Assembly: GCF_003670115.1 (NCBI RefSeq)
Contig: NZ_QQTY01000003.1
Span: 62,001 to 126,000 of the forward strand
Direction of reading: 5' to 3'
DNA length: 64,000 bases
From: Natronorubrum halophilum
GTDB taxonomy: Archaea; Halobacteriota; Halobacteria; Halobacteriales; Natrialbaceae
Every line of letters starts with the position of its first letter. Position 1 is the stretch's first letter. Shown here one piece after another: positions 1 to 64,000 of the stretch. The notes beneath the pieces were generated by a model. That model ran no database searches. It worked only from the letters and a program-made list of their open reading frames with translations, and had not been told where the DNA came from. Position numbers and translations under genes: made by a program.

Positions 1-2
1 AA

Positions 3-476
3 GGAGGGCTGGCGGACAGCCTCTTTGTACTCATCGGAATCGATCCGATCGCGTGGCTCCGGAACGGGTTCTGGTCCAGAAATCTAATAGCGTTCATGTC
101 TGTCTGGAGATGGACCGGATACAATATGATTATCTTCCTCGCTGGACTGCAGACGATTCCCGAATCGCTCTATGAAGCGGCGGAGATCGACGGAGCGACG
201 CGGCTCCAGAAATTTCGCTACGTGACGGTGCCACAGCTGAAGCCGGTACTGCTGTTCATCGTCATCACGAGCACGATCTCCATCTTCAAGAAGTTCGCAG
301 AGCCACAGCTGCTGATCACCTCCGGTGCACCCCTTAAAGAGACTCGAACGATCGTCTACTACATCTATCAGGTTGCGTTCCAGAACCTTGAGCTGGGGTA
401 CGGCTCTGCCCTGACCGTTCTACTCGTCGCGATTGTTACGACTGTGTCCCTGATCCAATTCCGGGTGGCTGATTAA
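3..476 (+). CDS. ABC sugar transporter permease, MalF/UgpA type (5' end outside window)
   Basis: This is an inner-membrane permease of a CUT1 carbohydrate ABC importer. The reading frame is open from the window edge, so the N-terminal helices lie outside; about 157 residues remain. The cytoplasmic EAA loop that docks onto the ATPase is visible (EAAEIDGATRLQKF), followed by hydrophobic segments and a short C-terminus. It is separated by one base from the second permease and belongs to the same transcription unit as that gene and the ATPase. The substrate-binding protein is not in the window but is presumably upstream. The sugar cannot be told from the sequence. Confidence 0.9.
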   Translation, partial: GGLADSLFVLIGIDPIAWLRNGFWSRNLIAFMSVWRWTGYNMIIFLAGLQTIPESLYEAAEIDGATRLQKFRYVTVPQLKPVLLFIVITSTISIFKKFAEPQLLITSGAPLKETRTIVYYIYQVAFQNLELGYGSALTVLLVAIVTTVSLIQFRVAD

Positions 477-477
477 G

Positions 478-1326
478 ATGCACGAAAAAGACCTGAACGA
501 GGCGCTGTGGAAGTTCGGTGGCTACGGATTCGTTATCGGCGCAGTCCTGTTCGTAATGATTCCGATCTACTGGCTCCTCATCGCTTCGACGCTCCCACAG
601 ACCGAAATTCTCGGAAACACCGGGAGTTTCCCACGACTGCTTCCAGGATCGCATTTCTTCGACAACGCTCAAGCGCTGGCGGAGCGCCAGACTGTCAACT
701 ACTATCAGAGCGTACTGAACAGCATCATCGTGGCGAGTCTGTACACTGTGCTCTCGTTGATCCTCTGCTCGATGAGCGGATTCGCCTTCGCTAAATACGA
801 TTTCAGATTCAAAGAGCTGATCTTCTTGGCGATCCTCGGTACTCTCATCATCCCGATCAATCTGCTTGTGATTCCACTGTTCTTGCTGGTCTCGAACATG
901 GGAATCTCGAACTCGTTTGCCGCGATTATCCTTCCGTGGGCAGCGTATCCGGTCGGAATCTTCTTCATGCGCCAAACGATGCAGTCTATACCGGATTCGC
1001 TGTTGGAAGCCGCCCGAATGGACGGGGCCACGGAATTTCAGCTCTACTACCGGGTCGCTCTCCCAGCGGTGAAATCCGGAATGGCGGCCCTGGCGGTGAT
1101 CCTCTTCTTATTCCAGTGGAACCTCTTCCTCTGGCCGTTAGTGGTTCTCCAAGAGGACAAGTTCACGATCCCCGTCGCACTAACAAAGATCATGAGCCAA
1201 CAGACGCCTGCGTACGATCAGCTGATGGTTGCGGCACTTATCGCTATCGTACCGATGCTCATCGTCTTTATCGCTCTGCAGCGTCACTTTGTAAATGGTA
1301 TCCTCGCAGGAGCAGTCAAGGAGTGA
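478..1326 (+). CDS. ABC sugar transporter permease, MalG/UgpE type
   Basis: This is the second permease of the CUT1 sugar importer. The 282-residue protein has an N-terminal membrane segment after KFGGYGFVIGAV, an extracellular loop (about residues 35-75), four further hydrophobic helices and the EAA loop EAARMDGATEFQ near residue 180. The length is usual for MalG-type subunits. The ATG lies one base after the stop of the upstream permease, and the ATPase begins six bases after its own stop, so the three genes are almost certainly cotranscribed. It would pair with the upstream permease to form the membrane channel. Confidence 0.93.
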   Translation: MHEKDLNEALWKFGGYGFVIGAVLFVMIPIYWLLIASTLPQTEILGNTGSFPRLLPGSHFFDNAQALAERQTVNYYQSVLNSIIVASLYTVLSLILCSMSGFAFAKYDFRFKELIFLAILGTLIIPINLLVIPLFLLVSNMGISNSFAAIILPWAAYPVGIFFMRQTMQSIPDSLLEAARMDGATEFQLYYRVALPAVKSGMAALAVILFLFQWNLFLWPLVVLQEDKFTIPVALTKIMSQQTPAYDQLMVAALIAIVPMLIVFIALQRHFVNGILAGAVKE

Positions 1327-1332
1327 TGATCA

Positions 1333-2439
1333 ATGACAGAAATAAAAATTGACGGACTGAAGAAGACGTACGACACCAAAAACAACGAGATCGTTGCAGT
1401 CGACGACCTTGATCTGGAAATAAAGGACGGAGAGTTCATCGTATTCGTCGGCCCCTCCGGATGTGGGAAGTCAACCACACTCCGGTGTATCGCTGGCTTG
1501 GAGAGTATTACCGAAGGAAAGGTGCAATTCGACGGTCAGGTAGTCAACAACCTTCGCTCCCGTGACCGGGACGTCGCGATGGTTTTCCAGAACTACGCTC
1601 TGTATCCGCACATGACCGTCGAACAGAACATGAGTTTCGGTCTCAAACTTTCTTCAAAACTATCGAGTGAAGAGATCAATTCACGTGTGACCGACACTGC
1701 GGAGATGATGGGAATCGATGACCTGTTGTCGAAAAAGCCGGGGGAGTTGTCTGGCGGCCAGCAACAGCGCGTAGCCCTGGGTCGCTCGATCGTTCGTGAA
1801 CCGGGAGTGTTCCTCATGGACGAACCATTGTCGAATCTGGACGCCAAGCTTCGGGCGGGGATGCGAACCGAAATTCAGGAACTTCAGAACGATCTGGATG
1901 TTACGACGATATACGTCACGCACGATCAAACCGAAGCGATGGCAATGGGTGATCGAATCGCTGTACTTAGCGACGGGATTCTACAACAGATCGATGTCCC
2001 GGAGGAGCTCTATAGAAACCCAATCAACGAGTTCGTTGCGGACTTCATTGGGAGCCCTAGCATAAACCTCTTCGATGTGGAAATCGAGGGACAAAACCTT
2101 ATCGGGCCTGGAGAGTTCACCTACAAGATGTCCACCTCTGGAGTGGGTGATCATCAACGACTTCGCATGGGTATCCGACCTGAGGATGTCGAAATTAATG
2201 ACGCAGGGAGTGAACTGGCTGTGAGCGTCGTAGAAAAAATGGGGAATGAGAACTTCATCTATGGGCAAATCGGAGAGAAAGAGGTCGTCGCTCGTACAGA
2301 CGCATCTATTCGACCTGAACCTGATGATCGGGTTGGGATCCACTTCGAGGAGGAGTCGGTATATCTCTTCGACGATCAGACTGGGGAGTCAATAAAAACG
2401 AAAACCGACGAGATTAGCCCCACTCAGGCTCAGATATAG
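1333..2439 (+). CDS. ABC transporter ATPase, MalK/UgpC/MsmK type
   Basis: This is the ATP-hydrolysing subunit that energises the sugar importer. The 368 residues hold Walker A (GPSGCGKST, about residue 40), Q-loop (VFQNYALYPHM), signature LSGGQQQR, Walker B VFLMDEPLSNLDAKLR and the switch histidine (YVTHDQTEAM). A C-terminal extension of about 130 residues corresponds to the TOBE/regulatory domain typical of CUT1 ATPases. It is the last gene of the operon. MalK-type ATPases are often shared by several importers, so it may serve more than the adjacent permeases. Confidence 0.95.
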   Translation: MTEIKIDGLKKTYDTKNNEIVAVDDLDLEIKDGEFIVFVGPSGCGKSTTLRCIAGLESITEGKVQFDGQVVNNLRSRDRDVAMVFQNYALYPHMTVEQNMSFGLKLSSKLSSEEINSRVTDTAEMMGIDDLLSKKPGELSGGQQQRVALGRSIVREPGVFLMDEPLSNLDAKLRAGMRTEIQELQNDLDVTTIYVTHDQTEAMAMGDRIAVLSDGILQQIDVPEELYRNPINEFVADFIGSPSINLFDVEIEGQNLIGPGEFTYKMSTSGVGDHQRLRMGIRPEDVEINDAGSELAVSVVEKMGNENFIYGQIGEKEVVARTDASIRPEPDDRVGIHFEEESVYLFDDQTGESIKTKTDEISPTQAQI

Positions 2440-2753
2440 ATCGGCGCTATCCCTGTTGAAATATCGGCAGTAGAACGAGGAACACGCGTTCATCAAGAGC
2501 GTTCTTGTCATTCTCATCATGATGATCTGAGGGACGGGGAATAGGCACTTCAGAGTTCAACGTCTCTTCGGCCCGCGTATTAGCGGATGGGTTGTGCGCC
2601 CTTGCTAACCTTGTCCTGCAAACAAGATGGAAAACGTCACATCTCTGGTTTCCAGAAACCGGATGTTAGCTCGTCTATTCGTCGTCCCGGCCAACCAGTA
2701 TCTCAACGCTTGCGCCGAGAACCGTGTCATCGAAACCCACCAATTCGTCTCCG
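2440..2753. other. Intergenic, converging 3' ends
   Basis: This stretch separates the 3' ends of the ATPase and of the acetyltransferase fusion gene. I see no protein-like reading frame that I recognise, and no clear terminator beyond short palindromes such as the one around 2512-2525 (atcatgatgat). Confidence 0.4.
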
Positions 2754-4397
2754 TTACTGCCGATAGAGATCGAACCCGACGTCCGTCCTATGGACTCCCC
2801 TGGGTTTGTATCCGAGTTCGCCGCTCATTCCACAGAGTTCTGCAAGAAGATAAACCACACTGAGCCACATTTCTGTCCCCTGCAACGTGGCCGGTTCGTC
2901 GGTGAGTTCGAACGCGAACCCCTGGCCATTGCGCCAGTGATCTAGTACCTGATCAAGCTGGATCCGAGCCCACTTCTCGATTTCGTCGCGTCGGTAGTCC
3001 GTCTGTTGTCCGCACAGCCACAACGGGTGAACGACGTCTAGGGTATTACACGCGTTCCTTGGACCCTCCCGAAAGTGGGTCGAATCGCGTCCGTGACGCA
3101 GCACGGTGTCGATCGTAGCCTCCGGGAAAGGTACCTCTAGGCCGTACTGAGCGTACGTGCCCCTTGTCGCTCGATAGAAGCCGTTCACTGGTTGAAGCCA
3201 TCCTTCATCTGCGGTGGGTTTGCCCCAGAGGCCGGTATCCGGGTCTATCGAGGTTTCGAGCCAGCCGAACACCGATGCAGGCGAACGATCACTGGCGAAG
3301 TATCGGTGGTTGAAGTAGAGTCCAGTTGCGTAATGATCTATCCAAGCCCCACAGCCCCACGCGTTGGTTTCCCACGGGAGTTCTTCGAGGTGCTCGTACA
3401 GGTCCTCGGGCGAGAGGTTGTCGACGGCAAATATTCGGTGTTCAAACGTCTCACCGAGGACTTCGAGTGCGTACCCCACCGAGAGGATGTGATACGGTCT
3501 CCACTCCGGTGGGAGTGTAGTCGGGTCGTGGTCTTTCGAGGGGTTCTCACCTGAATTCGGTAACAGCCCGGTATCCGGGTCTTGAAGGTCCTGTAATTCT
3601 TCTATCAATTCTGTGCGGTTCCATCCTGGTGGAGTTTCGTCGAACATGCCTGCGATTTCCACGGCATCGCACAGGGCGCGAACGGGCGTCGAATCGGGGT
3701 GATCGGGGAGGTTTCCGTCTGGAGCACTGCGTTGGTGGGTGGATATTACGTTAGAAACCTGTTCGGCTACCATCTCGCCGAACTGGGACAGGCGATCACG
3801 GAGATCAGAATCGGAGTCGGGTCCGTTGCTCTCGCCCCGATAACCGACAATCGTGCCCGGATTGCCGACGACGATCGCATACTCGGGGACGTCGGAGGTG
3901 ACGACGGCTCCTGCACCAATGACACTGTGTGACCCCATCGCCGTCCCGTCGAGGACGACCGCGCCCGCACCAATCCACACGTCGTCTCCGACCTCGATAC
4001 CCTCGTATCGGTTCCCTTGTTGGTGTATCGGGGTGTCGGGATCTGCAAACACGTGATTTTCTCCCCAGAGGCTGGCCGTGGAGGCGATGCGGACGCCATC
4101 GCCGACCGTAACCTTGCCTGCGATGTTCACGTATGGGTTCACCGAACAATTTGCTCCGATGGTGACGTCCCCTCGAACGATCGCGCCGCTGGCGATGATG
4201 GTGCCATCACCGATACGTCCGTTCGGGAGGTCGACGACTGCCTCCTCGGAGATGAACACGTTGTCACCGATGGACAGATCATACTCGTCACGTAGAAACG
4301 TCTGCCATTCAGTCTGTACCGCTTCCATCGACTCCGGTATCTCTCGCCACGGAAGGTGGGAGATCACTCTGTCCCGGTGGATGTCATACGATGTCAT
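2754..4397 (-). CDS. Hexapeptide-repeat acyltransferase fused to a long C-terminal domain
   Basis: The 547-residue protein has two parts. Residues about 35-205 form a left-handed beta-helix built from hexapeptide repeats (IGDGTIIASGAIVRGDVTIG, then VGDDVWIGAGAVVLDG and VIGAGAVVTSDVPEYAIVVG), the pattern of serine/sugar acetyltransferases; the catalytic His is probably in ENHVFADPDTPIHQQ. Residues about 215-547 are rich in Trp and Tyr with repeated segments of the type DPDTGLWGKP and QDPDTGLLPNSG. That pattern resembles helical toroid (terpene-cyclase/glycosidase-like) folds, but this is an inference from composition. It converges on the sugar importer and may modify or process a carbohydrate. 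Family-wide the acetyltransferase usually stands alone, so the fusion is notable. Confidence 0.75.
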   Translation of the reverse strand: MTSYDIHRDRVISHLPWREIPESMEAVQTEWQTFLRDEYDLSIGDNVFISEEAVVDLPNGRIGDGTIIASGAIVRGDVTIGANCSVNPYVNIAGKVTVGDGVRIASTASLWGENHVFADPDTPIHQQGNRYEGIEVGDDVWIGAGAVVLDGTAMGSHSVIGAGAVVTSDVPEYAIVVGNPGTIVGYRGESNGPDSDSDLRDRLSQFGEMVAEQVSNVISTHQRSAPDGNLPDHPDSTPVRALCDAVEIAGMFDETPPGWNRTELIEELQDLQDPDTGLLPNSGENPSKDHDPTTLPPEWRPYHILSVGYALEVLGETFEHRIFAVDNLSPEDLYEHLEELPWETNAWGCGAWIDHYATGLYFNHRYFASDRSPASVFGWLETSIDPDTGLWGKPTADEGWLQPVNGFYRATRGTYAQYGLEVPFPEATIDTVLRHGRDSTHFREGPRNACNTLDVVHPLWLCGQQTDYRRDEIEKWARIQLDQVLDHWRNGQGFAFELTDEPATLQGTEMWLSVVYLLAELCGMSGELGYKPRGVHRTDVGFDLYRQ

Positions 4398-4565
4398 GAG
4401 ATCTCATTCCACACTTTCTCAATGACAGTATTATACGTTTGGATGCTTGTGTAGTGGTTCCTGGAGACGGCACTGTCCAAAACCCCTCCCCTCAGTCGAT
4501 GTCGGCGTGAAGTGTCGAACCACTGAAATTCGACGAAGACGTCATCAAGGTACCCGGGGCATTAT

Positions 4566-4649
4566 CTAACTCAGCACCTTCTCGTCTGGCGTGTTTCCGC
4601 CGAGCGATTGACGCGGTCTCTGGTGGTTGTAATAGTGCATGGATATTGC
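4566..4649 (-). pseudogene. C-terminal tail of a DDE transposase (remnant)
   Basis: On the minus strand the frame ending in TAG at 4566 reads MHYYNHQRPRQSLGGNTP followed by a short tail. This is the typical C-terminal signature of integrase-core transposases (YYNHQRPHQSL-G-TP). The preceding sequence is not recognisable as transposase, so only the tail survives. Confidence 0.65.
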
Positions 4650-4835
4650 AATACATTAGCGTGCGTTTGCCCGACTGCTTATCCGTGAGTTGTGAACGTA
4701 TCAACGCGCATCCTGAGGACGTGAAACCGCGTTTTGATGGCGTATCGGTTAGTATACTCGACGCAATTGCTCAATCCTCCTCGAGAGAAGTCCGATAGCC
4801 GACTTGATCGACGAGAAACGTCGTCTCAGAGGATC

Positions 4836-5244
4836 GGCTCTGTTGAAATTATCAGCGGTTAACAAATTTTGAGAGAGGTCGGTAAGTACAGGTGAAGCAC
4901 ACATCGTTCAGTGTGGGAACATATTTACTGAAGGGTTCAGAAACTAACGTATGAACATGGTGCTTAATTTCGACTTGGAGAATCCGTGGTTGTTCGTCTT
5001 CACGAATGCTGTTATCTGGGTAGCTATCTCAGTTTTTATCAAAATGGCATTCTTCAACGGTGAGTTAGCCAAAGCAGTCATCACGGGAGGTGCAGGTAGT
5101 ATCGCGTTTGGAGTGGGTATGCTCTATGTTAGACAGAGTAATAGAGATTAAGCACTATCGTAATAACATGCGATAAGTACGCATCTGTAGTGTGCGTGTG
5201 TTTCACGCTAAAGGATACATGAAGAATAGGATTTCAACAGAGCC
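4836..5244. mobile_element. Short non-autonomous element with IS6-like terminal repeats
   Basis: The 409-bp unit is bounded by a perfect 14-bp inverted repeat, GGCTCTGTTGAAAT, at 4836 and ending at 5244. It has no transposase. The flanks are AGAGGATC and GAGGGATC, which share only the last five bases, so a target duplication is at best decayed. It carries one ORF (4951-5151). A second copy of its right-hand end lies at 11099. GGCTCTGTTG-type ends are characteristic of IS6-family elements, so it is probably mobilised in trans. Confidence 0.6.
4951..5151 (+). CDS. Small two-helix membrane protein inside the IS6-like element
   Basis: The 66-residue product has two hydrophobic segments, about residues 12-33 (LFVFTNAVIWVAISVFI) and 38-58 (AVITGGAGSIAFGVGMLYV), separated by a polar turn, and a charged C-terminus. 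It is the only ORF of the 409-bp element. I do not recognise the family. It could be a true cargo gene or a relic captured between two insertion-sequence ends. Confidence 0.5.
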   Translation: MNMVLNFDLENPWLFVFTNAVIWVAISVFIKMAFFNGELAKAVITGGAGSIAFGVGMLYVRQSNRD

Positions 5245-6042
5245 GAGGGATCGTGTTTCTCGGTCAATCAGTGAAGAAACGCACCCGCCGTCAATTCCAT
5301 GACGACCAAACAAGTAACATCGAGTACCCACTTTGTTTCAATTGATATTGCAAAGAATCAACAAAATCGACCGGTATTAATCTGGACAGTAGTCTCGCTA
5401 ACTGCGACCCGCGTCGACGAAGCGGTTCTCAGAAACCGTTGGTTTCTGATGCGCTGCTCTCGTGCAGCGCTCTCCTGAACGTCGCCGGGTTTGAAATAAT
5501 GGAAGACAGTAGGTGAAAATAGTTACAGACCGCTCCGTGAGAGCGTTCAACGCTTACTTTAGCGAGAATCGTTGTTGTCTCTCGAAATGACTAACTGGTT
5601 TCGTGAAAGCGGGCGGCGAATGCCCCGACGGATATCGCCTCGAATCAACTCACGGTTCCGCTATCGGCTGTGACGACCACCTCGAGCAGTTCATCTCGAT
5701 CTGCGGATTAACATCCGAAGACGCTGCCGGTCTCTGCATCATCGTCCGGCCGGCGGTATCTCTCGTTCCCGCTGTCGCCTCGCACCGTACAATCCACCCC
5801 CACCCATGTCCCAGGAAAGGGTGGCCGTGGCCTGTCCGGGAATCAGTCGGAGATCGTACAGCGGTTTTACACGGGGACTCCAAACGCGACAGTATTTGAC
5901 GTCCAGTTTCGGAACTCGCACAAACACATCGCTGTGAGTCTTGACGTGACTCCGGGCCGTCGAGCGATTGAAAAATATCCCTGCTCACAAAACCGGAATC
6001 AGACCACCGTTTTGCGATTCTACAGAGGAAACAAGGCGAGTG
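5245..6042. other. No recognisable gene
   Basis: This stretch lies between the short IS6-like element and the left end of the tnpA/tnpB element. On the minus strand, 5739-5960 keeps an open frame with moderately protein-like composition (for example VFVRVPKLDVKYCRVW), but no start, domain or family could be identified. It may be an eroded gene. Confidence 0.3.
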
Positions 6043-6063
6043 CCTCGGGGCTTGACCCCGAGG
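6043..6063. repeat. Left-end hairpin of the tnpA/tnpB element
   Basis: This is a perfect 8-bp stem with loop CTTGA, located 13 bases beyond the tnpA stop. The same stem and loop recur at the right end. It is the probable TnpA recognition hairpin. Confidence 0.75.
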
Positions 6064-6076
6064 GTGAAGCCGATAC

Positions 6077-6475
6077 TTAGACGTGTTCTGTTCGCTCGAT
6101 ATACTGTTCAATCGTCTCCGTTGAGACTGTTCCCGCTGTTCCAATGTAGTACGACTGCTCCGAGAATCCACCACCCCACAGGTACTCCTCCAAGAACGAC
6201 TCGTGCTGTTCCCACATCTCTCGTGCCGTGATACTCTTGACCGTCCGTACAATCTCACTTGGCGCGTGTTTCGGGTGAGCCGAGAGGAACAGATGTACGT
6301 GGTCGGGTGAGATGTGCAACGACAGTATCTTGTAGCCATACTCGTCGCACACGTCATGAAAACTCGATTTTAGTGATTCTTCGATTGGTTCGAGAATCGC
6401 GTGTCGGTACTTCGGGCACCACACGAAGTGGTAGTTCACGTTGTACACTGTGTGATTCGACCGCTTCTCCCTCAT
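6077..6475 (-). CDS. tnpA: IS200/IS605-family transposase TnpA (Y1 HUH)
   Basis: This single-strand DNA transposase excises and inserts the element. The 132 residues include the HUH pair His59 and His61 in SPDHVHLF and the catalytic tyrosine at 109 or 110 in QSYYIGTAG, with the conserved start NYHFVWCPKYRH. The length is normal for the family. It is transcribed away from the DUF2080 gene and tnpB. It appears complete. Confidence 0.95.
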   Translation of the reverse strand: MREKRSNHTVYNVNYHFVWCPKYRHAILEPIEESLKSSFHDVCDEYGYKILSLHISPDHVHLFLSAHPKHAPSEIVRTVKSITAREMWEQHESFLEEYLWGGGFSEQSYYIGTAGTVSTETIEQYIERTEHV

Positions 6476-6528
6476 ATCGAACCCATTCCACCAACACAGT
6501 TAAGTATATCCAAAGGATATACTCTTGT

Positions 6529-6684
6529 ATGGCGAACCGCTTTGAAATCGACGGCGAGGAGGTTCTCGACGGTGAGGTCAAACCGTTCGGGAACAGCTCC
6601 CACGTCACCGTCCCCAAACGCTGGCGGGGAGCCGACGTGAAGGTCGTCCGAACCTCCGAACCCACTGAACAAGACGAAGAATGA
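6529..6684 (+). CDS. DUF2080 transposase-associated small protein
   Basis: The product has 51 residues with the pattern FEIDGEEVLDGEVKPFGNSS followed by HVTVPKRWRG, matching the haloarchaeal DUF2080 transposon-encoded proteins. It resembles an AbrB/MazE-type DNA-binding fold. The start at 6529 follows the AT-rich stretch TATACTCTTGT, consistent with a leaderless or short-leader transcript. Its last four bases overlap the start of tnpB (ATGA), so the two are translationally coupled. It probably regulates the element. Confidence 0.85.
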   Translation: MANRFEIDGEEVLDGEVKPFGNSSHVTVPKRWRGADVKVVRTSEPTEQDEE

Positions 6685-7955
6685 CAGATTCACAGGCTCT
6701 CGTCAAGACGCTGGATTTCCAACTGAACATCCAGAGTGACAACGAGAGCCTGCTGTACGACGCCACCCTCGAAGCCCGCTCGGTCTACAACGAAACCATC
6801 AGGCTCGCCAAAGAAGGCGTGGACTGGGACGCGATTCCCGACCGTGTGGCCGACGATGCCGACCTCGTGAAGAACACGACCCAGCGCGTCGTTGCGAAGG
6901 CGCTCGGTGCGATGGAGAACTACTTCGAGTACGACGACTTCGGCCAGCCAAGTCACACCAAGGACGGCGCGTACCCACTTAGAGCGAACTACGAGGAGGG
7001 GTACAACCTGTCGCTCACCGACGATGGTGACGTGACGTTCCGCATCAGCGCGAAGCCATACAAACACGTCAAGGGTGTCCTCGAAGGGAGTGACGCCCAC
7101 CTCGACATTCTCAAGACCACACTCACGAGCGACGAGTGGAAAGTTGGGACGGCAGAAGCCCTGTTCCACAACGAGAACCCCGAGTTGCACGTCAACGTCA
7201 CCAACACCGAGCAGACCGTTCGGGACAAGCACGACTCACGAACTGTAGTTGGTGTGGACGTGAACGAGGACAACGTGGCTCTCACTGCACTTTCAGAAGA
7301 TGGCGTTGAGGATACGTTGGTTATCGACTTCCCCGAAATCAAGTTCGAGCGCCACCGCTACTTCACGATGCGAAAGCGCGTGCAGAATGCGGGGAAAGAC
7401 AGCATCCACGACACACTCGAAGGGCGCGAAGAACGGTTCGTCCGCGACCGACTCCACAAGGTATCTCGGCACATCGTGGAGTGGAGCCAGCAGTTCGAGA
7501 AGCCGTGTATCGTCTTTGAAGACCTCAAAGAGATGCGCGACAGTATCGACTACGGCACTCGGATGAATCGACGCTTGCACCACCTCCCGTTCCGCGCCCT
7601 TCAGTTCTATACGTCGTACAAGGCGTCATTCGAGGGCATCCCGACTGCGTGGATTGACCCTGCGTACACGAGCCAACGGTGTCCGATGTGCGGACACACG
7701 GAGCGTGCGAACCGTAACAAAAAGCGGTTCAAGTGTCGGGACTGTGGGCATCAAGACCACAGCGACCGAAGTGCAAGTGTCAACATCGCCGTGAAAGGCG
7801 TGAATAAACTCGATTGGAATGTGCCTGCTCTCAACAGCCTTCCCGTTGTTCGGAAACTGCGACGGCAGGCATCGGGGGCCGTGGACGCCCCGACCGTGAC
7901 CCACGCAACCGTTCGAGGCTATCAGGCCGATGGTCGTGTGGGAGTATCCGACTAA
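6681..7955 (+). CDS. tnpB: RNA-guided endonuclease TnpB
   Basis: TnpB proteins are RuvC-type nucleases programmed by an omega (re)RNA made from the transposon's right end. The 424-residue protein has RuvC-I (VVGVDVNEDN, Asp near 192), RuvC-II (VFEDLKEMR, Glu near 279), a zinc ribbon with CPMCGH near 333 and CRDCGH near 351, and RuvC-III (HSDRSASVNIA, Asp near 361). All catalytic residues are present and the length is normal. It overlaps the DUF2080 gene by four bases. The region from its 3' end into the 7966-7988 hairpin is where the guide RNA scaffold is expected. Confidence 0.95.
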   Translation: MTDSQALVKTLDFQLNIQSDNESLLYDATLEARSVYNETIRLAKEGVDWDAIPDRVADDADLVKNTTQRVVAKALGAMENYFEYDDFGQPSHTKDGAYPLRANYEEGYNLSLTDDGDVTFRISAKPYKHVKGVLEGSDAHLDILKTTLTSDEWKVGTAEALFHNENPELHVNVTNTEQTVRDKHDSRTVVGVDVNEDNVALTALSEDGVEDTLVIDFPEIKFERHRYFTMRKRVQNAGKDSIHDTLEGREERFVRDRLHKVSRHIVEWSQQFEKPCIVFEDLKEMRDSIDYGTRMNRRLHHLPFRALQFYTSYKASFEGIPTAWIDPAYTSQRCPMCGHTERANRNKKRFKCRDCGHQDHSDRSASVNIAVKGVNKLDWNVPALNSLPVVRKLRRQASGAVDAPTVTHATVRGYQADGRVGVSD

Positions 7956-7965
7956 ACCACGGGAA

Positions 7966-7988
7966 GCCTCGGGGCTTGACCCCGAGGC
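7966..7988. repeat. Right-end hairpin of the tnpA/tnpB element
   Basis: This is a 9-bp perfect stem with loop CTTGA that repeats the left-end hairpin. It lies 11 bases after the tnpB stop and would form the 3' part of the predicted omega RNA scaffold, with the guide reading into the flank. Confidence 0.7.
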
Positions 7989-7991
7989 GGT

Positions 7992-9041
7992 TCACAGAGT
8001 GACTCCGTCCGGGAGTTCTATCCAATCGGGAAGCACTATCCTCGTTATCGGATCTGTCTCTTCTGGTTGCTCCGGTTCTTCCGGTTCATCGTCGAACGTC
8101 CCGTCAAGTACCATCGAGTGGTCATCGTAGTAGACAGAGAGGTCTTGGGGCGCTTCGTACCGACCGCCGTAGTGCCCGACGGGGCCGCTCGTGTCGATGA
8201 TGTTGTTTTCGAGATCTTCCGTGAACCGGAAGTTCTGGCGGTCGTAGATGAGATCTCCGTCGAGCCAGTACCGGACGACGCCGTCGGAATTCGCCACACC
8301 GTTATCGACCGTATTCATGCACACGTAGTACTCGAATTCGTACCACTCACCGGGGCTGATTTCGACCTCCTGAACGGTGTGGTCTTCGCCAGCGATGATG
8401 TAGTCGGAGTCGTGGATTCTGTCCATATTATAGGAGTTCGAGAGAAGATGGAACGGACCGTCCGGGTCGGTTCCTTTGTTGGTGACGTACATCCGATTAC
8501 TCCAGCCGTTGGTGCCATCAGGGATTCCGCCGCCGGCACTGCCCGGACCCAGGCCCATGGCACAGTTCCAGAGCCGACAGTTCGCTATCTCTCGTCCGCC
8601 CATCGCCCAATCGTCGTCGAGTGCGAAGCGGACGCGGCCGTTGAGCTCGAGCAGTCCGTCCTCGAAGTCATAGTGCGTGCTCACGCCCCAGTTGCTGCCT
8701 TCACGGATTCGGATCTCGGTGGCGGTATCTCCCGAGTACGTCGGATCGGAAACGAACGAGATATTATCGCTATCGCCGCTCGTCCTTCGGTACACGTCGT
8801 CCCAGCTATCGTAATCATCGTAGTCCAGATGGATCTGTTCTTCCGTCCTGTTATCGTTCCTCGGTGCCGCTGCCACGCCGTCCACTCCCGCCCCGGTTAC
8901 GCCAACCAATCCACCCATGCCCAAGAGGCCACTCAGACGGAGTGTTCGACGTCGAGTCATGCCGGCACTGGTTACCTTCTCGGTTGCTTCGCTTCCTTTG
9001 CGGTCGTCCGTGGTCGCGCGATCAGCACGATTCTCTTCCAT
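7992..9041 (-). CDS. Tat-exported polysaccharide lyase family 14-like protein
   Basis: The 349-residue protein carries a twin-arginine signal (MTRRRTLRLSGLLGMGGL), so the true start may be the Met at residue 28. The body resembles the concanavalin-like fold of alginate lyase family 14: segments RFALDDDWAMGGRE, SPGEWYEFEYYVCMNT, DGVVRYWLDGDLIYDR and GGRYEAPQDLSVYYDD fall in the expected order. A short linker rich in Glu and Pro precedes the C-terminus. It probably binds or cleaves an extracellular uronic-acid polysaccharide. The stop codon lies at the right edge of the tnpB element, so the last residues may be supplied by that insertion. Confidence 0.75.
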   Translation of the reverse strand: MEENRADRATTDDRKGSEATEKVTSAGMTRRRTLRLSGLLGMGGLVGVTGAGVDGVAAAPRNDNRTEEQIHLDYDDYDSWDDVYRRTSGDSDNISFVSDPTYSGDTATEIRIREGSNWGVSTHYDFEDGLLELNGRVRFALDDDWAMGGREIANCRLWNCAMGLGPGSAGGGIPDGTNGWSNRMYVTNKGTDPDGPFHLLSNSYNMDRIHDSDYIIAGEDHTVQEVEISPGEWYEFEYYVCMNTVDNGVANSDGVVRYWLDGDLIYDRQNFRFTEDLENNIIDTSGPVGHYGGRYEAPQDLSVYYDDHSMVLDGTFDDEPEEPEQPEETDPITRIVLPDWIELPDGVTL

Positions 9042-9557
9042 GCAAATCGATGGTTTTCAGTATCAAATAATGGTATATAGGTACTGAACGGAATTAGATC
9101 GTAGGTTATTAACACTCTATTATAAATAACTGAATGTATTCTCGATGTTAATGCGGTTACTCATGATTTTTTAACTCTGAACAGTTGTCTCTCTTACAAC
9201 TGACTGCGAAATGTGCACGTATTCGAGTCAATCCGAGAACTGCTCGATTGGATCGCCCGTCGGATCCGTAGTAAACCCTGCGTGGCATCCGTTTTCGAGT
9301 GGTGCGGAGCAGCGAAGACTGGTACAGCAACCGGTACGGTTGACTGGCGCGTGCGATGTACGAAGTCGTCATCCACACCCGTCTTAACGACGGCGCTGGG
9401 CGGGTCTTTCATCCAGTTACTCGAGCGTGTACGGGCGGAATAATAGGCGGATAACGCGGGCTAAGCGTCTCGGGTATCGACCTCGAGCGCACGTGGTCAG
9501 GGCCTGTCGTACAGGCGTCTGACTGAGCCTTTTGAGGAACAGTGTTGACGGGAGTGT
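9042..9557. other. Intergenic, AT-rich then no recognisable gene
   Basis: The first 130 bases are AT-rich and probably hold the promoter of the lyase gene. The remainder has short open frames (for example plus-strand 9213-9443) without recognisable protein features. Confidence 0.35.
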
Positions 9558-9899
9558 ATGGCAATCAAATCCGGGTTCGAGACGCCTCGCGACAGTCACC
9601 GGACGTCCCTTCTGACACGCGTCAAGACGTGGCCGGCGTACCTTCTAGCCGTGCTCTGTCCGGGCGCGGGCCATCTCGTCGTCGGCCAGTGGGCGCGCGC
9701 GGTTAGCTGGGCCGCGCTGTGCGGTATCACGCTCGTATTTCTCAGTCCGGGCGCGCTCCTCGCCGAGGGTTCGCTCACCGAACCGCTCGTCGTTACCGCC
9801 CTCCGACTCGAGGGGCCCGCCTTCGGCGACGTAGCCTTTCCGTTCACCGTCATCATCCTCAGCGTGATCGACCTCTATACGCTCGTCGTGCTCGACTGA
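9558..9899 (+). CDS. Small multi-helix membrane protein
   Basis: The 113-residue product starts with a charged stretch and then shows hydrophobic segments around WPAYLLAVLCPGAGHLVVGQ, WAALCGITLVFLSPGALL and FPFTVIILSVIDLYTLVVL. The PGAGHLVVGQWARA segment resembles small TM2-like or membrane-handling domains of haloarchaea. After its TGA the same frame stays open for about 45 codons, so the gene may have been shortened by a nonsense mutation. I cannot assign a function. Confidence 0.6.
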   Translation: MAIKSGFETPRDSHRTSLLTRVKTWPAYLLAVLCPGAGHLVVGQWARAVSWAALCGITLVFLSPGALLAEGSLTEPLVVTALRLEGPAFGDVAFPFTVIILSVIDLYTLVVLD

Positions 9900-10206
9900 G
9901 AGCGCTTCGGCCCGCCGCTCCCTCGCGGTGCCGACTCGCCGGATCAACAGGAGCAACGCGCTCAGCGGCACGACGTACGCAGCGGCGTCGTATTCAGTGA
10001 TACAGCGACGCGAACGCGTCTGGATCCGCGATTCCGAGGATAGCGATGAGTCACTCGAACGGGAATCGTACTGGGGAGTACTCCACGAGACCTCGTGATG
10101 AGATCATTCAAGAATGGCAGTGATCGAGACTCTCCGCTCACATTGGATTTTGGAGCGGAATGATACGTACTTCTATTCGAGAAGAACAGTAGAACTTTAG
10201 AGACGT

Positions 10207-10359
10207 CTATGGGCCGGGAGAAAGGTTGACTTCGATGATATCCGGATCGTCAGTCATCGAGCGGGCACAACTCTGATACAGATGCGTGATGATCGCCTCA
10301 CTCTGAAACCGGTCCTCCATACGCGCTCCTTCGTCTGATTCACAGCGATTACACACCAT
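10207..10359 (-). CDS. Possible 50-residue protein with a CxxC motif
   Basis: A minus-strand frame begins MVCNRCESDEGARMEDRFQS, has one CxxC pair and another Cys near residue 31, is strongly acidic and ends EVNLSPGP. The composition is coding-like and the surrounding 500 bases hold no other gene. Haloarchaea encode many small CxxC proteins, but this one lacks the usual second pair. The call is tentative. Confidence 0.4.
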   Translation of the reverse strand: MVCNRCESDEGARMEDRFQSEAIITHLYQSCARSMTDDPDIIEVNLSPGP

Positions 10360-10428
10360 ATGGGAGATGCGAAGTGATCGATATTGATGAGTTCGGAGAA
10401 TCTCGGGGCGAACGCTGAGGGAGGTGAT

Positions 10429-11098
10429 CTACTTAATTGCTTGACTCATCTGTGAGCGGTTCTGTCTCCTCATCGTATGTTCGTTCCACAGGCCGTTGTG
10501 GAGAACGTCTTGTTCCGAATCGAGGAAGCTAATTTCCCGGCGCGGGAAGGGGATTACGATATCTGCGTCGTCGAATTCGTCATAGACGAGACGGTTGATC
10601 TGGTCGATTGCCCGGAGTTCGCTAAATGGATGAGCAACGTAGGCCCAGAGTTCGAAGACGAGCGAAGAATCACCGAATTCCCGGAACATCACCCGAGGCG
10701 AGGGCGAATCGAGGAGGAGCGGAATCTCGTCACAAACGCCCAATAGAATATTATCCACTTTTTGATAGTTCTCACCTATGCAACGGTAATTGGCACTCGA
10801 ATTCGCTTGCGACGCTTTGGAGCGGACTCGTTAACGACAGAGGCGAGTTCAACACAGCGTTCGGAACAGTAATTAAGATATTGTCCCGTGTGAGAGCGGT
10901 CGTACTCCGAATGCCGATATCAGTCACGCTCCCTCGCTGTCCGACTTCTAAGAAGACGACGTCCCCTGTTTTGTACGTATCGTCGAAATGCAGCGATACG
11001 CCGCCGATCAAATTGCCGATGGCTTCCTGCACGGCCAACCAAGAATGATGCCAATAATTCCCGCCGAAACGAGAAACGAGGACAATACGGGAATATTC
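10429..11098 (-). pseudogene. MscS mechanosensitive channel, frameshifted and N-terminally truncated
   Basis: Reading the minus strand, pieces of one MscS protein occur in shifting frames. They are FLVSAGIIGIILG, then AVQEAIGNLIGGVSLHFDD through NILITVPNAVLNS, then VNESAPKRR, then YQKVDNILLGV through DDADIVIPFPRREISFL. Joining them requires single-base changes near 11039, 10835 and 10776. The N-terminal membrane helices are missing because homology stops at 11099, exactly where an IS6-like end begins. The gene is therefore dead by insertion and later decay. Confidence 0.85.
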
Positions 11099-11175
11099 GG
11101 CTCTGTTGAAATCCTCTTCTTTGGATACTCATTCTCGTGAAGCTACTGCACACTACACTTGCTTAGTAAACGCTG
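11099..11175. repeat. Solo right end of the short IS6-like element
   Basis: The sequence begins GGCTCTGTTGAAATCCT and stays similar for about 60 bases to the reverse complement of the right end at 5244, including the shared GCACACTACA. The other end of this copy was not found. It abuts the truncated mscS. Confidence 0.6.
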
Positions 11176-11282
11176 AACGGTCTATCAGGACTGATAGATA
11201 TTTTAAATAGCGGGCAAACAGCTAACATCGTTCAGCTGAGATTAATGACGATTTGGGTGTCTATCACGGTGGGTGAATACAC

Positions 11283-12224
11283 CTATGAGTCCTGACTACC
11301 GCCTGAAATGGCGGTCGGCTGCGTTTTGAGGGTCGGGTGTGGGAGATCTTTCCCTTTCGCCAGGGTTTTTACACCATAGATTATTGCGACAAGCACGACG
11401 AAAGCCCACAGGGTGCCGGCGTAGAATAGAATATCCGTTCGGAGTGTTCCCTCAAAGGTCTGCAGGGTGAAATTAGTCCAAGAGTGTAGCAGGATGCTTG
11501 CAAGGATACTCCCTCCAGTGCCGTTGTGGATCCAGGTGAATGCGACGGAGAGTGCGACGACACCGACCATGAACAGCCAGAATTCTATCGTCAAGAATCC
11601 AACAGCGTCGTGCTGGTTTGTCCCTTCAATAAGGAAGAGTGGGAGATGCCAAACTGCCCAGAAAACTCCCAGAACCAACCCGGCAGCTAACGCGGTCCGT
11701 GTTCGTTGAAGTTGGTCCAATGCATAGCCACGCCAGCCTAATTCTTCGAGAACCGGTGGTAGCGTCGAAAAGAGCAATGTTGGGAGAAATGCAGCTGGAT
11801 TAGATGTGAGCTGTGATACCCAATCGGCCACAAAATAGCCGGTACCGCCCAGCAGTATATCGATACCTGCTGCGATAGCGAACAGTATCGGCGCGTATAA
11901 GAAGACCGCAAGATACCACTGAATGCCGATCCGGCGAATATTCGTGACACGGTCCCAGAAGTCCTGCTGGGCGCTTTCGGTATACAGCAGTTCCATGAGT
12001 GCAACACCGGTGATGCCTGGCCCGAGGAGCCCCAGCAGGAGTAACAGGAGACCGAGAGCGTTATCGAACGCGAGGTCAAAGATAATCGCCGGTATCCAGA
12101 ACGCCCATGTGAAAGCGAACGTAATTGCGAAGAATATCCAGGGATTCGACAATTGAATATTAGTGTTACCAACCGTACGCCCCAACGTTTTTTCCATCGT
12201 TGGCTTTTCATCCCGTGGACACAT
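11283..12224 (-). CDS. CPBP-family intramembrane metalloprotease
   Basis: The 313-residue membrane protein has about eight hydrophobic segments and the CAAX-protease/bacteriocin-processing motifs EELGWRGYAL (EExxxR, near residue 160) and WAVWHLPLFL, whose Glu and His residues ligate the metal. A further conserved segment, WIHNGTGGSILASILLHSWTN in shortened form WIHNGTGGSILAS, follows. The family cleaves prenylated or small membrane substrates or gives self-immunity. The ATG lies 44 bases from the left end of the IS6 unit, so that insertion may have separated it from upstream promoter elements. Confidence 0.88.
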   Translation of the reverse strand: MCPRDEKPTMEKTLGRTVGNTNIQLSNPWIFFAITFAFTWAFWIPAIIFDLAFDNALGLLLLLLGLLGPGITGVALMELLYTESAQQDFWDRVTNIRRIGIQWYLAVFLYAPILFAIAAGIDILLGGTGYFVADWVSQLTSNPAAFLPTLLFSTLPPVLEELGWRGYALDQLQRTRTALAAGLVLGVFWAVWHLPLFLIEGTNQHDAVGFLTIEFWLFMVGVVALSVAFTWIHNGTGGSILASILLHSWTNFTLQTFEGTLRTDILFYAGTLWAFVVLVAIIYGVKTLAKGKDLPHPTLKTQPTAISGGSQDS

Positions 12225-12267
12225 AAGATAGTGGAATATGTATGTAATCTCTAGTCATAAACAAATT

Positions 12268-13009
12268 GGCACTGTCTAGTTGAGCTAGTTTGAGGAACGA
12301 GCAGGTCATTGAGTTTGTTGGACCAAATGCTCGCAGACCTGCTCAGCGAGTCCTACGACGCGGATCTAGAAGAAACTTGGGAGAACGAGCGGACGGCGAC
12401 GCCCGTCAGGGCGTTCGCCGTCCGTCTCCACGCCACCGGTTGTTCGCTTCGGGAGACAACAATCATTCTTGCTGAATTAGGCGTTGAACGCTCTCATGGG
12501 GCAGTTTGGAACTGGGTACATCGGCTGGCTGACAGCGGGCGCGACCCGCCTGAGGCGCAGCCGAAGCGGGTCGCGGTTGACGAGACCGCTGTCAAGATCA
12601 ATGGCGAGTGGTCTTGGGTGTACGCTGCAATAGACACCGAAACGAAGCTGATTCTTGATGTCGCAGTATTCGGACAACGAGGCACCGATCTAGCCGCTGC
12701 ATTCCTGCATCGACTCACCGAGAAACACGATCTCTCCGACACGGTGTTTCTCGTCGATGGCTACGGCTACCTGACTGCCCTTTCTCGATTATGGTTGGGC
12801 GGCCAGCTCGACTACGCCGAGAGAAACCTGCTCGAAAAGTGGTTTCACACCTTCAAAATGCGAGTCGACCGCTTCCATAACTCGTGGGTGAGCAGTCGGG
12901 CGAGCGTCAGAGGGTGGCTTGAGCAGTTCGTACACTACTATAACACACAACGACCTCACCAGTCACTCAACGGACAGACGCCAGCGGAGGTGCTAAACTA
13001 GACAGTGCC
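12268..13009 (+). mobile_element. IS6-family insertion sequence
   Basis: This is a 742-bp element with terminal inverted repeat GGCACTGTCTAGTT and a single transposase gene. The size and organisation fit IS6-type elements of haloarchaea. A decayed copy lies at 59305-59639. Confidence 0.9.
12309..13001 (+). CDS. IS6-family DDE transposase
   Basis: The 230-residue protein has an N-terminal helix-turn-helix region (LRETTIILAELGVERSHGAV) and the DDE core: Asp in RVAVDETAVKI near residue 91, Asp in VFLVDGYGYL near 149 and Glu in NLLEKWFHTFKMR near 174. The C-terminus carries HYYNTQRPHQSLNGQTP. No frameshift is seen, so it may be functional. The stop lies eight bases from the end of the element and overlaps the right terminal repeat. 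Confidence 0.95.
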   Translation: MSLLDQMLADLLSESYDADLEETWENERTATPVRAFAVRLHATGCSLRETTIILAELGVERSHGAVWNWVHRLADSGRDPPEAQPKRVAVDETAVKINGEWSWVYAAIDTETKLILDVAVFGQRGTDLAAAFLHRLTEKHDLSDTVFLVDGYGYLTALSRLWLGGQLDYAERNLLEKWFHTFKMRVDRFHNSWVSSRASVRGWLEQFVHYYNTQRPHQSLNGQTPAEVLN

Positions 13010-13071
13010 AGCGTTTCCATCGAGTCAATAGACCATAAAGCTCACAATGTGATCCGACTGAATATCCGGTC

Positions 13072-13725
13072 ATGGAGCAGCGAAACCGATCAACGAATCG
13101 TCGAATCTCACGTCTGATCGCTGCGGCCGTGGGCCTGGTAATTGTTATCGTTGGTCTCGGAATAGTTCGCTCCCGTCGCGATCCATCGGCGTGTCCGTAT
13201 CACTCCCGGTTCGCGCTCTCATTACCGCGTCCGTTCGTAAAGCGACGGCGACTTCGTCGAGCGCTCGAACCACAGTCCGGTGAACGGATCCTCGAGATCG
13301 GACCAGGGACCGGGTATTACACTCTTGCTGCCGCAGAATGGATCACTCCTGGTGGAACGCTCGACGTGATCGACACCCAACAGAAAATGATCGGTCGTCT
13401 CGAACAGCGAGCAACCGAACAAGAGATCACAAATATCACCTCTCAACAGGGTGACGCACAACACCTTCCATACGACGATGACGCATTCGATGCTGCGTAT
13501 TTGGTGACCGTGCTCGGCGAGGTTCCAGATCAAGACGCAGCGCTGCGCGAACTCTCTCGAGTGGTGAAATCTGGTGGGCGCGTGGTTGTTGGCGAAACGC
13601 TCCCGGATCCACACATGGTGCCAGTTGACTCGCTTCGCGATCGTGCCGCAAATGCTGGGTTCGAATATGATTGCCGATTTGGCTGGACTGGTGGCTATAT
13701 CGCCCGCTTTCGCGTTCCGTTCTAA
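13072..13725 (+). CDS. Membrane-anchored SAM-dependent methyltransferase (transposon passenger)
   Basis: The 217-residue protein has one N-terminal membrane helix (LIAAAVGLVIVIVGLGIV, about residues 15-33) followed by a class I methyltransferase domain with motif I ILEIGPGTGYYTLAAA, acidic loop VIDTQQKMIGRLE, and motif IV region AYLVTVLGEVPDQDAALREL. It resembles UbiE/Methyltransf_11 enzymes, but the substrate is unknown. The whole gene lies between the IS6 copy and its solo end, inside the target duplication, so it was carried as passenger. Confidence 0.85.
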   Translation: MEQRNRSTNRRISRLIAAAVGLVIVIVGLGIVRSRRDPSACPYHSRFALSLPRPFVKRRRLRRALEPQSGERILEIGPGTGYYTLAAAEWITPGGTLDVIDTQQKMIGRLEQRATEQEITNITSQQGDAQHLPYDDDAFDAAYLVTVLGEVPDQDAALRELSRVVKSGGRVVVGETLPDPHMVPVDSLRDRAANAGFEYDCRFGWTGGYIARFRVPF

Positions 13726-13729
13726 AGTT

Positions 13730-13845
13730 CGTCGTTCCGATTCGTGCACCTCATCGTGCAACTGCTCGGCGCAGTCGCGGATGATCGGGGCGTACGCCTG
13801 GGCACCGGGTATCGGGACGATTCCCAGTCTTACGGTTTCCCTCAT
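13730..13845 (-). pseudogene. 5' fragment of a captured gene
   Basis: The minus strand starts with ATG directly against the solo terminal repeat and reads MRETVRLGIVPIPGAQAYA and then about 20 more coding-like residues before running into the methyltransferase 3' end. It looks like the N-terminus of a longer protein cut off when the passenger segment was formed. The family could not be fixed. Confidence 0.5.
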
Positions 13846-13945
13846 CTAGACAGTGCCAACAAATTCGAGATGGGGAATTTTTGACATATTCTCTCGCATC
13901 AAGGCATAGAAGTTGAGATGGCCATCTCGTTGGAGAATGCTGGTA

Positions 13946-14587
13946 TCAGACGAGTTCCGTAATGACCTTCGTTTCGATTTTCCGTAAGTGTTCACCGATC
14001 GTTCCCGCAGAGATATTCACTTGATCCGCAAGGTCGCGGAGGGTCGCGCGCCGCGGCATCTCGTAATAGCCCTCATCGATCGCTAGCTCCAACAGTTCTT
14101 GCTGACGATCAGTCAGCAGCGACGCGAGCTGACGCATATCTGGGTGATACTCGCCGATACCCTCGAGCACAATCTGAATCCCGTCTGGAATTTCCGCGAT
14201 CGCCTCTCGGATCTTCTTGTCCTCTCCGATCGTTGTTACCCGAAGCCCACCCTGATCGGTGTACTCCATCGGCCAGTCCACGACGATCTCATATCGTCGG
14301 AATATACTGAGGAGGTCGGTCATGAGGGCATTTGCTCGAAAATGGAGGTAGACAAGCCCGTCCGATGCCTCAGATCGCTCGACCGATAGCACCTCTGGAT
14401 CCGCCTCTAGTACTTCCGTACTCTGTTTGAGGTCACCACGGAGTTGATACAGTGCTACGCCGGTTCCGTCATCCAAGAGATTGATGTAGTGAATCGCCTC
14501 ACCGTTCACTGCTCGATCGGTAGCGGACTCACCGTTCGGACAGCGTTCATCGTCCATTTGCGAAATGACGAACGTGACATACCTCAT
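13946..14587 (-). CDS. HTH_10 (bacterio-opsin activator type) transcription regulator
   Basis: The 213-residue protein has a ligand- or signal-sensing N-terminal part and a C-terminal HTH_10 domain (about residues 158-213) with LTDRQQELLELAIDEGYYEM, RRATLRDLADQVNISAGTIG and the closing EHLRKIE. This is the architecture of haloarchaeal Bat-like regulators. It begins about 110 bases away from the passenger transposon and is divergent from the methyltransferase at 14787, which may be a target. Confidence 0.9.
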   Translation of the reverse strand: MRYVTFVISQMDDERCPNGESATDRAVNGEAIHYINLLDDGTGVALYQLRGDLKQSTEVLEADPEVLSVERSEASDGLVYLHFRANALMTDLLSIFRRYEIVVDWPMEYTDQGGLRVTTIGEDKKIREAIAEIPDGIQIVLEGIGEYHPDMRQLASLLTDRQQELLELAIDEGYYEMPRRATLRDLADQVNISAGTIGEHLRKIETKVITELV

Positions 14588-14716
14588 ACGTTCGATCTGC
14601 TCTTTCTGTCCATCGAGTCCGAGGACGACTGTATTCGGTCGCTCCGTTTAACTACGAGTTGCTCGGGTTGACTCTGTCGCGGACAGTGGCGCATCGATGG
14701 GAAAGTACGCAGTGTG

Positions 14717-14727
14717 AATATTTAAAC
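14717..14727 (+). promoter_or_regulatory. Archaeal TATA-like element before the methyltransferase
   Basis: AATATTTAAAC lies in the gap between the divergent HTH_10 regulator and the methyltransferase. A start site about 27 bases downstream would give a leader of about 40 bases to the ATG at 14787. Confidence 0.4.
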
Positions 14728-14786
14728 CCGCCTCAGATGTAAGGCGCTATTCGCATGCGTAGCCGGGCCGTCCGTATCACCAATGT

Positions 14787-15551
14787 ATGTCGAGCAGCAA
14801 AACTGAAAGCAACACCACGAAACGAACGGAGACGAAATCATCAACTCCCGGTCCGCCGATCGTCACTGCGCTCTCTAAGCGCTTCACTATCGCAGAGCAC
14901 CGGCGATATCTCGCACGCGATCTCGAGGGGACGGTACTGGATCTCGGCGCGGGGAGCGGTGCAATGGTTCCGTACCTGCAAACAGCAGTCCGGCGTGAGC
15001 CAGCACTCCACCTGCATGCAATCGAACCGGATCCCGACAGGCGACGGCAGGCAAAGCGAATCGCCAGCGCACACGATCTGGACATCCACCTGCGATCGGG
15101 ACGAGCCGAATCACTGCCCTATGCGGACGATACGTTCGACGTGGTCATCGCCTCCGCGGTGTTCTGTACGGTACAGGACCCGTCTCGGACCCTCGAGGAA
15201 GTCCACCGCGTCGTGAAGCCGAATGGCGAATTTCGATTTCTCGAACACGTTCGGTCGGGCGGTCTACACGGCTTCATCCAGGACGCGCTAACACCGCTCT
15301 GGAAGCGGATCGACGACGGCTGCCATCTCAACCGCCGAACGGACGACTGGATCGCAGCAGGTCGCTTCGATCTCGACGAGGTTGAAACGCTGAGTACCGG
15401 TGTTAGCCCGTCTAGACCCTTCGTGCGCGGAACTGCCACGCCAGTGAGCCCCACCGAGACAGACAGCCGAACCGAGAGGAGGGAGTGTACCCCTTCGGCT
15501 ACGGTGACATCCTCGAGTGATGATGGTGTCAGGAGACGTACTGAAACATGA
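14787..15551 (+). CDS. Class I SAM-dependent methyltransferase
   Basis: The 254-residue protein has motif I VLDLGAGSGAMVPYL, an acidic loop HAIEPDPDRRRQA, and motif FDVVIASAVFCTVQDP followed by LEEVHRVVKPNGEFRFLEHV. This order resembles UbiE and METTL7-like methyltransferases. The first 25 residues are polar and disordered, and the last 40 are low-complexity (Ser, Thr, Arg), which may reflect a 3' frameshift. Its stop overlaps the start of the next small membrane protein (ATGA), so they are coupled. Confidence 0.82.
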   Translation: MSSSKTESNTTKRTETKSSTPGPPIVTALSKRFTIAEHRRYLARDLEGTVLDLGAGSGAMVPYLQTAVRREPALHLHAIEPDPDRRRQAKRIASAHDLDIHLRSGRAESLPYADDTFDVVIASAVFCTVQDPSRTLEEVHRVVKPNGEFRFLEHVRSGGLHGFIQDALTPLWKRIDDGCHLNRRTDDWIAAGRFDLDEVETLSTGVSPSRPFVRGTATPVSPTETDSRTERRECTPSATVTSSSDDGVRRRTET

Positions 15552-15775
15552 ACACGAAAGCGACGATATTGACGATCTTCGGCGTCATCCTGGCGCTTCT
15601 CGGGACGTTATGGATGGTGCAAGGTCTCGGAATCATCCAGTTAGGTCCTATTTTGTGCGTCGCAGACTGCGAACCGATCACTGGAAGATCAGTGCAGTGG
15701 ACAGTCATTGGCGTGATAGCCCTGCTTGTGGGAATCGTCATTGTCAGGACGGGACTGAGGCGCATAAATTGGTGA
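15548..15775 (+). CDS. Small two-helix membrane protein
   Basis: The 75-residue product has helices at about 5-30 (ILTIFGVILALLGTLWMVQG) and 48-68 (WTVIGVIALLVGIVIVRTG), with a loop containing two Cys residues (LCVADCEP). The ATG overlaps the stop of the methyltransferase, so it is translationally coupled to that gene. Its function is unknown. Confidence 0.75.
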   Translation: MNTKATILTIFGVILALLGTLWMVQGLGIIQLGPILCVADCEPITGRSVQWTVIGVIALLVGIVIVRTGLRRINW

Positions 15776-16154
15776 TGGGTCCTCTTCGAGTTGTCGAGCG
15801 GTCCAATGCACCCGAGACAGTGTACAGCGAGTATATCGCGGAGACGGAGGCGTCCGCTGAGCCGGGCCAGCAGACGCTGGATACGGAGTACGCTTCTGGC
15901 AGTGATGAGAGTGCAGCCACAGATAGCCACCAGTCGACGCTCGAGAACGAAGACCTGCTCGAGCAACCGACGTCAAAACGGTCGAAGAGATCGACAAGCG
16001 AACGACGACCTATGCTCAGTACCTCTTTCTGTAGGTGAACGATATATTGAAAAAGATTAAATATATAGAGTAGTAATTTTCCAGACATATCTGTATTTAC
16101 AAGAGTTGTTTAATAATAAATATAAATGGGTGTGTGGATCGCTCGTGATGGATC
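15776..16154. other. Intergenic; AT-rich promoter region of the IMPase gene
   Basis: The first 260 bases are GC-rich with short open frames that have no recognisable protein signal. From 16040 to 16140 the sequence becomes very AT-rich (AAGATTAAATATATAG, TTTAATAATAAATATAAA) and presumably holds the promoter of the exported IMPase homologue. Confidence 0.5.
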
Positions 16155-17312
16155 ATGTCACGACCCGAAAGCGACTCCGAAACAGAGCGCAGCTTTATAA
16201 ACAATGCTCGTCGTCGGTTTCTCAAGACGGCTGGAGTGGCGGGAGCGGCCCTTGGTGCCGGAGCAGGAACTAATACCGCCTTCGGTGATTCACACGACGG
16301 CGATGACGAGGAAGGGGTCATCAAAGACCTTGAGGGGCAGCTACCGATTGATGACCAATATCTTCGGATTGCCGTCAAAGCAGCGGGCCAGGCGGCACAA
16401 CTCCACCAAAATTACTTTGGTTCCATCGAACAGTCAGAGGAGAAAGACCCACAAAATCTTCTTACAGAGGTTGATACGGAAGCGGAGACACTCCTTCGCG
16501 AGACCATTGAAGGCGAACTCGGTGATGACTTCGAAGAGGAAGGCCACGCCATATACGGCGAAGAGCAAGGCGGTGGTGAGGGAGAGTATAATTACCTCTG
16601 GATGCTCGACCCCCTCGACGGGACGACGAACTTCATTCAGGAGATTCCACATTTCGGCGTCAACATCGCTGTCATAAAAAACGATGGCGAGAAAGATGAG
16701 ACCGACGCGGAGTATCCCGGAGAACTGTACGCTGGTGTAACGTACTACTCGCTTCGAGACGAGGTCTGGGTGGCTGTCAAAGACAAAGGTGCATACAAAT
16801 TTGAGAGTGATGGCTTTGATCTTGTAGACGAGGATTCTGAGCCAGAAGAACTCACAGTCACTGAGACAGACACCTTCTCAGATGCGCTTCACGGGGTCGG
16901 GTTCTATAGCAAAGACACTGCCGACGATTTCGGTTATATGGGTCTCTGGAGGTACCTCTTTGCAGATTCGATAGGGACGCGACTGAGCGGAGCGGCCGCA
17001 CCGGATATCGCGTTTGTTGCCGATGGCCAGTTTGACACGTGCTCCGTTGCTGATCTTAAGGAAGTAGACGTCGCACCTGGAGCACTGATCGTCAGAGAGG
17101 CGGGCGGAACAGTAACCGACTTTGAGGGTAACGATGACCTTGATTCGATCCTCTCTGGTGATCTCGTCGCTACAAACAGTGTACTCCATGAAAACTATCT
17201 GAACCTCTACGATGCAGCTGGGAAAGACTGGCTCACCACGCCCGTTGACGCATTAATCGGAGAGGTTGATGGAATCCTGAACAAATCTGAGTGTAGCTTC
17301 AAGTGTGAATGA
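16155..17312 (+). CDS. Tat-exported inositol monophosphatase family protein
   Basis: The 385-residue protein has a twin-arginine signal (ARRRFLKTAGVAGAALGAGA, about residues 18-40) followed by a full IMPase fold. Metal ligands are visible: EEQGG near residue 140, the signature WMLDPLDGTTNF near 150 and the C-terminal DLKEVDVAPGALIVREAGG near 300. An acidic insert lies between residues 45 and 60. IMPase/FBPase-type phosphatases are normally cytoplasmic, so export outside the membrane is unusual. It probably hydrolyses a phosphate ester at the cell surface; the substrate is unknown. A C-terminal CSFKCE end has two Cys. Confidence 0.85.
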   Translation: MSRPESDSETERSFINNARRRFLKTAGVAGAALGAGAGTNTAFGDSHDGDDEEGVIKDLEGQLPIDDQYLRIAVKAAGQAAQLHQNYFGSIEQSEEKDPQNLLTEVDTEAETLLRETIEGELGDDFEEEGHAIYGEEQGGGEGEYNYLWMLDPLDGTTNFIQEIPHFGVNIAVIKNDGEKDETDAEYPGELYAGVTYYSLRDEVWVAVKDKGAYKFESDGFDLVDEDSEPEELTVTETDTFSDALHGVGFYSKDTADDFGYMGLWRYLFADSIGTRLSGAAAPDIAFVADGQFDTCSVADLKEVDVAPGALIVREAGGTVTDFEGNDDLDSILSGDLVATNSVLHENYLNLYDAAGKDWLTTPVDALIGEVDGILNKSECSFKCE

Positions 17313-17361
17313 CCGATCTCCCTGTAAAGAGACTTGAGTAGTTGTCCACGCCTACAGAAGG

Positions 17362-17690
17362 TTACACAACGATCACAACGAGTCCGATGGTGTCGAGTGA
17401 AATTGGCGCAATTTTCCTGCAATTTAATTTGTATATCGCCGTACCTGTGCCGAGGAGGATAGCGATCATCGTTATGTACCGACACCGTGCTTCGACCGGA
17501 ATCATTCCAGATTCAACTCGGACAGCGAAATAGAAATGCGCACCACCACGGACAAGCCCGTAAAACAGCAAAATCCAGCTACTGGTGTTGAGCCAGTTCT
17601 GGACCGATAGTGTAGCAATCAATCAGAAATAGGGCGACGATCCCCAGCAGTACGACGACAATATGAATGGTCGTATCACGTGAAACTATG
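17362..17690 (-). pseudogene. Membrane protein relic
   Basis: The minus strand keeps a membrane-like frame (NTSSWILLFYGLVRGGAHFY, then ITMIAILLGTGTAIYKLN). Just upstream a different frame reads TTIHIVVVLLGIVALFL, so one frameshift near 17625 appears to split a single gene. No start codon is seen upstream. I cannot name the family. Confidence 0.4.
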
Positions 17691-17906
17691 CCATCGCTTA
17701 AGGGCTATCTCACACAGATCTTCTATTCACTTCCCAATACTGTTCGATATGTACCTGTATCGAACGCTCATTACGAAGTTAAATAGGCGTGTTACCGTTT
17801 CTATGGCACGCTCATACCACCGCACGGTCCGGGCTACTCACTGCCAGTAGTCGTTTACTGCTGGGTTTTCACCAATGACATTTTCGATCAAGACTGTCTA
17901 TGTTCC

Positions 17907-17916
17907 ATATAATTAA
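17907..17916 (+). promoter_or_regulatory. TATA-like element of the PadR-type regulator
   Basis: ATATAATTAA is centred about 30 bases before the ATG at 17941, the spacing expected of a leaderless haloarchaeal transcript. Confidence 0.45.
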
Positions 17917-17940
17917 CCCGCTGCTGCCATAGGCCAGAGT

Positions 17941-18231
17941 ATGTATGACTTGACTGCCTTCCAACGTGACTTGCTCTATGCAATCGCCGGCCACGACGAG
18001 CCACACGGACTCGCGATCAAAGATGAACTCGAGAACTACTACGAGAAGGATATTCACGCCGGACGACTGTATCCAAACCTCGACGCACTCGTCGACAAAG
18101 GACTTGTCGAAAAAGGGACGGTCGATCGGCGAACGAACTACTACTCACTAACGCGTCGTGGTCGACGCGAGATTGAAGCACGCCGTAAATGGGAACACCA
18201 GTATGTTAGTGAGCTGCTCGCAGACTCATAG
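17941..18231 (+). CDS. PadR-family transcription regulator
   Basis: The 96-residue winged-helix protein has FQRDLLYAIAGHDEPHGLAI, GRLYPNLDALVDKGLVEKG and the wing RRTNYYSLTRRGRREIEAR, all typical of PadR N-terminal domains; the C-terminal dimerisation helix is short. It likely acts as a small repressor. A TATA-like box 30 bases upstream suggests a leaderless transcript. Confidence 0.9.
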   Translation: MYDLTAFQRDLLYAIAGHDEPHGLAIKDELENYYEKDIHAGRLYPNLDALVDKGLVEKGTVDRRTNYYSLTRRGRREIEARRKWEHQYVSELLADS

Positions 18232-18318
18232 CTCGAATATCGTCAAGTAGATTCCCAAAGCGTGATCAGATGGATTTTCCAGCGTTCTCACAATCAGCAC
18301 GATAGTGGGCTGACACCC

Positions 18319-18891
18319 TCACTGGTGGTTCTCTTTTCGCCAAAGAAACGCGATGCCAGGCGAGCCATCAATTATCCAGAGCAAGAATACCAGTAGGTAC
18401 GGCACCGCGTAAATAGCGAGAAAGACGAAATGTTCGGGAGTCAGCATCTCGCTGAAGAGTGTACTGAGGATTCCCTCGACTCGCCCAAACAATGTTGGTT
18501 CGTTTCGGTACGGCGGAAGCGTAACGATTGGCCAGAGAAGTCGATCACCCGGCGAAACACCACGTTTTGGAACGGCGAGTATCGCATCACCAAGAAGGTG
18601 CGACCAGTACCCCAGAACAAATGCGATACCGATATCCCGGCTTCTGAAAGCTGTTGCACCGAGAATAAGCAGCCCAACGGGGACAGCAACGAGTATGGAG
18701 TGGGCGATCGAATAGCCCTGGGGAAAGAGATGGAGTCCCCATGAGAGCGTTTTATCGACGACATCCGGCAACTGCGTGCCGACCACTATCGCGAGAACGA
18801 CTCCCAGTCCGGCTGGCGGCTTACGTGTCACAAAGCGATGGCCAAGTGAATACAGAACATAGCCGAAGGCGAGATGCCCCCATGGCATCAT
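18319..18891 (-). CDS. YdjM/DUF457-type membrane-bound metal-dependent hydrolase
   Basis: The 190-residue protein starts MMPWGHLAFGYVLYSLGHRF and shows the family's conserved His and Asp residues in GTQLPDVVDK, YSIAHSILV and YWSHLLGDAI, with several membrane helices between them. The family is annotated as membrane-bound metal-dependent hydrolases, but its substrate is not established. The length is close to the family average. Confidence 0.85.
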   Translation of the reverse strand: MMPWGHLAFGYVLYSLGHRFVTRKPPAGLGVVLAIVVGTQLPDVVDKTLSWGLHLFPQGYSIAHSILVAVPVGLLILGATAFRSRDIGIAFVLGYWSHLLGDAILAVPKRGVSPGDRLLWPIVTLPPYRNEPTLFGRVEGILSTLFSEMLTPEHFVFLAIYAVPYLLVFLLWIIDGSPGIAFLWRKENHQ

Positions 18892-18989
18892 ACTCGCATC
18901 ACCAATCGAAGAGTACGGTACCGCAGAAATCGAGTAGCGGTAGAGATAGCTACAGAACCACTATCGCCCGATGGTCTCATTGTGAACGG

Positions 18990-19100
18990 GTAGTAACTCG
19001 AGCCTTAAAAGCACGTAATATCGAGATACACATCTACGACGGGAAGCCGTTCCGCGACGAACTCCGTGATGATGGCATCCGCCCGTTGGTACTGCCGAGA
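18990..19100 (+). pseudogene. Probable transposase fragment
   Basis: An open stretch reads NIEIHIYDGKPFRDELRDDG followed by IRPLV, which resembles the conserved block of IS4/IS5-type transposases (loading as RDELRENGIRPLI). The flanks are not recognisable, so only a fragment remains. The assignment is weak. Confidence 0.35.
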
Positions 19101-19263
19101 GAAGTGAAATTACGCCGTACATCGGGTGGATGTCACCTTCCTGTCCGTGTGCCGTAATGCGTATCCGAACGTGTTTCATGAGCGATGATACGTGATGTGA
19201 AAGTGAAAACCACGGAGTACACTCGGCAATAACCACTTAGACCAATAGGACAAATCATCTCCT

Positions 19264-20040
19264 GTGACCCGAACACTGGTAACCGGCGCAACAGGCACGC
19301 TCGGGACGGCCCTCCGGCCACGACTTATAGCGGCGGGACACACTGTCCGGGCAGCGAGCCGCTCGCCCCCCGAAGAGACCGAAGAAGATCTCGAATGGGT
19401 GGCACTCGACTTGATTGAAGGCACAGGTATCGAACCATCGCTCGAAAACATCGACGTCATTATTCACGCAGCGACGGCTCCACAGGGCGACACAGCCGCG
19501 GTTGACGTACAGGGGACAAAACGACTTCTCGAAGCGGCTGAAGCGGCTGGCGTGGAGAATTTTCTTTATCCCTCTATCGTCGGTATCGACGACATTCCCT
19601 TCTCCTACTACGAACACAAGGTTGCCGCCGAGACGTCGATCGAGGACAGCGACATCCCAGCGACTATCGTCCGTGCAACGCAGTTTCACTCGTTCGTCGC
19701 GGAAATGCTCGGCTACGTGGCGAAGCTTCCGGTGTGGCCCCTCCCGACAAAAATACAACTCCAACCCGTTGACGTCGGCGAGGTCGCAGATGGCGTCGTG
19801 GATCACGCAACACTGACGCCGAGCGGTCGGACTGACCCAGTTGGTGGTCCCAAAATTCACTCAGTAGGCGAACTCGCACAGACATACCGCGATGCGCGTG
19901 GTTCTCAACGTCCAATCATCAGGTTCCCCATCCCCGGTAAAACTGTAGCGGGATTTCGGGCCGGCCATGCAACTTGCCCCGATTATATGGTTGGAACGGT
20001 TACTTGGAAAGAGTGGCTCGCAGAGCAGTACGCAAATTGA
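19264..20040 (+). CDS. NAD(P)-binding SDR/NmrA-like oxidoreductase
   Basis: The 258-residue protein starts at a GTG and has the dinucleotide-binding motif VTGATGTLGTAL, the atypical-SDR segment DVIIHAATAPQGDTAAVDVQ, and YPSIVGIDDIPFSYYEHKVA with a YxxxK-like site (YYEHK). The length and layout match complex I NDUFA9-like or NmrA-like proteins of haloarchaea. It may be a redox sensor or an enzyme acting on an unknown substrate. Confidence 0.85.
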   Translation: MTRTLVTGATGTLGTALRPRLIAAGHTVRAASRSPPEETEEDLEWVALDLIEGTGIEPSLENIDVIIHAATAPQGDTAAVDVQGTKRLLEAAEAAGVENFLYPSIVGIDDIPFSYYEHKVAAETSIEDSDIPATIVRATQFHSFVAEMLGYVAKLPVWPLPTKIQLQPVDVGEVADGVVDHATLTPSGRTDPVGGPKIHSVGELAQTYRDARGSQRPIIRFPIPGKTVAGFRAGHATCPDYMVGTVTWKEWLAEQYAN

Positions 20041-20240
20041 GCGTTTCCGTTATGTGGACTATTGAACATATTAGGACATGTGTTTTCCTCAGGGTATGGA
20101 TCTCGAGTAGAGACTACCTCGCCGAAGAAATGGATCTTGAGCGAAGTGAACACGTTCGAGAAGTCGGCGAATCGGTTGCAAAGCCCCGGGATTGATCGGC
20201 GTTCAGTTCTAGATCCTTATTCAACCGGAAAGAATCCGAA

Positions 20241-20654
20241 TTAGGCAGACTCGTCCCGAAACCGTTCTACATCGTCTTCTAGTTCGTCGAAATCAGTATC
20301 TGCTCCAACAAGTAGTGTCCCATCAACCGCGTCGGCCGTCGCAAGCGCGTATGCATCTCCAAGCGCCATAGTATACGCCTCTTTGAGCGCAGCGGCAGTT
20401 TCCCAGCACTCTCGAGGGTCAAACACTGCAACGCCTAGTTCCTCAAGCCGATCAAGACTCGCCCGAACATCGTCGAGGCGGAACCCGACTCGAGAGCCAA
20501 CATACAGCACCTCTGTTTTTGTGACCGGACTAATGTACCCATCAACCTCTCCAGATGCCACCCGATCGATCCACGCTTCGACGACGTCACTCCCAGGTTC
20601 GTCGTCCAGATAGGCAATGATTGGTTCTGTGTCGAAAACGATCTTGTCCGTCAT
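20241..20654 (-). CDS. vapC: PIN-domain ribonuclease toxin, VapC type
   Basis: The 137-residue protein has the PIN acidic residues: Asp8 in VFDTEPIIAYL, Glu in TKTEVLYVG, and Asp in GDAYALATADAVDGTLLVGA followed by DTDFDEL. VapC toxins cleave tRNA or rRNA and are held inactive by their antitoxin. It overlaps the upstream AbrB-type gene by four bases, the standard antitoxin-toxin arrangement. Confidence 0.92.
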   Translation of the reverse strand: MTDKIVFDTEPIIAYLDDEPGSDVVEAWIDRVASGEVDGYISPVTKTEVLYVGSRVGFRLDDVRASLDRLEELGVAVFDPRECWETAAALKEAYTMALGDAYALATADAVDGTLLVGADTDFDELEDDVERFRDESA

Positions 20655-20962
20655 TCTTCCTCAGTTTTATCGGAAAAGCGTTCGATTAGCTCATCGGCTC
20701 GTTGTTTGTCGCGCTCTCGCTCCTCACGGAGGAGGGCCGTCGCAGGACGCTCATCATCACTTTCTCGTTCGAGGCCGCGAAACTCTCGCATCGAGCCAAC
20801 TGGACGGACAACGATTTCCCCATCATCGTTCTCGACGAATTTGACACGGCCTGGAGCAGGGATGCCGTGTTTTTCTCGGAGGCGCTTTGGGATCGTCGCC
20901 TGCCCTTTTTCAGTAACTGAGACGATGCGTTCCTCACCGTTCAGTTTTGTATTACTCGACAT
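20651..20962 (-). CDS. vapB: AbrB/SpoVT-type antitoxin of the PIN toxin
   Basis: The 103-residue protein has a swapped-hairpin AbrB domain (IVSVTEKGQATIPKRLREKH, GRVKFVENDDGEIVVRPVG) and a charged C-terminal tail of about 45 residues expected to wrap the toxin. It precedes and overlaps the VapC gene and is likely autorepressing with it. Confidence 0.92.
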   Translation of the reverse strand: MSSNTKLNGEERIVSVTEKGQATIPKRLREKHGIPAPGRVKFVENDDGEIVVRPVGSMREFRGLERESDDERPATALLREERERDKQRADELIERFSDKTEEE

Positions 20963-21304
20963 AGGTATTACTTTCTCATCGAAATACTTAGCTCTGTTCC
21001 TCGATCATAACGGTACAACGCGAAGCATCGTCGTTGCTCGAAGGGTTCGAATTTTCGATTTTCGAACCACTTGATTCACGAGTAGGCATTTCGGCCTCAC
21101 ACAGCCAGAAACGGGATCAACTAACAGCATGTATCGCCTCCGGATCAACGTCGAGCCAGTCACGCTGGAACTGACGAAGTCTTAATGGTTAATGGGGTTA
21201 CGGAAAATCGAGGCGAAAGCCTCTCCATTCAGGACGGTAAGGATATCAACTAATCTGTATATGTTCAGTTTCCGTCGTTGAGAACGGTGCTGTTCAACGA
21301 TGAA
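20963..21304. other. Intergenic with a tnpB-element end-like sequence
   Basis: The part next to the antitoxin should hold its promoter. At about 21209-21240 the sequence GAGGCGAAAGCCTCTCC followed by ATTCAGGACGG forms a short hairpin and resembles the right ends of IS1341-type tnpB elements. No tnpB is attached, so this may be a solo end. Confidence 0.35.
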
Positions 21305-21793
21305 CTACCGGGTTGTGCCGGCATCAACGGCGTCGAGATCGGGTTCATCAAACTCGAGTGCCTCCGCAACAGCTTCGGGAAGTTCCGGCCGCGGGGCCGA
21401 TTCGTGGCGTTCGATTTTCTCGGTTTTACGTGTGTTTTCGTAGAGGGCGCGGGCGACCGGGAGCCCACGTAGATACTTGTAGTCGTGGAGGATTTTGACG
21501 CCCCGCTCCGTGAACCCGTAGAACTGCGAGGGAAGATCGCGTTTCTCCTCGCTCGGTTCGTACGTGTAGCGTGCGAGGAGTCCGGCGTCGATCAGCGTCT
21601 CCAGTTGGTCTTTGATGGCCGCTTGGCTCTTTCCAGTCATATACTCGAGTTCAGCGAGCGACATCAGGTGTGCGGGGTGGCCGAGGAGTTCCTGAATGAT
21701 GAGGTGGCGCGTATCCTGAGACAGCAACTTGAATAGCCGCTGCTGTTCCGCGAACGGCCCCGAATCGGCCACGCCAGTGTGGGTTTCGCTCAT
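21305..21793 (-). CDS. ArsR-like winged-helix regulator
   Basis: The product is about 162 residues from the Met at 21793; an upstream GTG/ATG would add seven. The winged helix is seen in FKLLSQDTRHLIIQELLGHP, LAELEYMTGKSQAAIKDQLE and LIDAGLLARY, with a C-terminal acidic tail. It is divergent from the 21908 gene of unknown function, with about 115 bases between them, so it may control that gene. Confidence 0.85.
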   Translation of the reverse strand: MSETHTGVADSGPFAEQQRLFKLLSQDTRHLIIQELLGHPAHLMSLAELEYMTGKSQAAIKDQLETLIDAGLLARYTYEPSEEKRDLPSQFYGFTERGVKILHDYKYLRGLPVARALYENTRKTEKIERHESAPRPELPEAVAEALEFDEPDLDAVDAGTTR

Positions 21794-21907
21794 ATGCGAT
21801 AGCACGAGGAGCAACGGTATAACAGTTAGGGCGATCCAAGTTGGTTAATCGGGAAAATACCAAAGTGGTTCAGAAGAGATATGGTGTTATGGTTTGAACG
21901 GCAGCTA

Positions 21908-22717
21908 ATGACTGATCCTAGTCCACCGCCAGACGCTGCGGACATTATGACGGTGGTTCACAAAGCGGTCGGAGGCATCGAACTCGAACCAGCGGAGAAG
22001 CGAGAGATCTGGCGCTTCACCCGACGTGAATTGCCGTATCTCTGGAGTCAGCGGACGTCATATTTCATCCTGGGAAGCTATCGTGATCCCTACATCCGAC
22101 GTCTTCGCGCCGTGCAGAACGAACTCACGAAGCAACTCGGCGCGTATCCGTTCACCATGGGAGATCTTCTCGAACTGCCAACTGAGCGGCTCAATACGTT
22201 CGATATCATGTTCTCCTTGTTAGCGACGTACAGCGACTACATCGTTGGGGTTTTCGAGAAAGAGAATGGCGGTGAAGCGCCGGAATTGGGGGAGATCGAT
22301 GACTCGCCGTATTTCGACAAATCGTACGTGTTCCCACGCGACTACGCGTGGGTGACTGACGCGAATCTCGAATCGAAACACCATGTCATCCAGGCCGCCC
22401 TTGAAATTGCGTTCACGGACGATCTGACGGAAGATGAGGCCCGTTCGAAGATCGACTCGCTCGTTGACCGCGCACAAGAGTCCATCCTCGATGGGATCGA
22501 CGGTGCTGAAGAAGAGGTCTGGGATGTTATCGACGACCGGACGGACGAAGGAGAGGATCCAGCGACGTACAGTTGGGTCCATCTCAACAAGTTCCGCAAA
22601 TTCGAATTACACGACCAGTGCTTTCCATGGACTACGACGGAGGAACTCCGAACTGCAGTTGCCGAGCTCCCATCTCCGACAACACGCCCGGAGTGGGAAG
22701 CGCGTGATGAGCCGTGA
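21908..22717 (+). CDS. Protein of unknown function with Rossmann-like N-terminal region
   Basis: The protein has 269 residues from the Met at 21908, or 278 from an in-frame ATG at 21881. A central block resembles nucleotide-binding Rossmann-like sensors or deoxyribosyltransferase-like folds: YFILGSYRDPYIRRL, TFDIMFSLLATYSDYIVGVF and EKENGGEAPELGEI, with the GG and ELG spacing seen in such folds. The C-terminal half is helical and acidic. I do not recognise a named family. It is divergent from a winged-helix regulator and close to a VapBC pair, so a regulated effector role is possible but unproven. Confidence 0.7.
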   Translation: MTDPSPPPDAADIMTVVHKAVGGIELEPAEKREIWRFTRRELPYLWSQRTSYFILGSYRDPYIRRLRAVQNELTKQLGAYPFTMGDLLELPTERLNTFDIMFSLLATYSDYIVGVFEKENGGEAPELGEIDDSPYFDKSYVFPRDYAWVTDANLESKHHVIQAALEIAFTDDLTEDEARSKIDSLVDRAQESILDGIDGAEEEVWDVIDDRTDEGEDPATYSWVHLNKFRKFELHDQCFPWTTTEELRTAVAELPSPTTRPEWEARDEP

Positions 22718-22728
22718 ACTACCACACC

Positions 22729-23448
22729 CTACCGCTCGCCTGACGGCTCGCGCTTTGCAGGAACCGAATGGGTTCCCGTAGGGAGCGCAGTCTCTACAGG
22801 CGTTCGAAAATCGCACAGCGATTTTCGCAGCCCATCAGAATCGCTCCGCGATTCTGAGGACGTTGATTCGGAGCGTCCCGCTCCTAACTGCTTGATACCG
22901 CGAGAAAGAATGTTCCAGGCCGCGTTCCAGTCCCTGTCGGCGGTGAAGCCACAAGAAGGACAGGAGTGTTTGCGAACCCATAGCGGTTTGTCGGTCGAGA
23001 CACCGCACGCCGCACACTCTTTGGTCGTCCCTGCTGGATCGATGGCAACGAAGTGCGTTCCCTCACGCTCACACTTGTACTCGAGTATCTGGAGAAATGT
23101 TCCCCACGCTGCTCCGGCACGGTTCCGAGAGTTGCCGTCAAGTTCGACCAGTCCTTTCGCGTCGAGGTCTTCGACTGCGACGAGATCGTACTCTCGAGCG
23201 TAGTAGTTCGAGAGTTTGTGCAAAAAGTCTCGGCGCTTGTTCTTCAGGTCGGCGTGACACTCGGCCACTCGACAGCGTTGTTTCTCGTAGTTGTTCGACC
23301 CGTGCTCTTTGCGCGAGAGTTTTCGTTGCTCACGCTCGAGCCGGCCGCGTTCGTCCGAGAGGTCGACCGATTCGATCGCGTGTCCGTCGGTGTCGTGTGC
23401 GTATTTCAGGATGCCCACGTCGATGCCGACGACGTTCTTCGGCGGGTC
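22729..23448 (-). pseudogene. tnpB: TnpB C-terminal half (IS1341-type remnant)
   Basis: The open frame starts in the HAD fragment and continues into TnpB: VVGIDVGILKYAHD (RuvC-I Asp), LVAVEDLDAKGLVE (RuvC-II Glu), zinc ribbon with CAACGV and CPSCGF, and RuvC-III TADRDWNAAWNI. The N-terminal helical and WED-like part is missing, so the protein cannot bind DNA and RNA as a normal TnpB would. Hairpins near its 3' end suggest the guide RNA region is still present. Confidence 0.85.
22760..22884 (-). ncRNA. Candidate omega (re)RNA scaffold with tandem hairpins
   Basis: Four hairpins lie in a row at the 3' end of the tnpB remnant. They are a 6-bp stem at 22760-22776, a perfect 10-bp stem with 3-base loop at 22805-22827 (CGAAAATCGC arm), another perfect 10-bp stem with loop TCC at 22835-22857 (TCAGAATCGC arm), and a 6-bp stem with loop TCC at 22870-22884. 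IS605-type right ends encode such structured guide RNAs overlapping tnpB. No transcript evidence is available. Confidence 0.45.
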
Positions 23449-23713
23449 GGGCTTTTGCGGTGGCTCTCGATCGACTCTCGGTGATGGCAGAACGCTTCCG
23501 GATCGAGTCCGTGTTCGAAGGCCGCCTCGATCGGAACGGTATTCCGACGACCATCCGTCGTGCGAACGAACGGTCGATCACGGCGCCGAAAGCTCGAAAC
23601 GAGTCCGTGACGGTATCGACGAGTACCTCGTGCTCAGTCGGCGCGACCAGCACGCCGTCGTTGTCGAAGACGACGGCATCGTAGTCGCTCGCCAAGCCGA
23701 CTAGGGACGGCAT
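23449..23713 (-). pseudogene. HAD-family hydrolase, N-terminal fragment
   Basis: From the ATG at 23713 the minus strand reads YDAVVFDNDGVLVAPTEHEV, the DxD motif of HAD phosphatases, and runs to about RSFARRMVVG. Then the frame shifts to PIEAAFEHGLDPEAFCHHRE before homology stops at about 23449, where the tnpB remnant begins. So the gene has one frameshift and lost its C-terminus to the insertion. Confidence 0.75.
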
Positions 23714-24058
23714 GGAAACAAGCGCCTGCACGATTGGGCGTTTGAAACGCTGTTGAGTCACTTCAAGTACAAGGCTGAGGAACGTTGGATTGAGGTTGAG
23801 CGGGTTGATGAGTACGGGTTGGCAACGTCGATAATGTGCTGTGAGTGTGGGGCGAAAGCTGAGTCGAACCGTGTTGAGCGTGGGTTGTACGTCTGTTCAG
23901 TGTGCGAACTGGTCGCCAATAGCGACCTGAATGCGGCAGAAAATATGCGTGCGACGGTAACTCCGAATCCGTCACATGATAGGAGTAGCGGCTGTTTGGC
24001 CCAGCCATCGGTACGTCTGTTCGATACATCCACGGAGCGAGTCGCCCCTCAAGAATAG
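23714..24058 (+). pseudogene. C-terminal fragment of a second TnpB
   Basis: The plus-strand frame reads KRLHDWAFETLLSHFKYKAE, then CCECGAKAESNRVERGLYVC with a CxxC zinc ribbon and SDLNAAENMR, the end of RuvC-III. Only about 100 residues survive. It starts next to the HAD start codon, so two tnpB-type elements once flanked that gene. Confidence 0.75.
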
Positions 24059-24167
24059 GTGGTATCTTGAACCACAATACCCCAATCCAGCAGTACGTTA
24101 CCGTGGAAGGAGGTCGATCTCCGACACTGCGATACAAAAAAGGAGTGCAGGAAAACGGCCCTGTCAG

Positions 24168-24971
24168 TTACCGACAAAGCTCCGGACCGTGGAGGTCGAA
24201 ATTGAACTCGTGGGTGTGCATCGTTCCCTGCTGACCAGTTTGGCTTTCGACTTCGATCGTGTGGCTCTCAGTCGCGCCCCACGGGATGTCTTCTACTTTG
24301 AATATCATCGAGGTGAACGATGTCGAGGACGCTTCATCACCGGAGTAGAACCACGAATATTCCTGCGTACGGGTGGAACCGGTCGCGTCATTGAATTTGT
24401 CGGCGAGTTCTGCTGCCTTCTTCGTGTAGTCGTAGAGGTCGACCGTGACTTTCACAGGCGTCGCAATGGTTTCCTCGAACACGTCCATCCCGGTTTTGAA
24501 CGACTCGACGGCGAAGTCCTGTGCGAAGTCCTCCAGGGAGTAACCGTCGTACGCTGCATCTGCACTTGCACGACTGATCCAAGTCGGTTCGCTGTCCGGA
24601 TCCGCGAAATCCCACTCCGCCGCTGTGTTCCCTTCGTCCGGATACTCTACTTTGACACTCTGATCCATGATGTCGATCTGTGGCTCGCCGTCCGATTTCA
24701 CGTACGTCTGAGACAACTGGTGGACAGCTACGTAATACTTCGCCCTGTTGTTGTTTTCGCTTTGGAGTTTCGGCCCATCGACTTCGACCCGAACTACCTC
24801 TGCGAACTCTTTTTCGACCCAATCGGTAGAGCCGTCTCTTCCGCTCCAATAGGTCTCGGTCACACTGGAGGTGTCCGAGTACGGTTCGTCACAGTAGCCT
24901 GCACTGGCCATACCGGTAGCGAAGACGCCAGCGGGGACGCCGACTGCGGCGGTTCCGACTCCTTTCAACAA
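24168..24971 (-). CDS. Probable Tat-exported protein of unknown function
   Basis: The open frame begins just after an in-frame TAA and includes a twin-arginine motif (KTRRALLKGVGTAAVGVPAG), but no ATG or GTG precedes it; the TTG at 24971 would cut the motif. The mature part of about 240 residues has no recognised domain; features are DYTKKAAELADKFND and MHTHEFNFDLHGPE. The N-terminus may have been damaged by the neighbouring rearrangement, so the gene could be non-functional. Confidence 0.6.
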   Translation of the reverse strand: MLKGVGTAAVGVPAGVFATGMASAGYCDEPYSDTSSVTETYWSGRDGSTDWVEKEFAEVVRVEVDGPKLQSENNNRAKYYVAVHQLSQTYVKSDGEPQIDIMDQSVKVEYPDEGNTAAEWDFADPDSEPTWISRASADAAYDGYSLEDFAQDFAVESFKTGMDVFEETIATPVKVTVDLYDYTKKAAELADKFNDATGSTRTQEYSWFYSGDEASSTSFTSMIFKVEDIPWGATESHTIEVESQTGQQGTMHTHEFNFDLHGPELCR

Positions 24972-25066
24972 CGCTCGCCGTGTCTTTCGAGGGGACGTTG
25001 CGTCTTAGCAAAAAATAAAATCTGATTTATAATTTTATAATACAATACTATACAACTATATCTGTT

Positions 25067-25291
25067 AATAGGGGTATCGATAGATTCCAGGTGGGTCTGT
25101 TTCGCCTTGACGGTTTCTGGCACTGTCTTTCCCCGATGAGCCTCGGCCATCGCCGCTCTCGACGCCGCAGAGAACTCCCGGCCGTCGAGCGTCTCGGAGA
25201 TCGCCGCCCAGACGGTCTCGAATCGCTCTTCTCCGTAGAGTGGACGGTTCTTTCCATTGATGTCCCGCGTGTCGATGTCGTGGCGGTCCAC
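25067..25291 (-). pseudogene. Fragment resembling a homing-endonuclease NUMOD region
   Basis: The minus frame reads YGEERFETVWAAISETLDGR, then FSAASRAAMAEAHRGKTVPE and TVKAKQTHLES. The repeated S-R-AM-EAH-GK pattern resembles NUMOD DNA-binding modules of HNH/GIY-YIG homing endonucleases. It is antisense to the first part of the phoU-like frame. The assignment rests on short motifs only. Confidence 0.35.
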
Positions 25292-26044
25292 GTATCGTCT
25301 GATCGTTCGGGGAGTGACGTCCGCGAGGTGATAGAGGACACGGTCGCAAACCTCTCCGGATTCGAGTTGCTGGAGGCCGGTGACACCGAGATTCGGCTGA
25401 CGAACCTTATCGACGCCGAGAACGTTGATATACGCAAATCGACGCTACGCCTTCGCCTCGTGATGCTCGGGATGCACCGTGACGCGGTGAGTGCCGTCCT
25501 GACCGACGACGAGACGCTGGCACAGCGCGTCATCGACCGCGACAACGAGGCCAACAAGTTGTTCGCGATGGTGACCCGCCACTTCCGGCGGGCGCTGACG
25601 AACCTCCACGAGGTCGAGAAACTCGAGTACACCCGGGACGAACTGTTCGAATACTACTACGTCAGCCGGCAGTTCGAGCGCATCGCCGATCACGCCGAGA
25701 AGATCGCTCGCTTCACTTTTGATCCCGAGGTCACGATACCGACGACTTTCGAGCACCGGATCGATTCGCTGGCCTCGAGTTCCAGACAGATCATCAATAC
25801 CGCCGCGGACGTGATCCTCGCCGACGCCGGAGTCAAGGGAGCGCAAACGGCGCTCACCGAACGGGACGAACTGACGGCAGACCTCAAGGCGCTCGATCGA
25901 AATCTCTACGCCCACGACGATCCCGCCGAGGCCTACGTAGTCGGTCTCTTGCTCGAGAGTATCCGCCGAACCGGCGAGTACGGCGCGAATATCGCTGGCA
26001 TCGCTATCCAGCAATGCGCCCGTGAGTGTGAGCGTCTCGAGTGA
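25091..26044 (+). CDS. PhoU-family protein, probably lacking its N-terminal domain
   Basis: From about residue 60 onward the frame matches haloarchaeal PhoU proteins: VREVIEDTVANLSGFELLEA, LRLRLVMLGMHRDAVSAVL, YVSRQFERIADHAEKIARF and SIRRTGEYGANIAGIAIQQC. The helical bundle repeats that bind metal and PstB are present. The first 60 residues are Arg-rich and lie antisense to a NUMOD-like fragment, whereas relatives have an AbrB-like DNA-binding domain there. So the gene appears to have lost its regulatory domain; the real start may be a GTG near 25278. Confidence 0.7.
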   Translation: MGLFRLDGFWHCLSPMSLGHRRSRRRRELPAVERLGDRRPDGLESLFSVEWTVLSIDVPRVDVVAVHVSSDRSGSDVREVIEDTVANLSGFELLEAGDTEIRLTNLIDAENVDIRKSTLRLRLVMLGMHRDAVSAVLTDDETLAQRVIDRDNEANKLFAMVTRHFRRALTNLHEVEKLEYTRDELFEYYYVSRQFERIADHAEKIARFTFDPEVTIPTTFEHRIDSLASSSRQIINTAADVILADAGVKGAQTALTERDELTADLKALDRNLYAHDDPAEAYVVGLLLESIRRTGEYGANIAGIAIQQCARECERLE

Positions 26045-26198
26045 AAAGCCAACGTCTACGGTATACTGCTCGTCGGCATGCGCCATTTCTCACCAGGATC
26101 AGGTCCGACTCGAGATCACGGAGGCACAGTCACGATTTTCAAGATTCAGCAGACTCGAGAACACGATGTCGTACTCGGCATCGACGAAGAGTTCTGTA

Positions 26199-26789
26199 TT
26201 AGACGAGGAGCTGAATGTCGGATTCGGCCATGTGTTGCAGGGCAGTGGCCGCGCCGACGCCGGTCGTCACGCCGTCGTAGAAGTCGTCCTCGTCGTAGTC
26301 CATCAGTTCGATCGTCATCTGACACGCCTGCAGGTCGACGCCGCTCTCGAGCGAGAGGTCGATCAACTCCTCGATGGTGGCGGTTCCGTTCTCGTCGATC
26401 TTCTTCTGCATCATCTTCGTGGCCATCGTGTCCATGCCGGGAAGTGCAGCGACGGCGTTCGGGACCGGCACGTTCGGATTACCGACGGCGCTCAGCTTGA
26501 GGTCCTTCGACTTCTCCTCGTGGAGGATATCGAGCCCCCAGAACGTGTGGAAAACGACGACCTCCCAGCCGAAGGCGGCCGCCGTGCTCGCGAGGATCAA
26601 CGGCGGATACGCCATGTCGAAACTCCCCTGCGTAGCGACGATGGTCATCTTCTTCTGATCGTCGCCAGTGTCCACCGCAGCCATCGACGCTTCCAGTTCC
26701 TCGACACGCTCGCGCAACGCCTGCAGCTCGGCGGCGTCGACGTCCGGATCGGCGTCGTCAACCGACGACGTTGGGTTGTCCGTACTCAT
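26199..26789 (-). CDS. DsrE/DsrF-like sulfur-carrier family protein
   Basis: The 196-residue protein has a Glu/Asp-rich N-terminal helix (LQALRERVEELEASMAAVD) and then a DsrE fold with MTIVATQGSFDMAYPPLILA, VVVFHTFWGLDILHEEKSK and VDLQACQMTIELMDYDEDDF, including the conserved Cys in the QACQ segment. This group (DsrE2-like) handles sulfane sulfur with TusA. Its ATG overlaps the TAA of the upstream tusA (TAATG), so it is translationally coupled to that gene. Confidence 0.9.
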   Translation of the reverse strand: MSTDNPTSSVDDADPDVDAAELQALRERVEELEASMAAVDTGDDQKKMTIVATQGSFDMAYPPLILASTAAAFGWEVVVFHTFWGLDILHEEKSKDLKLSAVGNPNVPVPNAVAALPGMDTMATKMMQKKIDENGTATIEELIDLSLESGVDLQACQMTIELMDYDEDDFYDGVTTGVGAATALQHMAESDIQLLV

Positions 26790-27034
26790 TATTCCGTTTT
26801 CTTTACGTAGTGGGTGTAGAGGTCGTCGTCCTCGACCTGCTCGAGGAGTTCGACGCCGTCGGTACCATCGGCCCACCCTCGGATGTCACTCATGCTGCCC
26901 GAGTCCGTCGCGACGACCTCGAGGACGTCGCCGGCTTCGAGATCGTCGATCGACTGCTTGGTCTTCACGATGGGCATCGGGCAGGACTGTCCTTTCACGT
27001 CTAGCGTCTCCGTGGTCTGGTATTCCGAACTCAT
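26789..27034 (-). CDS. tusA: TusA-type sulfur carrier protein
   Basis: The 81-residue protein (from the Met at 27034) has the TusA/SirA signature LDVKGQSCPMPIVKTKQSI, with the persulfide-carrying Cys in CPMP, and the rest of the family's alpha/beta sandwich. It passes sulfur between rhodanese, DsrE-like and biosynthetic partners. It leads a two-gene unit with the DsrE-like gene and is divergent from the rhodanese-MBL gene. Confidence 0.93.
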   Translation of the reverse strand: MSSEYQTTETLDVKGQSCPMPIVKTKQSIDDLEAGDVLEVVATDSGSMSDIRGWADGTDGVELLEQVEDDDLYTHYVKKTE

Positions 27035-27067
27035 GGTTAGTTCTGTGCCCCGTATTGGAGCCATCAT

Positions 27068-27077
27068 ACAATATTGG
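27068..27077. promoter_or_regulatory. Palindrome-like operator candidate before tusA
   Basis: ACAATATTGG lies about 34-43 bases upstream of the tusA ATG. It matches nine of ten bases of the palindrome ACAATATTGT; related sites occur at 35882, 36115 and 37509. The motif is short and AT-rich, so chance cannot be excluded. Confidence 0.35.
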
Positions 27078-27274
27078 TCGTTTCCATAAAAGTCCTTCGG
27101 TTATTGCGCAAGACTCAAACACCTTATACTCCTTCGAGGGCGAATAACTGGGCTCAATTGCCTGTGTGCGCACATATCGGGCATATAGCTGCATTTTCCC
27201 GAGGACCGTATTGTGTATAATGGGGAATATCATACGAACTCTTAAGAGCCAGCAGCCGGTACAGGTGACTGTAC

Positions 27275-28468
27275 ATGGACGACATGGATCTGTCGATGCC
27301 GAACGTCGATGTCGAATCGGTCAGCCCCGACGGGCTGAAGGAGCGAATCGATGCAGGCGAAGCGGTTACGCTCCTCGACACCCGCATGGAGTCAGAGTAC
27401 GATGAGTGGCGAATCGACGGTGAGAACGTCGAGTCGATCAATGTTCCGTACTTCGAGTTCCTGGACGACGAGATCAATGACGACGTCCTTGCTCAGATTC
27501 CCGATGCCCGCGAAATTACGGTCCTCTGTGCGAAAGGGGGCTCGAGCGAGTACGTCGCTGCGACGCTGAAGGAGCGCGGCTACGACGTCGACCACCTCGA
27601 GGACGGGATGAACGGCTGGGCGCGCATCTACGAGCGCGTCGAGGTCGAGCGCTACGACGGCGCCGGGACGCTCTACCAGTACCAACGTCCCTCGAGCGGT
27701 TGTCTGGGCTATCTCCTCGTCGATAGCGACGAGGCGGCCGTGATCGATCCACTACGCGCGTTCACGGATCGGTACCTCGAAGACGTCAACGAACTCGGCG
27801 CCGACCTGACGTACGCGATCGACACGCACATCCACGCGGATCACATCTCGGGGATCCGCGACCTCGCCGATGAGGGCGTCGAGGGCGTCATCCCCAAGGC
27901 GGCGGTCGACCGTGGTATCACCTACGCCGACGAGATTACTCTCGCAGCAGACGGCGACGAGTTCGAAGTCGGTGCTGCCACGATCGAAACCGTCTACACG
28001 CCCGGTCACACCTCTGGGATGACCTCGTACCTAATCGACGGCTCGCTGCTTGCAACTGGCGACGGCCTGTTCGTTGAGAGCGTCGCCCGCCCCGACTTAG
28101 AGGAGGGCGATGAGGGCGCGGAAGACGCCGCGCGGCAGCTCTACGAGACGCTGCAGGAGCGCGTGCTGATCCTACCCGACGATACGCTCGTCGGCGGCGC
28201 TCACTTCAGCGACTCCGCCGAGCCCGCCGACGATGGTACTTACACGGCCCCGATCGGCCAACTCGAGGAGGAGATGGATGCCCTAGCGATGGACGAGGAC
28301 GAGTTCGTCGAGCTGACCCTCTCGGACATGCCGCCCCGTCCGGCCAACTACGGGGATATCATTCCCACCAATCTCGGACAGCAGGCGGTCGACGACGAGG
28401 AGGCGTTCGAACTCGAGCTCGGCCCGAACAACTGCGCGGCCAGCCAGGAATCACTGGCGGGTGACTAA
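27275..28468 (+). CDS. Rhodanese-MBL fusion, persulfide dioxygenase-like
   Basis: The 397-residue protein has an N-terminal rhodanese domain (residues about 10-125) with active Cys85 in VLCAKGGSS, and a metallo-beta-lactamase domain with THIHADH (184-190), YTPGHTSG and a C-terminal part ending ELELGPNNCAAS. ETHE1-type MBL proteins oxidise glutathione or other persulfides to sulfite, and rhodanese fusions feed them sulfur. It is divergent from tusA-dsrE and followed after five bases by the YeeE/YedE pair, so it probably processes imported or carried sulfane sulfur. Confidence 0.93.
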   Translation: MDDMDLSMPNVDVESVSPDGLKERIDAGEAVTLLDTRMESEYDEWRIDGENVESINVPYFEFLDDEINDDVLAQIPDAREITVLCAKGGSSEYVAATLKERGYDVDHLEDGMNGWARIYERVEVERYDGAGTLYQYQRPSSGCLGYLLVDSDEAAVIDPLRAFTDRYLEDVNELGADLTYAIDTHIHADHISGIRDLADEGVEGVIPKAAVDRGITYADEITLAADGDEFEVGAATIETVYTPGHTSGMTSYLIDGSLLATGDGLFVESVARPDLEEGDEGAEDAARQLYETLQERVLILPDDTLVGGAHFSDSAEPADDGTYTAPIGQLEEEMDALAMDEDEFVELTLSDMPPRPANYGDIIPTNLGQQAVDDEEAFELELGPNNCAASQESLAGD

Positions 28469-28473
28469 CCACC

Positions 28474-28986
28474 GTGATCGAAATCGGAATGCTCGCCGAA
28501 CTCGCCGTCCCGGCTCAGGGGGTGCCCGCCGAGCCGTTTCCCAACGGCATCTCCAGATACGCCATCGGGGGACTGCTCGTCGGCCTCGGTGCGGTCGTCA
28601 TCTACCTCGGGACGGGGATCGCCGCGGGAGCGAGCACGTTCCTCGAGTCGACGCTGTCGTACGTCTCGGATCAGTCGCGGTTCAAGCGGTACCGCGCCTC
28701 TCGGGACTGGCGCGTCGTCTTCACACTCGGGATCATCCTGGGGGCGGCGGTCTACGCCGTCTTCTGGCAAGGCGGTACGTGGACGACGGACGTCCAGCCC
28801 TGGCGGCTGCTGATCGGCGGCGTCCTCGTCGGGATCGGCACGCGCATCGGCAAGGGGTGTACGTCGGGACACGGCGTCTGCGGTGTCGGCTCGGCCTCGC
28901 GGACGTCGATCGTCGGCGTGATCACGTTCCTGACGGTCGCGATCGTGACCGCCCAGATCGTCCAGGCGATGGGGGTGAGTCCGTAA
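28474..28986 (+). CDS. YeeE/YedE family membrane protein, first half
   Basis: The 170-residue protein from a GTG (alternative ATG at 28489) has about five helices and the YeeE/YedE Cys motif RIGKGCTSGHGVCGVG. YeeE-type proteins import thiosulfate through conserved Cys residues. This is the first of two split halves; the second follows after one base, a common haloarchaeal layout. Confidence 0.9.
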   Translation: MIEIGMLAELAVPAQGVPAEPFPNGISRYAIGGLLVGLGAVVIYLGTGIAAGASTFLESTLSYVSDQSRFKRYRASRDWRVVFTLGIILGAAVYAVFWQGGTWTTDVQPWRLLIGGVLVGIGTRIGKGCTSGHGVCGVGSASRTSIVGVITFLTVAIVTAQIVQAMGVSP

Positions 28987-28987
28987 G

Positions 28988-29449
28988 ATGAGCAGTAACC
29001 GTCATCCGCTGTTCATGCCGCTGATTCTCGTCGGCGGCCTGATCTTCGGGTTCGGACTGGCATATAGTCACATGGCCCGGCCCGAAGTCGTGCTGGACTT
29101 CCTCCAATTCGACGACTTCGGCCTGCTGTTCGTCATGTTCGGCGCCGCGATCGTCTCCGGGATTGCCTTCGCGGTTATGCCCCGGATACGCGACAGCGCA
29201 CCGCTGACGGGCGACATCTACGGTCGACGACTGAAGTCGTTCGATCGGAACGTCCTGATCGGCGGCGGGATCTTCGGCGTCGGCTGGGGCCTCTCGGGGA
29301 TCTGTCCCGGCGCGGCCTACGCCAGCCTCGGGATCGGCAACGTCACGATCCTGTGGGCGCTCGTCGGTATGTTCGCCGGCGCGTACCTCCAGGGCGTTTG
29401 GCGCAGCAAGCGCGCCGCGGCTGACGCCGCTCCGACGGGTGCCGACTAA
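28988..29449 (+). CDS. YeeE/YedE family membrane protein, second half
   Basis: The 153-residue protein has helices and the second conserved Cys site in GWGLSGICPGAAYASLG. It probably pairs with the upstream half to make one sulfur-species transporter. It lies in the same operon as the rhodanese-MBL gene. Confidence 0.9.
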   Translation: MSSNRHPLFMPLILVGGLIFGFGLAYSHMARPEVVLDFLQFDDFGLLFVMFGAAIVSGIAFAVMPRIRDSAPLTGDIYGRRLKSFDRNVLIGGGIFGVGWGLSGICPGAAYASLGIGNVTILWALVGMFAGAYLQGVWRSKRAAADAAPTGAD

Positions 29450-29494
29450 CCTGTCCGAGTTTCGTGAGCTGCAACTGAAGATTTTCGTACACTG

Positions 29495-30209
29495 ATGGAA
29501 CCCGCAACGATACTCCTGTTCGTAGCTGCCGCGGTCACGAGCCTCTTCATGGCGTGGGTCATCGGCATCGGCGGTCGGCGCGAACGCGATTTCGACGATG
29601 TGTGCGGCGTTTTTCGCCGACGTTTTGGGTTTCGCTGGCGCTGTAACACAGGACACGAGCGTCTCCGAAGCCGTCGGTACCGGCCTCGTGGACGGAGTCA
29701 ACCTCCCGGTCAACGGCGTCATCGTCGTGCTGTTAATCGGCGCTGGGCGCGCTCGTGGCGTTCTCGGCAGGCGCGAGTCAGGTCGGCCTGGCCGTCGGGC
29801 CGCTGTTCCCGCTGCTCGAGGACCTGCCGACGGTGTCGCCGATCGCGGTCCTGCTCGGCGGCGGGATCGGCATCCTGGTCGGCTCGTGGACGAGCGCACC
29901 ACGGATGATCAAGTCGATCTCCCAGAAGTACGCGTCGCTGGGACCGCGCCGATCGATCACGATGCTCGTCCCATCATTTCTCATCGCACAGAGCGCGGTC
30001 CTACTGGGGTGCCGGTCTCGTTCAACGAGATTCCCGTGAGCGCCATCATCGGCAGTGAGCTCGCGGTCGCCGGTGGAGACGGCGTCAGCCCCCGAAAGCT
30101 GGGGTTAACGGTCGCCTCCCGAGTCGGGTCGTTTGTGCTCGCGTTCATGCTCGATTATGGATCGACGGTGCGCGAATCGGGACAAGTCAGCGTGAACCAA
30201 GAGGTATAG
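29495..30209 (+). pseudogene. PiT-type inorganic phosphate transporter, broken
   Basis: Pieces of one PiT protein occur in different frames: MEPATILLFVAAAVTSLFMA, then DVLGFAGAVTQDTSVSEAVG, then SAGASQVGLAVGPLFPLLED, then VSPRKLGLTVASRVGSFVLA. Large internal parts that are conserved in the family are missing, and at least three frame changes are needed. It is not functional. It follows the sulfur transporter operon. Confidence 0.85.
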
Positions 30210-30231
30210 TCCTTGCTTCCCTAGAGGCCTC

Positions 30232-31005
30232 ATGAACGAGCGGGGCGAGACAGTCGAGCCACTCCCCTTCCAGCGGCGAGGGACGATCGACTACATGCGG
30301 GTGGCCGGCCGGCGCAGCGTCGTTCACGGACTCGTCGAAATCGACGTAACTGAAGCCAGACAATGCATCCGCGAGCGAAAGGCGGAAACGGGAGAGACCC
30401 TTTCGTTCACCGCGTTTCTCGTCTACTGTCTAGCGCGAGCGATCAAAGACCATCCGCACGTTCAGGCGTACTGCGACTGGCGGGGACGGATCGTTTCGTT
30501 CGACGATATCGATGTCAATGTGATAATCGAGACGACAATCGACGGCGAGCGAATCGGCGTGCCCCACGTCGTCAGGGCGGCGAATCGCCGGTCACTACGG
30601 TCGATTCACGAGGAGATTCGGGCGAGACAGCGGAACCCGGACGAGGGAACGCAGCCGCCGTGGGCCTCCCTGGCTATGCGGCTTCCCGGAATCGTCCGGC
30701 GGCAGTTCTGGCGACTTCCGCAGTTGTTTCCGCGACGCTGGAAACGAATCGCGGGCACAGTCGCCGTAACGTCCGTGGGAATGTTCGGCGAGGGCGGCGG
30801 CTGGGGAATCAGTCCGACGAACTACACGCTCCAGCTAACGGTCGGCGGAATCGCCACCAAGCCGGGTGTCGTCGACGAGGAGATCGAACCGCGAGAGTAC
30901 CTGAGCCTCACAGTGACGATCGACCACGATGTAGTCGACGGGGCGCCCGCCGCGCGGTTCGTCCAGCGGTTGACGGAACTTCTCGAGGACGCTCACGGTC
31001 TTTGA
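30232..31005 (+). CDS. Stand-alone 2-oxo-acid dehydrogenase E2-like acyltransferase
   Basis: The 257-residue protein matches only the catalytic (chloramphenicol acetyltransferase-like) domain of E2 proteins, with HVVRAANRRSLRSIHEEIR, VTSVGMFGEGGGWGI and the active-site TIDHDVVDGAPAARF (His and Asp of HxxxDG). It lacks lipoyl and peripheral-subunit-binding domains, and no E1 or E3 gene is near. It may be an acyltransferase for another substrate. The broken phosphate transporter precedes it by about 22 bases. Confidence 0.88.
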   Translation: MNERGETVEPLPFQRRGTIDYMRVAGRRSVVHGLVEIDVTEARQCIRERKAETGETLSFTAFLVYCLARAIKDHPHVQAYCDWRGRIVSFDDIDVNVIIETTIDGERIGVPHVVRAANRRSLRSIHEEIRARQRNPDEGTQPPWASLAMRLPGIVRRQFWRLPQLFPRRWKRIAGTVAVTSVGMFGEGGGWGISPTNYTLQLTVGGIATKPGVVDEEIEPREYLSLTVTIDHDVVDGAPAARFVQRLTELLEDAHGL

Positions 31006-31732
31006 GTTGCCTCACATCTGGTACCAGAGGAGATTCCAGTTCCAGAGCGATATCGTGAACGCGATTGCAGAGGGCGATCAACGCATAGTAGATCCGCTTC
31101 CAGCGCCACCACGCTCGGCTCCGAATAGCCATACCGGCGAGACGGCCGTCACACAGTTCGCAACCGCCCCGACGAGAGAAGCGATCGAACGAGGAGTTAC
31201 AAGCTGCGGCAGATCTGCGTCAGATGGACAACCGAGAGTACCGGAAAGAACTCGGCTACTGACTCGAGATTGGCGCCCTGGGGCCAGTCATGGCTCATGG
31301 CTCGTATTGCACAGGTGGTCGTGACCACATTCGACCACGGGGATTGCGAAAACCGAATAATTCGAAGCCGATTCACAGTGCTCCCGCCCTCGGACACCTC
31401 GTCACGGAACCGATGCTCCAGCAGCACGGATCAAAACCGGGCAAGTATACGAACGGTTGACGCCCGCTGCCAGCGCTAACTCTGTTGCTACGCACCTAAT
31501 GAGTCAGATTCTGGTACGTCCCGAAAAACGAGACGTACTCGGGGCGCTGGCAGAGATCAGCGATGGTGTTCCGCAGCATCTGTTCCGGTTTTGTTATACA
31601 GATGAACCGGCGGATCAAACGCCGCGATGGCCGCTCGAGAAGGGGCGTGCCGACCATTGGAGCCCGACCGCAAACGAGGACACTGTCGGCCAGAAGGGGC
31701 GGCGTCCGGCTTAGAATGCGTCCACCCGCGTA
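31006..31732. other. No clearly recognisable gene
   Basis: Short frames exist on both strands. The minus-strand segment 31010-31132 (MAIRSRAWWRWKRIYYALIA) and a plus-strand frame from the ATG at 31500 (MSQILVRPEKRDVLGALAEI) are coding-like, but neither matches a known family and the rest is featureless. They may be small genes or relics. Confidence 0.3.
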
Positions 31733-32089
31733 CTACTTCTCCCGTCGCAAGCGTTCGCGGCGCTCTTCGAACTCCTCGTCGGTGAGGTCACCGCGAGCGT
31801 AGGCGGTTCTCAGTTCCTCGAGTGCAGGGTCCGTCCGTTGCTCGCCCGAGTGCCGAACCGCACTGTACAGGAGATATCCGAGACCGAGGAGCACCAACAA
31901 CGGAATAATCAACATGAGAAGCCACACCCACGTGGCTCCGGTGCCGTCCCACATCCCGCCGTTCCACATGTGGTCCCCACCCCAGACTCCCATCATGGGC
32001 ATCGCGAGAGCCATCATGAGAAACGGTAGGAGAAGGATCGCGGCGATAATGATTAGCAGCGTCCGAACCAGAGAATCGTCGGTTGCCAT
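31733..32089 (-). CDS. SHOCT-domain membrane protein
   Basis: The 118-residue protein has two hydrophobic segments (TLLIIIAAILLLPFLMMALA, WVWLLMLIIPLLVLLGLG) and a C-terminal SHOCT domain (LEELRTAYARGDLTDEEFEE). The central WGGDHMWNGGMWDG segment is Met/Trp/Gly-rich. Small SHOCT membrane proteins are common in haloarchaea; their role is unknown. Confidence 0.88.
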   Translation of the reverse strand: MATDDSLVRTLLIIIAAILLLPFLMMALAMPMMGVWGGDHMWNGGMWDGTGATWVWLLMLIIPLLVLLGLGYLLYSAVRHSGEQRTDPALEELRTAYARGDLTDEEFEERRERLRREK

Positions 32090-32173
32090 ATGTCCTGCTT
32101 TGGTTTCCAGAGTCTTGAACGGTATGGTGGATACCGATTACCGGGAACTGGTCATCTGTCTGCGTCAGGGAAA

Positions 32174-33175
32174 TCAGTCGGTTTCCCTCGACGGCCATTC
32201 TCGAGCATCGGATTCGACTAACCCGTACAGTATTCGCCGTCGTGTGTCCAGTTCGTCGAGTTCAGTCTCGAATTCGTCGTCCGACATGGTCGGGATACCC
32301 ACCTCACGGAGGTGGCGAAGATTCGGCGGGGGTGGTTGGCTGTCCGCGGGTTCGACGAACCCTTCGTGGAGCGTCTCGAGATAGTTCTCGATGCTCGTGC
32401 GGGCGTTTCGAACCGTGATCTCGTTCGGCCGCTGTCGTTTCGGAACGCCGAACCGGAGCAGCGTCAACGCCTCGTCGAGGACGACGGTTTCGACGATCGG
32501 CGATCGATCCGGCCGGGCGCTGTGAAAGTAGTGAAGGATCGGGTAGGCCTTGTGATTCTCGGTGAGGGTCGCGAGCTGCGTCGCGACGGTATTCAGCGGT
32601 ACCTCGAGTCCTCGAAATTCCTCGCCGGTCCAACTCGTTCGAACGAGTTCCTCACTGTGGGTCCCGAACGCGCTCACGGTGCTGGCGAACGCGCGTTTCT
32701 GGGTGACCGCCTCGAGGACAGAAAGCGCGTAGGTGACGATCAGGGTGACAAAGAGCAATCCGCTCCCAGTCGCGAGTATCGTGACGACCTGCCAGCGTCC
32801 TGTTTTGGGAACGAAATCTCCGATACCTAACGTGAATACCGTATAGCCGGTGAAATAGAATCGGTCGGACCACGAGACGGACTCTCGGTTGAGCGTATCA
32901 ATGAGGACGTTCTCGGCACTAGCGAAGACGAGCGTCCAACCACCCCAGAGCAGCACGATCCATATCGTGAGGGTCAGCACAAAGAGTAACGGTCCGGACA
33001 GGCTGAGCAGTCTGGGGTTCTGACCGCCTATTCGTCGTAGCGTGCGCCACGTCCACGCCATCAGCCGAGACGTGAGCGGACCGGCCCCCCCTTCGACCCA
33101 GAGCGTCGTCCAGACGATATCGATGACAGTGGTAGCGAGAAGGGCGACACCGAGCGCGAGATAAACGACGTTCAT
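32174..33175 (-). CDS. Two-pore-helix-type ion channel
   Basis: The 333-residue protein has two membrane helices around a pore loop with filter TLGIGD at residues 115-120 (YTVFTLGIGDFVPK), an unusual variant of TVGYGD. Additional helices lie at the N-terminus, and the C-terminal 170 residues form a cytoplasmic domain. The family is Ion_trans_2, so it is probably a K+ channel, but the altered filter makes K+ selectivity uncertain. Confidence 0.85.
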   Translation of the reverse strand: MNVVYLALGVALLATTVIDIVWTTLWVEGGAGPLTSRLMAWTWRTLRRIGGQNPRLLSLSGPLLFVLTLTIWIVLLWGGWTLVFASAENVLIDTLNRESVSWSDRFYFTGYTVFTLGIGDFVPKTGRWQVVTILATGSGLLFVTLIVTYALSVLEAVTQKRAFASTVSAFGTHSEELVRTSWTGEEFRGLEVPLNTVATQLATLTENHKAYPILHYFHSARPDRSPIVETVVLDEALTLLRFGVPKRQRPNEITVRNARTSIENYLETLHEGFVEPADSQPPPPNLRHLREVGIPTMSDDEFETELDELDTRRRILYGLVESDAREWPSRETD

Positions 33176-33614
33176 TTCTGACTAATCGTTGCTGTGATTC
33201 GCGTTACGAGTGATTCGTATCCGACTCGAGAGGCGATCGCCATAGCGTAGTCGGGCCGAGATATAGAAAGTGTACCCGGCTAGTGAAGAGACGAGAACGC
33301 AAACGTTCACGGCGGACTAGCATTGCATGCTGTCCGTCACGAGAAAACCGGAACGATCAGAAGTCTCCTGCAGTGACCCGAGGTCCGGTGTTTGAGACGA
33401 GACCATCGCTGTATGACAATCGCCACTCTCGAAGACAGAGGTTTAGCGGATGCTGCGACAGAGCTGGGCAGACGGTGATTGCTGAGATGATCGCAATACA
33501 GCGTTTCAGTACGCAACCTGCCCCTCTGATCGCTTATCGTGTGAAACGGTCGATCGATAGGCTGCAAGTTGAACAATTATTCCACCGTAACCCACTAGTC
33601 GCTCGCACGTGGCT
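33176..33614. other. Intergenic, no gene seen
   Basis: This stretch lies between the channel gene and a small membrane protein. I see promoter-like AT-rich parts near 33570 but no coding signal. Confidence 0.4.
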
Positions 33615-33938
33615 ATGACTTCCGAGAAATCGACTCCCACTAATGACGATATCGAGAATCGGATTCAGCAGGTAGGAAACTACTCCCGCGCAGTCCGTGT
33701 CGGCTACCTTGTGATCGTGAGCGCATTTCTCTTGGCGATCATAGGCGTTCTACCGGCGAATCTTGAGAGCGTCTCTCAGGCAATTGAATCGATACTCCTT
33801 CCGCTCATTTTCGTCGGATTGGGACTAATATTGTACGGTATCGGGATGCACCTACATCTCATGCACCTGAATCTCGTTCGCCAACTACAGCCGAGCGATG
33901 TTGATGAAACACAGTCACCCGGCGAGAACTCAGAATAG
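33615..33938 (+). CDS. Small two-helix membrane protein
   Basis: The 107-residue product starts at the ATG at 33615 and has helices near YLVIVSAFLLAIIGVLPANL and ILLPLIFVGLGLILYGIGMH, with a His-rich segment HLHLMHLN before the acidic tail. It is not in an operon. Function unknown. Confidence 0.75.
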   Translation: MTSEKSTPTNDDIENRIQQVGNYSRAVRVGYLVIVSAFLLAIIGVLPANLESVSQAIESILLPLIFVGLGLILYGIGMHLHLMHLNLVRQLQPSDVDETQSPGENSE

Positions 33939-34152
33939 CGCAGGCCGTTGACTGTGAGCGGCTTTGAACGCGATATCCCGACGACGGTGTATACAACGCT
34001 TTTCTCGTCGAGTCCGGAAATCACACTCGAGTTGACGACGTCTGCGTGCGGACTGACCACCGCTGTTCGACTATCTTCAGCAGATAGTACCCCCAAAGTG
34101 AGAGGAGGACAGTGAATCCCGAGCCGTGCAGTAGCGCCGACCACGATTGGTC

Positions 34153-34964
34153 CTAATAGAAGAAGCCGATCCCGACGGCGAGGACCGCGAGGTTCCAGGC
34201 GAGGACGGACTTCGGTCTGACGGCCGACGGGAGACGCTTCGCGGGGACGAGTCCGTCGACGCGGCTGTCGCCGCCGTCACTTCGAGCGGTTCCGTGGGGC
34301 CACTCGAGGGAGCGGGCGACGAGCAGCGAGCCCGCGAGCGCGATTGGAAGCGCCCAGCCGATGAAAAGGAAGTGCAATGCGCCGGTCTCGATCCACGGGT
34401 CGGGGATACCGAGTGGCATGCCGAACAAGATGAACGGGGCGAAGCTCGCCGGGCCGAGGTTCCACAACTATGCGACGAGCACCGAGAGCGCTGTCCCGCT
34501 CGGCGTACCGGCCCGGTAGGTTTGAGCGAGCGTATAAATGTAGAGAACGTAGCCGGCGGCGTACAGCACTAGTCCGATCGCAGTCACCGTCTTCCCCATG
34601 CCGAGAACCGGTCCGAGGACGAGCGAGACGATACCGAGTGCAAACAGCGGGAACGAGTATTGTTCCAGTCGGTCGCTGTACAGCTCCGCGTCTACGAGCC
34701 GCGGCTGTACAGTCCGAACGCGAACGCGAGCCCGATCAGGTAGACGAACGGTGAGAGGAGGTAGAAGCCAATGGTTGGGTCGCGCGCTTGCCCGCCGACG
34801 CTCCGGAGGACCATCGCGAGGACGACGGCGAACAGCCAGGCCGCGAGCAGCCAGATCGTCCCGAGAGCGACGTCGAACCACAACGGCTCGCCAAAAGTAC
34901 GACCGTACCAGACGAGCACCAGAGCGCCGTTCCATCCGACGAACGCGTCGACTCCATCTCTCAC
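34153..34964 (-). pseudogene. Multi-helix membrane protein with frameshift and nonsense codon
   Basis: The minus strand reads ALVLVWYGRTFGEPLWFDVA through ending GLAFAFGLYSRGS, then in another frame DRLEQYSFPLFALGIVSLVL, then after an in-frame TAG at about 34465, LWNLGPASFAPFILFG. So one frameshift near 34700 and one nonsense mutation split a protein of about 270 residues. I do not recognise the family. Confidence 0.7.
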
Positions 34965-35013
34965 GAACAGTAAACCGGTTCACGCTCGAGTGAGCCGACG
35001 GTTCGCCCTTGTA

Positions 35014-35883
35014 TTACGCCGTTCGATCCGGCGGAACGAGCATAACGTTGCCGTCCGCCCGCGCGACGATATCTTCGGAGACGCTCCCGAGCAAGAGCCT
35101 GCGGAGCCTGCTGTGACCGCGCGAGCCGACGAGGATCGTCGTCGGTTCGTACTCGTCCTCAGCGACGAGGATCTCGTCGGCGGGATCGCCTTGCCGAATT
35201 TCGGTTTGTGTCTCGATTCCCCACTCCTCGAGTTGCGTCGCCAGTTCCGCCAGTCGGGCTTCGGAGTCGGCGTCTTCCGGAAGTTCCGGATCCTTCGGCG
35301 TTTCGACGTGGATCAGCGTGGCCTCCCACGTCGCGTGACGGAGGTACGAGAACGCCTCGAACGCCCGCTCGGCGTTCTCCGAGAAGTCCGTCGCGTACAG
35401 CATCCGCCGGAACAGGTGTTCGCGGACGACGGCCGGCTCATCCGCCCCGCGTTCGATTCGGTTGACCAGCAGCGGCACGACCGTCGTCCGCGCGAGATTG
35501 CGCGCGGTCGATCCGATGATGCGGTTCTCGAGCGGACTCTGCCCCCGCGAGCCGACGACCGTCAGGCTCGCCCCGACCGCCTCCGCGATCCCGTTGATGC
35601 GTCGATGGGGCGTCCCGCGAACGACGTGTGCCTCGACGTCGAAGCCGGCGTCTTCGATGACGCTGCGATAGCGATCGAGCGCTCGCTCGCGTCGTTCTGC
35701 GAAGTCGATACCGGGCATCCCCGCGTGGACGTTCGACGGGATCACTGTCACGAGGTGGATCTCATCGACACCGATTCGGCCGAGGCACTCGAGACAGGTC
35801 TCGCTCTCGATCGTTGCCTCGCTGGCAGCCGAGAGATCGGTCGCACAGATCGCAATCATACCGATCGTAGGTTTCGGACGCAT
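35014..35883 (-). CDS. Tandem UspA universal stress protein
   Basis: The product is about 289 residues with two Usp domains, each with the ATP-binding pattern near VVGSRGQSPLENRIIGSTAR and VGSRGHSRLRRLLLGSVSE. The start is taken at MRPKPTIGM (35883), where an AATATT motif overlaps the ATG. UspA proteins bind ATP or AMP and protect cells under stress. It is divergent from the DUF7512/TauE operon. Confidence 0.9.
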   Translation of the reverse strand: MRPKPTIGMIAICATDLSAASEATIESETCLECLGRIGVDEIHLVTVIPSNVHAGMPGIDFAERRERALDRYRSVIEDAGFDVEAHVVRGTPHRRINGIAEAVGASLTVVGSRGQSPLENRIIGSTARNLARTTVVPLLVNRIERGADEPAVVREHLFRRMLYATDFSENAERAFEAFSYLRHATWEATLIHVETPKDPELPEDADSEARLAELATQLEEWGIETQTEIRQGDPADEILVAEDEYEPTTILVGSRGHSRLRRLLLGSVSEDIVARADGNVMLVPPDRTA

Positions 35884-35891
35884 AATATTGT
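35882..35891. promoter_or_regulatory. ACAATATTGT-like site at the UspA start
   Basis: ATAATATTGT differs from ACAATATTGT by one base and overlaps the start codon region of the UspA gene. Related sites occur before tusA, the TauE operon and the 37562 regulator. Confidence 0.3.
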
Positions 35892-36114
35892 TTGCGTAAA
35901 CCAATACTAAATCCGAAATATCAGTCGTAGACGATCCGTTCTGCGATCCTGACAGTGACTCCAGTCACTCGTGGTGCAGCGTAGTGTCTCGCCACAAATG
36001 TGGTATCGTTGCGATCCGACCGCGCACCAGTGGTAGGAGTCGATGTCGGTCCGTTCCTCATATTTGCATAACTTACTAGAATATTCTGGTTGGATAGCCG
36101 TGAGATAGACTGCA

Positions 36115-36124
36115 GTAATATTGT
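36115..36124. promoter_or_regulatory. ACAATATTGT-like site before the DUF7512/TauE operon
   Basis: GTAATATTGT lies about 100 bases before the DUF7512 ATG and continues ATGGTATAC, which extends the match with the tusA region to the 11-mer AATATTGTATG. A TATA-like TTATAA lies 12 bases further on. Confidence 0.35.
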
Positions 36125-36221
36125 ATGGTATACCCAAAAGTGTTATAACCATCCTCCGGATAGACGATACCGAGTAGAAATCTATGCTCCGCACACAACC
36201 AGACAACGGGGGACGATCCCG

Positions 36222-36368
36222 ATGATCGACCTCGTAGCGTATTCATCAGCAGTACAGGCAGGCGCGCTCGTCGGCGCCGTCCTCCTCGAAGCGATCGTCC
36301 TCTACGTGGGATACGGGGCGCTCGAGCGAGTCGCAAGACCAGTCATCGAGAAAATTACACACGCGTAG
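36222..36368 (+). CDS. DUF7512 small membrane protein
   Basis: The 48-residue protein is one hydrophobic helix with conserved start MIDLVAYSSAVQAGALVGA and end VARPVIEKITHA. This matches the DUF7512 small proteins that precede TauE/SafE genes in haloarchaea. It shares an operon with the exporter, whose ATG follows the stop immediately. It may be an accessory subunit of the transporter. Confidence 0.8.
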   Translation: MIDLVAYSSAVQAGALVGAVLLEAIVLYVGYGALERVARPVIEKITHA

Positions 36369-37406
36369 ATGGAGCTATTCGGAATCGCCCTGATGACGCT
36401 CGCACTGTTCGTGAGCTTCGGCTTCATGGTCGGGGTGCTGTTCGGCTTCTTCGGCATGGGCGGATCGTTCCTCGTCACGCCGGCGTTACTCGTGATGGGG
36501 TATCCCGCCAGAGTCGCTGTCGGGAGCGGCATGGCATTCGTCTTCGGGACGGCCATGATCGCGACGCTGAAACACCGCGATCTCGGTCAGGTCGACTACA
36601 AACTCGGTGGGTTGATGATCGTCGGGACGACAAGCGGCATCGAGGTGGGTAGTCGAATAGTGTACTATCTCGAGGAGCTGGGACTCGCTAGCGGTGCCAT
36701 CGGCATCACGTACGTTGTCCTGTTGGGTGCGGTCGGGCTGTTCGTCACCCAAAATGCGCTTGCAAACGACGGTGGGGACGATTCGGATGACAGCCACCCC
36801 GGATCCGACGAGGAGATCGATCCAGACGCGATTCCGGACGTCGCGAAGCGAATCCAGTCCTACCGCATTCCACCGATGATGACGGTTGCTGGCGGGATTC
36901 AGGTCTCACTCTGGTTGATTCTGGCCGTCGCGTTCGCCACGGGTCTACTGTCGGGCTTTTTGGGTGTTGGTGGCGGTTTCATCAAGATGCCTGCGATGGT
37001 CTACCTCATCGGCGTCCCAGTTCCCATCGCAGTCGGAACCGACCTCTTCGAGATCATCTTCTCGGGCGGGTTCGGCGCGTTCACCTACGGGCTCAACGGC
37101 GGTGTCGATCTCTCAATCGTCGCACCGCTGCTTGCGGGGAGTGCACTGGGAGCTCGGATCGGCTCGGCCGCGACCAGCATTGTCGACGAAGATGACATCA
37201 AGATCTACTTCGGGCTGATGCTGGTCGGCGGTTCGATCGCTGTCGCGTTCCGGCAGGCTGGCGACTACCTCGGGATGGACGTACTGAATACGGTCAGTTT
37301 CGTACTGATCCTGCTCTCGGCGTTCATGGTCAGCGGGGCCGTGATCATCAGCACGATCACGACGATGCGAGCGCAGTCGAACGCGTCCAAGACGCCTACG
37401 GAGTAA
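36369..37406 (+). CDS. TauE/SafE-family sulfite/organosulfonate exporter
   Basis: The 345-residue protein has eight to nine helices and the two TauE/SafE repeats, GVLFGFFGMGGSFLVTPALL and SGFLGVGGGFIKMPAMVYL, each with the conserved GG region. The loop between residues about 135 and 160 is acidic and disordered. Family members export sulfite or sulfonates. It fits the sulfur cluster: sulfite made by persulfide dioxygenase would need export. Confidence 0.92.
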   Translation: MELFGIALMTLALFVSFGFMVGVLFGFFGMGGSFLVTPALLVMGYPARVAVGSGMAFVFGTAMIATLKHRDLGQVDYKLGGLMIVGTTSGIEVGSRIVYYLEELGLASGAIGITYVVLLGAVGLFVTQNALANDGGDDSDDSHPGSDEEIDPDAIPDVAKRIQSYRIPPMMTVAGGIQVSLWLILAVAFATGLLSGFLGVGGGFIKMPAMVYLIGVPVPIAVGTDLFEIIFSGGFGAFTYGLNGGVDLSIVAPLLAGSALGARIGSAATSIVDEDDIKIYFGLMLVGGSIAVAFRQAGDYLGMDVLNTVSFVLILLSAFMVSGAVIISTITTMRAQSNASKTPTE

Positions 37407-37508
37407 ACTATCCCACCCTACTCGCTCGCGTTGCTCGCTCGGTGAGGATGGGAGCGTGGCACCCTCACCACCACTCGTCCCGTTGCGATATTAGCTCATC
37501 GAGATTGC

Positions 37509-37518
37509 ACAATATTCA
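37509..37518. promoter_or_regulatory. ACAATATTGT-like site before the HTH regulator
   Basis: ACAATATTCA lies about 44-53 bases before the ATG at 37562, just upstream of a TATA-like CCCTTATACC at 37525. It matches eight of ten bases of ACAATATTGT. Confidence 0.35.
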
Positions 37519-37561
37519 CACAACCCTTATACCGGCGCAGTATCTACTGGGTAGTAGTACA

Positions 37562-37969
37562 ATGGCTAATTCGATGGCAGAGCAACTACAGCAGGACATG
37601 GAGTGCGAAGGGCTGCTGGAGTGCATCCACGGCCTCAAGCAACTCGACAGGGATTGTTTCCGCGTGATGGTCGAGAGCGAGGAAGCACTGACGATCGACG
37701 AGGTCGCCGACCGGGTTGACCGCGAGCGCTCGACCGCGTACCGATCGATCCAGCGATTGCTCAAGAGCGGATTCATCCAGAAAGAGCAGATCAATTACGA
37801 GCAGGGCGGCTATTATCACGTCTACTACCCAACGGACCCGACCCAGATCGCAAACGACATGCAGCGAAAGCTGAACGACTGGTACGCGAAGATGGGGCAA
37901 CTCATTCAGGAGTTCGAGGACAAGTACGAACACGCCGACGTCGACACCGAAATCCCCGCACAGAGCTAG
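37562..37969 (+). CDS. HTH regulator with N-terminal cysteines
   Basis: The 135-residue protein (from the ATG at 37562) has Cys15, Cys21 and Cys32 in MECEGLLECIHGLKQLDRDC and a winged helix: ALTIDEVADRVDRERSTAYR and IQRLLKSGFIQKEQINYEQG. It ends in a C-terminal coiled helix (MQRKLNDWYAKMGQLIQEFE). TrmB/MarR-like small regulators of this layout are common in haloarchaea. Because it follows TauE and has clustered Cys, it could sense sulfane sulfur or redox, which is a hypothesis. Confidence 0.85.
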   Translation: MANSMAEQLQQDMECEGLLECIHGLKQLDRDCFRVMVESEEALTIDEVADRVDRERSTAYRSIQRLLKSGFIQKEQINYEQGGYYHVYYPTDPTQIANDMQRKLNDWYAKMGQLIQEFEDKYEHADVDTEIPAQS

Positions 37970-38010
37970 CTGGGCCGTCGATCGATTCTTCTCGGATCCT
38001 CGAGTAGCTC

Positions 38011-38362
38011 TCACTCGCCGTCGTCGTCTCGGTCGGTATCGCGATTCTCGCCCGAGCGCGGCAGGACGGTGAACGAGCGCATCACGTCGCAATTTTCGTG
38101 CTCGTTCGTGTAGAAGTGTCACAGTTCCCGTTCGGTAGATCGTCGAACAGCCTTCGACTCCCCGAAGTGGACGAGTGCGTGGACGACTTCGGCGGGATCG
38201 ACGGTAACGATACCGTTCCAGTTCGTACGGCTTGGGTGCCTCGAGTATAGCCGGCCCTCCGTCATCCTCGAACGGATCGTCGTCTCCGACTGGCTGTCGT
38301 GCCAGTACGTGGAAACGCAGCACTCTCCCCGTGTACGCGGTGAAGTCGACCGACGCCGGCAC
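38011..38362 (-). pseudogene. Unidentified protein, broken
   Basis: The minus strand starts at a GTG (residues PASVDFTAYTGRVLRFHVLA), continues GDDDPFEDDGGPAILEAPKP, then in another frame NWNGIVTVDPAEVVHALVHF, then after an in-frame TGA, HFYTNEHENCDVMRSFTVLP. One frameshift near 38215 and one nonsense codon at about 38121 interrupt it. I cannot name the family. Confidence 0.6.
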
Positions 38363-38432
38363 GCCAGCTCGGACCGAGAGATCCGTGGCTGACCAACGAA
38401 TTTAAGATCGATATCGCATAGAGTTGTGAGTT

Positions 38433-38802
38433 ATGGGCAATACGGACTACTCCACGCTCGAGGAGCGATTGGACGAGCTCCTGAAAGACACGGAGAGTGC
38501 GGGCGTCGGGGGGGCCGTCGTCCGTCCCGGGACGGGCTGCGTCTCGTATCTCGCCCACGACGGTAACGAGGCCGTCGTCGTCGATCCGCCCGCTCGCGAC
38601 CGAACTCGGCGATCTCCGCGCGGAGACGACCAACGAACTCCTGAGCTACGTTGAAGACGGCGACGAAGCGGCGTTCGTCGAGGCCATCGCGGACGAACCG
38701 GCGAGCTACAACGAGATCAAGCGGATCAACTGGGGCAAGGAGCAGCCGGGCGGCGACATCGAGGCGCTCGAACTCGGATCGAATAACTGCGCCGCGAACT
38801 AA
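38433..38802 (+). pseudogene. MBL-fold persulfide dioxygenase relic
   Basis: The frame starts MGNTDYSTLEERLDELLKDT and continues with SYLAHDGNEAVVVDP, the N-terminus of an MBL protein. After a frame change near 38590 it reads LRAETTNELLSYVEDGDEAA and ends ELGSNNCAAN. The metal-binding core is deleted. The C-terminal NNCAA end matches the active rhodanese-MBL gene at 27275. Confidence 0.75.
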
Positions 38803-39034
38803 CGTCGTCAGTCGCGGACGGCTTTGGTGAATACCACTCCGGTTTGGCCACCCGGCGTACAGTGGTCCACGCTGTGCCGCAGTGGCTGGATAGTGAACCG
38901 CGGCACGGAATCATGCGAGGGATGAGTGAGTTTACGAGCGAACGAATCGGTTTGGGGGGACGTGGCGATTCGCCATTGTCACGATGGCAGGACGAATCTA
39001 GTCACCAGCTACGTCGATTGAGGTATTGCTGGAA

Positions 39035-39054
39035 AATCGAATTTCGACAGAGCC
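39035..39054. repeat. Solo IS end
   Basis: The sequence ends GAATTTCGACAGAGCC, which in reverse gives GGCTCTGTCGAAATTC, an IS-type terminus. Nothing of its transposase is visible. It lies in a 360-base gap between the MBL relic and the ZIP gene that is otherwise without genes. Confidence 0.45.
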
Positions 39055-39162
39055 TAGCAAAGAGGTATGTGGAAGACGACTGCTGGATGTCCCGGTCGCA
39101 CATTCTTTAGGCCAACCAAATAATTTTCCCGTTTAGGAAAGTATCTTTGTTTCCCTGTTCGT

Positions 39163-40104
39163 ATGGTACGTATGGCACTCGCGGAAAACCTCGTCATCGT
39201 GTTCGTCGCGGGATTGATCACCGCGCTAGCGACGGGAATCGGTGCGTTGCCGTTCTTCTTCGTCGATGACTTCAGCGACCGATGGAACGTTGGGTTGTGG
39301 GGAATCGCATCGGGGATCATGGTGACGGTGTCCGTGTTCGGCCTCGTCGACGAGGGGCTCGCGTACGCCTCGAGCGGGTTTCCGACGCTGATGGTCGGTG
39401 GGCTGCTCACGGGTGTCGTGCTGGTCGAAGTCTCCGACCGGATACTCGGCAGCGTCGATGTCGGCACCAGCGCGGATCGTCAAGGCGAAGACGAACACGA
39501 CCGCGAGTACGAATACGATCACGAGGGGGCCGAACCCAACGAGACACGAGCAAACGGCGCTGGTTACGGGCGCAATGGTCCGCCGATCGAGGCGACGGTA
39601 TTCGCCGAGGGAGACCTGAGGAAACTCGTCCTCATTCTCGGCATCCTCACGATCCACAGCTTCCCCGAGGGTGTGGCGATCGGCGTCTCGTTCGCCGAGC
39701 TGGGGCTGGACGGGGGCATGTCGATACTCGGGCTTTCGATCCCGCTACTCGCAGTGTTCATAACGGTCGCCATCTCGATCCACAACATTCCGGAAGGGAC
39801 CGCCATCGCCATTCCGATGCGGACGATGGGACTGTCCAAGTGGCGGATGGTCGGAGCGGCGATCTTCTCGAGTCTACCCCAGCCCATTGGCGCGGTCATC
39901 GCGTTCGTGTTCGTCTCGTGGGCCGAGGCGTTCTTGCCCTTCGGCTTCGGATTCGCCGCCGGCGCGATGGTCTACCTGGTCGTGACGGAGTTCATCCCCG
40001 AAGCGCTGGAAACCGGCGCGGACTTGCCGAACCGCGGTCGCCACGAACTCCTCGTCGGATTCGGCGCAGGAGTCGTAGCGATGTTGCCCGTCCTGTTCGT
40101 CTGA
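39163..40104 (+). CDS. ZIP-family metal transporter
   Basis: The 313-residue protein (or starting at MALAEN, 39172) has eight helices with the ZIP metal-transport motifs HSFPEGVAIGVSFAELG and HNIPEGTAIAIPM. A long acidic/His loop (GEDEHDREYEYDHEG) lies between helices three and four. ZIP proteins bring divalent metals such as Zn2+ or Fe2+ into the cytoplasm. Confidence 0.92.
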   Translation: MVRMALAENLVIVFVAGLITALATGIGALPFFFVDDFSDRWNVGLWGIASGIMVTVSVFGLVDEGLAYASSGFPTLMVGGLLTGVVLVEVSDRILGSVDVGTSADRQGEDEHDREYEYDHEGAEPNETRANGAGYGRNGPPIEATVFAEGDLRKLVLILGILTIHSFPEGVAIGVSFAELGLDGGMSILGLSIPLLAVFITVAISIHNIPEGTAIAIPMRTMGLSKWRMVGAAIFSSLPQPIGAVIAFVFVSWAEAFLPFGFGFAAGAMVYLVVTEFIPEALETGADLPNRGRHELLVGFGAGVVAMLPVLFV

Positions 40105-40183
40105 ACCGTATTTTCCGGTCATGTCGGCCACGAATCGGTTCGTCGGTGTGAGTTTAATCGGTCTTGCCGTCGTCGGTCGACGC

Positions 40184-40386
40184 ATGGACGCGGACACTGC
40201 GGAGTTCGACTTTCTCGTTATCGGCCCGGGGTCCGGACTCGACGTGGCGAGCGCCGTCGCGAATCGCAGCCAGTCGGTCGCGGTCGTCGAAAGAGGCCCG
40301 CTCGCGGCACCCGTCTTAACAGAGTTGTATCCCCTCGAAGAAACTGCTGTACCACGCGGAGGTGATGGAAACGGTCATCACAGGCC
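40184..40386 (+). pseudogene. Mercuric reductase / dihydrolipoamide dehydrogenase-like relic
   Basis: The frame begins MDADTAEFDFLVIGPGSGLD and continues VASAVANRSQSVAVVERG, the FAD-binding N-terminus. After a frame change, CIPSKKLLYHAEVMETV follows, the redox-active region with the first Cys of the pair destroyed. The rest is missing. Confidence 0.75.
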
Positions 40387-40448
40387 TCGTTACCCGATCC
40401 GTGATCCGTCCCCCGGCACTAAGGTCGTCGAAAACGACCGTACACATC

Positions 40449-40742
40449 ATGACTGCCGCAATCAGACGACTCATCCTCGACGTCATGAAGCCGCAGGAGC
40501 CGGATATCCTCGAGTTCGCCGGCACTGCGGCTGACTGTGCAGGCGTCGCCGGCGTAAACGCAGTGCTGGTCGAGACCGATCGCGAGGTTCAGAACCTCAA
40601 GCTCACGATCGAAGGCGAAGGCATCGACGTGAGTGCCCTCGAGGAGGCCATCAGCGATCTCGGCGGAACGGTTCACTCGATCGATCAGGTCGTCTGCGGC
40701 GAGCGCCTCGTCGAACAGATCGGAACGCCCCAAGATCGGTGA
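40449..40742 (+). CDS. DUF211-family protein
   Basis: The 97-residue protein starts MTAAIRRLILDVMKPQEPDI and has the DUF211 pattern VETDREVQNLKLTIEGEGID with VSALEEAISDLGGTVHSIDQ. DUF211 proteins form ferredoxin-like folds and are sometimes linked to metal handling. It overlaps the reductase relic region at its 5' side and precedes the VIT-like gene by four bases, so the two are probably cotranscribed. Confidence 0.9.
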   Translation: MTAAIRRLILDVMKPQEPDILEFAGTAADCAGVAGVNAVLVETDREVQNLKLTIEGEGIDVSALEEAISDLGGTVHSIDQVVCGERLVEQIGTPQDR

Positions 40743-40746
40743 CCCG

Positions 40747-41313
40747 GTGAGCGACGTGCCTTCGCTTCGCGACCGCCTCGATACCGTTCGCGGTCTCCTC
40801 GAGGACGAGGAGGTCCGATCTATCTCGCGGCGGTACTTCATCTCCAACGGGTTCGATGGCACGCTGACGAGCATCGGCGTCGTCGTCGGTGCCTACCTTT
40901 CGGGGGTTGCCGACGGCCCCACCGTGATCACGATCGGTCTCGGCGCCGCTGTCGGCCTGGGAACGTCCGGCGTCTGGAGCGTCTGGGAGATCGAACGCGC
41001 CGAGAAACAGGCCGAACTACTGGCACTCGAGCGAGCGATGCTGACCGACCTCGATGACACGGCGATCCAGCAACGGCGAGCAGGCGCTCGCAAGATCAAT
41101 GCGGTCGCGAGCGGAATCGGACCACTCATCGGCGTTCTCCTGCCACTGATACCGTTTCTCGGACAGGGCGTCGTCGTCTCCATGCTCGAGGCGACGCTGC
41201 TCGCCATCGCCGTCGGTGTCTGCGTGTTGTTCACGTTCGGCGCGTATCTGGGTGCGATTTCGAAACAGAACTGGATCGTCGTCGCGATTCTGAACCTGTT
41301 CTTGCCCGGGTGA
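40747..41313 (+). CDS. VIT/CCC1-type membrane transporter-like protein
   Basis: The 188-residue protein from a GTG start has about five helices, with ISRRYFISNGFDGTLTSIGV, GAAVGLGTSGVWSVWEIERA and VASGIGPLIGVLLPLIPFLG. This matches the VIT1/CCC1 family of iron/manganese transporters, though it is shorter than plant VIT1. It follows the DUF211 gene. Confidence 0.85.
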   Translation: MSDVPSLRDRLDTVRGLLEDEEVRSISRRYFISNGFDGTLTSIGVVVGAYLSGVADGPTVITIGLGAAVGLGTSGVWSVWEIERAEKQAELLALERAMLTDLDDTAIQQRRAGARKINAVASGIGPLIGVLLPLIPFLGQGVVVSMLEATLLAIAVGVCVLFTFGAYLGAISKQNWIVVAILNLFLPG

Positions 41314-41377
41314 CGTCCCAAGACCGAGGCGCTCGAGCAGGAGGACCGGTCACCCGGCTCGACGGCCAGCGGTTTTG

Positions 41378-42763
41378 TCACATCGTCGCGGACAGTATCC
41401 GTTGTTCTTCTCGCTCGGCGCAGCGCTTGATTCCCCGGAGCATCTTGCGCTCCATGAGAAAGTGCGCGGGTTCCCAGAAGAGGTAGTCGACCGCCTCGCC
41501 GAGTATCGGATGCTCCGACAGCGGTCCGATCGACGACCGACTCGGGTCCGACCGCGTGCGAGCGATCAGTCTCGTCGTACCCTCGTCGACCGGTTCGAGG
41601 ACGAACGCCCACGTCCACGCCGGTGATTCGCCGGGCGGCCTGAGCACGACCGCTCGCTCGGGATCGAGACGTGCGACCTCCGGAGCGGATTCGGGCGACG
41701 AGACGGGATAGTCTTCGGGCGCTAACCTGACGACGTCGCCCTCCTCGAGGTCCTGATACTCCGGGACGATCCGGTCGACGTTGTGGATGTCCGCTCCGAC
41801 GGTCCGCTCGAGCCAGTCGTAGCTGTAAAAGCCGCCGCGACCCTGTCCGATCTGGACGATCCACGGCCAGACCGCCTCGGTGGGAGCGTCGATCTCGGTC
41901 GCGTGGGTGACCTGCTCCGTCGCGTCCGGGAGAAGGTCGTCGCCCGGGAGCGAGCCCAGTGCTTCGTCCTCGGTCACGCCCCAGCGGCGGTGCCAGGGAC
42001 GGATCGCGACGTGGTACGCGCCCGCGAGGAGGAGCACGGCCGTCGCGACGACTCGCCTGCTGGCCCCGTTCACCCGGCCTCGTTTTTCGTCTCTGGTATT
42101 GGATTCCACCAATTCCTCGCTCGCCTTGGCCTCCGCATCGGACTCGATGCGCTCGAGTGCACGCGACATCAGGTAGCCCGCGAACGGACCAATGACGCGC
42201 CAGTACCGCCGGAAGTTTCGGCGAGCGCGGTCGTCGGTCGTCGCGGTGCGCGCCTCGTAGGACAGCAGCGTCCGCCCCTGGCCGTACGGTCGGACGGACA
42301 GTCCGATCGCGAGTTTCGCGTAGCCCGGCTCGTCGAACGTCGCGAACTCCGCTGCGTCGATCCGTCGCCACTCGATCGACGGTCGCCAGAACTTCCCGAC
42401 CGCGCCGAAGACGAACTCCTCATCCCGGGCTTCGTCGAGCAGCGTCCACTCGTCGGTCTCCGAAACGTCGGCGAACCGCATCCGTTCGGGCGGCGGTGCT
42501 CCGGAACCTCCTCGAATCCGGCTCGCGATTACCATCGGCACGTTTCGCAACGCACCGAGGGCGCGGACGATCGGCCCGGTGTCCAGTAGGTCGGCGGTGA
42601 GCATCACCTCGTAGGTCGTCTCGGGATCGGCGTCGACGACCGCGTGTCGGATCGTCGCGACGTCGTACTCGGGGAGATAACGGTCGATCAGCATCGATGA
42701 GTCGGCGCTATCTGACGGATCGCTCGCGAAGGCGTTTCGTATCATTGCTTTCTCACCGCTCAC
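41378..42763 (-). CDS. Double SRPBCC-domain membrane protein
   Basis: The 461-residue protein has two START/polyketide-cyclase-like (SRPBCC) regions, at about residues 35-215 (HAVVDADPETTYEVMLTADL) and 275-455 (THATEIDAPTEAVWPWIVQI, IGQGRGGFYSYDWLE), separated by a helix (ASRRVVATAVLLLAGAYHV). SRPBCC domains bind hydrophobic ligands. The start could also be MIRNAF, six residues later. Confidence 0.85.
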   Translation of the reverse strand: MSGEKAMIRNAFASDPSDSADSSMLIDRYLPEYDVATIRHAVVDADPETTYEVMLTADLLDTGPIVRALGALRNVPMVIASRIRGGSGAPPPERMRFADVSETDEWTLLDEARDEEFVFGAVGKFWRPSIEWRRIDAAEFATFDEPGYAKLAIGLSVRPYGQGRTLLSYEARTATTDDRARRNFRRYWRVIGPFAGYLMSRALERIESDAEAKASEELVESNTRDEKRGRVNGASRRVVATAVLLLAGAYHVAIRPWHRRWGVTEDEALGSLPGDDLLPDATEQVTHATEIDAPTEAVWPWIVQIGQGRGGFYSYDWLERTVGADIHNVDRIVPEYQDLEEGDVVRLAPEDYPVSSPESAPEVARLDPERAVVLRPPGESPAWTWAFVLEPVDEGTTRLIARTRSDPSRSSIGPLSEHPILGEAVDYLFWEPAHFLMERKMLRGIKRCAEREEQRILSATM

Positions 42764-43142
42764 TGCGACGACAGCGAACGTAAATCGGTAGCCTCGGCGT
42801 CGCTGTCGCGTCGATCCGTTGGCATCACTGCAGACACCCGCGCCAAAGACGTCGATGGCGACGCTCAGTCCGCTCTACAACGTCACCCGCGGTTGCAGCG
42901 ACTCGGATCGGTCCCCACCGAGATTGATGAGCCATTCGTAATCGTACGACGTCTGGCCGCGATACATCGTCTATCGACTCGGAATCGCAACCGCCTACGA
43001 CCGGTCGCCACTCGAATCGGTTTTCACGGACACTGGCTACGAGGTGTAGTGCTCCGATATCGGTCACGGATTTTCGGCCAGTCTGGCGCTGGCGAACGTA
43101 CCGCTCGAGACGGTCGTCGTCGCGCCGATAGTCTGTCGGCGT
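42764..43142. other. No recognisable gene; contains start of a repeat
   Basis: The region holds no clear gene. The last 39 bases (from 43104) belong to the 284-base segment that is duplicated at 59640. Confidence 0.4.
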
Positions 43143-43387
43143 TCACTCGAGTTCCGCCTCGTCGCCCGAGACAGGCGGCGTGACGCCGAGGCGACCTTCG
43201 ACGAACGCGGCCACGTCACCGGCGAACGCCTCGACTTCGGCCCAGTCCGTGAACTCGACGTCCCCCGACGCGTCGGCCTCGGGCATCTCGGAAATAGTTC
43301 GCTTGGCGATCTGCTTCATCAGCAGCCGCTTGAGGAAGCCATACTCCGAGTAGCGCAGCGCACCGCCGAAGAAGCCGACCCGATCGG
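43104..43387. repeat. Copy A of a 284-bp duplicated segment
   Basis: The segment matches 59640-59923 with ten differences in 284 bases (about 96% identity). It covers the 3' half of the flavodoxin-like gene. See the copy at 59640. Confidence 0.9.
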
Positions 43388-43736
43388 GGTGCCACTCCGT
43401 CTCCGCGGCGAACTCCTCGAAGTAGCCCGCCGCCTGCGCTCGACCCTCCTCGGTCGCGGACGACAGCGACACCTGAAAGAACGCCGTCGGCATCGCGTTC
43501 AGCTCCGCTTGATTCGATCGAATGAACTCGAGGACCGACGACTGGTGTTTGCCGGCGTGGATCGACGCGCCGACGAGAGCCGCGTCGAACTCGCCGAGGT
43601 CGAACGCAGCCGGACGGTCGTCGACGTCGATCGTCGGCGCGTCGTGTCCGCGTTTGCCGAGCACATCGGCGATACGAGCAGCCACGGATTCTGTCTGTCC
43701 CTCACCGGTGCCGTAGAGCACGAGAAAGGATATCAT
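43143..43736 (-). CDS. Flavodoxin-domain protein (HemG-like)
   Basis: The 197-residue protein starts MISFLVLYGTGEGQTESVAA, the FMN phosphate-binding loop of flavodoxins, and continues with SIHAGKHQSSVLEFIRSNQA and FFGGALRYSEYGFLKRLLMK, which resemble the menaquinone-dependent protoporphyrinogen oxidase HemG. It probably binds FMN and transfers electrons. Its C-terminal half is duplicated at 59640. Confidence 0.9.
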   Translation of the reverse strand: MISFLVLYGTGEGQTESVAARIADVLGKRGHDAPTIDVDDRPAAFDLGEFDAALVGASIHAGKHQSSVLEFIRSNQAELNAMPTAFFQVSLSSATEEGRAQAAGYFEEFAAETEWHPDRVGFFGGALRYSEYGFLKRLLMKQIAKRTISEMPEADASGDVEFTDWAEVEAFAGDVAAFVEGRLGVTPPVSGDEAELE

Positions 43737-43958
43737 TGGATTAGTACCCCTACCTCGAGTGCAAGTATAAAACGATCACCTGGTCGAATCCCCACCGACG
43801 CTCGATTGACGGACCGCTCTCTACAGAGAATGCGATTGATCTCGAGGGCGTTGGTGACGACCACGACATCGTTCTGCAGATTTCTACAGCGACCAGTATC
43901 GATCCCGTCTGCGGCCCGAATCGGTTCCGAAGGGGATGGGAAACGACTATCGATCAGC

Positions 43959-44407
43959 CTAGTCGCGGATAACGGTGACAGAGACCGGCGACCGGTGGAC
44001 AACCATATCGGCGACGCTGCCGAGCAACAGTCGCGTCTCTCCGGTTCGTCCGTGGCTGCCTATGACGATGTGATCGATCTCGTTCTCCTCGGCGTAGTCG
44101 ACGATTTCGCGTGTGGGTTCGCCGATCTCGGTTTCGATATCGAGCGCCACGTCGTATTTACTCGCCAGTTCACATGCGTCGTCGAAAATTTTTTCTCCGC
44201 TCCGTTCGCCCGCCCATACCACTCGTCGAATCCGTGGGGCGGTTCGTTTCTGACGCCGACGTCGGTCGGTGAACTGTAGGCGAGATCCGTGGGATCGAGT
44301 ACGTGAAGCGCGATGACGGACGCGTCGTTGTACTCCTCGAACGCGTGCTCCAGCGCTCGTTTAGATGGCGGTGATCCACCGACAGGAACCAGTAGTTGCC
44401 GAGACAC
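43959..44407 (-). pseudogene. UspA protein with a frameshift
   Basis: From a GTG at 44407 the frame reads SRQLLVPVGGSPPSKRALEH through PPHGFDEWYG; then a shift near 44215 leads to GEKIFDDACELASKYDVALD and the ATP-binding end VIGSHGRTGETRLLLGSVAD. One indel splits an otherwise complete Usp domain. It could be a recent mutation or a sequencing error. Confidence 0.75.
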
Positions 44408-44498
44408 CGAACTGGCGTCCCTCGCGGAGTCCCAAGGTACTATCCGGCGAACCTCGGTCCAGACGCGCACTGGCTTCCGTCTCGATCCGAAGTCGACG

Positions 44499-44924
44499 CT
44501 ACCGGACGACGATGACGGGGACCGGCGATCGACGGACGACGTTTTCCGCGACGCTTCCGAGTAGGATACGCGAAATCCCCTCACGGCTATGGCTTCCGAT
44601 GACAATCGTATCGTACGCCTCCTTCTCCGCCAGATCGACGATCTCGTGATCGGGTTTCCCGGTAACAGTTTCGGTATCGAGATCGCGGCCGCGGTCCGCG
44701 GCGAGTTCGGTCGCATCGTCGAGGATATCGTGTCCGTGATCGCGGGCCCGATCGACGGCGGGAATCCGCTCTTCGGGATCTTGGAATACCGCCGAGTAGC
44801 CTTCCGGAACCGGGACGACGTATAGGGCGACTACGTCCGCATCCGGAAACTTCTCGAGCGCGTACTCGAGTGCGTCTTTCGCCGGTTCCGAACCGTCGTA
44901 CGGAACGAGGAGTCGGTTACTCAT
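44499..44924 (-). CDS. UspA universal stress protein
   Basis: The 141-residue single-domain protein starts MSNRLLVPYDGSEPAKDALE and ends with the ATP-binding signature VIGSHSREGISRILLGSVAE. It lies next to the frameshifted Usp gene, suggesting tandem duplication. Confidence 0.93.
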   Translation of the reverse strand: MSNRLLVPYDGSEPAKDALEYALEKFPDADVVALYVVPVPEGYSAVFQDPEERIPAVDRARDHGHDILDDATELAADRGRDLDTETVTGKPDHEIVDLAEKEAYDTIVIGSHSREGISRILLGSVAENVVRRSPVPVIVVR

Positions 44925-45834
44925 GTGAGTCTACACGTGATCCACCGATATAATACGGTGACCGTGTTTGAGCCGCCAGTACGACTATCGAACACCGATT
45001 TGACGTGTTCCGTGGGGCAACCTGCACGGCTCAACTCCGTATTCCCTGGCTATGTACTCGACAGACTCGTATGAGCGTCAGAACACCTGCAGATATTGTC
45101 ACGTCTCCTGTAGGATTCTCACAGATCTACGACAAGCCGTCGGCTCGGCGTGACAACGTTCGTTCTCGACAGCCTCTCAGATGGGGTCGTTCTACCCGCT
45201 CACGGAGTAGCTGTCAATGGGAGGGAAAATGCATCGAGATCAAATCCGAACGGTCCAGTACCGTCTTGTCTCGTGAAACTGTCAGGTTTCTACCGCGAAG
45301 CCGAGTGAAACCTGATTTGGGACCGTATGACGCATATCTTTCATTTTTCACGTCGTCTTACTGATCGCTACCACCGGCTCAGCGAAGGATGCACCGATTT
45401 CCCGCGATACGTCGGTAGAACTGCCAAAATTTACACACATACGGTCGTAATAGCGGCTACTGGAAATAGGCTATTTTCGAAACAGATGCGGCCCAACATG
45501 GAGTAATTCAAACAGTATCTTGATCTGAGATTCGATACGATCAAGCCTCGCGACAATTTTCCATTATGATGTATAGTTGATGTCCTGGCCATGCTACACG
45601 GCCTCGCCGCCAGAAGGCTTGAAAGTCGATGGTTCGAGCATTTTCACAGATCGCTCGTTCGTCGCTGTCATCGCGATAATCCTCGCGTACGCCGACGAGA
45701 TCGGTCCCGAAATCACGATTGTTGCGTCATAAAACGATTACGCGGTGTTGATTTCACTTCGAGATCATTGATTGAACTGATAGAACAAGCCTGTGTACTC
45801 AACAATTATCATTGATGACTACGAATAGTACACT
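44925..45834. other. Long gap with a weak small ORF
   Basis: About 900 bases without a recognisable gene. A plus-strand ORF at 45580-45732 (50 residues: MSWPCYTASPPEGLKVDGSS, then VAVIAIILAYADEIGPEITI) is coding-like and has one hydrophobic stretch, but matches nothing I know. The rest looks non-coding. Confidence 0.3.
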
Positions 45835-46428
45835 ATGTTTCCTGAACACATCGAGACGGAACGCCTCCATCTCGAACGGTTTACACACGACACTGTGGAT
45901 GTGTTTGCCCTCCATGAGTTCTACAGCACGGGCGACGAAACTGCGGAGATGTTCGAGTACTGGGATTCGAACCCCCACGACACGGTGAAAGAGACGTACG
46001 ACTACGTGTACAAAGCAGAACAACTGTGGAACGATGGGGAGGCTGCAAAATACGTGATACGGCCAAAGGAAGGCGAAGACGATGCAGGTGCCATCGCTGG
46101 AACGACGGGCCTGTACCCCGACTGGGAGAAACGGTCTGCCAGCCTCGGTATCATCCTCGACAAGCGATTTTGGGGGCGCGGCTATTCAGGTGAACGAGCC
46201 GATGCCATCCTCTCCGTCGCGTTTGACCGACTCGACCTCGAACTCGTTGTTGCCGCCCATGGTGACGGGAACGAGAAGTCTCGACGTGCAATCGAAAAGT
46301 ATGTTGAACGGTATGACGGTCAATACGAGGGGCTTTTGCGGAATTGGCATCCGCAGGCCGATACCGTAGCCGACGTTCACAGATACACGATTTCACGAGA
46401 GGAGTATTTCGAGGCATCCGACCGCTAA
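45835..46428 (+). CDS. GNAT acetyltransferase, RimJ/RimL type
   Basis: The 197-residue protein starts MFPEHIETERLHLERFTHDT and has the acetyl-CoA-binding segment LDKRFWGRGYSGERADAILS, typical of Acetyltransf_3 enzymes that acetylate ribosomal protein or small-molecule amines. The following loop AAHGDGNEKSRRAIEKYVER is the standard motif B. Substrate unknown. Confidence 0.9.
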   Translation: MFPEHIETERLHLERFTHDTVDVFALHEFYSTGDETAEMFEYWDSNPHDTVKETYDYVYKAEQLWNDGEAAKYVIRPKEGEDDAGAIAGTTGLYPDWEKRSASLGIILDKRFWGRGYSGERADAILSVAFDRLDLELVVAAHGDGNEKSRRAIEKYVERYDGQYEGLLRNWHPQADTVADVHRYTISREEYFEASDR

Positions 46429-46524
46429 TTAGCTGTTCTATGACCACTCGCTGAGATGGTCAATCGAGGTTACGCGGTCGTACTCAACCCCCGTTATTTT
46501 TGCGCTGCTCGTTGGATCTTCAGT

Positions 46525-47412
46525 ATGGTCCACTCGATTCTCGTTCCCTACGACGGATCCCAGCGCTCGCAGTCAGCATTGCAGTACGCAGCCGATATCT
46601 TTGGCGGCGAGACGATTACCGCACTCCACACGCTCGACCCGTTCGCGACGATTCCGGATTCGGAAGAACAGGCACGAGAACGATACGAACGGGCGGAGGA
46701 CGTCCTCGGAACCGTACGCGCCGTCGCAGACGTTCGTTCGACAACGATCTCGTCCGAATTCGTCTACGGGCACGCGATTCACACGATCCTGCGATACGCC
46801 GACCTGTATACGTTCGATCGGATCGTGATCCACGGAACCCATCGTTCGGATACCGCAGCCGATTCAATCGGGAACGTACCCGAAGCGATCGTCCGCCGGG
46901 CGCGGGTTCCGGTCACCGTCCTTCGATCGACGTTCAACGATGGACGAATCGCGTCTCCGGATACGGTGCTGGTTCCCTTCGACGGATCGTCTCCGTCGTG
47001 TAACGCGTTGAAACACGCGATCGACACGTTTCCGGACGCGACGGTGCACGTGCTCTACGTGCGGTATCCGTTCGTGGACGATCTCGACCACCTCGGCATA
47101 CGCAGCGGCGACTGCACCGATTTCAAGGAGTGGTACGATGCAGTCCGAACCTGGCACGAGCGAGCGGATCGGGACGCGGACCGCGTTCTGGGGATCGCAG
47201 ACTCGATTGTGGACGATACCGATGCGAATCTCCAATCGGCAATCGAGTCTGGGGTCCCGCCGCGTGTCATCCTCGAGTACGCCGATCGAATCGGGGCCGA
47301 CCACGTTCTCATCGGTAGCCACAGCCACGACGGCGGAACGCATATTTTGCTCGGGAGCGTCGCCGAGCGGATCGTTCGACGATCGTCCACGCCGGTAACG
47401 ATCGTCAGGTGA
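46525..47412 (+). CDS. Tandem UspA universal stress protein
   Basis: The 295-residue protein from the ATG at 46525 has two Usp domains, beginning MVHSILVPYDGSQRSQSALQ and DTVLVPFDGSSPSCNALKHA. The C-terminal signature LIGSHSHDGGTHILLGSVAE is well formed; the first domain's is weaker (IHGTHRSDTAADSIGNV), so it may not bind ATP. Confidence 0.9.
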   Translation: MVHSILVPYDGSQRSQSALQYAADIFGGETITALHTLDPFATIPDSEEQARERYERAEDVLGTVRAVADVRSTTISSEFVYGHAIHTILRYADLYTFDRIVIHGTHRSDTAADSIGNVPEAIVRRARVPVTVLRSTFNDGRIASPDTVLVPFDGSSPSCNALKHAIDTFPDATVHVLYVRYPFVDDLDHLGIRSGDCTDFKEWYDAVRTWHERADRDADRVLGIADSIVDDTDANLQSAIESGVPPRVILEYADRIGADHVLIGSHSHDGGTHILLGSVAERIVRRSSTPVTIVR

Positions 47413-47639
47413 TTACGGCCCCATCGGCGAGCGGACGTTCGGTGGCCGCTACTCGTCCCCCGGAGGGTGGGCGGCAGTCCTCGGTGTGTGGTCCCTCTGC
47501 AGTCGTCGATTCGAAATTTGTAGATCGCGAGCCCGCCCGTCAGGTACGCTAGCTCAAGGACGTCCGCTACCAGTTCGCAGCGATAATATTTGATCGTCCC
47601 GGCGTGGGCGTCGTACTCGACCACACCCCCGGATCTCGA

Positions 47640-47916
47640 GCGCCGGTAAGTGAACGTGGCGGAGTTCGATTTCCCAGGTCTCGGCGCTCGCGCGGGCGTC
47701 TTCGTCGGACAACGTGGCTCCCAACCGGTCGAAGTCGATACGGTCGTCTTCCACCGTATGTGTGAGTGATGTCTGCTGTGGGACTTCGATGACGTTTACG
47801 GCGATCACTTCGGCGTTTTCCGCATCGTGTTCGTGTGCACTGGCCGCTGCCATGCGAAGGAAATCGCGTTCCGTCTCGGGGTTCGCAACGGGAAGGAAGA
47901 CTCGATACTGTCCCAT
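47640..47916 (-). pseudogene. Fragment of a transporter-linked UspA domain
   Basis: The minus strand from an ATG at 47916 reads MGQYRVFLPVANPETERDFL and AEVIAVNVIEVPQQTSLTHT, the start of the UspA-like domain attached to haloarchaeal APC-type amino acid permeases, and then decays. Homology is lost on both sides. A further protein-like stretch (EYDAHAGTIKYYRCELVADV) lies at 47500-47620 in another frame. Confidence 0.55.
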
Positions 47917-47989
47917 TCCGTCTGCGGCCGGCGTCGATTTGGGTGCAATCGCTTCGCCCAACAGGCTCTCGCTGAGCGTCGAACCAGAA

Positions 47990-48247
47990 CGTGTCGGTAA
48001 GGACGGCGACGTTGTGGGAATCGCTACGCTCGATAGCATCACTCGGACAGGGGATGCGACAACTGTCACCGTTGGCGACGTGGTGGCTCGAGAGACGGTA
48101 TCAGTTTCGGCAGAGACGGCTGCGATGGACGCGTTGGTGCAACTCTGGTCGAACCACGCCGATCAGTTGCTCGTCGAAACGGACGGCCACGTGATCGGTG
48201 CTGTGACCGGGTCCGGCATCATCGAGGTTGCAGATCTTCGGAAATAG
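47990..48247 (+). pseudogene. CBS-domain fragment
   Basis: The plus strand reads VVGIATLDSITRTGDATTVT, then VGDVVARETVSVSAETAAMD and LLVETDGHVIGAVTGSGIIE, which is the end of a CBS pair as in CBS-containing proteases. The N-terminal part is missing, so it is a relic. Confidence 0.65.
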
Positions 48248-48274
48248 GCGGGGATCGTGTGAGTCTGGTGGCGA

Positions 48275-48919
48275 TTACGGGTCCTCGCGGCGGATTTGCT
48301 CCGGCGGGGCCTCGAGTTCGACTTCGACCTCGTTCGTTCGCATGAACGGCGGCGTCCATGGATCGTTGTACTGGAGGAGCGTCGGCTCGCCGCGCCGCTC
48401 GATATCTTGCCGTGAGAGCTCCTCGAGCAGATGGGCTCGCTCTCGATCGACGCGTTCATTGGTCGCGTACCACGAGAACCGTCGAACCGCCACCGTACGC
48501 GGTGGGTCGACGACGAGCCGAACAGCCGGATCGGTCGGCACCGGTGCGGTCTCGTCGGTGTACGTTCGCGGTAGGTAGAATGCCATCATCACCTCGTCGC
48601 CGTCTGACTCTGTTCGCACGGGAGCGGTCATCGGGATCGACGTCCCGCGGACTGTAACCGGTGTGGTCATCGCTACGTCTTCGCGACGCGTGTTTTCACC
48701 CGAGATGTAGCGAAAGAGCCGTCTGAACGCCGTCGCTGCGTCAGGAGCCGTTGTCTCGGCACGGATCGTCCGCGGGTAGCGGCGGATCTCGATACCGTCG
48801 AAGCGATCCAGCGTCTCCAACGGGACGCGTTCGGTCGTTCGGGTGACGTACACACCCCACCCGATCCACAGTCCGACCAGCGCGGCGGTTCCGAGTAGTA
48901 GCTTTCGTACGAATCGCAT
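48275..48919 (-). CDS. SOUL-family heme-binding protein
   Basis: The product is about 214 residues from MRFVRKLLLG (48919). It has an N-terminal membrane helix (LLLGTAALVGLWIGWGVYV) followed by the SOUL domain with ETLDRFDGIEIRRYPRTIRA and DVAMTTPVTVRGTSIPMTAP. SOUL proteins bind heme or tetrapyrroles. The anchored form suggests a role at the membrane. Confidence 0.9.
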   Translation of the reverse strand: MRFVRKLLLGTAALVGLWIGWGVYVTRTTERVPLETLDRFDGIEIRRYPRTIRAETTAPDAATAFRRLFRYISGENTRREDVAMTTPVTVRGTSIPMTAPVRTESDGDEVMMAFYLPRTYTDETAPVPTDPAVRLVVDPPRTVAVRRFSWYATNERVDRERAHLLEELSRQDIERRGEPTLLQYNDPWTPPFMRTNEVEVELEAPPEQIRREDP

Positions 48920-49036
48920 AGGCGTCGCACGACTCAAATCCCAATAGATCTGGGGGGCAATTCACTGCCCCGCAACGATCAGAACCGTTACGGTTCGTCT
49001 GGAACGTATAAGTTCAGGAACGTCGTCGTTCGATGC

Positions 49037-49975
49037 GTGAACGCTACAGCGGCACAACCGATCGAATTCGAGTCTCTGACCAAGTATTACGGCGACGTTC
49101 GAGGGGTCGAGGAACTCACGTTCACCGTCGACGAGGGCGAAATCTTCGGTTTTTTGGGTCCGAACGGAGCGGGAAAGTCGACGGCGATTCGGCTCCTCCT
49201 CGGTCTGTTGAAACCCACCGACGGTTCGGTGTCGTTGCTGGGACGAGACGTCACGAACCGGGTCGAACTGCGCGACGTGAAACGACACGTTGGCTACCTT
49301 CCGAGTGATGTTACCTTCTACGATCGTGTGACCGGTGTGGACGTCCTCGACCACTTTGGTCGGCTTCGCGGTGACGAGCGTCGATCTGAACTCCTCAAGC
49401 GGTTTCCGGTGCCTCTCGAGCGGCACGTGAAAACGTATTCGAGCGGTAACAAGCAAAAACTCGCCATCGTCGCGACGTTCATGCACGATCCCGAGGTGGC
49501 GATCATGGACGAGCCGACCGCTGGCTTGGATCCACTCGTCCAACACGAATTCTACGAACTGCTCGAGGAGCGACAGGAGGAAGGACAAACGAGTTTCTTC
49601 TCCTCACATGTCCTGAGCGAGGTTCGCCGCGTCTGCGATCGCGTCGGGATCATCAGAGACGGGCGGCTAATCGAACTCGATACCGTCAGCAACATCCTCG
49701 CGGAAGGCGGCACCGTCGCCAGGGTCCGATTGGCCGAGGAGCCGCCGGCCGCATCTCTCGAGTTCCCTGGTGTCGCGCACGTCGACCGGCGGAACGGCGA
49801 GTATCGACTAGTTCTCTCCAAAGAGTTTGACGCTCTAATCGATCGATTAGACGAGTACACCGTTATCGATCTGGAGGTCCGTGAGGCCTCTATCGAAGAC
49901 GTATTCATGCACTTTTACGACGGCGCGGACAACGCGATGGAGACCGATTCCACGACGGTAGACGACGGTCTCTGA
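49037..49975 (+). CDS. ABC transporter ATPase
   Basis: The 312-residue protein from a GTG start has Walker A (GPNGAGKST), the signature YSSGNKQKLAI, Walker B VAIMDEPTAGLDP and the switch His in FSSHVLSEV. This is the layout of ABC-2 exporter ATPases. The cognate permease is probably the 51415 gene, from which it is separated by a minus-strand gene. Confidence 0.93.
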   Translation: MNATAAQPIEFESLTKYYGDVRGVEELTFTVDEGEIFGFLGPNGAGKSTAIRLLLGLLKPTDGSVSLLGRDVTNRVELRDVKRHVGYLPSDVTFYDRVTGVDVLDHFGRLRGDERRSELLKRFPVPLERHVKTYSSGNKQKLAIVATFMHDPEVAIMDEPTAGLDPLVQHEFYELLEERQEEGQTSFFSSHVLSEVRRVCDRVGIIRDGRLIELDTVSNILAEGGTVARVRLAEEPPAASLEFPGVAHVDRRNGEYRLVLSKEFDALIDRLDEYTVIDLEVREASIEDVFMHFYDGADNAMETDSTTVDDGL

Positions 49976-50081
49976 TACGGTCTGCTGTCAGTCACTACCG
50001 GGTCGACGGTGTCCCGTCATCCGGTTGCTCCGATACACGGTGACAGCGATCGTATGAAGGGAGAGGCTGTACACCTCGGCG

Positions 50082-51239
50082 TCATCGCCTTCGTAGCCAC
50101 CAGATCGCAGCGAGGAGTAAAACGATCCCGACTGCGACGAATGGCGCTATGGAGTCGGCGTCTGTGTCTTCCTCGGCCTCGACGATCGAGAGCGGAATCG
50201 ACTCCGGCTGCTCGATCATCCGGTCGCCCGCATCGGTCTCGTAGGTGAGCGTGAGCGCGACGCTGGTAGTCGTCTCGATCGAATCCGGCGACGACTCGAC
50301 GGCGAACCATGCCGTTTTGGACTCGCCTGGCTCGAGCGTTCCGACGTACGCCGTCGGCGAGTCGCTCGTCAAGGGTGGCCCAACCTCGATCGTCGCGACG
50401 ACGCCGGTTGCCGGCTCGTCGTCTTCATTTGTGATCCGGACCTCGTACATCCCCTCGTCGTCGACGGGTACGTCCTCGGTTACGGGTGTCACTTCGAACG
50501 ATCGGGGCTCATCGATCTCTACCTCGAGCAGCGTCGGACCGCCGGTTCGGACGCCCGCATCTTCCGAACCGACGATCCCGCCGTCGGTTTCGGCCGGCGG
50601 ACTCTCGTTGGCGAGGTCGTCGACGTCGATCCGGTACTGGACGGTCGCAAACAGCGGATACGATCCCGGATCGACGTCCGCAGCCGCGATGTCGACCGTC
50701 ACGGTTTCTTCGTCCCCGGGAGAGAGGTCGTCGACGACGACGGACCGAGTCGGCTGCGTTGCTGCCGGGGGACCGAATGTCACGACACCGTTCTGAGACT
50801 GCACCGTCACGACGATGTCGGTCGCCTCCTGGTCGCCCTCGTTAGCTACCTCAAGCGATAGCGTCGTCGCGTCCCCCGCGCCGATGGACTGTTCGTCGTC
50901 GACTGCAACGGTGACGTTTCCTTCTGGCCCCTGAACGAGCCCACCCTCCTCCGCTCGCGGGTCGGTCGGCGGGGGCCACGACGTATCGACGGGCGGTTGG
51001 ACCGGAGATCCGTTCTGAATCGGCGTATCGGCTGGTACGTCGCTTTCGTTGTCTGTCGGTTCCCCTGCGTTCTCCTCCTCGGGCGGGAGTTCGTCTTGCA
51101 CAGATTCAAGTGAGTCTACTTCGGGGAGCGGTGTCGCCGCGACGGCACTCGTTGCGAGCGAGCCGATGACGAAGAGCGTGCACGCGATGAGAACCGTTCG
51201 CCACGCCAGACGACGTTCCGTCCGCTCTCGATCAATCAC
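50082..51239 (-). CDS. Exported CARDB/COG1361-like protein with C-terminal anchor
   Basis: The 385-residue protein starts at a GTG (51239) with a signal/anchor helix (RTVLIACTLFVIGSLATSAV), a Pro/Asp/Glu-rich linker, repeated beta-sandwich parts (TTLSLEVANEGDQEATDIVV, SPGDEETVTVDIAAADVDPG, YEVRITNEDDEPATGVVATI) and a C-terminal helix FVAVGIVLLLAAIWWLRRR. This CARDB-like, COG1361 architecture belongs to cell-surface or S-layer-associated proteins. It lies between the ABC-2 genes on the opposite strand. Confidence 0.85.
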   Translation of the reverse strand: MIDRERTERRLAWRTVLIACTLFVIGSLATSAVAATPLPEVDSLESVQDELPPEEENAGEPTDNESDVPADTPIQNGSPVQPPVDTSWPPPTDPRAEEGGLVQGPEGNVTVAVDDEQSIGAGDATTLSLEVANEGDQEATDIVVTVQSQNGVVTFGPPAATQPTRSVVVDDLSPGDEETVTVDIAAADVDPGSYPLFATVQYRIDVDDLANESPPAETDGGIVGSEDAGVRTGGPTLLEVEIDEPRSFEVTPVTEDVPVDDEGMYEVRITNEDDEPATGVVATIEVGPPLTSDSPTAYVGTLEPGESKTAWFAVESSPDSIETTTSVALTLTYETDAGDRMIEQPESIPLSIVEAEEDTDADSIAPFVAVGIVLLLAAIWWLRRR

Positions 51240-51414
51240 ACCCGTCTTGGGATGAACCACTCGATAATAAACGGTTTCACCTGTTACAGATACGAATGGG
51301 ACAATTACTGAACCGTTATCGTGCAAACAGATCATTACTGCGAACGGTCACCGCTGTCTTGACACGGTTATAAGCGACTGCTGCTCGTCGGGAATCGGCA
51401 ACGGCCGATTCACG

Positions 51415-52215
51415 ATGCTCGAGATCACCTCGTTCGAGGCCGATCGCCGGCTTCGAGGGTCGCTGTTACTCGGCAGTGCGCTGATCGCGCTGATCGTCCT
51501 CACCATCGCGCTCTTTCCGTCGATTCAAGAATCGGGCGTAGATCTCGACGCCTACCTCGAATCGCTCCCGCCAGAGGCAACGCGTGCGTTCGTAGGGAAC
51601 GTGACGACATTGACCACGATCGAGGGGTACCTCGTCTCCCAGCTGTACCAGTTCGGCTGGGTGTTGTTGCTCGCGGTCTACTATGCGTACGCCGCCGCCT
51701 CGACGGTCGCTGGGGAGGTCGAACGCGGGACAGTGGAGCTAACGTTGTCCCTGCCGATAACTCGGACTCGAGCGGTGGTAGCCAAGTTCCTATCACTCGT
51801 TCCAGGAGTCGTCCTCGTGAATGCGATCACGTTTTTCGCGGTGTACGTTGGCGTCGCCCTCGTCGACGAGTCGATCGACGCAGTGGATCTGTTTGCCGTC
51901 CATGCGTACTCGGTCGCCTACCTGCTGGCTTGCGCCAGCGTCGGACTGCTTGCGTCGGTCACGTTTGATTCTGTTCGCCGCGCGCAGACCGCTGGTTCCG
52001 GGGCGGTTTTCGGGCTGTTTCTCCTCGACACGTTCACGTTCAACACTGACTACGAGTGGCTCGGCGACATCGCGTTCTCGCGGTACTTCGACCCCGGCGC
52101 AATTCTTATCGATGGCGACGTGTCGTGGAGCGACCTGTCTATTCTCCTTATCGCAATCGTCGTGCTGATCGTCGCCAGTGCCGAATACTTCGAACGCCGC
52201 GACCTCTCTGGGTGA
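51415..52215 (+). CDS. ABC-2 family transporter permease
   Basis: The 266-residue protein has six helices (LLGSALIALIVLTIALFPSI, LLACASVGLLASVTFDSVR, SILLIAIVVLIVASAEYF among them) and a large extracellular loop after the first. It fits ABC-2 permeases and probably works with the ATPase at 49037 despite the intervening minus-strand gene. Confidence 0.88.
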   Translation: MLEITSFEADRRLRGSLLLGSALIALIVLTIALFPSIQESGVDLDAYLESLPPEATRAFVGNVTTLTTIEGYLVSQLYQFGWVLLLAVYYAYAAASTVAGEVERGTVELTLSLPITRTRAVVAKFLSLVPGVVLVNAITFFAVYVGVALVDESIDAVDLFAVHAYSVAYLLACASVGLLASVTFDSVRRAQTAGSGAVFGLFLLDTFTFNTDYEWLGDIAFSRYFDPGAILIDGDVSWSDLSILLIAIVVLIVASAEYFERRDLSG

Positions 52216-52254
52216 CGTGTAATGTCCGAGTCGCATTCTCAACCGTCTCTCGTC

Positions 52255-52458
52255 TCAACCGCTGAACGCTTCTTTCTCTTCTCGAGCGATCGCATATAGT
52301 ACGAAAACCAACAACACGAAGACGGAGAATAATGCGAGGCCGACGTATCTAATTTCGTGTTTCCACGCGAACAACAACCTGATACCGCTGAGCCCGATCG
52401 CTGTGCAGAGTAGTACCCAAAAGAGTCGGTCACGGGTACGCAATTTTCGAACGCTCAT
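52255..52458 (-). CDS. Small two-helix membrane protein
   Basis: The 67-residue product (MSVRKLRTRDRLFWVLLCTA) has two hydrophobic segments and a charged end. Its ATG overlaps the stop of the CBS-MaoC gene (ATGA), which argues that it is a real, coupled gene. Function unknown. Confidence 0.65.
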   Translation of the reverse strand: MSVRKLRTRDRLFWVLLCTAIGLSGIRLLFAWKHEIRYVGLALFSVFVLLVFVLYAIAREEKEAFSG

Positions 52459-53266
52459 TCGTCGATATTCTCCCCATTTACGACGGTTGGGAGTCGATCG
52501 ATGAAAACCACAACCTCCCAGCGGATGACCGGTACGCCGTCCTCGTCGTACTCGACCGGTGAGACGAACTTCATGGCCTGTCCGAGATAAATGACGAGTC
52601 CGGGGAGCTGTGCCAACGCAGCGCTGATAACGCTCGACGTAAGTGCGCTGTGAACGATTCGATGGCTGAACCGCGTTCGTTTCGCGAACTACTCGTCCGG
52701 GTGAAGCAGATTTTTGTCACCCTCACTTCAGCAAATAGCTCGATATCATTTTCCGTGATCAGTTTCGTGAACGTGACGATATCACCGACACTTACGCCCG
52801 GTTCGCCTTCGTCGTCGTACTCGTAGCTCCACTCGAGCTCTTCCCTCGTGATCGACTCGAGCGACGGCGTCGACACGCCATTGATCATCATAGCGTCCAT
52901 CACGAAATGTGAGAGATCAGTCGCGGTAACGAGTTCAATGAACCTCTCATTATCAAGGACCGGGAGCTGGTTGATTTGGTGCTCGTAAAGCACCTTTGCT
53001 GCTTCGTGAACAGACGTCAGCGGTTCGATGGAGATCAATGGTTCCGACATGAACTCGCGCGTCGTCTGCATCATCAGCTCGTTCGACGCGATTAGCGACA
53101 CGAAATCGGATCGCGTGACGATACCGATCGGGTCGCCGTCGTCAACGATCGCAATCGATTCGAGTCCCAACTCAACGAAGCGTCTAGCAAGCTCGTCGAC
53201 GGTATCGTCCGGTAGAGCCGTCTCGACGGCATCCATCACGTCTTCCACAGATACTGAAACGACCAT
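52455..53266 (-). pseudogene. CBS-pair protein fused to a MaoC-like domain, disrupted
   Basis: From the ATG at 53266 a CBS pair is clear (VEDVMDAVETALPDDTVDEL, IVDDGDPIGIVTRSDFVSL, REFMSEPLISIEPLTSVHE). A MaoC/hotdog part follows (VSVGDIVTFTKLITENDIEL). Then a frameshift near 52720 and an in-frame TAG interrupt GDKNLLHPDE and FAKRTRFSHRIVHSALTSS through FIDRLPTVVNGENIDE. Two lesions make it unlikely to work. Confidence 0.8.
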
Positions 53267-53348
53267 GGGTTACGGACCACGTCGAGATCCATAACCACCT
53301 GACGCCACCCAAAGCGTCTTTTTCATCAGGGGTGTTCGTTATCTTCCC

Positions 53349-54476
53349 ATGATCCCGAACGGAGACGTCGACGCTGAGTGGTTGCGATCGAGAGGCTGGT
53401 GGTGGGCGTTCGCGTTCGCGCTCTCGATTGTGTTGATCGCTGCATTGCGCGACTATCTCGGTTGGATCGTCTTCGGGATCTTCCTGTACTACGTCGCTCG
53501 CCCCATCTCGAGGCGGCTCCACCAACGCGGATTCTCGTCGGGAACGAGCGCCGCCGTGACGCTCGTTCTCATTGTCCTTCCCTTCGTTGGTGTCCTATTC
53601 GTTATCATGTCGCTTGCGATCATTCAGATCGCTACGCTGGAGGTAACCGATTTTGACGTCGTTCTCGAACGGCTTTTTCCGAGAGTAGATGCCGACGAAC
53701 TTCCGACGACCGAACCCGAACTGTATCCGTTCGCGGAGGATCTCGCAACCGATCCGAGGCTTAGCACCATTGTGCAGTGGCTCAGCGGGCTCGTCGGTCA
53801 ATTTCTCACTGCATCGTATTTGTTGCTCGTTACGTTTCTGTTTGCGTTCTTTCTGGTCCGCGACGAACGCCAAATCGGGCGGTGGCTTCGAACCGAGATC
53901 ATCGGGGAGAAACCCAACGTAACGACGTATCTACGGAACGTTGACGAGGGATTGCAGTCCGTCTTTTTCGGATATACGCTGACGATTCTCGCGATCGTGC
54001 TGTTAGCTGGCGTCGTATACACAGGGCTCAACGTGATCGCGCCGACGGGGCTCGAGATTCCACAGGTCCTTTTGCTGGCGATCGTGACCGGGCTCGCGTC
54101 GGTGATTCCGCTCGTCGGCCGGAACATCGTGTACGCAAGTATCGTCGGCTACCTCGCACTGACAGCGATTCGAACGGACCCCACCGCCCTCTGGTTTCCC
54201 GTCGCGTTCTACGTCGTCATGGGTCTCTTGTTCGATGGCGTCATCCGAACCTACGTGCGACCGATTCTTTCGGGACGAATGTTTCCGACGGGGCTAGTAC
54301 TATTTGCGTACATCTTAGGCCCGCCAATCTTCGGCTGGTACGGAATTTTTCTCGGCCCAGTCATCATGGTCGTCACAGTAGTGTTCGTTCAACACCAATT
54401 ACCACGATTGCTCCACGGCGATCATCATTCTCCCGGAACCTCTGAGTATAGCGATCACGATTCGGAGAATCCGTGA
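53349..54476 (+). CDS. AI-2E family transporter
   Basis: The 375-residue membrane protein has eight helices with the AI-2E (UPF0118) pattern, IVFGIFLYYVARPISRRLHQ, VLLAIVTGLASVIPLVGRNI and ILSGRMFPTGLVLFAYILGP. The conserved Pro-Gly region near residue 335 is present. Members act in transport of AI-2 or Na+/H+ exchange, so the substrate is uncertain. Confidence 0.92.
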   Translation: MIPNGDVDAEWLRSRGWWWAFAFALSIVLIAALRDYLGWIVFGIFLYYVARPISRRLHQRGFSSGTSAAVTLVLIVLPFVGVLFVIMSLAIIQIATLEVTDFDVVLERLFPRVDADELPTTEPELYPFAEDLATDPRLSTIVQWLSGLVGQFLTASYLLLVTFLFAFFLVRDERQIGRWLRTEIIGEKPNVTTYLRNVDEGLQSVFFGYTLTILAIVLLAGVVYTGLNVIAPTGLEIPQVLLLAIVTGLASVIPLVGRNIVYASIVGYLALTAIRTDPTALWFPVAFYVVMGLLFDGVIRTYVRPILSGRMFPTGLVLFAYILGPPIFGWYGIFLGPVIMVVTVVFVQHQLPRLLHGDHHSPGTSEYSDHDSENP

Positions 54477-54505
54477 TAGACGACGTTTCTACCCCGGAAT
54501 TTTAC

Positions 54506-54850
54506 CTAGCCTTCTGAGTATTCGTCCGCAACCAAATCGGCTGTAACCCCGTCACAGTTCCAACCCCGAACAGAAGGGGTAGACAGTACGTCGCCGCTCG
54601 ATACAGAAGCGTCGCAGCCGTCGCGTCCGCTGCCGGCACGTCTGCAGTCGTAACGAGCAACAGGATGGATACCGATTCGACGCTTCCAAGGCCCCGGAAG
54701 GGGGAGAACGTTCGTTATCCCACCGAGTGGAACAAGGAAGAGGACTACTTCGGGCGGGACCGCGTAACCAACGGCGTAGAGGGTGAGCCAGAGTGCGCTC
54801 GAGAGGAGCAACCAGCCGCTCGTCGAGTACGCGAGTTCGTGTTTTACTGT
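54506..54850 (-). pseudogene. YbhN/LPG synthase-type membrane protein, C-terminal relic
   Basis: The minus strand reads WLTLYAVGYAVPPEVVLFLV and PLGGITNVLPLPG, then in another frame SILLLVTTADVPAADATAAT and LLYRAATYCLPLLFGVGTVT. These are the end of a lysylphosphatidylglycerol synthase TM-region (YbhN) protein. The N-terminus is missing and a frameshift splits the rest. Confidence 0.75.
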
Positions 54851-54943
54851 CCGCGGTGTGATTTCGCGTCTCTGGTGAGCCTGCGGTCAGTGTTCGAATA
54901 TCGGATGCTGACTTCGATCCGTCAATCTATGCTTAGCGTTCCG

Positions 54944-55747
54944 TCAGCCGGAAATGAGTAGCGGTGACATGATCGCGATGCCGATGACCAACCCGACCGC
55001 CAGTTCGAGCCGTCCGCTGCCGGAGAGCTGTGATCCCCGCGTGCGCGCTTCCGGAAGGAGTTCGAAAATAACGAGGAAAATCATCGCACCGGCCGCAAAA
55101 CCCAGTCCGATTGGGAGCACCGCTCGAGTGACGTTGACGAAGTAGAAGGCGATCACCGCCGCAATCGGTTGTGGTAAACTCGAGAACAACACCCATCCCA
55201 GGATCTTGGTGTTCGATAACCCGGCGGTTTTCAGCGGAATCGCGACCGCTAACCCTTCGGGGACGTTTTGGATCGCAATAGCCGTGGTGACGAAGACGGC
55301 GAGTAGTGGAACGGTAAACCTGAGGACGTCAATGCCACGACCTCCAACCGGTAGATCCGCGAACGCGACGCCGACCGCGACGCCTTCGGGAAAGCTGTGG
55401 ACGGTTAGCGTCCCGACGATGAGTACTAACTGTCTGAAATCGGCTTCTGAGATCGTTTCCGGGTGGAATTCGTAGTTCGAAAGCGCCCGCTTTGCGACAA
55501 TAACGAGGCCGACCCCGGCCACAGCACCGCCAACGACGAGTAACGGTGATCCCTGTCGGAGTCCTTCCGGGAGCAGTCCGAAGAGGGAGGCAGAAAGCAT
55601 GACGCCCGACGCGAGTCCCCAGAGGACGACGTAAATCTGGTCACTGATTTCATCGATGAAAAAGAACGGAAGCGCGCCTAATCCGGCGGCCAAATTAGTG
55701 AGGATGGCAGCGACGAGGACGAACGTCAAATCTTGGAGGAAGGTCAT
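54944..55747 (-). CDS. ZIP-family metal transporter (second copy in the window)
   Basis: The 267-residue protein starts MTFLQDLTFVLVAAILTNLA and has the ZIP motifs HSFPEGVAVGVAFADLP and QNVPEGLAVAIPLKT. It lacks the acidic/His loop of the 39163 copy and is shorter. It transports divalent metals. Confidence 0.92.
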   Translation of the reverse strand: MTFLQDLTFVLVAAILTNLAAGLGALPFFFIDEISDQIYVVLWGLASGVMLSASLFGLLPEGLRQGSPLLVVGGAVAGVGLVIVAKRALSNYEFHPETISEADFRQLVLIVGTLTVHSFPEGVAVGVAFADLPVGGRGIDVLRFTVPLLAVFVTTAIAIQNVPEGLAVAIPLKTAGLSNTKILGWVLFSSLPQPIAAVIAFYFVNVTRAVLPIGLGFAAGAMIFLVIFELLPEARTRGSQLSGSGRLELAVGLVIGIAIMSPLLISG

Positions 55748-55871
55748 GGATAGCGGGCGCCGCGTGGACGTACACGTATGTTCGGAGGATACAATAAGCT
55801 GTCTCGGTCTCGGTTCCCTGGCGCGGTATTCACCGAGGAAAAGTCAGTGTCCAGACTGATCACCCACCAGG

Positions 55872-56110
55872 GTGGGGATCGATACTGTCGAATGTCGTAG
55901 TCGCGAGCGAGCCGCGGTTTCATTACTCGTTCCCGCGATCGTCTTCGCCGTCGCAGGGGTAGCGGTGTATTTGGCCGGCGTCCAGCTATCCGACACCACC
56001 GACGTTCTCTCCGTTCGCTGGGGCTTAGGCGAAGCGCTCAGCGGCCTCCTTTTGCTGGCGATCGCGACAAATTTTCCCGAGTTCGTCATCACGACCAGCG
56101 CGGCGGCGCC
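55872..56110 (+). pseudogene. Na+/Ca2+ exchanger N-terminal fragment
   Basis: From a GTG the frame reads SLLVPAIVFAVAGVAVYLAG and LGEALSGLLLLAIATNFPEF, then VITTSAAAP. The ATN-PE motif marks the alpha-repeat of CaCA exchangers (usually ATNLPE). Everything after is lost; a short coding-like tail (KERGVITDLKRLLSELVT) at 56145-56273 belongs to something else. Confidence 0.65.
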
Positions 56111-56264
56111 CTCGAGTGGAGCAGTTCGACCCTCGTCGACGGGATGGGCGTGAGCGGCGCTCTGTCCGGTGCGAGTGCGCTCGCGGCGGAACCCACTTTG
56201 TCACCTCGTTCCAGCAAAGAGCGTGGCGTGATTACAGATTTGAAACGGTTGTTGTCCGAATTGG

Positions 56265-57689
56265 TCACGTGAGTGCCTTCTCTGTCCACTCAAAAAATGG
56301 ATCGTCAGTGCTCTCCATCTCCTCGAGAAGTGCTTCCTGCAAACAGTGACGCACTGACTCGTACTCGGGGTGATCGATCAGATTGCGAAGTTCGTGCGGG
56401 TCTGAATCGTGATCGTACAGTTCGTCGATATCGAACGCGTTATGAACGTATTTGAAACGGTGGCTCGCGAGCATCCGCTGTGAGTAGAATCCAAACTCGT
56501 CGCCGTGATACTCCGCGAAAACCCGTTGCGGCCAATCCGCCGGTGTCGTTCCTTCGAGAAGCGGGCGAATACTCCTCCCGTCGATCCCAGAAGGCGCATC
56601 GAGACCGGCGATATCGAGAATCGTCGGCATGTGGTCGTGCAGTTGGACGAATTCCGTACAGACCGATCCGGGCTCGACGACGTCCGGCCATCGAACGACA
56701 AGCGGGACGTGGTACGTCTCCTCGTACATGAGGGGTCCCTTGTTGAACTGTCGGTGACTCCCGGTGAAGTCGCCGTGGTCCGAAGTGTGGACGACGACGG
56801 TGTTCTCCGTTAATCCGAGTTCGTCAAGCGCGGCGAGCAGGCGGTCGACCTGATCTGCGATAAACGACACGTACCCGAAGTACTTGCTCACGATCGCCGC
56901 CCAGTCGTCCCAGTCGAAGCTACGGACGCCTCGATTGGCGAGTTGCAACTCGTGAATACGCGGTTTACCGTCGAAGGTTTCCGAATACGACGACCACGGC
57001 TCGATCTCTTCGGGATCGTACATCGAGGCGTACGGCTCCGGAACGACGTACGGATGATGCGGACCCGGATAGTCGAGTCGGTGAAGAAAGGGAGTATCAT
57101 CGTCTGCATACCGACGGAGGCGATCGATCGTGAGTTCCGTGTAATAGTACGTCCGCGTGGCCTCGATCGGAATCGGCAGTGTTGCCGAGATGAGATCCGG
57201 ATCGTCGGAGTGATCCGTATACAACTCGTCTTCGAGATCGATTTCGTCGGAATCGATGCCGAACGAGCGATGATACGCGCGAAGTGTATCGTCCAACACG
57301 TTGGAGTCAGTTCCTTGGTAATGATCGAAACCAAAGTGTTCCGGACGTTGGTCTCGTCCGACGTGCCACTTCCCGACGTAGCTGGTTTCGTACCCAGCTG
57401 CTTGGAGCGATCGGGCGAACGTCGGAAACCGCTCTGGGAGATTCCGAAGGACAGCTTCCTCTTCATGGCAGTTGTTCAACATGCCGTGGTTATGTGGATA
57501 CAGGCCGGTAAGTAGCGACGCCCTCGCACTGGTGCAGATGCTGCTCGGTGTGTAGGCGCGTTCGAAGTGCATACCTTCTGCTCGCAATCGATCGTACCCT
57601 GACGTTCGCACTTCCGGTCCGTCGGATGCGCTGACATCGTAACGCTCCTGGTCGGTGACTAGGAGGAGCACGTTTGGTCGAGTTACCAT
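56265..57689 (-). CDS. Sulfatase
   Basis: The 474-residue protein from the ATG at 57689 has the N-terminal metal site NVLLLVTDQERYD, the formylglycine-type motif SSICTSARASLLTGLYPHNH, and DHGDFTGSHRQFNKGP. The motif reads CTSAR, where position three is Ser rather than the usual Pro or Ala, as in some archaeal sulfatases. Length is normal. It probably acts on sulfated polysaccharide or glycan, and an activating enzyme would be needed from elsewhere. Confidence 0.9.
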   Translation of the reverse strand: MVTRPNVLLLVTDQERYDVSASDGPEVRTSGYDRLRAEGMHFERAYTPSSICTSARASLLTGLYPHNHGMLNNCHEEEAVLRNLPERFPTFARSLQAAGYETSYVGKWHVGRDQRPEHFGFDHYQGTDSNVLDDTLRAYHRSFGIDSDEIDLEDELYTDHSDDPDLISATLPIPIEATRTYYYTELTIDRLRRYADDDTPFLHRLDYPGPHHPYVVPEPYASMYDPEEIEPWSSYSETFDGKPRIHELQLANRGVRSFDWDDWAAIVSKYFGYVSFIADQVDRLLAALDELGLTENTVVVHTSDHGDFTGSHRQFNKGPLMYEETYHVPLVVRWPDVVEPGSVCTEFVQLHDHMPTILDIAGLDAPSGIDGRSIRPLLEGTTPADWPQRVFAEYHGDEFGFYSQRMLASHRFKYVHNAFDIDELYDHDSDPHELRNLIDHPEYESVRHCLQEALLEEMESTDDPFFEWTEKALT

Positions 57690-57883
57690 GCAGACTCGCC
57701 AACATCCGGACGTAAAAATTGATTTCCTGGTTTCATTTGATCGTTTTGTAATACGTGAGTAGGGTGGTGTTCGTCCGTAATCGTAAACAGCGAGATCGAA
57801 TCTATAACGGGTGAACGGGGTCGATTCGAGCAACAAATCGGGCTTCTGTGGGCTCCACTCGTTGATTTTTCACGCTTCGCGTA

Positions 57884-59059
57884 GTGAAGCACACTGTGAC
57901 GGACGTTCATGTCTTCCTCACAGTGGGGATCGCTCTCGCTGGAGCGCTCGTTCTCGGCGAACTCGTCGAACGAGCAGGCGAGCCAATCATTCTGGGTGAA
58001 ATCCTCGTCGGTGTCATCCTCGGTGTGCACGTCCTCGGGATCGTCGATCCGTCAGGAACGTTCGCGGTACTCGCCGCGATCGGTTCGATGCTGTTGTTGT
58101 TCGACGCTGGTTACGAGGAGATCGATCTCGGCGACCTCGAGCGTGGTGGCGTCCCTGTCGCTATCATTGCGCTATTTGGTGCGGGACTCCCAGCGATAAT
58201 CGGCGTCGCGATCGGACTCGCTTTTGGGTACTCGCTCGCTGCGAGCGGAATCCTGGCAATTACAATGGGTGTCACGTCAATCGGGATCACCGCGCGAGTA
58301 TTTCTCGACCTCGATCGTCTCGACACGCGTTACGGTCTTCACGTGATAGGCGCGGCAGTTACCGCCGAAATAGGTGGTCTCATTGCCTTTTCGCTGCTAC
58401 TGACGACGCAACAAGCTGGAGCATCGGCCGGTCAATACGTGCGCATTTTCGGACTCATCGCTGTGTTCTTTCTCGGGATAATCGTCGTTCAACGGTTTCT
58501 GATTGAACGAGTGTCTCGCGTTCTCGCCCGGTTTCAACAACCAGGCGCGGATCTGCTGGGTATCATGGGAGTATTATTTCTGTTCGGGTACGCGGCTGAC
58601 GCAGCCGGGTTAGACGTGATCGTCGGCGGCTTGATCACCGGACTAATCGTCGGGAGCGAACGTCGATTTCGCGACGTGGAAATCCGCGGGGGCATCGTCG
58701 GGATCGCCTACGGAGTGTTCATTCCGTTATTCTTCGTTAACGTTGGCGCTCAGATGGATCCGTCTGTCCTTTTTCAGTTTGACCTACTCGTTATCGCTGT
58801 CGTCACGGCGGGTGTGTTTGCGAAAATTAGTGGCAGTTATCTCAGTGCGTGGATCGTCGGCCACCCGAGCGATGAAGCGCTGATTGTTGGGGTCGGAATG
58901 CTTCCCCGCGCTGGCGTTGAGCTAGTCGTGGTAACTGGGGCGCTCGCCGAAGGGATTATCGATCAACGACTGTTTTCGGCGGTTCTCGCACTCGTACTCG
59001 TTTCCGTGCTTTCGACGCCCCCTCTTTTGAAGCGGGCAATCAACCGGATGGATCGGTGA
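57884..59059 (+). CDS. Cation:proton antiporter (CPA2-like)
   Basis: The 391-residue protein from a GTG has about twelve helices and the CPA2 core: VELGELVERAGEPIILGEIL in shortened form LVERAGEPIILGEIL, AEIGGLIAFSLLLTTQQAG and MLPRAGVELVVVTGALAEG. It lacks a long C-terminal NAD-binding domain. It exchanges Na+ or K+ for H+. A promoter-like region lies before it. Confidence 0.9.
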   Translation: MKHTVTDVHVFLTVGIALAGALVLGELVERAGEPIILGEILVGVILGVHVLGIVDPSGTFAVLAAIGSMLLLFDAGYEEIDLGDLERGGVPVAIIALFGAGLPAIIGVAIGLAFGYSLAASGILAITMGVTSIGITARVFLDLDRLDTRYGLHVIGAAVTAEIGGLIAFSLLLTTQQAGASAGQYVRIFGLIAVFFLGIIVVQRFLIERVSRVLARFQQPGADLLGIMGVLFLFGYAADAAGLDVIVGGLITGLIVGSERRFRDVEIRGGIVGIAYGVFIPLFFVNVGAQMDPSVLFQFDLLVIAVVTAGVFAKISGSYLSAWIVGHPSDEALIVGVGMLPRAGVELVVVTGALAEGIIDQRLFSAVLALVLVSVLSTPPLLKRAINRMDR

Positions 59060-59304
59060 ATCAATCACCCCTTCTGACCGAATGAGCTCCCGTTTCGAAT
59101 CGTCAGCAATGCTCTCGATTGGAATGCCTTCTATGCGGTGCTGGAGAGACTAGGGATGATCACGTGTTCACAACCACACGTATTGAGTAGGTCAACCCCA
59201 ACTTCTGGAGCAAATGTTGCCGTCGTTGGAGATAATGTTGAGCTTGGCTCTGAAGACACGGTTCTCTTAGAATATACTCATAAAACAGACAGGTTCATTT
59301 TGAG

Positions 59305-59639
59305 GGCATCGTCTAGTTAGCGTGATTTGAGAAGCGAGCAGGTCGTAGAGTTAGTTTGGATCTCTCTGACGCAGAGTTTCTCGTCGGTGATGCTGGATAT
59401 CTGACTGCACTCTCTCGCTTCGGATTGGGCGGTCACCTCGACTATGTCAACCGAAGCCACATCGAAAGGTGGTTTCATACCCTCAAAATGCGGATCGACC
59501 GCTTCCATAATTCGTAGGTTGGTAGTCGGGCAAGCGTTAGAGAGTGGCTTGAACAGTTCGCACACTACTATAACACACAGCGACCGCACCAACCACTCAA
59601 CTAACAACCGCCAGCGGAGGTGCTAAACTAGACAGTGCC
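59305..59639 (+). mobile_element. Decayed IS6-family element
   Basis: Left end GGCATCGTCTAGTT differs in two bases from the 12268 element; right end CTAGACAGTGCC is perfect and ends at 59639. In between only the second part of the transposase remains, with FLVGDAGYLTALSRFGLGGH, ERWFHTLKMRIDRFHNS followed by a stop, and HYYNTQRPHQPLN followed by another stop. It is a dead copy. Confidence 0.85.
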
Positions 59640-59923
59640 CTTGAGACGGTCGTCGTCACACCGATAGTCCGTCGGCGTTCACTCGAGTTCCGCCTCGTCG
59701 CCCGAGACAGGCGGCGTGACGCCGAGGCGATCTTCGACGAACGCGGCCACGTCGCCGGCGAACGCCTCGACTTCGGCCCAGTCCGTGAACTCGATGTCCC
59801 CCGACGCGTCGGCCTCGGGCATCTCGGAAATAGTTCGCTTGGCGATCTGCTTCATCAGCAGCCGCTTAAGGAAGCCGTACTCCGAGTAGCGCAGCGCACC
59901 GTCGAAGAAGCCGACCCGATCGG
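59640..59923. repeat. Copy B of the 284-bp duplicated segment
   Basis: It matches 43104-43387 with ten differences in 284 bases. Its left border is exactly the right end of the decayed IS6 element and its right border joins a UspA start sequence. So recombination or IS-mediated capture made this copy. Confidence 0.9.
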
Positions 59924-59966
59924 CCTTGTCGCTCCCGTCGACGGCGATCAAAATCCGGCCGTACAT
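59679..59966 (-). CDS. UspA-flavodoxin chimera
   Basis: The 95-residue frame starts MYGRILIAVDGSDKAD, a UspA N-terminus, and continues in frame with RVGFFDGALRYSEYGFLKRL, the C-terminal half of the flavodoxin-like protein at 43143, down to the same end DEAELE. Neither partner domain is complete, so it probably has no normal function, but the frame is open. It is a product of the duplication. Confidence 0.7.
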   Translation of the reverse strand: MYGRILIAVDGSDKADRVGFFDGALRYSEYGFLKRLLMKQIAKRTISEMPEADASGDIEFTDWAEVEAFAGDVAAFVEDRLGVTPPVSGDEAELE

Positions 59967-60246
59967 GTCCCACCCCTCGACTCCTACGTTCTTCGCCAGC
60001 AGGCTGGGACGACACTACTCGTCTCGGGCGTTCTGTTTGAATTGTCATCTCGTAAGCATCTGTTTCAGAGTTTGTAGACCAGACAGACGTGCAAGAGGGA
60101 AGCACTTCACGCACGAACCCGCTCGGCTGTCAGACATAGTTCAACGACGTCGTCGAAGCGAGGATATTTCACTCGAACGTTCTTCGAATCTTATCGCTGG
60201 TTCGATTCATACCCCTGTTCGGAGAAGGCACGGTACCGAGAACATC

Positions 60247-61494
60247 ATGCGTTCACCATCCACTCACGATCGAACGTTGACCGATTACGGACCGATCGTC
60301 GGTTCCGACCGAATTCGGCACATACAGACGCTCGCAGACAACCTCAGTGAGACTCGAGTGCTCCACGTCAATTCGGCGGCGTCCGGCGGCGGCGTCGCGG
60401 AACTGCTTCGATCGCTCGTTCCGCTGTTCATGGACGTGGGAGTAGAGACCGATTGGTTCGTCATGGATGCCGGTGAGTCGTTCTTCGACGTGACGAAATC
60501 GCTCCACAACGGTCTGCAGGGGGACGAGATCACGCTGACCGATGAGATGAAGGCGACGTACCGCACCGTTACCGAACGAAACGCTACCGCGGTTACGAAT
60601 GCGTACGATATCATCGTCTTGCACGATCCACAGCCGCTTGGGATGATTTCGTTCCTGAAAGACCGATATCCAGACACTACGTTCGTCTGGCGCTGCCATC
60701 TCGACGTAACGTCCCCGGCGCGGTCGATCCTCGAGTTCGTCTCGGATTACGTTCGTCGATTCGATCACGTCGTGTTCAGTCGGGCCGCGTACGGACGGGA
60801 GGTCGCCGGCCCTGCATCGACCGTTATCCATCCCGCTATCGATCCACTGGGAGAAAAGAATCGGCGACTCGATCAAGCGGAGGCGGCCATCGAACGCAAT
60901 CGGTTAGAAGCCGATGGTCTCTCATTCGATGTGCCCGTAGTGACCCAGGTATCCCGATTCGATCCGTGGAAGGACCACTCAGGAGTGATAGACGCCTTTC
61001 GTCGAATCAAAACGATCGTCCCAAACGCACGACTGGTTCTGGTAGGTGGAATGGCGGACGACGACCCGGAAGGCGTCGAGATCTACGACCGCACCGTCGC
61101 AAAGGTGTCCGACGATACGGACGTCCACGTTCTGACGGATCTCCCCGATACGACCGTCAACTTCCTGCAACGACACGCGGACGTCGTCGTTCAGAAGTCG
61201 TTACGGGAGGGGTTCGGACTCGTAGTTTCGGAGGCGCTCTGGAAGCGAACGCCGGTGATCGGATCGAACGTCGGCGGGATTCCGCTTCAAATAGCCGACG
61301 CCGAAAACGGCTACCTCGTCGAGCCAACCGATCTCGAGACCGTTTCGGATCGAATGATACGCCTGCTCACCGACGGATCGCTCCGTCAGCAGTTGGGAAA
61401 TCACGGACGTATGACCATTCGGAAACAGTTCCTGCTGCCTCGCCAACTCGCGGACTGTCTCGAGTTGTTCGGTGAACTCAGAGACACAGTGTAA
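60247..61494 (+). CDS. GT4 glycosyltransferase, trehalose synthase TreT-like
   Basis: The 415-residue protein from the ATG at 60247 has the TreT N-terminal pattern RVLHVNSAASGGGVAELLRS, FVWRCHLDVTSP, and the C-terminal GT-B nucleotide-sugar site SLREGFGLVVSEALWKRTP. TreT joins NDP-glucose and glucose to trehalose, a compatible solute; haloarchaea use it under salt or heat stress. Length and motif order match the family. It stands among UspA genes. Confidence 0.88.
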   Translation: MRSPSTHDRTLTDYGPIVGSDRIRHIQTLADNLSETRVLHVNSAASGGGVAELLRSLVPLFMDVGVETDWFVMDAGESFFDVTKSLHNGLQGDEITLTDEMKATYRTVTERNATAVTNAYDIIVLHDPQPLGMISFLKDRYPDTTFVWRCHLDVTSPARSILEFVSDYVRRFDHVVFSRAAYGREVAGPASTVIHPAIDPLGEKNRRLDQAEAAIERNRLEADGLSFDVPVVTQVSRFDPWKDHSGVIDAFRRIKTIVPNARLVLVGGMADDDPEGVEIYDRTVAKVSDDTDVHVLTDLPDTTVNFLQRHADVVVQKSLREGFGLVVSEALWKRTPVIGSNVGGIPLQIADAENGYLVEPTDLETVSDRMIRLLTDGSLRQQLGNHGRMTIRKQFLLPRQLADCLELFGELRDTV

Positions 61495-61523
61495 CGTATC
61501 CGTCTCACAGGCCGGTTTTGGGA

Positions 61524-61985
61524 TCACTCGCTCTCGGGTTGCGGTCCGCCACCCGTCTGTGCCTCTTCGGCGTCACCCCAACCGCCAGCGTCAACGACTT
61601 CGAATAGCTTCTCCCAGTTCTCGTCCCGTCGGTCTTCGGGAAGCTGATCGCGGAGTTGCTGAAAATCAGATGGAGGAACCTGCGTCCGAACGAGATCGAC
61701 GATGACGCGGGCGTGGTACGAAGCCTCGGACGGATCAGTCCCTTCGATTTCGCTCACTCGCGAGACGAACTCCCGCCAGTCGAATCGCTGGCCGTGCTCG
61801 TTGACGGCGCCGGTCATGTACCAGCGGATCTCCATCGGGAGCGAGGCCGCGAGATCCTCGGCTGCGCCGTCCGGAATCCGCTGTCCGAGCGTCATGAGCG
61901 TCGCTCTAATCGCTCGAACGGTTTCACCCGTTCCGGGTAGCTCGAGTCGATGCTGAACCTGACCGGTGAACTCGTCGAAATTCAT
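61524..61985 (-). CDS. DUF2267 protein
   Basis: The 153-residue protein starts MNFDEFTGQVQHRLELPGTG and has the DUF2267 pattern TLMTLGQRIPDGAAEDLAAS followed by LPMEIRWYMTGAVN. The family forms helical bundles of unknown function, often near stress genes. It converges with the TreT gene. Confidence 0.9.
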   Translation of the reverse strand: MNFDEFTGQVQHRLELPGTGETVRAIRATLMTLGQRIPDGAAEDLAASLPMEIRWYMTGAVNEHGQRFDWREFVSRVSEIEGTDPSEASYHARVIVDLVRTQVPPSDFQQLRDQLPEDRRDENWEKLFEVVDAGGWGDAEEAQTGGGPQPESE

Positions 61986-62173
61986 AGCACTCGAAGATTG
62001 CACACCGCTCAGTAGTATAAAACCCCTCTCGTCGGCGTATCAGTTGTCGTTTCGACGAGGGTCGGTGTTCGACGGTCGAGCGAACCCGAAACGAACGTTC
62101 CTCGAACCAACTCCACGACGGACGCACCGAGAGATACCAAAGAATCTCGCGGTTCCGGTACGTATACTGTCGT

Positions 62174-62641
62174 ATGAACGCCCAGCGACTCAAGCGGTTC
62201 CTCGAGTTCTTCGTCATCGGCATCGTTTTCGGCGTCACCGAGGACGTTCTCGCCGTCGTAATCGCGACGGACGCAGCGGTCACGCCGGACGTGATTGGTA
62301 TCGTTGTACTAATTGCGATCCCGTTTGCCGTCCTTTCGGAACTCGTCGTGGATCACCCGAAGTTCCTCCACTTCGATCAACTGGCGCTTCGCATTCGGGG
62401 CGGTCTCTCGAGGGGCGGATCGACCGACGAGACGCTCCCGCCTCGGATCCACCGTGACGGACAGCGAGATCACCTCTTCTCTCCCTCCCATCACCACCAT
62501 CGGTGCAACATCTGCGGAGACGACTACGAGACGGGTGCGCTTCTGCGCGAACACGTCGAACGCAGTCATCCGTCGGTGGACGTTATCTGGTGGATCATCG
62601 CAGAATCGCCGGAGGCCGTTCCTCGGTTTTCTCAGGACTAG
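62174..62641 (+). CDS. Membrane protein with a C-terminal C2H2 finger
   Basis: The 155-residue protein has two helices (FLEFFVIGIVFGVTEDVLAV, DVIGIVVLIAIPFAVLSELV) and a C-terminal zinc finger HRCNICGDDYETGALLREHV, whose Cys pair and His pair fit C2H2. The middle is His/Ser-rich. The combination is rare for a small membrane protein. Confidence 0.8.
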   Translation: MNAQRLKRFLEFFVIGIVFGVTEDVLAVVIATDAAVTPDVIGIVVLIAIPFAVLSELVVDHPKFLHFDQLALRIRGGLSRGGSTDETLPPRIHRDGQRDHLFSPSHHHHRCNICGDDYETGALLREHVERSHPSVDVIWWIIAESPEAVPRFSQD

Positions 62642-62977
62642 GGGCGTCTCGAACGTACCGTCAGCGACTACCGAACCCGCTGCGGACCGGGTCAATTAGC
62701 GACGGACCGCCCTACCGATTCGGTTGTTTCATCCGTTTCGTTCGGTCCGCGAGATGGTTCGAACCTCGAGGATGCGCCGTTTTCGCCCACTGTTCGACGG
62801 CGGGTGGGCGTCGGACGACTCTCGAGCGACGCCGGCACCGCGTAGCCGATAGAACACGCAGCAAACAGTGGACTCGAAGTCGTTCATCGAGCAAAAACCG
62901 AGTAGAACCGACCCGATCATAACATAACTGACATCTGTAAAGTATATGTCCGATCCGAGTGTGATAGAATTACGCCT
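62642..62977. other. Intergenic, no gene seen
   Basis: This stretch lies between the membrane-finger gene and the first UspA gene. Its last part is AT-rich (CATAACATAACTGACATC, AAAGTATATG) and probably holds the UspA promoter. Confidence 0.4.
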
Positions 62978-63388
62978 ATGTACGATACGATCCTCGTGGC
63001 GACGGACGGAAGCGACGCCGCAAACCGTGCAATCGATCACGCGACCGATCTCGCCTCGTCGTTCGACGCTGATCTGCACGCGATCTACGTCGTCGACACG
63101 ACGCGGTACGGACGATCGGTGCTGTCCGAAGCGGGCGGCGTCCTCGAAGAACTCGAGGGACGTGGAGCGGAGGTTCTCGAAGACGTCGCCGCGAGGACAG
63201 ACGTCGACCTCACGGCCGAAATACGAAGCGGACGTCCGGACGAAGAGATCGACTCCTACGCCTCGGCTATCGAGGCCGACCTCGTCGTTCTCGGCAATCG
63301 GGGACTCGGATCCGGCCCTGACGAACAGCTCGGAAGCGTCGCCGAACGGGTCGTTCGAACCGCGGGTCGGCCGGTGATCACGGCTTGA
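62978..63388 (+). CDS. UspA universal stress protein
   Basis: The 136-residue protein starts MYDTILVATDGSDAANRAID and ends VLGNRGLGSGPDEQLGSVAE plus RVVRTAGRPVITA. The ATP-binding pattern is intact. A second Usp gene follows on the same strand after 82 bases, so both are likely one locus. Confidence 0.93.
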   Translation: MYDTILVATDGSDAANRAIDHATDLASSFDADLHAIYVVDTTRYGRSVLSEAGGVLEELEGRGAEVLEDVAARTDVDLTAEIRSGRPDEEIDSYASAIEADLVVLGNRGLGSGPDEQLGSVAERVVRTAGRPVITA

Positions 63389-63470
63389 TCGGAGGACGAC
63401 CCGCCCGGAACGTGTCAAACGTCGCGATGAAAGGTATATGCCTCGGTTCGGTGTGCCACCGAGTGGTTCA

Positions 63471-63890
63471 ATGTACGACACGATTCTCGTTCCGACCGAC
63501 GGAAGCGATCCGGCGAACCGCGCCGTCGAACACGCGCTGGCGCTCGCAGAGCAGTACGACGCTCGCGTTCACGCGTTGTACTGCGTGGAGACGTACCGGT
63601 ACGGAGAACCTGCATTGAGTAGTACTGCGATCGTCCTCAACCAGCTCGAGGAACAGGGGCAAGCGATGCTCAAGGAGTTAGGCGATCGCGCGGACAACGC
63701 CGGTATCGAGTGTACGTGGGATGTCTGTCACGGTCGTCCCTGGGAGGAGGCCCTCGACGCAGCTGACGAGATCGATGCCGATCTCGTCGTGATCGGCTAC
63801 CAGGGCCAGAGTCACGCTCGAGCCGGCAAAATCGGCAGTGTCGCCGAACGCATCGTCCGCTCGGCGGATCGGCCGGTGTTGACTGCGTGA
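63471..63890 (+). CDS. UspA universal stress protein
   Basis: The 139-residue protein from the ATG at 63471 starts MYDTILVPTDGSDPANRAVE and contains VIGYQGQSHARAGKIGSVAE. It is a close relative of the preceding Usp, consistent with tandem duplication. The region after it to the window end has no recognisable gene. Confidence 0.93.
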   Translation: MYDTILVPTDGSDPANRAVEHALALAEQYDARVHALYCVETYRYGEPALSSTAIVLNQLEEQGQAMLKELGDRADNAGIECTWDVCHGRPWEEALDAADEIDADLVVIGYQGQSHARAGKIGSVAERIVRSADRPVLTA

Positions 63891-64000
63891 CCCACGGCGG
63901 TAGTTTCCCTTCACTCCAAGTTCGACCGCCCGATCGGGAGAATATCCATTCATCGATCGCCGCGAGCAAGCGTGGCGGAACGCGATAGGCAGTCGAAACC

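Follow-up and report, generated by a model that had tools for sequence, protein, structure and literature searches.

Apparent use of a foreign MITE tip as the second end of a single archaeal IS6-type element

Introduction

Can one insertion sequence (IS) of the IS6 type carry a neighboring gene to a new site by pairing one of its own ends with an end borrowed from another element? The question is raised by a locus in a 64-kb window of haloarchaeal DNA, the whole stretch analyzed here, which corresponds to positions 62001–126000 of the 708,130-bp replicon C3 in a genome of 4.67 Mb. By DNA search, the relatives of this genome are Natrialbaceae, e.g., Natrinema, Haloterrigena, and Halostagnicola. 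In bacteria, resistance genes are moved to a large extent by IS6-type elements such as IS26 and IS257. The compound transposons of the family are termed pseudo-compound; they always contain two directly repeated ISs, and their cargo is transferred at resolution (PMC7986276). Archaeal IS6 elements are without any experimental data, and the family membership of this branch is disputed (PMC6807381). An earlier note on the locus described an IS and a passenger gene enclosed together by an 8-bp duplication and regarded their movement as a single unit as proven.

Results

The IS at the left of the locus is complete. It spans 742 bp (12268–13009, + strand) and carries perfect 14-bp terminal inverted repeats; its left end (12268–12281, +) reads GGCACTGTCTAGTT exactly, as does its right end on the opposite strand (12996–13009, −). 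Length and ends agree with the published description of archaeal IS6 elements, which comprises 700–890 bp and near-perfect ends that start with GG and have a G at position 7 (PMC7986276, PMC6807381). An uninterrupted frame (12309–13001, +) encodes an IS6 family transposase of 230 amino acids that matched NF033587 in a profile search (E=3.7e-58; 196.6 bits against a cut-off of 125), with PF13610 (DDE_Tnp_IS240) likewise above its cut-off. Within its DDE catalytic core lies the E--F---K-R signature, which has been reported for the archaeal IS6 branch (PMC6807381). The IS6-type identity proposed earlier from the DNA is borne out by both profiles. Other haloarchaeal IS6 copies, one of which is annotated as ISHtu2 family, are 82–87% identical to this IS. 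A relative of the IS on replicon C3 has GCCTGCAT on both sides, the 8-bp target duplication expected of the family; at 12268–13009, the 8-bp duplication encloses a larger unit and not the IS alone.

This larger unit, designated unit A, is 1590 bp in length and consists of the IS, a methyltransferase gene, two gene scraps, and the tip of a MITE. The octamer AACAAATT lies directly outside the first end (12260–12267) and again outside the third end (13858–13865), precisely where the earlier note had placed it. Beyond the second end, which is the perfect right end of the IS, the octamer is AGCGTTTC; it differs from AACAAATT and is without a match, and this right end was thus bypassed. The third end (13844–13857, −) reads GGCACTGTCTAGAT, with one mismatch to GGCACTGTCTAGTT. 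What had been described as three copies of one terminal repeat is therefore two exact copies and a third that carries a mismatch and does not come from this IS. Matches to the terminal repeat with up to two mismatches number five in the 64-kb window, compared with 0.17 expected. The remaining two belong to an IS6 remnant of 335 bp (59305–59639), the left end of which reads GGCATCGTCTAGTT and the right end of which is perfect; its outer octamers are unmatched.

The AACAAATT target of unit A is intergenic. On its left lies a CAAX protease gene that is 87% identical to a Halomontanus plasmid, and on its right a regulator and another methyltransferase that are 85% identical to a Natrinema plasmid. 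The latter two genes (13946–15551) are divergent; the regulator has an HVO_0513 N-terminal domain and HTH_10, and the pair is kept together on several haloarchaeal plasmids (Natrinema, Haladaptatus, and Halocatena). By position, this second SAM methyltransferase is unrelated to the passenger. Many remnants of IS6 elements and MITEs are scattered over replicon C3.

A scan for further ends in the same genome identified the source of the third end. A second GGCACTGTCTAGAT lies on contig C6, where it borders a gene-less element of 231 bp; this element resembles the solo end of unit A along 30 bp, apart from three transitions. The degenerate 30-mer of the MITE left end, GGCACTGTCTAGATRAGGRAAACCGYAAGA, matches 13828–13857 with 0 mismatches. 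When up to three mismatches were allowed, the 30-mer matched in 20 of 125 family genomes, and a reversed 30-mer gave no matches among the same 125. The MITE copies that we examined are mostly 229–232 bp in length, and many are flanked by identical octamers. Full copies, of 231–232 bp, carry these 8-bp duplications, and their tips are accordingly ends on which an IS6-type transposase acts. The second tip of the MITE reads GGCACTGTCTAGTT(A)AGCG..., such that its right end and the ends of the IS have their first 14 bp in common. By sequence comparison, the solo end is recognizable as the outer tip of a haloarchaeal MITE with IS6-like tips: the right end of unit A (13828–13857, −) consists of the 30 outermost bp at the left end of a MITE of ~231 bp (GGCACTGTCTAGATGAGGGAAACCGTAAGA). 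These 30 bp are all that remains of the MITE at unit A, and sequence resembling a phosphomannomutase gene adjoins them at 13827.

The MITE origin of the solo end bears on the possibility that unit A is the remnant of a pseudo-compound transposon whose second complete IS was worn down to its tip. The IS6 family is well known for such transposons, which have two ISs and an 8-bp duplication (PMC7986276), and an arrangement in Halostagnicola larsenii resembles one. There, two shortened IS6 copies (positions 1–367 and 143–742) flank a GNAT acetyltransferase gene (NZ_CP007057.1, 313582–315932), and the outer octamers, TCATTCCG and TCATTCCA, agree at 7 of 8 positions; it is a different and weaker case. 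Compared with the two-IS layout, unit A holds one IS, and its opposite end is 30 bp of MITE sequence, which contradicts this origin for unit A and makes it very improbable. Over their last 12 bp, the IS right end and the MITE tip agree fully, so that, judged by sequence, this one junction may also be recombinational in origin. Past bases 12–17, the IS's own ends (GGCACTGTCTAGTTGAGCTAG on the left, GGCACTGTCTAGTTTAGCACC on the right) diverge from the solo end, and we consequently rejected a further copy of this IS, reduced to a remnant, as the source of the solo end.

The passenger is a mosaic. A spacer of 24 bp (13010–13033) separates the IS from a captured segment (13034–13716, +); a chromosomal locus of a related genus, free of ISs, shows 85% identity to this segment. 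The gene in this segment (13072–13725, +) encodes a class I SAM methyltransferase of 217 amino acids (UbiE/Methyltransf_11 by profile match) with an N-terminal hydrophobic stretch. Its reading frame is intact, as had been stated, and dN/dS relative to the closest homolog is ~0.2–0.36. Homologs with ~50% identity occur in dozens of family genomes, and an 82% homolog found in the family search occupies a chromosomal locus with no IS end nearby. A search of bacterial and archaeal contigs for the methyltransferase donor returned distant relatives only, and no second copy of the passenger was found at the DNA level in the genome itself and 60 relatives. The donor search proposed in the earlier note thus led to a related IS-free locus but not to a donor copy.

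Between the methyltransferase gene and the MITE tip, the earlier note had recognized one gene fragment with its ATG abutting the solo end. This reading was rejected, because the region comprises two gene pieces and the tip itself. The first piece (13736–13807, −) derives from an unrelated haloarchaeal gene and comes from within its 5′ part (83% identity over 72 bp at three loci). The second (13789–13827, −) is an internal piece of 39 bp (85% identity) that abuts the MITE tip exactly; its assignment to a phosphomannomutase/GlmM-like gene is only probable, as it rests on 39 bp and the conserved motif LGIVPxPGxQAYA. The two pieces overlap at GGCGTACGCC, which is a typical microhomology joint. The supposed start codon sits inside the MITE tip, where the usual ATAAGG reads ATGAGG. 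Judged from these matches, the frame is an accidental one that spans three unrelated pieces.

We also searched for the site before insertion, as the earlier note had suggested, and found no empty site. When the joined flanks were compared with 10 genomes of the genus, only the two flank halves of unit A itself matched. Relatives of the right flank among 125 family genomes, and of both flanks among 72,556 plasmids, lie on different replicons and are never adjacent; the flank homology in these genomes and plasmids ends at the flanking genes. A donor copy or a second copy of unit A was likewise absent from the genomes and plasmids searched.

To what extent could the matching octamers have arisen by chance? 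We surveyed 2.39 Mb of sequence from replicons picked for their richness in IS6 elements: C3 and C6 were covered in full, and two H. turkmenica replicons and a Natrinema megaplasmid in large part. All ends with up to three mismatches were collected, and outer octamers were compared for convergent pairs within 60 kb. Identical outer octamers were found for 14 of 959 pairs, compared with ~0.015 expected for random octamers and 0 of 959 at a shifted control position. Shuffling of the octamers gave an expectation of 0.28, which overstates chance because the duplicated octamers are retained. At 7 of 8 matching positions, the 2.39-Mb set contained a single pair, as chance predicts. The 14 pairs consist of nine MITEs (231–232 bp), two simple ISs, and three units in which an IS is followed by cargo and a foreign solo end. 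A second sample, a 450-kb Halostagnicola plasmid, contained no unit with an exact octamer.

These counts address the simplest objection, namely that an IS and a MITE scrap merely lie close together and have an octamer in common by chance. IS6 and MITE remnants are indeed numerous on replicon C3; nevertheless, 14 pairs were observed where 0.015 were expected, three of the 14 are units of this type, and the shifted control gave none. Two further units of like anatomy also argue that the arrangement is no accident, and we consider coincidence scarcely credible. The case that the earlier note had named as fatal to its claim, a third repeat left by a deleted second IS together with a coincidental octamer, is thus at odds with both the MITE tip and the survey.

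The two additional units answer the earlier suggestion to look for other ISs followed by a solo end, and both carry other cargo. Unit B (1942 bp; octamers TTTCCGCT) extends from C3:706338 across the origin to 149. It contains an intact IS6-type element, a halocyanin-like gene (706784–707482; 232 amino acids), and a right-end scrap of 112 bp that is only 83% identical to the unit's intact IS. Unit C (octamers CCCACGGA) lies at 835502–839754 of Natrinema NZ_CP082248.1 and contains an intact IS, a gene for a hypothetical protein of 676 amino acids without a Pfam match, a broken gene, and the solo end GGCACCGTCTAG. An IS630-like element later inserted into the CTAG of this IS6-type tip and so split the solo end, which reads GGCACCGTCTAGAG across the insertion. 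In all three units, the left end of the IS is outermost and its perfect right end is skipped. A search of the 2.39-Mb survey for mirror units, with the right end outermost, gave none. The solo ends are foreign to the adjacent intact IS in all three units, which is at variance with a duplication of that IS and its subsequent truncation.

Other arrangements of IS6-type ends were encountered in these replicons. At 431570–432694 of NZ_CP082248.1, an IS6 element and a MITE lie 42 bp apart, with GTATAGAT as the octamer beyond the right end of the IS and its reverse complement, ATCTATAC, beyond the left end of the MITE. This pattern is as after an IS6-type inversion, or it reflects a palindrome. At C6:37386–37413, two IS6-type tips stand head to tail, with GGCACAGTTTAGTT directly outside GGCACTGTCTAGTT. 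A perfect IS6-type tip at C6:90942–90955 is followed by sequence unlike the IS and MITE ends encountered here (AGAATACGGTGCTATTC) and may represent a solo end or a further type of element.

How did unit A come to lie within its duplication? Our best explanation, to which we assign a probability of about 0.6 on the evidence of three units, is transposition of an IS6-type unit through the left end of the IS and a borrowed MITE end. The transposase of the IS, which was presumably the one that acted, would have paired its own left end with the MITE tip and skipped its own right end. Everything between the left end and the tip would then have been inserted into AACAAATT, of which 8 bp became duplicated. 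Because IS6 elements are thought to transpose copy-in via a cointegrate, the most likely course is that the whole unit was copied in and formed a cointegrate; recombination between the two copies of the unit in this cointegrate would leave the present arrangement. The MITE may already have been truncated when unit A moved. If it was complete at that time, the same mechanism would apply and the truncation would have come later.

The earlier claim of movement as a single unit draws support from the bracketing duplication and from the two additional units, but "proven" is too strong a word, as no empty site was found and a duplication around an IS, cargo, and an end can also arise by conservative integration of a translocatable unit beside a pre-existing element or by cointegrate resolution. 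In the first of these routes, the MITE would have generated the AACAAATT duplication on insertion, and the IS transposase would later have integrated a circular translocatable unit of IS and cargo, conservatively and precisely, at the other tip of the MITE, most of which was then deleted. The duplication would belong to the MITE, and IS and cargo would never have moved as a unit with that end. The 14 bp common to the MITE right end and the IS ends are compatible with such an event, and conservative integration of a translocatable unit is the preferred reaction of IS26 when two identical copies are present (PMC7885326). However, for IS26-family members, this reaction depended on transposases that were identical and on a long stretch of identical DNA at the reacting end; between IS1006 and IS1008, it failed despite identical 16-bp ends (PMC7885326). 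The MITE has no transposase gene and has only its tip in common with the IS. In addition, each of the three units would require an extra, truncating deletion. We regard this route as unlikely.

A second route would assign the duplication to the IS alone. Copy-in by the IS would have formed a cointegrate at AACAAATT with an IS copy at each border, and a deletion between the MITE tip and 12 identical bases of the far IS copy would have followed. IS6 cointegrates are resolved by recombination (PMC7986276). As the MITE tip and the right end of the IS agree in their outer 12 bp, an indistinguishable product would result. This history demands recombination within 12 bp in unit A and ≤17 bp in unit B; it is hardest to apply to unit C, whose solo end departs from the IS right end at base 6, with 5 bp left. 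Deletions at other points of the far copy would also be expected to leave longer remnants that match the intact IS exactly, but the 2.39-Mb survey contained none with a matching octamer. Accordingly, we give this route, too, a low probability.

Discussion

From our analysis, a lone archaeal IS6-type element is apparently able to take a foreign tip, in this case from a MITE, as its second end. Taken together with two similar units, one in the same archaeon and one in a related archaeon, unit A suggests that IS6-type elements pick up neighboring genes by using borrowed ends. Units in which a perfect 8-bp duplication encloses a single archaeal IS together with a solo end of foreign origin provide natural evidence on transposition in the archaeal branch. 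They point to staggered insertion by 8 bp, tolerance of a second end with ~12–14 bp in common, and a possible asymmetry between left and right ends. They also suggest that the many MITEs on haloarchaeal megaplasmids serve as second ends for gene capture. A broader generalization is more tentative, and we hold it at short of even odds: archaeal IS6 transposases may regularly pass over the right end of their element and combine its left end with whatever compatible tip lies downstream, be it from a MITE, a decayed IS, or a near-match. A single IS would then be a one-sided device for gene capture, for which the MITEs of haloarchaeal megaplasmids offer ready-made second ends. Such behavior would amount to genuine transposition of units, in a family that is regarded as transferring cargo solely via pseudo-compound structures or circles.

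Among known systems, ISEcp1 of the IS1380 family uses a fixed IS end together with a distant, end-like sequence beyond its other end, and the resulting duplication surrounds IS and cargo. The likeness is functional: in all three units, a constant IS end is outermost, the other end is bypassed, and a duplication encloses IS plus cargo. ISEcp1 encodes an IS1380-family transposase whereas an IS6 transposase is present here, which makes the relation one of analogy and not of membership. Furthermore, the distant end of ISEcp1 is a weak chance match, whereas the solo ends described here are genuine tips of mobile elements (a MITE or an IS scrap), except possibly that of unit C. TIME-COMPs generate duplications of 5 bp, as opposed to 8 bp here. 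These Tn3-derived MITE composites also place MITE ends in a composite that moves cargo; they differ in that their ends are of the Tn3 type and that two MITEs, with no IS, make up the unit (PMC13367494).

Within the IS6 family, ISfinder lists two MITEs of 227 and 336 bp, one of which is MITEHarch3 (PMC7986276, PMC6807381). By its description, MITEHarch3 resembles the 231-bp MITE in being haloarchaeal, transposase-less, and assigned to IS6. ISDsp3 is the single IS6 member listed with a passenger gene (Varani 2021, PMC7986276); according to that listing, it is the IS that carries the gene, whereas the cargo of unit A lies beyond the right end of a complete IS. The closest systems are the pseudo-compound transposons and translocatable units of IS6/IS26, which have in common with unit A an IS6-type transposase, 14-bp ends starting with GGCACTGT, an 8-bp duplication, and cargo located next to an IS that is intact (Varani 2021, PMC7986276; Harmer & Hall, PMC7885326). 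Those systems employ two directly repeated full ISs and move their cargo by cointegrate resolution or as a circle, whereas unit A consists of one IS and a borrowed end.
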